A stretch of 31,078 nt of DNA from a virus, in IMG/VR virus record IMGVR_UViG_3300027686_000020, positions 1-31,078 of that record; one strand, given 5' to 3'. Position numbers and translations under genes: made by a program. Positions 1 through 31,078 of this stretch are shown here, in pieces (the stretch's first letter is position 1; the number at the start of each line of letters is the position of its first letter). The notes under the pieces were generated by a model, which was not told the origin of the DNA, ran no database searches, and saw only the letters and a list, made by a program, of their open reading frames with translations.

Positions 1-1
1 T

Positions 2-346
2 GAAGCAGTTAGACAGCAGATAGCCAACAACTTGGATCGCGTACAGCAAGGCTTGAAATTACCTGCTGAAAAGGCTCAAGACTTCATGGTGTTCGCTGCC
101 GAGCGTGGCTACACCTTGGAAGACTTCGCTGATCCGCAGCTTACAGTGAATGTAATGTCAGACTTTAAGAACAATATGGACTCACCTGAGATGGAACGTA
201 TGCGTGGCATATCGCAACGCCGCCAAGCATTCACTGGCTCTCTGGGATCAACTCCCGGTGGCGGATCGAATGAATCGGCTCCAGTTGGCGATAGCACCTT
301 CGACAAATTCACTCAGACAGCTATGAATAAAAAAGGGATAGCGTAA
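2..346 (+). CDS. Scaffold-like protein, C-terminal part (5' end outside window)
   Basis: The reading frame is open from base 2, upstream of the first possible start (TTG at 32), so this is the 3' end of a longer gene. About 114 residues are visible. They are hydrophilic, with a helical first half and a Gly/Ser-rich stretch (near SLGSTPGGGSNES) before a basic end. It lies directly upstream of the major capsid gene, separated by a terminator. A charged, low-complexity C-terminus just before a capsid gene is typical of phage scaffolding proteins, which direct procapsid assembly and are then removed. The role is inferred from position and composition; no specific family is recognised. Confidence 0.6.
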   Translation, partial: EAVRQQIANNLDRVQQGLKLPAEKAQDFMVFAAERGYTLEDFADPQLTVNVMSDFKNNMDSPEMERMRGISQRRQAFTGSLGSTPGGGSNESAPVGDSTFDKFTQTAMNKKGIA

Positions 347-382
347 TTTCTCCCCTGCTTACTTTGAAATAAGTAAGTATTA

Positions 383-428
383 CCCCCCAGTTTGCTAGGT
401 ATTAACTACAGGCTGGGGGGTTTTTTTT
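383..428 (+). terminator. Rho-independent terminator after scaffold-like gene
   Basis: An 8-bp arm CCCCCCAG (383-390) pairs with CTGGGGGG (413-420) and is followed at once by eight T. It ends transcription coming from the scaffold-like gene. Because the capsid gene lies downstream, this suggests that capsid expression is set separately. Confidence 0.85.
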
Positions 429-588
429 GTTAGGGACGAAAAAACTTTTCTTTAGGCGTATATTCTACTTAATGCAGATGGTTGCGCTAAGGCCCAGCCG
501 CATAAACAACTAGGGCATACGTGATGGATATATTCCGCGTTGCTCGACCTAACCCGTTTCTTTAACAGCCCTCAAAGGAGATTTAACC
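429..588 (+). promoter_or_regulatory. Leader region of the capsid gene
   Basis: This 160-bp non-coding stretch lies between a strong terminator and the capsid gene, so a promoter is expected here. Two AT-rich TATATTC copies (459-465 and 529-535) are possible -10-like elements, but neither has a convincing -35 box. A phage-specific promoter cannot be excluded. The capsid ribosome binding site AAGGAG lies just upstream of the ATG at 589. Confidence 0.3.
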
Positions 589-1785
589 ATGGCTGCTATC
601 CAAGGATTGCGCGGGACTGGCGAGTTTTCGTCTGACTTCCGCCCCAAGAATTACCGAGAGTTATACACTCTCTTAGAACCACAAGGAAATGCCCCTCTCA
701 ACGCTTTGTTGGCTATGGGTTCGTCTGAAGCAACTGACGATCCAGAGTTCAAGAACTTCCGAGATGAGCTTCCTGATCGTAAGATGAAAGTTAATGGAGC
801 TGTAGCTAGTACATCTACTACAACTATCACCATTGATGCGTCTGACGACAACAAGTTTGCTGTTAACGGCTCAATCGTTATCAACAGCGCAACTGGCGAA
901 GTAATGCACGTGACTGCGGACACAACAGGTACAACCCTGACTGCGACCCGTAATATCGGCGGCACTGCTCACCAGATTGCTGATAATGCTGAGATGTTCA
1001 TTGCTGGTTATGCTGCGTCTGAAGGTGGATCAGCTCCGACTGCTATCTCATTTGATGCCGTCGTAGCTAACAACTTCTGCCAAATCTTCCGCACAGCGTT
1101 TAGCGTATCGAATACGTTGAACTCTACGCATCTGCGTACTGGCGACAAGATGGACGAAGCAATGACTAAAGCCCTCAAGTTACACATGTCAGACATCGAA
1201 CGTGCGATGCTGTTTGGTGTGAAGCATGAGAGCAATGGTTCAACAGCTCAGCCTACTCGTTTCACTGGCGGTCTTATCAACAGCCTCACCAATGTAGTCG
1301 ACATTAACAGCGACTTCGCTTCTTACGGTGGTACTGGTGCAGGGCAAATGACTGAAGAAGGTTTTGACAGCTTGCTGATCTCTACCATCTTTAAGTATGG
1401 CTCTTCACAGAAGATTGCTTTTGTTGGCGAAAACGTCGCTAATCAGCTACAGCAGATTGGTAAAGACCGTTGGGCTCCTACGTCTGTTGAGGGATCTTAC
1501 GGTGTAAGTCTTACCAAGTATTCCTCGTTCGCGGGTGATTTGATGGTGCATTTACATCCTCAGTTCCGTCAGATTCCGGGCATGAAGAACGCTATGCTGG
1601 TAGTAGACTTCCCATTCCTGTCGTATCGTTACCTCCAAGGTCGCGACACACAGTTGTTGGAAAACCGTCAAGCACCTGATTTAGATGCGGTACTCAGTGA
1701 ATACATGACTGAGTGCGGTCTTGAATTACTTCAGGACAAGACACATGCTTATATTAAGAACTGGAACACCCGCGTAGCTTCATAA
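589..1785 (+). CDS. Major capsid protein, SU10/DUF5309 type
   Basis: This 398-residue protein is the expected main shell subunit with the HK97 fold. The N-terminus contains a typical arm (FSSDFRPKNYRELYTLLEP) and a small beta-rich insertion with many Thr/Ala/Asp at about 65-140. The C-terminal half has the features usual for the SU10-like (DUF5309) capsid family, including FPFLSYRYLQGRDTQLLENR at about 344-363 and a conserved end resembling LELLQDKTHAYIKNW. Start ATG 589 is preceded by AAAGGAG. A terminator before the gene and another directly after it isolate it as a single, probably strongly expressed unit. Family assignment is from recognised sequence pattern, not a search. Confidence 0.88.
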   Translation: MAAIQGLRGTGEFSSDFRPKNYRELYTLLEPQGNAPLNALLAMGSSEATDDPEFKNFRDELPDRKMKVNGAVASTSTTTITIDASDDNKFAVNGSIVINSATGEVMHVTADTTGTTLTATRNIGGTAHQIADNAEMFIAGYAASEGGSAPTAISFDAVVANNFCQIFRTAFSVSNTLNSTHLRTGDKMDEAMTKALKLHMSDIERAMLFGVKHESNGSTAQPTRFTGGLINSLTNVVDINSDFASYGGTGAGQMTEEGFDSLLISTIFKYGSSQKIAFVGENVANQLQQIGKDRWAPTSVEGSYGVSLTKYSSFAGDLMVHLHPQFRQIPGMKNAMLVVDFPFLSYRYLQGRDTQLLENRQAPDLDAVLSEYMTECGLELLQDKTHAYIKNWNTRVAS

Positions 1786-1820
1786 GCGGGACGACCTTTC
1801 TTTATAAAAGAGCGATATTA

Positions 1821-1850
1821 AGGGGGTGCAATGCACCCCCTTTCTTTTTT
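1821..1850 (+). terminator. Rho-independent terminator after capsid gene
   Basis: AGGGGGTGC (1821-1829) pairs perfectly with GCACCCCCT (1833-1841), leaving a three-base loop, and is followed by TTCTTTTTT. It is a very strong hairpin with a T-tract. The next gene's ribosome binding site (GGAGG) starts immediately after, so downstream genes probably depend on partial read-through. Confidence 0.9.
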
Positions 1851-1862
1851 CGGAGGATAAAC

Positions 1863-2183
1863 ATGAATACGAAGACGATTAAACGTCGGGCAAGAACCGA
1901 CACTGGACACTTTAAATCTGACGATCCTAAAACCCCTGATGTAAATGAAGCGTGGGAAGTGGCTGAGAAGCCCAAGGAAAAGGCAGCCCCAGTTAAAGCA
2001 CCTGAGCCAGAATTTGTTTGGTTTGAGTCGCGCAATACCGAACCATCAATGTTCGAGGTCGCTGGAATATCTCCTATCCGTAACTTCAGCAATGGCCGTC
2101 TTGAGTACAGGGTTGAGCCTGATGATGCAGATAGGTTCTCTCAGAACCATTTCGTTATGAATGGACGAATTGTTAGGAAATAA
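1863..2183 (+). CDS. Small virion-region protein, unknown function
   Basis: This 106-residue protein has a basic N-terminus (TKTIKRRARTDTGHF) and a Lys/Pro/Ala-rich linker at about 38-50. Its C-terminal half is compact, with FVWFESRNTEPSMFEVAGI followed by a short beta-rich segment. Start ATG 1863 has a good GGAGG site. It sits between the capsid protein and the adaptor, where small decoration or head-completion proteins are often encoded. I do not recognise the family. It ends two bases before the next start, so it is co-transcribed with the adaptor. Confidence 0.7.
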   Translation: MNTKTIKRRARTDTGHFKSDDPKTPDVNEAWEVAEKPKEKAAPVKAPEPEFVWFESRNTEPSMFEVAGISPIRNFSNGRLEYRVEPDDADRFSQNHFVMNGRIVRK

Positions 2184-2185
2184 TT

Positions 2186-2650
2186 ATGGCCGAACAGAGT
2201 AATCTCAACTCGCACATCGGGGATACAAACTCACCCCTAGAGACGCTTGCAATGCAAGCACTCCGCAGGTTTGGTGACTTTCACCCCGGAACAATCGACG
2301 GAGATGTGCTGCTCATGTTTGTAGAATTTGCCAACATGGTCATAGATGACGTTCGCACACATCCTTATCACGATGGTACGGCGATTGATTACTACACCTC
2401 TTCTACCGATGTTCGGAAAGTTCCAGACCCGATTATTATCCAAGGTCTTTTGTATCATTACGCCTTACAGCAAGCCAGCGACAAGGTTAGTATCTATATG
2501 CCTATGTATAACAAGGGTTTAAACCAACACATGTGGCATTCCGTCAATGGAAATACAAAGATACAGATGAAGATAACTGACGGGGGGACAAACAAAAGGA
2601 ACAGTGAAGGTCTTACAACTAATAAGTATAACGGGACGGTAACTTCGTAA
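2186..2650 (+). CDS. Head-tail adaptor-like protein
   Basis: This 154-residue protein is mostly helical in its first two thirds, with short hydrophobic helices (ETLAMQALRRF, DVLLMFVEFANMVIDDVR, PIIIQGLLYHYALQQAS). A shorter polar beta-rich tail follows. Size, helical make-up and position between capsid and the large tail protein match adaptor proteins of the T7 gp11 / P22 gp4 / gp6 type, which ring the portal and receive the tail. It overlaps the next gene by one base (TAATG at 2648-2652), which suggests translational coupling. Identity is inferred from position and secondary structure, not a firm family match. Confidence 0.6.
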   Translation: MAEQSNLNSHIGDTNSPLETLAMQALRRFGDFHPGTIDGDVLLMFVEFANMVIDDVRTHPYHDGTAIDYYTSSTDVRKVPDPIIIQGLLYHYALQQASDKVSIYMPMYNKGLNQHMWHSVNGNTKIQMKITDGGTNKRNSEGLTTNKYNGTVTS

Positions 2651-4158
2651 TGGCTGGAGTAAAATCACCCAGTGGTATTAGAGTAACGACATTCGCGTAT
2701 GAAGATTTTCAAGGTCTTGATACGTCAAGAGACATAACATCTCTTGATACAGGCAAGTCTCAACACCTGTCGATTGTTAAGAATGGGTCTTGTGATTGGC
2801 GTGGGCAGATGGTCAGAGACCCATCGGCTACAAAGGTCAGCGGAACTAGTACTATCGAGCACGTTAGTTTCTATGGCGCGAACAAATTCGTGTTCGTAGA
2901 AAGAACGGGGGCTGGATTAGACTTGAAGTCTGACGCTGGAAAGATTGTTGAGAACGCCTACACGTCTAGCGATGTTGTAACTTCTACTGTTTTTAACAGA
3001 AATATTATCTTCTCAGCTAAGGCTCGTCAGCTCAGACGCTTCGACGGTGCAGAGTTTTACGCTAATGCCTCTCCAGCAATGGACTTGCTAAGACCTGCAT
3101 ATAGCACGTCTACTCAGTCAAGACTTGTTGTTGCTGGAGTTTCAGGAAATGAAACGAGCATCTATGTGTCTCGTGTAAACCAAGATGAGATATGGTCAGA
3201 CGATGAGGCTGAAGATTCAGAAGATAAAGCAAAAGCATTTGAATTTGATGTAGCAAACTTTCTCGGCACTGCCGACAAAATCACTGGGCTTGGTTCCTTT
3301 GAACAAAACAGACTTGTTGTTTTCGCAGCAGACAGAGCCTTAATTTACCGAACAGACCCGGATTACACACGATGGCTACTAGACGACAACGCGAACATTT
3401 TCATCGGCTGTGCGAGCCACAATACAATTCAAAACGCAGGGACAGACCTGCTTTTCTGCTCGCGATCTGGTATCCATTCGATCAAGAGATCGGAAGACAA
3501 CGGAATACTCGTGTATTCTTACAGCCTGTCGGACAAAATAGACTTACTGTATCGGGAGCTGTTCAACTCCGTCGATAACCCTGAGAAGATAAGCGCAGTT
3601 TTTGACCAAGATAATGGTCAGTACCACGTCTTCTTCCCTCTGCCGGGCAACGAACTCTGCACACGTCTGACGCTATCAATGAACCCTGAGTCTGGTGAAT
3701 CAATACCAAAGTATTCAACAGGTGATTTCTTGCGAGCTAGGTGCGGATCATTCCTTAATGGCCAGTTATTGTTTGGAACTACGGGCGGGGTCTACAAGAT
3801 TCTTCAGCCAGAAGCGGAGGACGAGGGGTCAGTAACTCCTGAAATGGAAGTACTTACTCCACTTTTATGGCACGGTAGTTTGTCCGAAACTAAAGAAACA
3901 GTTTCTATAATCATCCAAGCTGCTGGCAAGGGCCAGATAGCCATTGATGCACAAGATGACAGTGGCAACATTATTGGCTCAATGGTCATAGAGGTGGATG
4001 ATACAGCGGACGACAATCACTTTGCTGGTGTGCCATTATCACGTCAATACGAGCGACAATGGCTACACCGCTACCGTGCGGCTCAATACAGGATAAAGAC
4101 AACTGGTGGCAGCGGCCTAATGAGGATCATCGGGTTTGCAGTCAATGTGAGGAAGTAA
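2650..4158 (+). CDS. Tail nozzle / tubular-B-like structural protein
   Basis: This 502-residue protein is rich in beta strands with repeated short turns, as in a beta-propeller. It begins with FQGLDTSRD and contains blocks such as FGTTGGVYKIL and GLGSFEQNRLVVFAADRALIYR that read like propeller blades. The last ~110 residues form a separate module. Length and place between adaptor and tail fibre are those of the nozzle proteins of short-tailed phages (T7 gp12, P22 gp10 analogues). These form the distal tail tube and bind fibres. The function is inferred from architecture and synteny; no catalytic motif was seen. Confidence 0.6.
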   Translation: MAGVKSPSGIRVTTFAYEDFQGLDTSRDITSLDTGKSQHLSIVKNGSCDWRGQMVRDPSATKVSGTSTIEHVSFYGANKFVFVERTGAGLDLKSDAGKIVENAYTSSDVVTSTVFNRNIIFSAKARQLRRFDGAEFYANASPAMDLLRPAYSTSTQSRLVVAGVSGNETSIYVSRVNQDEIWSDDEAEDSEDKAKAFEFDVANFLGTADKITGLGSFEQNRLVVFAADRALIYRTDPDYTRWLLDDNANIFIGCASHNTIQNAGTDLLFCSRSGIHSIKRSEDNGILVYSYSLSDKIDLLYRELFNSVDNPEKISAVFDQDNGQYHVFFPLPGNELCTRLTLSMNPESGESIPKYSTGDFLRARCGSFLNGQLLFGTTGGVYKILQPEAEDEGSVTPEMEVLTPLLWHGSLSETKETVSIIIQAAGKGQIAIDAQDDSGNIIGSMVIEVDDTADDNHFAGVPLSRQYERQWLHRYRAAQYRIKTTGGSGLMRIIGFAVNVRK

Positions 4159-4162
4159 AAAG

Positions 4163-5722
4163 ATGGCGCGAATAAGACAACAGTACCCACAGAACTACGG
4201 TTCGAGCGGCAATATCAATACTGAATTTGAATCTGTTGTGCGCTATTTGAACGCGGCAGAACTTGGCAACAAAACAATTGGTGAGCTTTTTGCTAAGATT
4301 TTTGACGCCAACGGTAACTGGGACGGCCCAGTAGAGTTTCGTAAAGACGCCACAACTGGCATCCAGTATCGTGTTGGTGAATATGCCAGCGAAACAACAG
4401 GTTGGAAAACCCTCATCACTCTTGCTGAATTGCGAGGAGAGAAGGGCCAGACTGTTGGCGAAATTGGTGCTCCTATCATCTTTGGTCGTGCAAACTTTAC
4501 CGCGACTGCGTCTCAAACAGCATTCGATTATGCTTTTGCTACGACAGACGAACTTCTAGTTTATGTAAACGGCGTCTTACAGAATGAAGGCGCGGCAGAT
4601 GACTACACTAAAGACGCAGCCGGAGGCAGTACATCTTCAGGCGTTGTTACTTTTAACTCTGGTGTGACGGCAGGGCAAATAATAAGTATCTTTAAGATCA
4701 GAGCGACATCAATCACTGGCTATAGCCGTGTGGATACGCTCACAACTGCTACACAGATCAACTTCCCGTTCACCTTTGATGAGAATACTAAGCTACAGGT
4801 TTATAAGAACGGTATCCTTCAGCGCGATGGCGGCACAAACGATTACACACTTATTGCAGATCAAAACACTGTCCAGTTCAACACGGGTGTACCAGTAAAC
4901 AACCTCGTCAGTATTATCACAGTTGAGAACACATCTGTCCAAGCCGTCACTGGCCTCATGTTCGAGGAAAATTTCGTACACACTGACAGTGGTTTAATTA
5001 AGTTCGAAAAAATAAAGATAAATGATGGTGCGTTAACTCAGGCAAAGGTGGCAAATCTTGTTACTAACCTTTCTGACAAAGCAAAGTTGTCTGTATCTCC
5101 TACTACACCAACAAGCTCAGTTACTGGTGACTTATGGCACGATACATCACAGGTTCCTAACCAGTTAAAGTTCTATGATGGCACTCAATGGTTACGGACT
5201 TCTCCAGACTCATCTCTCCCTACATTTGCGACAGGAAATGCAGGTCAGTTCGTTAAGGTAAATGGAACTGGTACAGCTCTTGAGTATGGGTCGATTGATC
5301 TATCATCAGCTATAAATGTTACAGATAAGGGCAACGCAAATGGCGTGGCATCATTGGATAGCACTGGACGGTTGCCCGTTAGTCAGCTTCCTTCCAACCT
5401 GTCCAGCACCAGCATGTATGACATTCAAGCTACCGCCACTAATCAGACGTACACAATCCAGAGAATATACAAACAAAAGATTAGGATAGAAGCTGTTTCG
5501 GCTCTCTTGTCTAGTGGCACTTGTAACATCCAGATTAATATAGACGGGGTAAATTACGGCGACATCATTGCTGTTACATCAGCAGGTAACGAGTCTGTTT
5601 TGGGAACGCCTATAGAAGTTACCAACATAGTCAGCAGTCACGCGATTGGATACACGGTTACTGGTGCGTCATCAGCGGCAAACCTAGAAGTCACATATTC
5701 AGTTGGAGTATTGAGCACGTAA
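4163..5722 (+). CDS. Tail fibre / receptor-binding protein
   Basis: This 519-residue protein has an N-terminal virion-attachment segment (about 1-100). Two similar beta modules follow at about 108-183 and 188-260, each with the pattern Y-V/K-N-G-V/I-L-Q...DYT found in many tail fibre proteins. At about 322-345 there is a GDLWHDT...LKFYDGTQW segment, common in fibre shafts. At about 393-413 comes GVASLDSTGRLPVSQLPSNL, a known fibre repeat type. The last ~100 residues (from YDIQATATNQTYTIQ) form a small beta-rich tip, the likely receptor-binding part. The start is four bases after the nozzle gene, so both are co-transcribed. Confidence 0.75.
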   Translation: MARIRQQYPQNYGSSGNINTEFESVVRYLNAAELGNKTIGELFAKIFDANGNWDGPVEFRKDATTGIQYRVGEYASETTGWKTLITLAELRGEKGQTVGEIGAPIIFGRANFTATASQTAFDYAFATTDELLVYVNGVLQNEGAADDYTKDAAGGSTSSGVVTFNSGVTAGQIISIFKIRATSITGYSRVDTLTTATQINFPFTFDENTKLQVYKNGILQRDGGTNDYTLIADQNTVQFNTGVPVNNLVSIITVENTSVQAVTGLMFEENFVHTDSGLIKFEKIKINDGALTQAKVANLVTNLSDKAKLSVSPTTPTSSVTGDLWHDTSQVPNQLKFYDGTQWLRTSPDSSLPTFATGNAGQFVKVNGTGTALEYGSIDLSSAINVTDKGNANGVASLDSTGRLPVSQLPSNLSSTSMYDIQATATNQTYTIQRIYKQKIRIEAVSALLSSGTCNIQINIDGVNYGDIIAVTSAGNESVLGTPIEVTNIVSSHAIGYTVTGASSAANLEVTYSVGVLST

Positions 5723-5725
5723 ATT

Positions 5726-6193
5726 ATGGCGGGATATAGAGCGGCAACTCAAGAGGATTTAGACGAGCTAGCTCCTAAAATGAGAGACGCAGACAGGATC
5801 GAAGTTTGGTGCAGCCACGGGATGACCCCGGATGAAATTTTACAGTATTCATGGGTGGTCTCGAACGAAGTGAATGCAGCATACAATGATGAGGACGAAG
5901 TGATAGGTATTTTTGGTTGGAGTTTAGATGAGAGAGGTAGCTGCGTACCGTGGCTGCTCGCGTCTGACGACCTAAAGAACTACACGAAACAGTTTCTCAA
6001 AGAGTCTCGCGTTTGGGTTCGCGGTTTAATGGAAAAGTTCCCTCACGGATACAATTATTGTCACGCCGCAAATCAACAGTCGCTCAAGTGGCTTAGATTG
6101 TGCGGTATAAAAGATTTTCAAAGAGTAGATGGGTGGGGCTACTACCCCTCACCATTTGTAAAGTTCTCATGGACTAGAAAGAAGGAGAAGTAA
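5726..6193 (+). CDS. T7 gp13-like protein (GNAT-related, DUF2833 type)
   Basis: This 155-residue protein resembles the family that includes T7 gp13, a GNAT-fold-related protein needed for proper incorporation of internal virion proteins. Typical features are an N-terminal ATQEDLDELAPKMRDADRIE, a central VIGIFGW strand, and a C-terminal NQQSLKWLRLCGIKDF near residues 118-133. That last segment corresponds to the asparagine and aromatic signature late in GNAT folds. It directly precedes the internal virion protein block, as in T7-like phages, and ends just before the next start. Whether it has acetyltransferase activity is unknown. Confidence 0.7.
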   Translation: MAGYRAATQEDLDELAPKMRDADRIEVWCSHGMTPDEILQYSWVVSNEVNAAYNDEDEVIGIFGWSLDERGSCVPWLLASDDLKNYTKQFLKESRVWVRGLMEKFPHGYNYCHAANQQSLKWLRLCGIKDFQRVDGWGYYPSPFVKFSWTRKKEK

Positions 6194-6194
6194 T

Positions 6195-6887
6195 ATGTGC
6201 GGAGGCGGAGGTGGATCATCTAATAGCCCAGCCCCACCAGCAGATTATACGGCGCAAAAGAAACAATTTGCAGCGGATACACTGGCGGGATACCAAACGA
6301 CGGCTGACACATATAACTCTGGTGTTGATGCGTTTAACAGCAATTTAACCAATGCAGCAACAAATCTTGCTAGTGGAGAAGATGCGTTTAACAACGCGGG
6401 TATTTATGATTTGTATGACGACCCTGATACAGCGGACGTCAACGAAGACCCTTTAGCTGGATTCTCTTCAGCCTTATCTGGGTTTGATTACAGCACCTTA
6501 GATGCAAGTGCTCAAGGCTTTGGGGACTCTCCCATCTTCAGCCCTGTAGTTCAGTCTCCTTGGGGGGCGGTTACTATTGGTAACATGCCTACATTGTCTA
6601 CTGCCAATACTACTCTGGGCGACGACATATACGATAGGGGGCAAACGCTCAGTACAAACATTGATGGCTTGTATGGTGAGCGTGAGACCGCTTTTAATCA
6701 GTTCATTGATACGGCTGAGGAACTTGATCTAAGAGGGGGCCAATTTAATAACGAAGTAGACCGTGCTGGTATAACCTCAGACTTACTTGGTTTCGAGAAT
6801 ACTCTATCTGGTATTGCGCAAGATGGCAGAAACCTGCAATCGGATGGGTCTATGGACAATCCATTTATGGGGGCAACGGTGACTTAG
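6195..6887 (+). CDS. Internal virion protein, N-terminal part before apparent -1 frameshift
   Basis: This 230-residue reading frame begins with MCGGGGG, a start often seen on internal virion proteins of marine podoviruses. It is Ala/Asn/Asp-rich with helical heptad-like stretches. It ends at TAG 6885-6887, 18 bases after a run of five G (6869-6873). The -1 frame (codons starting at 6870+2) continues without a stop through 8071 and has coding-like sequence right after the G run (GGNGDLVNDYVTSIEDK). The full product is therefore probably about 625 residues, made by a -1 shift, or the G run is miscounted. Function: probable core protein ejected at infection, inferred from position. Confidence 0.65.
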   Translation: MCGGGGGSSNSPAPPADYTAQKKQFAADTLAGYQTTADTYNSGVDAFNSNLTNAATNLASGEDAFNNAGIYDLYDDPDTADVNEDPLAGFSSALSGFDYSTLDASAQGFGDSPIFSPVVQSPWGAVTIGNMPTLSTANTTLGDDIYDRGQTLSTNIDGLYGERETAFNQFIDTAEELDLRGGQFNNEVDRAGITSDLLGFENTLSGIAQDGRNLQSDGSMDNPFMGATVT

Positions 6888-6889
6888 TC

Positions 6890-8071
6890 AATGATTATGT
6901 TACGAGCATAGAGGATAAGATTGCTGCTCTTGATGCTCAAAAATCCACAGAGCTTGAAAGGATTGGCACTTACGAGACAGGGTTAAATACGAGTGCCAAC
7001 ACCCTAGCCAATGAAGCCGCTGGTCTTGGCATAACTGATATGGGTCGCGTTAAAGAACTAGAAGCTGAAATTGCTACACTACGACGAGAAGCAGGTCAGT
7101 TTAACTCTGAGCTTGGGTTTGATTTCAACGACGAGCTTGCTGGTTTTAATGATCCTCTCACTAGTTTGTCGGGTGTTACCTCAGATTATAATACAGAGAT
7201 GGATCGTGTATCTGACTATCAGGTTAAAACAAGAGACGATATTCGTGCCTTGCGTGACTCTGCCTTCAGTACAGACATGTACAGCATGGGTGGGCTGAAC
7301 GCTTTAGACCAGTCCCTTTCAGACTTCAAGCAAGACGCAGGTACATTCGCATCTGATCTTGTCCCTGTTGGTTCTCACGACACTGCGTTACAGCCTTATT
7401 ACGATACAATCGCTGGCCGAAGCTCCGCATTGCGAGGAAGCAGGAAAACCGCCTTGGATGCAATTCAAGGTCGCATAGGTGGTGTAACAGGTGGCCTTGG
7501 CGACATTGAGCTTTACAATGAGGACGCCTTCTATGACGCCTCTAGCCGATTGAGTGACATTGGTACTGAACTTGGTAGGTTCTCTGGTGGTCGTGTTGAT
7601 GGTATTTCCTCAAACATTTCTGGCGGACAACGAGAAGTTGATACCAAGATTCGAGAGCTACAGGCATATAGGTCTAAACTCGAAGAGGATATGATTACCT
7701 ATTTAGAGCAAATCAAAACAGGTGATTACTATAACTTCGCGGACGTCGATACAGCTAGAGACGGTGTTGCTGGCAAAGAAAGCGAGGTAAGACTTTACCG
7801 CGCCAAGCAAGCCATGGACGAAATCACTGATATGATTGCCTCATTAGACAATCAAGATAGGCGATTGAAGTCTGACGCTGCTGCGGCAGCGGCACGACAA
7901 GAGGCATCTCGTGGTGGAGTAGGATTTGGTTCAACAGCATTGAATCGAGACTTCTCACCAATGACCGCGTCCCAATATAGCTCATTCGTGAGTAGCGGGG
8001 CAGAAGAAGACCCTCGTTATGCCGCTACTCCGTCTGCATTTAGTTCCAATCTTGGCGTAATTAGAATCTAG
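6890..8071 (+). CDS. Internal virion protein, C-terminal part after apparent -1 frameshift
   Basis: This is the continuation of the preceding reading frame in the -1 frame. The first ATG in this frame is at 7040 (343 residues), but no ribosome binding site precedes it. The frame upstream is open with the same Ala/Asp/Glu-rich helical composition back to the G run at 6869-6873. The protein is strongly helical and coiled-coil-like (VKELEAEIATLRREAGQF; TKIRELQAYRSKLEED) and ends in a polar tail. I read it as the C-terminal part of one ~625-residue internal virion protein. A standalone product from 7040 remains possible. The left coordinate marks where the frame is clearly coding, not a start codon. 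Confidence 0.6.
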   Translation, partial: NDYVTSIEDKIAALDAQKSTELERIGTYETGLNTSANTLANEAAGLGITDMGRVKELEAEIATLRREAGQFNSELGFDFNDELAGFNDPLTSLSGVTSDYNTEMDRVSDYQVKTRDDIRALRDSAFSTDMYSMGGLNALDQSLSDFKQDAGTFASDLVPVGSHDTALQPYYDTIAGRSSALRGSRKTALDAIQGRIGGVTGGLGDIELYNEDAFYDASSRLSDIGTELGRFSGGRVDGISSNISGGQREVDTKIRELQAYRSKLEEDMITYLEQIKTGDYYNFADVDTARDGVAGKESEVRLYRAKQAMDEITDMIASLDNQDRRLKSDAAAAAARQEASRGGVGFGSTALNRDFSPMTASQYSSFVSSGAEEDPRYAATPSAFSSNLGVIRI

Positions 8072-8085
8072 GCGGAGGAAAACCA

Positions 8086-9552
8086 ATGGCACTTTTTTCT
8101 GCGGCACTAGGTTTAGCCGGAAGTATATACGGCGCGAACAAAGCGGCAAAGTCAGAAGCTGCGTCTATGAGGCAGCAGCAATATGAGTTTGATCGCAACC
8201 GCGAATTGCAAAATGCTAACATGGCTGTTGGCTTGGATGATAGACGTCTCCAACAAGAGGAGAACCAATATCAACGAGCCATGGAGCGGATTAATCGTAG
8301 GAAGACTGGTGACGAACGCCGTTACCAACTGTCTGAGTTCGAGGGCTACCAAGACCAGTTGCTGTCTGAGCGTCGTGACGTCATTGAACGTCAGCTCATG
8401 CAAGACAAAGAAGCGGCTAGGAAATCACAGTTTGAGCTGGAGCAGTACCTAGAGAACAGGGACTTAGCTCAAGATGAACGCGATGAAGCCATGGCAGCTT
8501 TGCGAGAAGCACAGGCTGTTGCGTCTGGTGAGCGCGATGAAGACAAGCGACGTCTGTTAGAAGACCGAGCTAAGTCTGACATTGAGCGTGAATTTGTAAT
8601 TCAACAATATCAGGAAGCACAAGATACTTTTTCTGCTGAGCGTGAAGAGCAGAATCAATTCAGAGATATGCTAATGGGTCGAATTGATTCCGTTCAAGCT
8701 AATTCTCAAGACTTCGCTAATTCACTGGGTATGCCAATGCAGGTAGACCCCATGACTCAGGGCGATGTGGACGCAGAGTACGATGTACGTGCTGGCGAAT
8801 ACATGTCAGACGTAGATAGGGCCGCTCAAGGGATGGCCAGCAGCGCAGAAACTACGCTAGTTAGGCGTGGGATGTCTGATAGTACACTGGCAGAGGATAC
8901 ACGAGCGCAGCTTACTCGGCAGGTAGCAGACCAGTACACAAAAGCTAGACGTGCAGCATACGACGACGCATCTAAATACATATCTGGCAGACAGGCTATG
9001 AACTCTTCTGACAGAAACGCCCAGATGGATCGTAGAAAGTATCTAGTTGGAGAAAACACAGGTCTTGAAAGCATGGCTATGAACGGCATGTTACAACTCC
9101 CCGGAGTTGCTTCGACAACAGGCCAGTACAATCTATTGAATGCAGTTCCTACAGGTATTTATGATAGGAATGTTGCCAGTGCGAACGACTACCAAGCTCC
9201 TATTGCCATTGGCACAGGTATATATGATCAAATGAATATTGGCTCACAATTATCTGGCTACTTAAATAACCCAAGTGCAGCCTCTACTGCCTACGGCAAT
9301 ATACAGTCAGGCATATACAACCCGATGAGCATGAATTTCGGCAATGCAGCTAACTCCTTTAGCAACGCATCAAACATGGGCAATCAAATGATTAGCGCAG
9401 CACAGAACAATTACGCCAATGCTCAGAGAAGTGCGATGGCAGCGGGTACGGGTCTGGCGGATTCTTTCGCTAACTTCACTAACGAGGTTGGCCCCGGATG
9501 GAGTTGGTTTGACCAGAAATCTAAAGAAACCAAAGCTAAGGGAGAGGGCTAG
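8086..9552 (+). CDS. Internal virion protein with long coiled coil
   Basis: This 488-residue protein starts with a short hydrophobic Ala/Gly segment (LFSAALGLAGSIYGANKAA, about 3-21) that could insert into a membrane. A very long charged helix follows at about 25-220, rich in Arg, Glu and Gln (for example ERQLMQDKEAARKSQFELEQ). The second half is Ala/Asn/Ser/Gly-rich with repeated YNNP/GIY-type motifs (TGIYDRN, TGIYDQM, SGIYNPM at about 356-410). This layout resembles small internal proteins of T7-like phages (gp14 role), which form part of the ejection channel. Start ATG 8086 has a GGAGG site. It lies within the internal-protein block. No enzymatic motif was seen. Confidence 0.65.
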   Translation: MALFSAALGLAGSIYGANKAAKSEAASMRQQQYEFDRNRELQNANMAVGLDDRRLQQEENQYQRAMERINRRKTGDERRYQLSEFEGYQDQLLSERRDVIERQLMQDKEAARKSQFELEQYLENRDLAQDERDEAMAALREAQAVASGERDEDKRRLLEDRAKSDIEREFVIQQYQEAQDTFSAEREEQNQFRDMLMGRIDSVQANSQDFANSLGMPMQVDPMTQGDVDAEYDVRAGEYMSDVDRAAQGMASSAETTLVRRGMSDSTLAEDTRAQLTRQVADQYTKARRAAYDDASKYISGRQAMNSSDRNAQMDRRKYLVGENTGLESMAMNGMLQLPGVASTTGQYNLLNAVPTGIYDRNVASANDYQAPIAIGTGIYDQMNIGSQLSGYLNNPSAASTAYGNIQSGIYNPMSMNFGNAANSFSNASNMGNQMISAAQNNYANAQRSAMAAGTGLADSFANFTNEVGPGWSWFDQKSKETKAKGEG

Positions 9553-9554
9553 GG

Positions 9555-11783
9555 ATGAGTATTTGGGCAGGTTTTGGCGCACAGTTACCGAAGTCTTATG
9601 AGACTCAAAGACGTACACGTTTAGATACTCTTAATGCGTTCAATGAATTTAAGAAAGGCAACCCATACGCCACGGGTGCAGAGTTCCAGCAGTTCATTGA
9701 TACTGCCGCTGGGGGTAGCAACTACTTGCGTCGCGGTTTGCCCGGAAAGGAAATCATAGAAGCGATTGATAAAGAGAATAAAGGTAATCGTGACCGTCGA
9801 GCTATGTCTCAGTACGTTACCGAAATTGACCAGATGGCTAAAATGGACGGGTCATTGGTTGGTGGGATGGATCAAGCTATTCTGGGCATGGGGGCCAATG
9901 CTACTGAAGATGACTATGGCACTGCCTTTGATACTTTCATGAATACCCTTCCAGAAGGTGCGGGAAGAGATGTGTATGGGAAAAAGGCGCAGCCAAGGTT
10001 TAACCAAGGCTACCGTCAGAAACTGGTAACAGGACAAATTAGGGAAAATCTGCCAGACGCTTTACGGTACGTCAAAAGCTCCGCTGGCACAGACGTGACC
10101 GCCGAGCAGCTTGGTCAGTATTTTGGACTGCCACAAGACGTGGCAAAAGGTTTATTGGACAGAACAACTGAGCTGTATGGCCAAGAGCAAAAAAAGTTAC
10201 AGCAAGATAGTTTTGAAGGAGCTATAAGCCAAGGTCTTCGTTTACTCGCCGCAACACCAACTATGAATGCGTCTGCGTTGACGGCACAACTCAAGGACAT
10301 TTATGGAGAAACGGGGATGGATACAAATTTTTCCTCAGATTTTTTCAAAAATGTATCTGCCGATGCTTTGGAAAGAAAGCGCATTACAGACGATGATCGC
10401 AATCGCACCATTCTTAATGGCGCAAGGACAACGGCTGGCCGTATAAAAGAGTCCATGAGAAATGACGCTATCACTCAGACTTCAATAATTGCTAACGACA
10501 AGAAAGGCTGGACGCAAAACTATTTGGCTCAGATGACTGAGAATTTGTCTGATGAGGAATTTAAGTTTTTCTATGGAGTGGAAAAAGGTAAGTTAGACGT
10601 CAGCAAGTTTTATGATGAGTGGGATGAGCTGGTCGAAATCTCCAGAGCAGACCAAAGAAAACAACAAGAGACGACAAGAATTGCTAGTGGAGCGGCTGCG
10701 GTGGAAGCGCAACAGAGGTTCGTTGAAAACAATAACAAAAGAGCCGAGGACTTGTTTGCTTATGCCAAAGAAAATGGCAAGGGTGTTGAGACCATTCTTT
10801 CCCAGAGCTACGACATGAACCCAGCCTTTGCTCAACAAGCATCAGAGATGACGAACCAGATTATTTTGGCGGCTGGAGATAATGAGCAGCCAACACCGCA
10901 ACAAATCGTAGAGCAAATCCGAGGCAACGCCGAGGTCATGGGACTAACTAGACCTATTTCAGACGCAGCAAATGCTTACGGACAGCAGATGCGTCAGGTC
11001 AATGGTGCTTTCGATGTTATTACTGCCGATGATTACTTCGCTGGTTTCCAGACTGAAGTTACTGAGAAATTCAAAGAAACTGAAGATTATGTAGCGTTGA
11101 TTATGGCCAAAGACATGCCACTAGAAATGAAAAAGACTTTGTTAGCTCAGGTTCAGTCTGAAATTAATCAGTTCTCTACGACCTCTATGAACAATCACGT
11201 CCAAAGACAGCGCAGACAGGACAGGTGGGTTGAGCATGGAACAGGTGGTTACAATGCGGACAGACATGATGCGCTAGGCCAAGAGGTTGAGGGAATGAGC
11301 GTGGCTATTGGCAGCTTTATTGAAGCTGCATCGCTAGATGTAATCGAGCAGATTAAAGCTGCGGAGAACTCCCCTGACGTTAACCCAGAAACGAGCCAAG
11401 TAGCGACGCCGTTGTTCAACGCCACCCTAAAGAAAGTTGTTGATAACCAAGGATCGCTTGAGGGTGTTAATCGTGCAGAAACCGCGCTCGACGCAATGAA
11501 CCAACTCAAGAAAGATTTACGCTCGGCGGCTTGGCAGGGAAGAAACGACACCAATAAAGACACTTGGGAACAGCTTACGATGGTTAAAACGTACCTAGAC
11601 TATGAGCTTATTGATGGCGGCTTCTTGGGGAAAGATACAACCATTCAAGATAAAATATCTTTGGATGTAAACGAGTATAAGAAGTTTATAGCCGACCCTA
11701 TGGCTTACATGCTTGCAGACGAAGAGTTCCTTTCACAACACCCCGGTTACCGAGAGTTACTAGGCGGCGTCGAATTTCAGTAA
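9555..11783 (+). CDS. Large internal virion protein (gp15-like role)
   Basis: This 742-residue protein is predominantly helical, soluble and acidic/polar, with no signal peptide, TM segment or catalytic motif visible. It begins three bases after the preceding stop. Its position between the coiled-coil internal protein and the giant polyvalent protein matches the middle internal protein of T7-like phages (gp15), which forms the tube across the periplasm. The Gln/Glu-rich helices between about 350 and 520 could assemble into such a tube. The role is inferred from synteny and composition; the sequence itself is not recognised. Confidence 0.6.
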   Translation: MSIWAGFGAQLPKSYETQRRTRLDTLNAFNEFKKGNPYATGAEFQQFIDTAAGGSNYLRRGLPGKEIIEAIDKENKGNRDRRAMSQYVTEIDQMAKMDGSLVGGMDQAILGMGANATEDDYGTAFDTFMNTLPEGAGRDVYGKKAQPRFNQGYRQKLVTGQIRENLPDALRYVKSSAGTDVTAEQLGQYFGLPQDVAKGLLDRTTELYGQEQKKLQQDSFEGAISQGLRLLAATPTMNASALTAQLKDIYGETGMDTNFSSDFFKNVSADALERKRITDDDRNRTILNGARTTAGRIKESMRNDAITQTSIIANDKKGWTQNYLAQMTENLSDEEFKFFYGVEKGKLDVSKFYDEWDELVEISRADQRKQQETTRIASGAAAVEAQQRFVENNNKRAEDLFAYAKENGKGVETILSQSYDMNPAFAQQASEMTNQIILAAGDNEQPTPQQIVEQIRGNAEVMGLTRPISDAANAYGQQMRQVNGAFDVITADDYFAGFQTEVTEKFKETEDYVALIMAKDMPLEMKKTLLAQVQSEINQFSTTSMNNHVQRQRRQDRWVEHGTGGYNADRHDALGQEVEGMSVAIGSFIEAASLDVIEQIKAAENSPDVNPETSQVATPLFNATLKKVVDNQGSLEGVNRAETALDAMNQLKKDLRSAAWQGRNDTNKDTWEQLTMVKTYLDYELIDGGFLGKDTTIQDKISLDVNEYKKFIADPMAYMLADEEFLSQHPGYRELLGGVEFQ

Positions 11784-11863
11784 CGACTAGGCAAGGACGA
11801 CCACACCACAGGTAATCCAGTATCTTTGAGGCAAATAGCCTTGCGGATAACTGGAGACCCCTG
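11784..11863 (+). promoter_or_regulatory. Short leader of the giant gene
   Basis: This is an 80-bp gap with a GGAGA ribosome binding site just before ATG 11864. A short inverted repeat (GCAAGG near 11792 and CCTTGC near 11840) could fold, but it has no T-tract. No clear promoter was seen. It is the largest gap inside the virion block after the capsid region, so it may help set expression of the giant gene. Confidence 0.25.
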
Positions 11864-14800
11864 ATGGCCGATAAATATACTAACTCGTTAAACCTGCCCG
11901 ACCTAGAAACCTATGGCCAAACACCAGAGCCATCTCAACAAACGGGACAAGACTACGTTCAAGACATTAACGTAGTTTCCCAGCTAAAAGACCCCCGCTT
12001 CATAGAAGACCTTCGCTCTTATTACCAAGAAAGTGGGCAACGCACTCGTTATCTCTCTAATGATGAGATGATTGACAAGTTCTTTAGCGATCAAACGTGG
12101 GAACTTCTCAATACTGGCTCAGCCGTGATGGGTGCTATCGAAGCACAGCAAGCTGGCGCAGAACAAAAAACTCGGATGAACCGCATCCAACAAGTCTACA
12201 ACAGGCTTCCCAACTTCTATCAAGAAGGTGGTCGAAGCACGTGGGAAATGCTCAAAGATGCTGTCCCGGCTGTCATAACAGACCCCCTTAATCTCGTCCC
12301 TGTCGCAAAAGGTTTTGCTTCTGCTGGTACAGCCGCACGTCTGGCTGCAACTCAGGGCAAGAACGCCATGTACGCTGGCATCAAGCAAGGTGCTAAGACT
12401 GGTGCTCTTACAGAGGCTGCAATTAGTGGTGCTCAGGAAGGCATCATCAATGTGGCTGGTCAGTCTAGGGATGTTTCCCTTGGCCTTCGTGACGAATTTT
12501 CTCAAACAGAAGCATTGGGCGCGACAGCTTTTGGAGCAGGTGCTGGTGCTCTTACTGGTGGTATTTTAGGTGCTGGTGCTGGTGCATTCGGTGCGCGTAA
12601 CGCTAATCCTAACGTCTCAGCCCTGCGTGAGCTGGGCGTTGATGACGGAACTATCGGTCAGCTAACAAATGACCAAGCTAAGCAACTTCTTGCAGACCCA
12701 GAGGGTACACGCGCTCAGTTTGCTGAAAACCCAGACGTCCTTACAGACGTAGAAGCAGCACCGATAGACCCTGTCGAAGCTGCGTTCAATGAGAAGTACG
12801 GCGAGTCAGCCGTTAAGTTGAATCTTGTGAAGAAGGAAGCTGAAGATAGCGTTGTACGCGCTATGAAGGATGGCGTTCCTGAGAGCGAAATCAACGACCT
12901 TCGTAAGTTTAGAGATACGGTAAATGTACTTGATGGCATGAAGTCTCGCATCATGAACGAAGAGGAAGAGATACGCGCTCTTTCTCAGACGGCGGATCAA
13001 GGTCAGCTCAAGGAAAACAGGGCGCGGATAGTTCAGTTCAACCGTGCTCAAGAGCAATTCAGGGTTCTTATAGAAACCATAGATGCTGATGCAGACCCAG
13101 ACATTATCTCTGCTCAGGTTGAAGACCTGCGTAAAATACTTGGCTTCTCTCCAGACGTAGAAGACGTCGCAGCGGAAGCAGAAAGTTTAGCCGCAACCGC
13201 TGGCGAAGTAGCAGTGGGCGAAGTTGCCGAAGAAGTAGATTTGGAACCCTCCGCTGGGGCCGGAGCTGGAACTGAAGTTCCTGAAGTTGTCGATGGTGGC
13301 CCTCCCCCTCCCGACGACAGCCCCACAACTGAGTTCACTTACAGTACAGCCAAGGTTAAAGGTGAAATACAGGATATTCTTGCTGAGAACTCTGTTGATG
13401 GAGACATGCTTGATGAGTGGATAAGCGCGGGGGCTATCGAGGCTCCTGAAGGCAAGATGAACGCTAAGTCTAAGCGTCAGCTATCCAAGCAAATTGAGAC
13501 GATGAAGTCTGAGGATGCCCAAGAGATTAAGCCATCGGCTGATACTGAAGAGTATCTGCAATCACCTAACACAGCACTACCAGAAGTTCGTGGCTGGGCT
13601 TTGTCTGAGGGAGTTGATTACAGGAACATCAAAGGCGATGCTCGTGCAAAAGACGGTAGGCTAACCAATGGCGCAGTCCGCAGGAATATCGCGGGTCGCA
13701 AAGGTGGAATTGAAGATGCTTATGCAATCAAAGCTAGGGAAGAACTAGACGAAATACTTGGTATAGCAGCGGCTGGCAATGCTACTGATGTCGATGCTCG
13801 CAACATGGTGGAGATGCTTTCTGCTGGTTATCAGACGAACAAAGACGACTTGTTAGCTTTGTTTGATTACACCAACAATAAGGCTGATACGTCTGAATCT
13901 TCCATGTCGATGCGTCTGACAAAGACGGAAGAGAAGTTCCTAAAGAAAAGACAGCGCGAGCTGAAAAAAGAATACCCTGATGCTTCAGATAATACTCTCG
14001 AAGCTATGGCTAACCTCGAACTCGTCAACAGACGTGGTCAAGGAGATCAAACTCCTGTGCGTGGTACAGGTGAGGCTATAGAGGATGCGTCTAAGTTTAC
14101 CACTGCTGGCCGAAATACTGCTGGCCGAATACAGGGGCAGCTACGTCGAGGCACACGTATATCAAAGGGATCGGACTACACTGTTACTGGAGGTAACAGA
14201 GTAACACCGTCAACATTTGGCTTTGAAGCCGCTCTTGCCGAAGCAACAACTCCGCCATCATCTCCACTGAAAGGCAAAGCGTTAGAAGAAGCGCAACGTC
14301 GTACAGATAAGATGATTGCAAACGGCATGGACGCTGAGCGAGCACGTAAGATCAATGGTCTTGATCGTGCAGAACGTGGCTCAGCTCCGGGTATTGTTGA
14401 ATACACAACAGCAAGAGGTGAAGTCGTAAACACTGCCAATGGCCGTCAGGTCATGAGGGGTGGTGAAGTTGCTTATGTAGACGCAGTAACAAAGCGTTCT
14501 TACGAGAGCATAGATTTCCTTTTACAGAACAGAGATGGAGTATCAAGCAAGGCCGTAATCAAGCAGACGGTAGAAACACCTGACGCTGCTGATGTCGTAG
14601 AGGCTCCAGAAGCTCCGTCAAAGCCAGTATCGCGTAGCTTTGAAGAGAACATGGGCGACCTGATTGCTGAGCTTAGCGATGATCCTGTGGCTCTTAGAGA
14701 AGCCTTGGTCGCACGAGCCGAAGAACTCGCTGATACTGTGGCTAACTCTAGCAAGAAGAAAGCAACAGCAACTCCGGGCAAGAAGGGCGATATGCTTATC

Positions 14801-17800
14801 GTTGTCCGCGAGAAGTCTGACCCATCAAACATCCGCATGATGTCTAAGAAGCAAGCGGATATGGGAGCGACGGCTGCTGATGTTATTGGTACGCGCAAGC
14901 CAGACCCTGCTGACTGGGATATTCGCTACGCACCATCAACCACACCACGTGGCAAGACTTCTTTAACTGAGATATTTGATACGCTACCCGCAAATCCAGA
15001 CTTGGATGGGGCATCAGGCTCAATCGTAACTGATGGCCAAGCGTCAGCGCACATATCATTAAGCCCAGAAGACGCAGCTAAGACGCATTGGGAGGCTTCT
15101 CCACGAGAGCGTAAGATAATGGTGCTCTTAAAGAAGGGCGACAAAGAAAAGTACACAGTCTCTGAGCTTTGGCTGGGCCTTAGAGCGGCAGAAAGCATGA
15201 CTTGGAGAAAGACATCTCAAGGACACGAAGCCTTGGGCGAAGCAATCGCATTGCTCCAAGCAAAGTTTTCCGAGATTGCGCCTAATGGTATCCGTGTTGG
15301 AGAAGAAGCAAGGGCAAAAGCTGTTAGTAATGTTCGTGAACTTTTTTCCAAGTATGCGCCAGATGAGGTTGATCTTGCGATTAAGTTTATACGAGGTCTT
15401 GGTGGCGACACTGCGATTGGCCCTGCAATTAAGGCTCGATCTGATGGTGGCAACCCGATGGTTACCTCTACGATTGCAAACGCTAGGACACCAGAGCAGG
15501 ACGTACTGTTAAACTTTGGCAAGTACGACGAAATACCTAATATATCTAAGCTATATCATGAGGTCGCACACTGGGCCTATGAACATATTCTTACGCCTAA
15601 AGACCGTGCTGAGTTCTGGAATGTTGCTAAAGAAGCATACTCTCCCGGTGGCAAACAGACGTATCAAAAGAATAAACTGTCCAAGTACGCACAGGTCAAC
15701 GAAGACATCACTGCTGGTCGGCCCAAGGAAACCGAGTTTAACTTCTACGAAAGCCCTCAAGAGTTCTTTGCATGGCAATTCGACCTATGGGCATCACGCA
15801 AAAAGTCTGGTGACCTAGTCCAAAACGAAGTCTTCTGGCGCAAGGTTGCCCGTTATGTAGAGAACATCTTTAACAGGTACGCTAACGACGCCGAGATACA
15901 TCCAGACTTAGAGCCATTGTTCTCCAAGATACTGCCAGATTCAGAACGTGCTGGCATTATGATGGGTCGTGATGCGACGCCAAGCACCCCTAATGCCGAG
16001 CATATAAATGCTCGATTCATGGGTATTGAGCGAGCCGAGGCTGACATCGAGGATGCAATACTCCGCGATAGCCCCGAAGGTATCATCGAAGCACACCGTG
16101 TTCTCGTGAGCGAAGTCTTATTATCAATGGCTCCGAAGCGGGGAACCGAAGCTCGACCAAACACAGGAGTGTATGGCCCTGTGGCGGCTGGTGGTCAGGG
16201 GTTCCAAAAGGGCAACCTTAATATCATCCGCCAACGCATACAAAACATTGATGAAATTGTCACTGGCAAGCCATTTAAATATGAAGGTCTTGGTCAAGAC
16301 TTGGTTGGTTATAAGCCAGCTTGGTTGGAAGAAGGCATGACGGTAATGGATGATCCACTACCGATTGCTGATGCACTGAGAGACTTTTACCTGAAAGGTT
16401 TTGCGTCTGACAACCCGGCTATCAACGACTTAACTCGACCCGGAGGAATGAAAAACCTCAATGCGTCGTCAGTTAAGTCAATGATTAGCTTCGTCAAACG
16501 GAGTCTTGAAACAGCCTACAGAAATTCAGAAGGTGGCAGTCCTCCGTCTGGCATAAAGATTAAAGCGGACGGTGAAAACCCTGTGCGATCCAAGGCCAGC
16601 ACTAAAGCTAGGGGAACCAAGAAGCAGAATGTTCGTGCTAAAAACGCCCTAACTAGAGAAGCCACGATTGTAGCAAAAACACCCGCTAACAAGCGGCCTA
16701 GAGCTAAGCAAAAAGGCAACTTGGACGCGACAAGTGCGCCAGAGATTAAGACATCACAACTGCTTGATCTACATAAAATGTATGTGGATCATCGTGGGTC
16801 TGAACGTGGTGACCAGATAGCGATAGAAATCGTAACCAAAACTAAAGCTCAGCCTCTACCCGCCGAGAAGGTCGGCGTGTCTCGTGAAGTCTTGAACTCA
16901 AGAGAACCTGACATTCGAGATCAATTAATGGATGCTCTATATGAAGGGGACAGCGATAGAATTAGTGAGCTGACCTACGAGCTGCAACGGAGAGCAACTA
17001 ACAAAGGTCTGAAGAAACAGGGTCTTGCTACAATCGACGCGACTGTAGTTAACAAGGCTGTTCAGCGCGAAGTAAATGACAACATGGGTGTCCCATCTAA
17101 TGATGGTATCCCCGCGTCTTCACGAGCAGCGGTAAGGGAGATGCTAAGTTTCATCACTCATCGTGATCCTGAAGCACAGCAAACAGCCAGAACCATGACC
17201 TACCGTATGGTTAACCTGATGGGTAAAACTGTTAAGGGTGATCTAGCTGATACCAACGTCTTGTCTTCTAAAGATTTGGTAAGACTTGCCGGGGGTGATC
17301 CAGACAAAGCACCATCAGCGTCTTACGCAGACTTGAGAAGCCCTGAATTTAAGAAGCTACGAAGTGATGTGCGTCGTTTATCTATTGGCCTTACTAAAGG
17401 TAACACTTCGCCCTTCGATGTTGTCCACGAGATAGGTCATATGATCGTAAGATCAGATGTCTTAGATAGTGTTGAGATGGATGCTATTCGAGAAGCATAT
17501 TCAGCTTCAAGTGACACAGTAAAGAACCGTGTAATAGCTGCATATGGCAACAAGTATAACGACTTCACTAACAAGAACGACGCTCTAGTAAAAGAGTGGT
17601 TCTCTGAGAAGCTGGCAGAGTATATGGCCGAGCGTGTTACTAGAGGTGACATACTTGAAGCTATGGCAACTGGCGATATTGCTAAGCTGAAGATGCGCAA
17701 CTCTTTTGACCGTGCTTTAGATAAGATGATCGAGTATGTTTCATACGTTGTGAATGGTTTAGTCGGACGAGATGACATCAAGCAGCAGTTCCGTCGTATG

Positions 17801-20800
17801 TTCTTGTATGGTGATATGTTTGAGCGGCCATCTAAGTCGCCACTAGCAGACGTGACTAAGCAACGAGCAGCACTTCATCCAAGTATTGCAGCGTCTGCAA
17901 CATTCGATAGCTTCTCATCCTCACCCAGACCACGAATGGCTAAGATAAAAGACTTCGTAGGCAATGGCATAAGCAATGGTGGTAATGATCGTGTCATCCC
18001 GTTCTACCATGGCACACCGAATGGCTATGCTTTCAAAAAAGGTGATAGCCCAGACGTAATCTTACGACCAAGTGTTCGTGGATTTTATGGGCCGGGAGTT
18101 TATTTAGCGAACAGCCCAACGGTTGCAAGCGAAGTCTTCTCACGTAAACCAACCCCGGAGTCTATGCGATCTCAGATTATGGAGATGGCGAACATAAGCG
18201 ATGAGGTTAAGGAAGAACTTATCTTCGACTCAATAGACCTTCACGAAGTTCGTAAGTCTATATCCAAGTATCGTCGAAAGTATTACATGGCTCAAGCGTC
18301 AGACATGGACGCAGAAAACTTGGGTGCGCTAAGAGAAATACTTGATGACTTAGTAGAGATGGAAGAGTCTTATCTCACTAACCTGACAGAAGCTGGCATC
18401 AAGAGCGATCCTCTTGTCCTACCAACCTATGTGCGCGTTAAGAACCCTGTCGATTTCCAACGTGGAACCGTCTATCACGGCGGAGCAGACCCACTTATTC
18501 AGTCGGTTCTCAGACATGCTGAGATGACAGAGACAACAAATCAAAAAGCAATTAACTCTTTGTTAGCAGACTTCAATGAAGGTGGATTGGATGGGCCGGA
18601 GGCTTATCAAGCTCTCTTATCTTTCTACCGTCAAAGTGGTCGCAACAAACTTCAGGCACAGAATGAGCTGAATGAAACGCTCGAAGACTTGGGCCATGAT
18701 GGAATACTCACAACGCATGACAACACTGTAAATATTGATGGCACAGATAGAATGGCTAACACTGAAACCTATGAAGGCTCCAGCATAAGTTACCAAGGTG
18801 TTGTTGTATTCGATCCCGCTAACGTGAAGCACGTCGAGGCAGATGATTTCGATGCTACTGATTCATCTTTGTACCATCGTGAACCCGCACCAATTAGCCG
18901 GGGAGATGCTGGCGATCTATTTACCGAGATAGCTCTCAATGAAAATATTGACTCTGTTAAGGACGTAGACGCAGGTATGTTTGGCGAAATGCTAGAAGGC
19001 ACTGGCGTTGATCCATCAACGTCGGGCGCAGTTATGTCAATGATGCGTGGAAGAACACTTAGCCCCAAAGAAAATAAAGCATTGGAGCGGGGTAGTTCAA
19101 AAGGTTTCTTACTAAGCCAGTCAGACCGATTGAATAATGTCGGAATGACTTGGCTGGGTGACTGGTATAAGAACTTCTGGCCAGATCAATCTCAAGCATT
19201 CGCGCAGAAATACATGCCTATTGAGGGAATGCTCAAGGCATTACCTGATGCTGATGGCACACTCATGCGCTGGATGAAGGATAACAATCCAACAAATACA
19301 GCCGCAAGGTTCCAGCCGCAGTCGTATAAGAAAATTGTTAAAGCATTACGGCATGGCGAGACGTCACGGCCCTATAAAAATCTTGCCCCAGAGGAGCAGA
19401 AAGTTGCTCAAGCCATACGTGCAGCCTTCCGAAAGGAACTGACAGACCTGCGTAAAGCAGGAGTTATGATCGGTGATCGTGGCCCTAACTACATGCCTCA
19501 CGTTTGGAGCAAGGACAAGATAGTAGCAAACCAAAGCGAGTTTAAAGAGGCTATGGCTTATTACTATAAGTTAGAGAAGACTGCGATGGGAGCTGACATT
19601 CCTACGAATGCAGAGGTCAATGACTTCGCAGAGGATATGTTCCTTAGACTTGGTACTGATGAAGAAACGGGTCAGATGCAGCCATCTATGGGTGGGTCTA
19701 AGAACCCTACCAGCGACCATGTTGATTACAGTCGTATGATTGAGCTGGAGAAATACCCTGCGGCTATGCAAGCACTCGAAGGTTTCTTGGAAGATGATCT
19801 TAGATTCTTGCTGATTAAATATTTTGAAGGAACGACTCGACGTCTGACATATATGGAGAAGCTGGGTCAAAACTCACATGCTTACACAGATTACATGACT
19901 GTTCTTGAAAAGGGTCGGGAAGGTATTGCTAAACTTCTGTCTACCAATAGAGAGTTTGTGGTCAATAGAAGCACCATGGGAACAACTGGCCCAACAGAGT
20001 ATCAACTAAGCTCAACGGCCTTCATGCCTTTCGAGGGAGACATAGGGGCAGGTACAGAGTTCGCTGACCAGTTAGTAAGGATGTATGAGCAGAAAGGATT
20101 TGCTGCGGCAAAAGAACTGCTGGCTCGTAAAGCCCCTATTGGCTCAGACGGTATGCCCAGTTTAGCGTACTCAAGGCGAGCAGACGCAATCATGGGTGCT
20201 CTACAAGACTTCGGCGGACAGAAGGCCAGACTTGAAAACGAAGACGTGAGCTTTGCAAACGACGCAATGGCTCTCGTCATGAGAAAGCCTACATCAAACT
20301 CTGGCACTGAACAGGCACGAAGCATTTCTAAAGTAATGAGGACTGCTCAGAACCTTACGCTGTTAGGATTTACTACGCTCAGTTCATTGGGTGATCCGGC
20401 TCTACCTCTTATACGAAGCGGGTCAATGAAGTCTTGGGCGAAAGGTTTATTCCAACTGGCGTCTGATCCTGAGTATAAGAAAGCCATTCATGATATCGGC
20501 ACTTCCATGGAAAACATTATCCATGAGCGCATGATCTACATGTATGGCTCGCCTGATAATAAGATGTCTCAAGCGTTCTTTAACTTTACAGGTCTAACTG
20601 GATGGACGAATGTGCAGCGGCAGCTAGCTGGCAGTGTTGGCTTCAACAGCTTCAAGGCGAATCAAACAAAAGCATCCAAGCACTTCGATCCTAGTCGGCC
20701 TGTGAGTCAGCAGAACACGCAGTACAGGACTGCCCATAGATACCTAACTCGTTACGGTATGGCTGACTTCTTGCCTAATGGAACAAGGGGCAAGCAATCC

Positions 20801-21583
20801 TTGGACAACGAACTTCTAACTGACAGAACTGTTAGAACTGCGGTGCTTAGGTTTACGGATGAGACTATATTCCAGCCCAATCCTAACGATATGCCTATGG
20901 CTACAAACAACCCGTGGATGGCTATGTTATTCCAGCTAAAGTCTTTCCCACTAATGATGCAACGTCTGTCTGGTTATGTTGTTGAGGAGGCGAAGCAAGG
21001 TAACTTTAAGCCAGCCATGTATATGGCAACAGTTGGGCCGGGAATGGGTGCTGTAGCATTGTCCGCAAAAGACGTGGTTCAGTTCCGGGGCGGCGAAGAC
21101 TCCAATGAGTCAGAGGTTCGCGTCAGAAACATAGGTCAGTTAGCTGAAATGCTGGGCGGAGATGCCAAGACTTATGGTGACGGCAGTGATTTTGTTGGCT
21201 GGTACTTCGAGGGCTTACTACAAATGGGTGGCCTTGGTTTGCTGGCAGACATACTTCACAGCACTGTACAGCAAGTCGATAACGGTGCTTACGGTGCGAC
21301 AAGAATAGCCAGCACAATCATGGGGCCAAGTTTCGGCATGGTGTTTGGTGATGGCCTGAATGTTCTAGGTGGCGCGTATGACATGGCCCTTGGCAACGAT
21401 GACAGTAACGCTAAGGAAAGGTCAGGTGCTAGATCGCTTGCAAGTCGTATCCCCATTATTGGCGGAATACGAGGAGCACGTGAGGGTATCGTAGACACGG
21501 TTGCTGGAGAACAGACCAAGCGTAAGAGTAAGTTTGGTGGTGGAATTGGTGGTGGAATTGGAAAAGGAATTGGTGGTTCATGA
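11864..21583 (+). CDS. Giant polyvalent virion protein: two zincin motifs and ADP-ribosyltransferase-like domain
   Basis: This 3239-residue protein fits the 'polyvalent protein' class: large phage proteins carrying several effector domains, packed in the capsid and delivered into the host. A Gly/Ala-rich hydrophobic stretch (about 155-245) may be membrane-active. An acidic Pro-rich linker follows near 455-490. The first metallopeptidase motif is HEVAH at 1232-1236, with possible third ligand E1296 or E1300. The second is HEIGH at 1855-1859, with candidates E1911, E1915 or E1919. An ADP-ribosyltransferase-like domain spans about 2045-2330, with FYHGTP (H2049), YGPGVYLA (Y2080) and VVVFDPANVKHVE near its end. 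The C-terminal third has helical hydrophobic segments (about 3112-3133) and ends in a Gly/Ile/Lys-rich tail. No phage RNA polymerase motif was found. It overlaps the next gene by ATGA. Confidence 0.85.
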   Translation: MADKYTNSLNLPDLETYGQTPEPSQQTGQDYVQDINVVSQLKDPRFIEDLRSYYQESGQRTRYLSNDEMIDKFFSDQTWELLNTGSAVMGAIEAQQAGAEQKTRMNRIQQVYNRLPNFYQEGGRSTWEMLKDAVPAVITDPLNLVPVAKGFASAGTAARLAATQGKNAMYAGIKQGAKTGALTEAAISGAQEGIINVAGQSRDVSLGLRDEFSQTEALGATAFGAGAGALTGGILGAGAGAFGARNANPNVSALRELGVDDGTIGQLTNDQAKQLLADPEGTRAQFAENPDVLTDVEAAPIDPVEAAFNEKYGESAVKLNLVKKEAEDSVVRAMKDGVPESEINDLRKFRDTVNVLDGMKSRIMNEEEEIRALSQTADQGQLKENRARIVQFNRAQEQFRVLIETIDADADPDIISAQVEDLRKILGFSPDVEDVAAEAESLAATAGEVAVGEVAEEVDLEPSAGAGAGTEVPEVVDGGPPPPDDSPTTEFTYSTAKVKGEIQDILAENSVDGDMLDEWISAGAIEAPEGKMNAKSKRQLSKQIETMKSEDAQEIKPSADTEEYLQSPNTALPEVRGWALSEGVDYRNIKGDARAKDGRLTNGAVRRNIAGRKGGIEDAYAIKAREELDEILGIAAAGNATDVDARNMVEMLSAGYQTNKDDLLALFDYTNNKADTSESSMSMRLTKTEEKFLKKRQRELKKEYPDASDNTLEAMANLELVNRRGQGDQTPVRGTGEAIEDASKFTTAGRNTAGRIQGQLRRGTRISKGSDYTVTGGNRVTPSTFGFEAALAEATTPPSSPLKGKALEEAQRRTDKMIANGMDAERARKINGLDRAERGSAPGIVEYTTARGEVVNTANGRQVMRGGEVAYVDAVTKRSYESIDFLLQNRDGVSSKAVIKQTVETPDAADVVEAPEAPSKPVSRSFEENMGDLIAELSDDPVALREALVARAEELADTVANSSKKKATATPGKKGDMLIVVREKSDPSNIRMMSKKQADMGATAADVIGTRKPDPADWDIRYAPSTTPRGKTSLTEIFDTLPANPDLDGASGSIVTDGQASAHISLSPEDAAKTHWEASPRERKIMVLLKKGDKEKYTVSELWLGLRAAESMTWRKTSQGHEALGEAIALLQAKFSEIAPNGIRVGEEARAKAVSNVRELFSKYAPDEVDLAIKFIRGLGGDTAIGPAIKARSDGGNPMVTSTIANARTPEQDVLLNFGKYDEIPNISKLYHEVAHWAYEHILTPKDRAEFWNVAKEAYSPGGKQTYQKNKLSKYAQVNEDITAGRPKETEFNFYESPQEFFAWQFDLWASRKKSGDLVQNEVFWRKVARYVENIFNRYANDAEIHPDLEPLFSKILPDSERAGIMMGRDATPSTPNAEHINARFMGIERAEADIEDAILRDSPEGIIEAHRVLVSEVLLSMAPKRGTEARPNTGVYGPVAAGGQGFQKGNLNIIRQRIQNIDEIVTGKPFKYEGLGQDLVGYKPAWLEEGMTVMDDPLPIADALRDFYLKGFASDNPAINDLTRPGGMKNLNASSVKSMISFVKRSLETAYRNSEGGSPPSGIKIKADGENPVRSKASTKARGTKKQNVRAKNALTREATIVAKTPANKRPRAKQKGNLDATSAPEIKTSQLLDLHKMYVDHRGSERGDQIAIEIVTKTKAQPLPAEKVGVSREVLNSREPDIRDQLMDALYEGDSDRISELTYELQRRATNKGLKKQGLATIDATVVNKAVQREVNDNMGVPSNDGIPASSRAAVREMLSFITHRDPEAQQTARTMTYRMVNLMGKTVKGDLADTNVLSSKDLVRLAGGDPDKAPSASYADLRSPEFKKLRSDVRRLSIGLTKGNTSPFDVVHEIGHMIVRSDVLDSVEMDAIREAYSASSDTVKNRVIAAYGNKYNDFTNKNDALVKEWFSEKLAEYMAERVTRGDILEAMATGDIAKLKMRNSFDRALDKMIEYVSYVVNGLVGRDDIKQQFRRMFLYGDMFERPSKSPLADVTKQRAALHPSIAASATFDSFSSSPRPRMAKIKDFVGNGISNGGNDRVIPFYHGTPNGYAFKKGDSPDVILRPSVRGFYGPGVYLANSPTVASEVFSRKPTPESMRSQIMEMANISDEVKEELIFDSIDLHEVRKSISKYRRKYYMAQASDMDAENLGALREILDDLVEMEESYLTNLTEAGIKSDPLVLPTYVRVKNPVDFQRGTVYHGGADPLIQSVLRHAEMTETTNQKAINSLLADFNEGGLDGPEAYQALLSFYRQSGRNKLQAQNELNETLEDLGHDGILTTHDNTVNIDGTDRMANTETYEGSSISYQGVVVFDPANVKHVEADDFDATDSSLYHREPAPISRGDAGDLFTEIALNENIDSVKDVDAGMFGEMLEGTGVDPSTSGAVMSMMRGRTLSPKENKALERGSSKGFLLSQSDRLNNVGMTWLGDWYKNFWPDQSQAFAQKYMPIEGMLKALPDADGTLMRWMKDNNPTNTAARFQPQSYKKIVKALRHGETSRPYKNLAPEEQKVAQAIRAAFRKELTDLRKAGVMIGDRGPNYMPHVWSKDKIVANQSEFKEAMAYYYKLEKTAMGADIPTNAEVNDFAEDMFLRLGTDEETGQMQPSMGGSKNPTSDHVDYSRMIELEKYPAAMQALEGFLEDDLRFLLIKYFEGTTRRLTYMEKLGQNSHAYTDYMTVLEKGREGIAKLLSTNREFVVNRSTMGTTGPTEYQLSSTAFMPFEGDIGAGTEFADQLVRMYEQKGFAAAKELLARKAPIGSDGMPSLAYSRRADAIMGALQDFGGQKARLENEDVSFANDAMALVMRKPTSNSGTEQARSISKVMRTAQNLTLLGFTTLSSLGDPALPLIRSGSMKSWAKGLFQLASDPEYKKAIHDIGTSMENIIHERMIYMYGSPDNKMSQAFFNFTGLTGWTNVQRQLAGSVGFNSFKANQTKASKHFDPSRPVSQQNTQYRTAHRYLTRYGMADFLPNGTRGKQSLDNELLTDRTVRTAVLRFTDETIFQPNPNDMPMATNNPWMAMLFQLKSFPLMMQRLSGYVVEEAKQGNFKPAMYMATVGPGMGAVALSAKDVVQFRGGEDSNESEVRVRNIGQLAEMLGGDAKTYGDGSDFVGWYFEGLLQMGGLGLLADILHSTVQQVDNGAYGATRIASTIMGPSFGMVFGDGLNVLGGAYDMALGNDDSNAKERSGARSLASRIPIIGGIRGAREGIVDTVAGEQTKRKSKFGGGIGGGIGKGIGGS

Positions 21584-21900
21584 TTAAACAGCTAGAGGAC
21601 GACTCTAGCTTCAACAAGTATGACATTAACAAAGACGGTACGGTGACTGACGAAGAAATGGCGAAAGCCAAACAGATGCTTGAGATGGAGCTGAAGGAAG
21701 AGAAATTTCAGCAACAAGAACGTATGGCTTGGTGCGCTATGGTAACCATGCTTGTCTTTACGATCCTGTTATTCAGTCCGATCATCCCTATCGGGAGGGT
21801 GAATGCCCTCTCTGATTTACTTGGGTTGTTCTATATAGCCCAAGCTGGTGTGGTCGGCACGTACATGGGGGCGCAAGCTCTCGCCTCAAAGAAGACATAA
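21580..21900 (+). CDS. Two-TM membrane protein with EF-hand loop
   Basis: This 106-residue protein has a complete EF-hand calcium loop at residues 15-26 (D15, N17, D19, T21, T23, E26; glycine at 20). A charged helix follows at about 27-47. Two membrane segments lie at about 50-70 and 78-100. The start overlaps the giant gene's stop (ATGA at 21580-21583), so it is translationally coupled. Position before the 3TM holin and endolysin, together with its membrane topology, suggests a lysis accessory or holin-like role. A virion-associated membrane role linked to the giant protein is equally possible. The calcium-binding idea follows from the motif only. Confidence 0.7.
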   Translation: MIKQLEDDSSFNKYDINKDGTVTDEEMAKAKQMLEMELKEEKFQQQERMAWCAMVTMLVFTILLFSPIIPIGRVNALSDLLGLFYIAQAGVVGTYMGAQALASKKT

Positions 21901-21960
21901 GGACGACAAAAGAGCGGTAGTTTATCAGAATGGCATCACGTTAATTTACGGGAGATATCC

Positions 21961-22353
21961 ATGTTAGATAAACTTATAGGCCCAGTGTCCGCTATCCTCG
22001 ACAAATTTGTTGAGGACAAGGATCAGAAGTCTGCACTTGCTCACGAGATAGCGACTATGGCCGAGAAGATGGGTCATGAAGTTGCGCTTGCACAAATTGA
22101 AGTCAACAAGATGGAAGCAAAAGGCAACTGGTTTCAGTCGTCTTGGCGTCCTCTGGTTGGGTGGGTTTGCGCAGTAGCTTTTGGTTGGCACTTTGTTTTC
22201 CAGCCACTCTTAATATTCATCCTGACCTATACGGGACAACCCGTACCAGAACTACCGAGCTTTGACATGAGTGCGCTAATGACCGTGTTAGGTGGGTTAC
22301 TTGGGCTTGGTTCACTAAGGACATTCGAGAAATTCAAAGGAGTTTCAAAATGA
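21961..22353 (+). CDS. Holin, 3TM superfamily
   Basis: This 130-residue protein has a helical cytoplasmic N-terminus (1-55), then the signature NWFQSSWRPLVGW (56-68) typical of the 3TM / GTA-type holin family. Hydrophobic segments lie at about 63-91 and 105-120. Such proteins sit in the inner membrane and open it at the end of infection so that the endolysin reaches the cell wall. Start ATG 21961 follows a GGGAG site. It overlaps the next small gene by ATGA and lies upstream of the endolysin, completing a classical lysis cassette. Confidence 0.85.
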   Translation: MLDKLIGPVSAILDKFVEDKDQKSALAHEIATMAEKMGHEVALAQIEVNKMEAKGNWFQSSWRPLVGWVCAVAFGWHFVFQPLLIFILTYTGQPVPELPSFDMSALMTVLGGLLGLGSLRTFEKFKGVSK

Positions 22354-22475
22354 AAGATAAGTTGATTGCTAAATTTTCAGCAGTTGTGAACGAGATTGTT
22401 GCTGGCCTTGAGCACAAAACATTTGTCGGAGTTACGTTCTCCGTTGGTGTGCTCATTGGTGCATATATATTTTAG
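22350..22475 (+). CDS. 41-residue single-TM protein in lysis cassette
   Basis: This small gene runs from ATG 22350, overlapping the holin stop as ATGA, to TAG 22473-22475. A basic and polar N-terminus (MKDKLIAKFSAVVNEIVAG) leads to one C-terminal membrane segment (FVGVTFSVGVLIGAYIF, residues 25-41). A ribosome binding site (AAAGGAG) lies upstream inside the holin gene. Its place between holin and endolysin suggests a lysis accessory such as a small spanin-like or holin-modulating protein. There is no lipobox. I cannot assign a family. Confidence 0.6.
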   Translation: MKDKLIAKFSAVVNEIVAGLEHKTFVGVTFSVGVLIGAYIF

Positions 22476-22486
22476 AAAGGAATACT

Positions 22487-22972
22487 ATGTTTTCACTCAG
22501 TGAGCGTAGCCTTTCACGTCTGGAAGGTGTACATCCTTTCCTCGTGGAAGTAGCCAAATTAGCTATTAAGCGCACAGAAATAGACTTCGGCATTACATGT
22601 GGCGTTAGAACTATAGAAGAACAGGAAGCGCACGTCGCTGCTAAAAGAAGTTGGACAATGAAATCCAAGCACCTCATTCAAGATGATGGGTATTCTCACG
22701 CAATAGATTGTGTCGCCTACGTCGGATCAGACGTGTGCTGGGAGGCAAATGTGTACGACGAGATCGCTGATGCGATCAAGTCTGCGGCAGAAGAAGTGCG
22801 GGGAATGGGTTACGAGTTCGACATTACTTGGGGATCAGGTTGGCACAAGCCACTAACTCAACACGAAGGAACCTGTGAAGAGTTATCTAATGAATACGTT
22901 GACCTCAGACGTTCTCAGGGTCGCCGTCCGACAATGGACTCGCCGCATTTTCAGATCGAGAATATATCTTAG
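22487..22972 (+). CDS. Endolysin, M15-type peptidase
   Basis: This 161-residue protein resembles L-alanyl-D-glutamate / D-Ala-D-Ala peptidases of the M15 group, which cut peptidoglycan stem peptides. Key residues are SKH (H62), the AID pair (D74) with H71 nearby, and DSPHFQ (D151, H154), giving the usual His/Asp/His zinc set with a catalytic acid. WEANVYDEIADAIKSAAEE (about 85-103) is the helix typical of phage members. Five residues appear inserted between H62 and D74 compared with the usual SxHxxGxAxD spacing. It has no signal peptide, so it depends on the holin. An AAAGGA site precedes ATG 22487. Its 3' end overlaps a convergent - strand gene by 68 bp. Confidence 0.82.
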   Translation: MFSLSERSLSRLEGVHPFLVEVAKLAIKRTEIDFGITCGVRTIEEQEAHVAAKRSWTMKSKHLIQDDGYSHAIDCVAYVGSDVCWEANVYDEIADAIKSAAEEVRGMGYEFDITWGSGWHKPLTQHEGTCEELSNEYVDLRRSQGRRPTMDSPHFQIENIS

Positions 22973-23249
22973 GGGGAGCAAGCTCACTCCCCAATGCGGC
23001 ATACCCCGCTAAATCAGCCCAAGAATCTTCGTGGTCAATCGACTGCGAGAGTCTGGCTATCTTTACCCAACCCATCATAAGAGCAACATGACCTTCATTA
23101 ATTTCGCCGTGGGTTGTGAGTGCGGCTTGGATAATGATATTCCAGCCCTGTTTAATTCGGCAGAAGTTTGCACCAGCACTACCATAATCACTGGCCCTGT
23201 CTCCATTGATTAGAGCTTCTGCCTGTTTCAGCAAGTCTGATCTATCCAT
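22905..23249 (-). CDS. DUF6378-like protein
   Basis: This 114-residue protein has a pattern seen in the phage DUF6378 family: R-x-x-DYG (18-23), NFxRI (28-32), MxxWVKIARL (58-67) and DSWADLAGYAALG (75-87). The fold is all-helical and reminiscent of MazG-type nucleotide pyrophosphohydrolases, but activity is not established. It is the last gene of the leftward operon and starts two bases after the preceding gene's stop (TAG-TA-ATG). The final ~25 residues lie beyond the conserved part and run antisense through the end of the endolysin gene. The overlap is probably tolerated because that tail is unconstrained. Confidence 0.72.
   Translation of the reverse strand: MDRSDLLKQAEALINGDRASDYGSAGANFCRIKQGWNIIIQAALTTHGEINEGHVALMMGWVKIARLSQSIDHEDSWADLAGYAALGSELAPPKIYSRSENAASPLSDGDPENV
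22973..22992. terminator. Hairpin at the convergent gene ends
   Basis: GGGGAG (22973-22978) pairs with CTCCCC (22987-22992) directly after the endolysin stop. There is no T-tract on either strand, so it is at best a weak or factor-assisted terminator. On the - strand it lies inside the DUF6378-like gene. Its core GGGGAGCAAGCTC recurs at about 24393. Confidence 0.45.
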
Positions 23250-23251
23250 TA

Positions 23252-23554
23252 CTAAGCCTCGTCTTCTAGGTCTACGACAAACTGATATTCCATCATCAGT
23301 GCTTTGATCTCTGACTCAGTCATCCTCACGACGTGTTCCAAGTCTGCAACTTCATCACGCAACCGTCTGCGCTTATCCTTAGCTTTAGAGAATTGATCTA
23401 TGTATTCTTGGCTACCGTCATCCTTTACACCTAATGTTTCAAGGCGTTCAGTTATTGAAACAATATCGTTTTCACATTGTTTTATTTGACGTAACCGTTT
23501 TGATCTTTCTTCAGACAGATCGTGAAATTCTTTTTTAGTTTTTTCAAATGCCAT
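23252..23554 (-). CDS. Small coiled-coil protein
   Basis: This 100-residue highly charged helical protein begins MAFEKTKKEFHDLSEE and has heptad-like Lys/Arg/Glu repeats throughout (for example SERSKRLRQIKQCEND). It ends with an acidic tail. I place the start at ATG 23554 rather than further upstream: AAGGA (complement of 23565-23569) lies about ten bases before it, and the upstream extension would run antisense-frame through the nuclease gene with low-complexity, non-homologous sequence. It is the sixth gene of the leftward operon. Function unknown; a structural or regulatory partner in recombination is a guess. Confidence 0.7.
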   Translation of the reverse strand: MAFEKTKKEFHDLSEERSKRLRQIKQCENDIVSITERLETLGVKDDGSQEYIDQFSKAKDKRRRLRDEVADLEHVVRMTESEIKALMMEYQFVVDLEDEA

Positions 23555-23561
23555 GACAATA

Positions 23562-24371
23562 TTATTCCTTCGGGAGTGGTTCGTACTGCCTGTAATTAGG
23601 GCATAACTCGACGGCCTCGTCGTCCAGCTTTGTGCATTGCCACTTGCCATCTGGTCGGGGGACGCTGAACGAACAGGTTGGGCAACTGGGGTCAACCTCT
23701 TTATCACCCCAACAAACGCCCCGTTTAAAGCAACCTTTGCATCGCCAGTCGGTAGCGTCTTTGCTGATTTTTCTGACTTGACCAGTAACGGCTCTTTCAA
23801 TTCTGCTTTTAATAAATGAGTATTCGAAATCATCAAAGTCAATCACCTCCACATGGTACTCACAATTATTTTTATTTATTGCGACGAATAATGTTTGCTC
23901 CAGTTCGCCCATGCCCATCATCATTTGAACTTGTCCAAAGTATTGTGGGTGGCTTACCTTCACGCCAGACTTCTTGAACTTACTAAAGGATGCGTCGTTC
24001 ATAGACTTGATCTCTAAAACCATGACGGTTCCATCGGGGTCTTCGACAAGCCCATCCGTATGGCAAACGATATGCCCACCCCAAGCCTGATATGTGTGCT
24101 GTCTTCCTGTCAGTGCATCAACTTCCCAAACACGGAGCTTTGCTTTCTCTTTTAAATCCTTAACCACCACGTCTTCTAGTATGTGGCCGAGGTTAAATAT
24201 TCTTTTAAGTCTTGGCCCCGGCGGTTCGTTAGGAAACCCACGCATGTTATATCCAAGAACAGCCTCACAAGCTGTGCCGATAATACTTGCACCGATATAG
24301 CGTCGAGCCTTCTCGCGCTTCTCGTCCACGTAACCTGCGTCTATTGCCTCTATTACTTCAGTAGCTTTCAT
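23562..24371 (-). CDS. PD-(D/E)XK nuclease with Cas4-type cysteine cluster
   Basis: This 269-residue RecB/Cas4-family nuclease is a likely exonuclease making single-strand ends for recombination. Active-site residues are E66 (GHILED), D106 (HTDG), E120-x-K122 (LEIKS) and Q148 (FGQVQM). Cysteine C35 lies early, and C211-x2-C214-x5-C220 lies after the nuclease core; this spacing matches the 4Fe-4S cluster of Cas4/AddB-type nucleases. A second, extra C-terminal set (C230, C233, C246, C257) looks like a zinc ribbon. Start ATG 24371 has an AGGGA site. It sits in an operon with Sak4-like ATPase and SSB-like protein, which supports a recombination role. No CRISPR array is present, so it is not a CRISPR adaptation gene. 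Confidence 0.85.
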   Translation of the reverse strand: MKATEVIEAIDAGYVDEKREKARRYIGASIIGTACEAVLGYNMRGFPNEPPGPRLKRIFNLGHILEDVVVKDLKEKAKLRVWEVDALTGRQHTYQAWGGHIVCHTDGLVEDPDGTVMVLEIKSMNDASFSKFKKSGVKVSHPQYFGQVQMMMGMGELEQTLFVAINKNNCEYHVEVIDFDDFEYSFIKSRIERAVTGQVRKISKDATDWRCKGCFKRGVCWGDKEVDPSCPTCSFSVPRPDGKWQCTKLDDEAVELCPNYRQYEPLPKE

Positions 24372-24391
24372 CTTAGTCCCTTATAAAATTA

Positions 24392-24410
24392 AGGGGAGCA
24401 AGCTCCCCCT
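24392..24410 (-). terminator. Intra-operon hairpin upstream of the nuclease gene
   Basis: GGGGAGC (24393-24399) and GCTCCCC (24402-24408) form a near-perfect hairpin. On the - strand it is followed by TTAATTTTAT, a fair T-rich tract. It lies between the 58-residue gene and the nuclease gene, and may attenuate transcription into the last three genes of the operon. Confidence 0.5.
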
Positions 24411-24416
24411 AATCAT

Positions 24417-24593
24417 CTAACAAATCCACAATTTTTTAGAGTAAGTAATAACTTCATACGGCCCCCGTGGTGGCTGTACGATTGTGTAATCTAATGGCCT
24501 CACCACTTGAGGTTCCTTAACGTAAACCTGTCCATGTGGCGCAACTGTTGACGACACATGAACAGGATACAGTTCGAGTGGTGATGACCACAC
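24417..24593 (-). CDS. 58-residue protein with GTG start
   Basis: This small gene runs from GTG (complement of 24591-24593) to TAG (24417-24419). A GAGG ribosome binding site sits eight bases before the GTG, and an in-frame TGA just upstream rules out a longer form. The product is Pro/Val/Tyr-rich (starting MWSSPLELYPVHVSSTVAPH) and beta-prone, with a PPRGPYEVITYSKK end and a final cysteine. It begins 15 bases after the SSB-like gene stop, in the same operon. It otherwise fills a 237-bp gap. Family not recognised; it could be a small partner of the neighbouring recombination proteins. Confidence 0.6.
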   Translation of the reverse strand: MWSSPLELYPVHVSSTVAPHGQVYVKEPQVVRPLDYTIVQPPRGPYEVITYSKKLWIC

Positions 24594-24608
24594 TTTTACG
24601 TCCTCACT

Positions 24609-25088
24609 TTAAAATGGAATGTCATCATCGAAGGTGTCCTTAGCTGGTGCTGATCCCGAACTATTCGGGGCCGCATCAAAGGACTTGATCTCAGGATACT
24701 GAACTTCAATCCCGTTCTTATTTTTGTACGGCTTACCCATGCCAACAACGACGGTAGCTTTAAGACCTTTCATCGTCTTAACATCACCCGGCTTGTCTGG
24801 ATTAGGATGTCCGCCAGCCACAAGGAAAGACTTGAGCATACGACGCCCAATCTCTTGGGCCATGTCAGACGTAGTGTGAATAATGTTGAAGCTATGATTC
24901 AACTTACCTGCGCTCTCTTCAGATACAAGCTCACAACGTAGCCGCTTGTTGGAGTCGGTAGCACCGAAGCTCTCCATGTCGGCCTCAGTACACTTAACCA
25001 CGTGTGTACCAACTGAAAGCATACTGCCTCCCTTGCTTTCCTCAACTCCACTTAGGTCTAATGACCCAAAACCATTCCAATCACTCAT
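24609..25088 (-). CDS. Single-strand DNA-binding-like protein (DUF669 type)
   Basis: This 159-residue protein has a beta-rich body. Its C-terminus is DDDIPF, preceded by a disordered Ser/Ala/Pro segment; this is the classical SSB tail that recruits partner proteins. Its core (SVGTHVVKCTEADMESF, then RLRCELVSEESAGK) resembles the DUF669 phage family, which is found beside recombination genes. A strong AAAGGAG site precedes ATG 25088. It overlaps the Sak4-like gene by four bases (ATGA), so the two are translationally coupled. Sak4-type annealing ATPases are known to work with a cognate phage SSB encoded next to them, which supports the call. Confidence 0.8.
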   Translation of the reverse strand: MSDWNGFGSLDLSGVEESKGGSMLSVGTHVVKCTEADMESFGATDSNKRLRCELVSEESAGKLNHSFNIIHTTSDMAQEIGRRMLKSFLVAGGHPNPDKPGDVKTMKGLKATVVVGMGKPYKNKNGIEVQYPEIKSFDAAPNSSGSAPAKDTFDDDIPF

Positions 25089-25888
25089 GCTTTTTCTCCT
25101 TTCTTGGCAGTTTTTGCCTTAACGTATGTGTCATAATTTTCGTCTGGCATTGCCATTCTTGCAAACAATGCGGTGATGTCGTCAACGGCCTCATAAGGTT
25201 TAAGCCTATTACGAGGGTCGCGAACTTTGCCGTGCCAACCAGATACTTCATCGGTCACGACATAACGCCTAACTTTTGGAGTGCCTTGGTCGTTCTTCTC
25301 TGTGGCTCTGACACCACAAAGGACATGGTCGAAGAGTGCAGGGACGTGCTTAGATACAGACGCGCCTTTCACTAACGGCCAATACTGGGTGACGTCGTTG
25401 CCGTCTTTTTCTTCTTTGGCTAGACACGTGACATAAACATGAAGGGGTAAATCCCTGATCCACTTCAATGCTCCAAGCATAATGCGGTTGTAGTCACCCC
25501 ACATCTGGAAGCCATTAGCACTGTGCTCATGTTCTTTTTCGAGGTGAGCTACCAGTTGCTCAGACAACTCAGTCAGTGAATCAATACATATCCACTTATA
25601 ACCTGCCTCCTTAAAGTCCTTAGACTTAATGATATCAATGATACCTTTGAAGCTATATATCCCTTGCTCTGGATCATTGGTCTTGTCCCACGAACTGAAA
25701 GGAATGTAGTCGATGTTGACATCTTCCACAGATTTCAAACCCGATTCACCTGACAAGATTAATCCCTTGCCATATCGGTTTTCAAAGTTACGGCATTGGT
25801 AAGTTTTTCCATACCCATGATGAGCGTACAGCAGAACTTTAATCGGCCCGTCTTTTTGAAGGGACGAAGTATTCATTGTTTTAAACAT
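25085..25888 (-). CDS. Sak4-like RecA-fold ATPase
   Basis: This 267-residue ATPase has a P-loop at about 22-29 (AHHGYGKT) and a Walker B strand at about 98-104 (KWICIDSLTEL). A conserved MWGDYNRIM motif follows at about 129-137. It matches the AAA_24/Sak4 group of phage single-strand annealing or RecA-like recombinases, which promote annealing with their SSB. The C-terminus is Lys-rich. An AAGG site precedes ATG 25888; M5 is a possible alternative start. The start overlaps the upstream gene by eight bases and its end overlaps the SSB-like gene by four, so the three are tightly coupled. Confidence 0.82.
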   Translation of the reverse strand: MFKTMNTSSLQKDGPIKVLLYAHHGYGKTYQCRNFENRYGKGLILSGESGLKSVEDVNIDYIPFSSWDKTNDPEQGIYSFKGIIDIIKSKDFKEAGYKWICIDSLTELSEQLVAHLEKEHEHSANGFQMWGDYNRIMLGALKWIRDLPLHVYVTCLAKEEKDGNDVTQYWPLVKGASVSKHVPALFDHVLCGVRATEKNDQGTPKVRRYVVTDEVSGWHGKVRDPRNRLKPYEAVDDITALFARMAMPDENYDTYVKAKTAKKGEKA

Positions 25889-26318
25889 GGCGAATTACCT
25901 TTATTTTCGGTGAGTCTAATTTGCGGGTTAACGCAGGGTTGAGGTTGTCTTGTTCGACACGCGGCAGCTTTAGAAACTTCCGCTTATCGACGGTCAAACT
26001 TCGATTAACGTAATCAGGTATTTCCCCCTGTGAATAAATTTCTTCTAAGAGTTTTTTATCCCATGACCACCGTTCAGATCGTCTTACAACAACCTCGAAT
26101 GTGCGTGTTGAAATAGCCAACTCACCTGCTTCTTGGGGAAAGAGATGACCCATCTCTCCCTCCAACTGACCCATGCGTTCGCTAATGCGCTCATTCTCTA
26201 TTGCTAGAGCATGATACTCAGTCGCCATTGGCTCAAGTCTATCGGCTGCTATCGTTGCAAGTTCACTCTTAGGCTGAAGTTTCGTACCTTCAAGAATGTC
26301 CCAGTCATCTTCTATCAT
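25881..26318 (-). CDS. Coiled-coil protein, first gene of leftward operon
   Basis: This 145-residue protein has an acidic N-terminus and a helical coiled-coil segment at about 20-60 (LEPMATEYHALAIENERISE). A beta strand TFEVVVRRSERW follows at about 73-84, and then a folded C-terminal part (PDYVNRSLTVDKRKFLKL). Similar small proteins commonly accompany Sak4/SSB genes in phages, but I cannot name a firm family. An AGGAG site precedes ATG 26318. It is the first gene after the leftward promoter at 26386-26413 and overlaps the Sak4-like gene by eight bases. Confidence 0.7.
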   Translation of the reverse strand: MIEDDWDILEGTKLQPKSELATIAADRLEPMATEYHALAIENERISERMGQLEGEMGHLFPQEAGELAISTRTFEVVVRRSERWSWDKKLLEEIYSQGEIPDYVNRSLTVDKRKFLKLPRVEQDNLNPALTRKLDSPKIKVIRHV

Positions 26319-26359
26319 ATTTTTCTCCTTGACGCTTTTTGCACCAGCGATACTCGAAT

Positions 26360-26401
26360 GGTGTCTTTACATAACCGTCAGGTGTATTATAGGATAGACA
26401 C
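26360..26401. promoter_or_regulatory. Operator-like repeats in the divergent control region
   Basis: GTGTCTTTACATA (26361) and GTGTATTATAGGATA (26382) are direct copies 21 bases apart, two helical turns. A third copy, GTGTCTATCCTATA, lies on the opposite strand and ends at 26401, so GTGTCT (26361-26366) and AGACAC (26396-26401) form an inverted pair. They bracket both -10 boxes and are plausible sites for the adjacent HTH protein. Confidence 0.35.
26366..26393 (+). promoter_or_regulatory. Rightward promoter for Cro-like and Prim-Pol genes
   Basis: TTTACA (26366-26371) and TATAGG (26388-26393) are 16 bases apart. The -10 box overlaps that of the leftward promoter, so the two would compete for polymerase. 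It is weaker than the leftward promoter by consensus. Confidence 0.42.
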
Positions 26402-26413
26402 ACAGAAACGCAA
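26386..26413 (-). promoter_or_regulatory. Leftward operon promoter
   Basis: On the - strand, TTGCGT (26413-26408) and a perfect TATAAT (26391-26386) are separated by 16 bases. Transcription would start near 26379 and run through the recombination operon. This is the best sigma-70-like promoter in the window. Confidence 0.62.
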
Positions 26414-26437
26414 GTAGTAATTCAATAGGAGAAAAAC

Positions 26438-26677
26438 GTGAAGATTAGGCTGAACATAGAAGCCCTCATCCGCGACTGCGGTGGTGCATCAATGACCGCG
26501 AAGATCGCAGGTGTTGTAAGAACCGCCCCATATTCGTGGGTCAAGAGACGCTATATATCCAGCCGCGTACTTGAGCGGATCAAAGAAGCTCGACCAGATT
26601 TAGACATTAACATTTACTTTGACGATGAGGATTACAATGAAAACGAAACTGGAAGCGGCACAGGAGTATCTGGATAG
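26438..26677 (+). CDS. Cro-like helix-turn-helix protein
   Basis: This 79-residue protein has a compact helix-turn-helix at about 8-50 (CGGASMTAKIAGV, then TAPYSWVKRRYISSRVLERI), in the manner of Cro-type repressors. The turn and the tryptophan in the recognition-helix region fit phage Cro proteins. A Gly/Ser/acidic tail follows. The start is GTG 26438 with AGGAG six bases upstream. It is the first gene of the rightward transcript. It lies beside operator-like repeats, so it probably controls both divergent promoters. No partner CI-type repressor or integrase is visible in the window. Confidence 0.72.
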   Translation: MKIRLNIEALIRDCGGASMTAKIAGVVRTAPYSWVKRRYISSRVLERIKEARPDLDINIYFDDEDYNENETGSGTGVSG

Positions 26678-28553
26678 GGGTTGGTCTATCATACCAATCC
26701 GGCCAGAGGGTAAGAGACCTGCTATTAAATGGAGAGAGTATCAAGACCGACAGCCTACCTATGAGGAGGTTGAGCAATGGTGGACGCAATGGCCTGACCA
26801 CGACATAGCAATCATTACTGGTGCTATATCAGGGGTGGTTGTGGTTGATTGTGATAATGAGGACGCTGCTCATGCAGCATTCGATGCAAACATGCGGTCA
26901 CCTATCAAGGTAAAGACCAAGCGTGGCATACATCTGTATTTCGAGAACCCCAAAGATGATGTAAGACGTGGCCCTAGAGCTGGAGTAAATAGCCGGGGAG
27001 CTGATTGGCCACAGATAAATGGGTTAGACTTCAGAGGTGATGGTAGCTACGCGCTACTACCTCCCTCAAACAATTACGTCTGGGATTATCCGCAGCACGT
27101 ATTCGATTGGGACGAAATGCCCACGTGGGAGGACTGGAAGCCTAGTCTTGCGCCTGTTCGGACGGAGGGTGACTTTCACTTTGGTGATCTTGACCTGTCC
27201 GCAGTCACTCCATTCAGCCCAGATGATCTTATGTGTGAGTGGGATAGGACGGCAGCATACGTGAAGGCAACATTCCCTACCTCACTAAAGATACCGAGCG
27301 GTCTTGGTAATGGGCGCAATGAGCGGGTGATGCAATACATATCTGAGTCTGTTAGGGAAGGGTACTTCGGTGCTGAGTTGCGTGTCAGGGGCTTTGCTTT
27401 CATGCGTGAGTTCTTCGAGGACAGGCTTGATGATAGGGAGTTCGAGGCAACTGTTCTATCAATGGAACAAGCCGAGAGAAGGAACCATCCCGACAGGTTC
27501 AACGATGAAGGTGACTATGTTCACAAACCTTTTGTCAAGGAAGGTAAAGACGAGGAGCCGAGGAAGCGTAAGCTAATTTTGATGGAGGATGCTGAGCAAC
27601 TTTTACAGGAGTCAGATGCTAAAAGTTACTTGATCGAACCATGGCTACCAGCTAATACAATAGTGCAGGTCTACGGTTATTCAGGCCATGGTAAATCCCT
27701 CTTTGTGCAACATGCAATGTCAGCCCTATGCGCTGGCAGAAAATACTTTGGGCCGTTTGAAATCGGTAGACCTGCACGAGTTTTATATCTCGACTTCGAG
27801 ATGGGTATGGCCACGATTGCCAGACGTCTGATCGAGATGCGTCAGGTTCATGGCAACACAGAAGATCGCCTCAACATATGGACACCGTTCGTTGACAAGA
27901 AAGAGATGGACTTAAACCATAGGGAAGGGCTGATAGAGCTACAGAACTGGGTTAAGTTTGCCAACCCAGACGTCATCGTAATTGACACGATCCGATCTGC
28001 CTACCCCGGACTTGGTGAAAACTCAGCAGACGAATGGGCTAAGATCAACAAGCTGGCCGTGCATTTGCGGAACAGTGGGCTGTCAGTCATCATGCTACAC
28101 CACTCGAACAAGCCATCGCTGGATGGTGTGGGAAGAGAGGCAGGTAGTACAAACCAGCTTACAGTTCTTGAGACACAGATAAGAGTAGCCCAAGTCTACA
28201 AGGACGAGGACACTGCCAAGCAGAATGCGGCTATATACGACGGGACTTATGAGACCCCCATCTGGCCACAGCTTGAAGCTAAGCTACCGCCCAACCACCG
28301 CTTGTACATGGTTATGGAAATTCGTTACGGGAAGGTGCGTGAATGGACAGACATACATGACAGGGTTCAATGGCTTGGCTTGGCTGCTCACAATGATACA
28401 GATGAAAAGATAATTGTATCAAGCAGATCAACGAAGCAGAAAGCTAAAGACATGGCACTTGATGGGTTCGACTCGACAGTTATTGCTGATCGTCTTGCGC
28501 GTCCGCTACGTCTGATACGGGACTGGCTGGAGATTGATCTCCCTTCATCGTGA
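26637..28553 (+). CDS. Prim-Pol primase fused to RecA-like helicase
   Basis: This 638-residue replication protein has an N-terminal bifunctional primase-polymerase (Prim-Pol) domain at about 5-165. Its catalytic residues are D71-x-D73 in VVVVDCDNED, H99 in KRGIHLYF and D131 in GLDFRGDGS. A linker leads to a RecA-type ATPase/helicase at about 330-560, with P-loop GYSGHGKS (347-354), Walker B VIVID (446-450) and an LHHSNKP motif near 488. It should unwind and prime the phage DNA. I chose ATG 26637 because GAGG (26627-26630) lies six bases upstream; TTG 26619 and ATG 26625 are alternatives. It overlaps the Cro-like gene by 41 bases, so it is coupled to it. Confidence 0.87.
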   Translation: MKTKLEAAQEYLDRGWSIIPIRPEGKRPAIKWREYQDRQPTYEEVEQWWTQWPDHDIAIITGAISGVVVVDCDNEDAAHAAFDANMRSPIKVKTKRGIHLYFENPKDDVRRGPRAGVNSRGADWPQINGLDFRGDGSYALLPPSNNYVWDYPQHVFDWDEMPTWEDWKPSLAPVRTEGDFHFGDLDLSAVTPFSPDDLMCEWDRTAAYVKATFPTSLKIPSGLGNGRNERVMQYISESVREGYFGAELRVRGFAFMREFFEDRLDDREFEATVLSMEQAERRNHPDRFNDEGDYVHKPFVKEGKDEEPRKRKLILMEDAEQLLQESDAKSYLIEPWLPANTIVQVYGYSGHGKSLFVQHAMSALCAGRKYFGPFEIGRPARVLYLDFEMGMATIARRLIEMRQVHGNTEDRLNIWTPFVDKKEMDLNHREGLIELQNWVKFANPDVIVIDTIRSAYPGLGENSADEWAKINKLAVHLRNSGLSVIMLHHSNKPSLDGVGREAGSTNQLTVLETQIRVAQVYKDEDTAKQNAAIYDGTYETPIWPQLEAKLPPNHRLYMVMEIRYGKVREWTDIHDRVQWLGLAAHNDTDEKIIVSSRSTKQKAKDMALDGFDSTVIADRLARPLRLIRDWLEIDLPSS

Positions 28554-28776
28554 TGCTTGTAACGTAAGCTCCCGGAAAATGTTTGCGGACTTCGTCATAG
28601 AACGCTGCAAATTCTGGGAACTTACGTCTGTTCTCCGCTCTCTTCTGTTCAATTTCTATGTCCCATTGATTAGCTGTCAATGACTGGGGGTAAACCTTCT
28701 GGGGAGAAGCCTTAACGTCTCGCTTACTTTTCCATTCGTCATATAGCTTTTGTTTTTCACGAGTGGCTTTATTCAA
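28480..28776 (-). CDS. 98-residue protein of unknown function, TTG start
   Basis: This protein has a highly charged helical body (TREKQKLYDEWKSKRD; EQKRAENRRKFPEFAAFYDE) and a Ser/Ala/Asp/Gln tail. The start is TTG (complement of 28774-28776), preceded on its strand by TTGAGG five bases away, a clear ribosome binding site. The last 74 bases run antisense through the end of the Prim-Pol gene. Leftward promoter-like boxes at 28922-28950 and a structured leader candidate (28801-28914) lie upstream. Family not recognised. The real-gene call rests on the ribosome binding site, composition and promoter context. Confidence 0.55.
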   Translation of the reverse strand: MNKATREKQKLYDEWKSKRDVKASPQKVYPQSLTANQWDIEIEQKRAENRRKFPEFAAFYDEVRKHFPGAYVTSITMKGDQSPASPVSDVADAQDDQQ

Positions 28777-28800
28777 GGTATCCTCAAGGTGTAGGAGAAA

Positions 28801-28914
28801 CGATACACTCGCTAAGTGCTAGTAGACTAGCTGTTCTAAAGCATCGGTCTCTCGAAGGGGTGCGCAAGCGACCCCTTCGTCGTCCTCCCGCATCCGAACA
28901 AGGCGAGTGTATCG
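28801..28914 (-). ncRNA. Candidate structured RNA / leader
   Basis: A perfect 12-bp inverted repeat closes the region: CGATACACTCGC (28801-28812) and GCGAGTGTATCG (28903-28914). Inside lie two further hairpins. One is GCTAGT/ACTAGC (28818-28831). The other is CGAAGGGGT/ACCCCTTCG (28853-28879), capped by a GCAA tetraloop at 28864-28867. The predicted leftward start site, near 28915, falls at the outer edge of this repeat. Together this looks like a folded three-stem RNA leader of the 98-residue gene, or a separate RNA or DNA cruciform such as a replication site. No known riboswitch was recognised and no tRNA fits. Confidence 0.4.
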
Positions 28915-28921
28915 CTATTTG

Positions 28922-28950
28922 CTTATCTAATCAACCCCCTTCGTTGTAAA
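28922..28950 (-). promoter_or_regulatory. Leftward promoter candidate for the 98-residue gene
   Basis: On the - strand TTTACA (28950-28945) and GATAAG (28927-28922) are 17 bases apart. Transcription would begin near 28915, right at the outer arm of the structured region. Confidence 0.35.
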
Positions 28951-28966
28951 AATCACTCTTTAGGTG

Positions 28967-28995
28967 TTGATATTTTGCTCTGTATTCCGTAGAGT
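28967..28995 (+). promoter_or_regulatory. Rightward promoter for the nuclease/oxygenase genes
   Basis: TTGATA (28967-28972) and TAGAGT (28990-28995) are 17 bases apart, a good sigma-70-like match. It would serve the genes from 29036 onwards. It is arranged back to back with the leftward candidate at 28922-28950. Confidence 0.48.
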
Positions 28996-29035
28996 ACAGG
29001 TAACCCGTAACTGGGGGTGCGAAGGAGAGTAACTA

Positions 29036-29329
29036 ATGCCGAAGATTGTTCGTGTCAGTGACACGGATTTGACTTGGCTCCGTGGATCACATCACATTCA
29101 CTCTTACCATTACCTCGCGCAACATATCGGTTGTTGCGTAGACACACTTAAAAGAATCCTAGTCCGTGAAGGACTACAGGAATTTGACGGTGCTAAGTAT
29201 CAAGTCCGCCGTGACTTTGAAGAGAAGACGTGGGTGCGCCCATGTATGTCATGCGGGGGTAACGAGAAGAGACCAAAGAATTGGTTCTTCTGTAAGCCAT
29301 GCCGCAAAACTATGGGGTATGACGATTGA
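29036..29329 (+). CDS. Helix-turn-helix / zinc-ribbon protein
   Basis: This 97-residue protein has an N-terminal helix-turn-helix-like segment at about 24-46 (YHYLAQHIGCCVDTLKRIL). Its C-terminal zinc ribbon has C70-x2-C73-x12-C86-x2-C89. Both parts suggest DNA or RNA binding, for example a transcription regulator of the early genes. A GGAG site precedes ATG 29036. Its stop overlaps a TTG start of the next gene (TTGA at 29326-29329), suggesting coupling. The specific target is unknown. The module order HTH then ribbon is seen in small phage regulators, but the family is not recognised. Confidence 0.65.
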   Translation: MPKIVRVSDTDLTWLRGSHHIHSYHYLAQHIGCCVDTLKRILVREGLQEFDGAKYQVRRDFEEKTWVRPCMSCGGNEKRPKNWFFCKPCRKTMGYDD

Positions 29330-29754
29330 GTGGTCGAGGGATGAAGACTAAAGGCGACAATTACGAACGTGAATTGGCCGCTTACATCAATGAGAAGACA
29401 GGTATCGAGAGCTTTCGAGCCCCACTATCAGGCGGTGGGCATGTTGGCATGTCGGGCGGCGCAGACTTACTAGGTGTGCCAGAATTGTTTGTTGAAGCAA
29501 AGAGAGTTGAACGTCTGAACTTCCATGACGCGCTGCGCCAAGCTGAGCGTAACATCGACAAGACCCGCAGCCCAGATGCCCCTATCGTAATCAATAGAAA
29601 AAATAGAATGCCAACAGGTGATAGCCTGTGCTTGTTAAGACTTGATGATTTCTTGAAGTTCTACAAGGCATACCTAAAGCAACAAGGATTTATAGATAAC
29701 CCTGATGCCCAGCCCAGAGGTGAGGCGTTGTCGGAAGTGCAAACAATTACTTAA
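29326..29754 (+). CDS. Holliday-junction-resolvase-like PD-(D/E)XK nuclease
   Basis: This 142-residue nuclease has the compact PD-(D/E)XK layout: KGDNYERELAAY with E14, GGADLLGV with D47, the LFVEAKR strand with E57-x-K59, and a following helix with Q72. This matches archaeal-type Hjc and phage resolvase-like enzymes that cut branched DNA. It would resolve replication and recombination intermediates made by the Sak4 system. I take TTG 29326 as start because it overlaps the preceding stop; ATG 29341 (residue 6) is a good alternative. The 3' end overlaps the HNH gene by 50 bases. Confidence 0.72.
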   Translation: MSGRGMKTKGDNYERELAAYINEKTGIESFRAPLSGGGHVGMSGGADLLGVPELFVEAKRVERLNFHDALRQAERNIDKTRSPDAPIVINRKNRMPTGDSLCLLRLDDFLKFYKAYLKQQGFIDNPDAQPRGEALSEVQTIT

Positions 29755-30214
29755 CTTATCAGAATTTAGATGTAGATCAGGCCCACTTGCGGAGAGGGAA
29801 GGAAGGGCTGGTCAACCTTACGGAAGATGCAAATCCTGCACACGTAAAATTACAATAGCCAGATTAGACGGGAACATGTCACATGCTCTTAGGTCTCTTC
29901 TATGGCGTTCAGGTACGCGGGCTACTAAAGTCCACAGCCGCCAAAGCCTGACGGTTGAAATCCTCTACGAAATCTACGCAAAACAGAATGGTCGTTGCGT
30001 CCTTACTGGCCGATTGCTCACAGCCACACGTGGGCAAGGCAGGGTTTCAAGTAATGTTTCTCTGGACAGGATTGATAATTCTTTGGGGTACACTAAGGAA
30101 AACATTCAGCTAACCAGCCGCAAAGCCAATGAAATGAAAGGCGATGGTACAGAAGAGGAGCTATTGGAATATAGCACGGACGTCGTCAAGACTTTAGGAC
30201 GACCAAAGAAATAA
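29705..30214 (+). CDS. HNH-type (His-Me finger) endonuclease with N-terminal zinc ribbon
   Basis: This 169-residue protein has an N-terminal zinc ribbon (C9-x2-C12 and C42-x2-C45), then a helical linker. A C-terminal HNH-like core has GRCVLTG (97-102), SLDRIDNSLGYTKENIQ (119-135) and N142 in KANEMKGD. The first HNH histidine position is D-R (D121-R122) rather than the usual D-H, as in a phage subgroup. It probably nicks or cuts DNA, for example as a homing-type or packaging endonuclease. Start ATG 29705 has no good ribosome binding site; GTG 29720 is an alternative. It overlaps the resolvase-like gene by 50 bases. Confidence 0.7.
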   Translation: MPSPEVRRCRKCKQLLNLSEFRCRSGPLAEREGRAGQPYGRCKSCTRKITIARLDGNMSHALRSLLWRSGTRATKVHSRQSLTVEILYEIYAKQNGRCVLTGRLLTATRGQGRVSSNVSLDRIDNSLGYTKENIQLTSRKANEMKGDGTEEELLEYSTDVVKTLGRPKK

Positions 30215-30248
30215 TCGGGCGTACTCTCTGTACTACAGGAGGGCCAAC

Positions 30249-30815
30249 ATGCACATACAGAAATGGTTTGCATTACATAACTTTTTCAAAGGGCCACAGC
30301 TCGAAGAAATAATTAAACTTACTACTGACGTAACGCTAAACAAGGCGTCGGTCATGGGAAAGAAGGGAGGCACATTAAAAAACTTCTTGGCCCGTAACTG
30401 CAAGAGCGGATGGATTCATCGCGACCTCCAGTCCGATTGGCTATTCAAAGAAATTCTCACCTGCGTTCATGAAATCAACAAGCGCACACTCAAGTTCGAC
30501 CTCCAAGATTGTGAGATAGAATCCCTCCAATACCTAGAGTATGGCCCCTTCCAGTTCTATAGACGTCACGTCGACAATTCTGCTGACGGTATAGCTACAC
30601 GGAAATACTCAGTAACAATACAGTTGTCAGACGAGAACGATTACGTCGGCGGAAACTTAGAAATTATCGGTGAAGGACAGTCGCGATATGCCCCCCGTGG
30701 GCGGGGGTCAATCGCTATATTTCCATCACATTTAGTACATCAAGCGAGACCCGTATGGATAGGAAAGAGGAAGGTTCTAGTTGCGTGGATACGTGGGAAA
30801 AAAACGCTGTCCTAA
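30249..30815 (+). CDS. 2OG-Fe(II) dioxygenase, prolyl-hydroxylase-like
   Basis: This 188-residue enzyme has the double-stranded beta-helix signature of iron and 2-oxoglutarate dioxygenases. The iron ligands are H107-x-D109 (RRHVDN) and H164 (SHLVHQ), and the 2-oxoglutarate-binding residue is R174 in GKRKVLVAWIRG. GGNLEI before APRGRGSIAIFPS matches the PKHD/P4H-like group. Its substrate, a host or phage protein residue or a nucleobase, cannot be told from sequence. An AGGAGG site precedes ATG 30249. Such genes are common in marine phages. The next gene overlaps its end by 61 bases, so they form a pair. Confidence 0.83.
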   Translation: MHIQKWFALHNFFKGPQLEEIIKLTTDVTLNKASVMGKKGGTLKNFLARNCKSGWIHRDLQSDWLFKEILTCVHEINKRTLKFDLQDCEIESLQYLEYGPFQFYRRHVDNSADGIATRKYSVTIQLSDENDYVGGNLEIIGEGQSRYAPRGRGSIAIFPSHLVHQARPVWIGKRKVLVAWIRGKKTLS

Positions 30816-31078
30816 TCTCGCAAGAGATACGTGACTGGTCAGAGCAAGTCTTAGAAGCTCCGTCTGATGAGCACGGAGGACTAGCCCCTTGCCCTTTCGC
30901 GCGCATGGCATGGCTTAAAGAGAACGTCATGATACACGTTACTCAAGATATCGAAGCCGTCATTGAGCTGAAGGCTTTGTACCCGCCTACGTCTGATACC
31001 ATGCACATCGTGGCATGGACGGGGTTCGGAGACATGACTACCGATCAGTTTGCTGAATGGCTTAATGACCAGAACAAA
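30755..31078 (+). CDS. Conserved protein paired with the dioxygenase (3' end outside window)
   Basis: This frame is open from ATG 30755 to the window edge, 108 residues so far. GTG 30785 is an equally likely start, because GAGGAAGG lies about ten bases upstream of it. The product has LISQEIRDWSEQVLEAPSDE then the motif APCPFARMAWLKENV, with many aromatic and acidic residues later. I recall similar PCPFA-containing proteins beside 2OG-Fe(II) oxygenase genes in other marine phages, so they probably act together, but I know no function. The overlap with the dioxygenase gene suggests translational coupling. Confidence 0.7.
   Translation, partial: MDRKEEGSSCVDTWEKNAVLISQEIRDWSEQVLEAPSDEHGGLAPCPFARMAWLKENVMIHVTQDIEAVIELKALYPPTSDTMHIVAWTGFGDMTTDQFAEWLNDQNK

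Follow-up and report, generated by a model that had tools for sequence, protein, structure and literature searches.

The inverted repeat and inner hairpins found in a 31-kb virus record (the window, the whole stretch of 31,078 nucleotides analyzed here) are real and, as judged from sequence comparison, conserved across a family of marine phages of the CRP-810 type. In the window, the element sits between a primase-polymerase gene (26619–28553) and a rightward gene (29036–29329). Its right arm appears from its sequence to be the -10 box of a sigma70-type promoter read leftward, which we call P_L. Comparison of relatives shows that this predicted -10 pairs exactly with a segment about 60–105 nt into the transcript of the same promoter, where a conserved small gene begins; the pairing encloses a long hairpin, P2, and in most cases a second, short one, P3. 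The exact mirror and the joint change of the arms point to an unrecognized fold-back switch that would control the small gene. Our best explanation, held tentatively, is that the element is a cis-acting leader of the CRP-810 family in which P_L supplies one strand of the fold, forming a lock on the small gene of the kind found in RNA from phage T4 gene e.

Layout of the element and its surroundings

The features of the element (28801–28995) and the gene that follows it leftward are:

28801–28812, minus strand: left arm, the exact reverse complement of the P_L -10 region, at about +88 to +99 of the P_L transcript
28818–28831, minus strand: P3, a short hairpin ahead of the left arm
28853–28879, minus strand: P2, a long inner hairpin and the first in the P_L transcript
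28899, minus strand: predicted +1 of P_L (G), placed by spacing, inside the repeat
28903–28914, minus strand: right arm, which is the extended -10 region of P_L, about -15 to -4
28906–28911, minus strand: P_L -10 hexamer TACACT, entirely within the right arm
28929–28934, minus strand: P_L -35 box TTGATT
28932–28946, minus strand: dyad CAACGAAGGGGGTTG, overlapping the P_L -35, a possible operator by its pattern
28967–28995, plus strand: P_R, a divergent rightward promoter-like site, TTGATA-17-TAGAGT, by consensus match
28480–28776, minus strand: small leftward gene of 98 amino acids, with a TTG start 24 nt past the left arm

The perfect 12-bp inverted repeat and the two inner hairpins described in the first-pass annotation were confirmed at the positions listed. 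The GCAA tetraloop that it pointed out is present on the plus strand, but only the window's clade has it, and the strand whose folding is conserved is probably the minus one. A rightward promoter had been proposed as well. The consensus match at P_R bears this out for the window, although, in a simple scan, only 42 of 60 elements had rightward promoter-like sites upstream. Operator-like dyads near the P_L -35 were detected by a simple pattern in 14 of 60 elements.

The proposed start of a leftward transcript at the outer edge of the repeat had to be given up. Given that the P_L -10 lies within the right arm, the RNA should start just inside that arm (about 28899) and lack it. A small RNA beginning at the outer edge was rejected on the same grounds, since the conserved promoter places the expected start inside the repeat. 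The annotation's suggestion of a structured leader or riboregulator is thus sustained in part: covariation, the promoter and a constant position ahead of a conserved small gene support a leader-like element, but a free-standing small RNA is unsupported, as the expected P_L RNA would lack one arm and continue into a coding frame.

The first gene past P_R (29036–29329, plus strand) encodes a 97-residue protein with, by eye, a possible helix-turn-helix and a CxxC-type C-terminus. It had no Pfam or PHROG match and is a candidate regulator of the divergent promoters. Ahead of the primase gene, 26438–26677 (plus strand) encodes a small protein with a weak, sub-cut-off match to YdaS (PF15943, E 0.0083). 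The window also holds a 3239-codon open reading frame at 11864–21583 (plus strand).

Promoter, arms and inner hairpins in relatives

Roseobacter phage CRP-810 is the annotated phage closest to the window, matching 57% of a 5-kb query at 72.8% identity. The main text of its report (PMC11288001) assigns it to a new marine family and states that it is able to integrate into its host. Five viral-contig scans with primase queries and one genome-contig scan, together with the window record and the CRP-810 record, provided 255 loci, of which 250 contain the primase end; these comprise 88 distinct primase-downstream regions. A script was set to locate the promoter together with the segment best matching the reverse complement of its -10 region; with no more than 3 of 12 positions allowed to be unpaired, 72 of the 88 regions scored as having the element. 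Reading by hand added L236 and L246 (weak candidates that had been set aside), L096 and L186, bringing the count to 76. Among the 12 regions without the element, eight are too short (L009, L017, L024, L031, L038, L043, L076, L077), L048 and L049 have another gene preceding the small gene, and the L188 contig ends first. The last, L111, is a Poseidonocella prophage whose examined stretch lacks the small gene. Primase was detected at the threshold used in 1 of 385 genomes of the class, that of Poseidonocella, and two genome-contig scans returned only this locus.

Every element read has a TTGAC-like -35, a spacer of 16–18 nt and a TAnAAn-like -10 inside the right arm. The spacer is 17 nt long in 64 of the 72 script-found elements, and the -35 reads TTGAC, TTGAT or TTTAC in 53 of 60. 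TA occupies -12/-11 in all 31 distinct arm pairs of the script set, and the -10 hexamer of the hand-read L186 has C as its first base. At the expected start, 45 of 63 elements have G.

Positions -12 to -5 of P_L are paired perfectly with the left arm (272 of 272 cells across 34 distinct arm pairs), with no wobble and no mismatch. The six most variable core positions are paired in 204 of 204 cells, compared with a mean of 91.9 and a maximum of 119 in 2000 shuffles, and one of the variable positions takes all four bases and is still matched exactly. The promoter arm carries G or T in 97 core cells, none of which is a wobble pair. These cells are not independent, the sequences being related, and the fairer figure comes from a tree built on 74 of the 76 primases (a stop codon in the frame used removed the other two), on which parsimony placed 50 pair-type changes in the core; none of the extant sequences shows an intermediate state. 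When 42 of the 63 distinct elements were aligned with MAFFT and counted separately, the covariation was 0.789 versus 0.184 for shuffled alignments (0 of 500 shuffles reached 0.789) and 0.045–0.097 for slid controls. In this count 97.8% of cells were paired, 10 of 11 pairs had both-sided changes, and one-sided changes were absent from the eight core pairs. Beyond the core, positions -15 to -13 and -4 do include unpaired and wobble cells. The absence of wobble in the arms (P1) stands because the search accepted arms with up to three non-pairs. By these measures, pairing is stricter in the arms than anywhere else in the element. The first-pass annotation had let its reading stand or fall with conserved pairing in relatives; the arms covary, and the finding survived.

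Mirrored arms could also be two opposite copies of the binding site of one protein, with a repressor looping the DNA between them. Possible operator dyads lie nearby, and 7–10 nt past the left arm, at a constant spacing, there is a TACA-like motif, with A at one place in 55 of 63 elements. Paired binding sites, however, drift at tolerant positions, whereas here all the variable core cells match, and we consider this reading unlikely. The position of the TACA-like motif is independent of the location of the start codon. A TGTA-N10-TACA dyad at the left arm is weak (164 of 240 cells versus a shuffled mean of 151 and maximum of 163), and the same dyad at P_R is not general among relatives. An invertible switch, in which a recombinase flips the segment between the arms, would fit inverted sites identical over 8 bp, as an exchange region requires. 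We give it hardly any credence: the orientation of the leader is constant across the relatives inspected, and the integration site given for CRP-810 in the main text of PMC11288001 is a tRNA-Thr gene. Two further candidates were rejected: a second, plus-strand promoter in the left arm, for which no -35 was seen in the sequences inspected by eye, and RNA-guided self-targeting, for which the flanking motif was inconsistent by eye and no such gene is annotated in CRP-810.

P2 is a compound hairpin, with one internal mismatch in most elements, and P3 is usually present. Both are kept in place and vary in sequence while pairing is retained, which is what would be expected of an ordinary leader in which P2 and P3 alone do the work, by stabilizing the RNA or by binding a protein or ligand, and the matching arms count for little. 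That the arms are more strictly paired than anything else in the element makes such a leader improbable.

Folding of the inner region gave a median z of -3.2 on both strands, and the minus strand was the more stable in 48 of 60 elements. The share of G-U pairs was 7.1% on the minus strand versus 3.7% on the plus strand (about 14% and 12% after shuffling). The predicted stability and G-U share lean toward an RNA on the minus strand. By one and the same method, there were 3.5 G-T mismatches per 1000 Watson-Crick pairs in P2/P3, 5 in SRP RNA and 11 in TPP RNA. The near absence of wobble from P2/P3 was therefore rejected as proof of DNA structure, since the control RNAs are similarly poor in G-T mismatches. 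The folding G-U shares of the controls are rough, as not all of their loci are in the orientation of the RNA strand.

The small leftward gene and its possible control

The small-gene family occurs in 83 of the 88 regions and follows the element in 72 of the 72 script-found cases; the 3' end of the gene overlaps the primase gene on the opposite strand. The protein has the core NRxKYPEIAxxVDEVRxxFPxAKVxSI. It had no Pfam match and one weak PHROG match (E 0.031). Comparison with the PDB yielded only short matches to unrelated enzymes, of at most about 40 residues (best E 0.0003, for a 24-residue stretch of quinolinate synthase), and the structure model is helical, with a pTM of 0.34. The CRP-810 record lists no CDS at 14020–14818, though the element and the frame of a small-gene homologue are there.

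Fifty-three elements have a start codon beyond the left arm; the first such codon lies at a distance of 2–26 nt in 42 of them and of 35–451 nt in the other 11. In 7 of 60 elements (L070, L072, L078, L080, L090, L092, L094) the frame opens ahead of the arm, and there is no start codon past it. In these seven the left arm is coding, with an ATG about 28–31 nt before its end, and the core is still exactly paired. A Shine-Dalgarno-like motif was detected ahead of 2 of 53 small-gene starts, and the left arm itself is not Shine-Dalgarno-like. In L048 and L049, AGGAGG directly precedes the small gene, and the intervening gene is perhaps a DNA methyltransferase, by eye. In L059, the element and the small gene are separated by a 138-residue frame that looks thermonuclease-like by eye.

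In the RNA lock that we tentatively prefer, RNA from P_L would start inside the right arm without that strand, leaving the start region of the small gene open. A putative longer leftward RNA from upstream would carry both arms, so that the stem would close and the start region would be locked. Only firing of P_L itself would then yield the small-gene product, much as happens with gene e, soc and I-TevI of T4. The covariation of the arms, a -10 inside one of them, a conserved small gene next in line and start codons mostly near the arm count for this proposal. So do the stem predicted in longer RNAs (at least 7 of 8 core arm pairs form in 54 of 60 cases), the minus-strand bias of the inner fold, the T4 precedent and the scarcity of Shine-Dalgarno-like motifs, unlike the AGGAGG of L048 and L049. 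Several observations count against it. The left arm is predicted to be only half open in the P_L transcript (median unpaired probability 0.47) and does not resemble a Shine-Dalgarno sequence; the start codon is not always near the arm, being far from it in 11 of 53 elements and lacking after it in 7 of 60; neighboring genes on the upstream side run the opposite way; and the core is wobble-free despite about 50 inferred changes, which is stricter than an RNA stem needs.

Given this zero wobble and the varying position of the start codon, a fold-back at the DNA level, possibly at an origin, is a serious rival, although we judge it rather doubtful. It holds that transcription from P_L, or replication, exposes the minus (non-template) strand, which would fold into P1-P2-P3 with the -10 held in a hairpin. 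Either re-firing of P_L would be blocked, or an R-loop would be kept open next to the primase gene and serve as a replication start. The -10 would have to match its downstream copy base for base since the displaced strand or an RNA:DNA hybrid folds back, and the promoter might be self-limiting or a replication start, which we think possible but somewhat improbable. Exact Watson-Crick pairing of the arms fits this proposal, as does pairing that begins at -15 or -12 and spans the stretch melted by RNA polymerase. Pairing is also retained where the left arm is coding, and the primase gene is adjacent, the loci having been retrieved via that gene. A fold in the displaced DNA strand explains the strictness of pairing, yet it leaves the strand bias unexplained: the inner hairpins are richer in G-U on the minus than on the plus strand, as in RNA. 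Moreover, the seeming lack of wobble in P2/P3 recurs in the control RNAs, and cumulative skew in CRP-810 and in the window has no clear switch at the element.

Known systems and what the element may mean

The closest known logic is the promoter-encoded inhibitory RNA structure of T4 gene e, and we tentatively favor the RNA lock as the mechanism of the element. According to the part of PMC3014915 that deals with these genes, longer early transcripts of gene e form an inhibitory structure whose 5' strand is encoded by the late promoters, and in I-TevI the 5' strand is late-promoter-proximal. As with the hairpins of gene e, soc, 49 and I-TevI, so far as that part of the source describes them, the promoter of the gene here would encode the 5' strand of a start-closing structure in longer RNAs. 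Unlike in T4, the arms are 62–95 nt apart with hairpins between them, the paired strand is not Shine-Dalgarno-like, and the position of the start codon varies. The promoter also differs in being of sigma70 type rather than T4 late: the T4 late motif TATAAATA was not found at P_L, which has TTGAC-17-TAnAAn boxes instead.

The put RNA leaders of phage HK022 are structured RNAs at the start of a leftward phage transcript, a trait shared with this element. We know of no description of put with an arm complementary to the promoter, unlike what is seen here. In Frpo, the single-stranded DNA promoter of plasmid F, the -10 is held in a one-strand foldback, as proposed here for the DNA-level alternative; unlike in Frpo, the -35 box of P_L lies outside the stem.

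Rfam at the gathering score gave 0 matches in the window and nothing relevant over nine relatives, where one weak match lay elsewhere in L015 (E 0.41). Literature searches, which covered little of the subscription literature, found no description of the element, and the words "intergenic" and "promoter" do not occur in the main text of the CRP-810 paper (PMC11288001).

For a widespread group of marine phages, many of which are temperate, the element offers a testable rule that holds for the whole family: the promoter -10 mirrors the leader. It ties a small gene that is unannotated in CRP-810 to a promoter beside replication genes. Either it would extend a form of control known from T4 to unrelated phages, or it would reveal control at the level of DNA.
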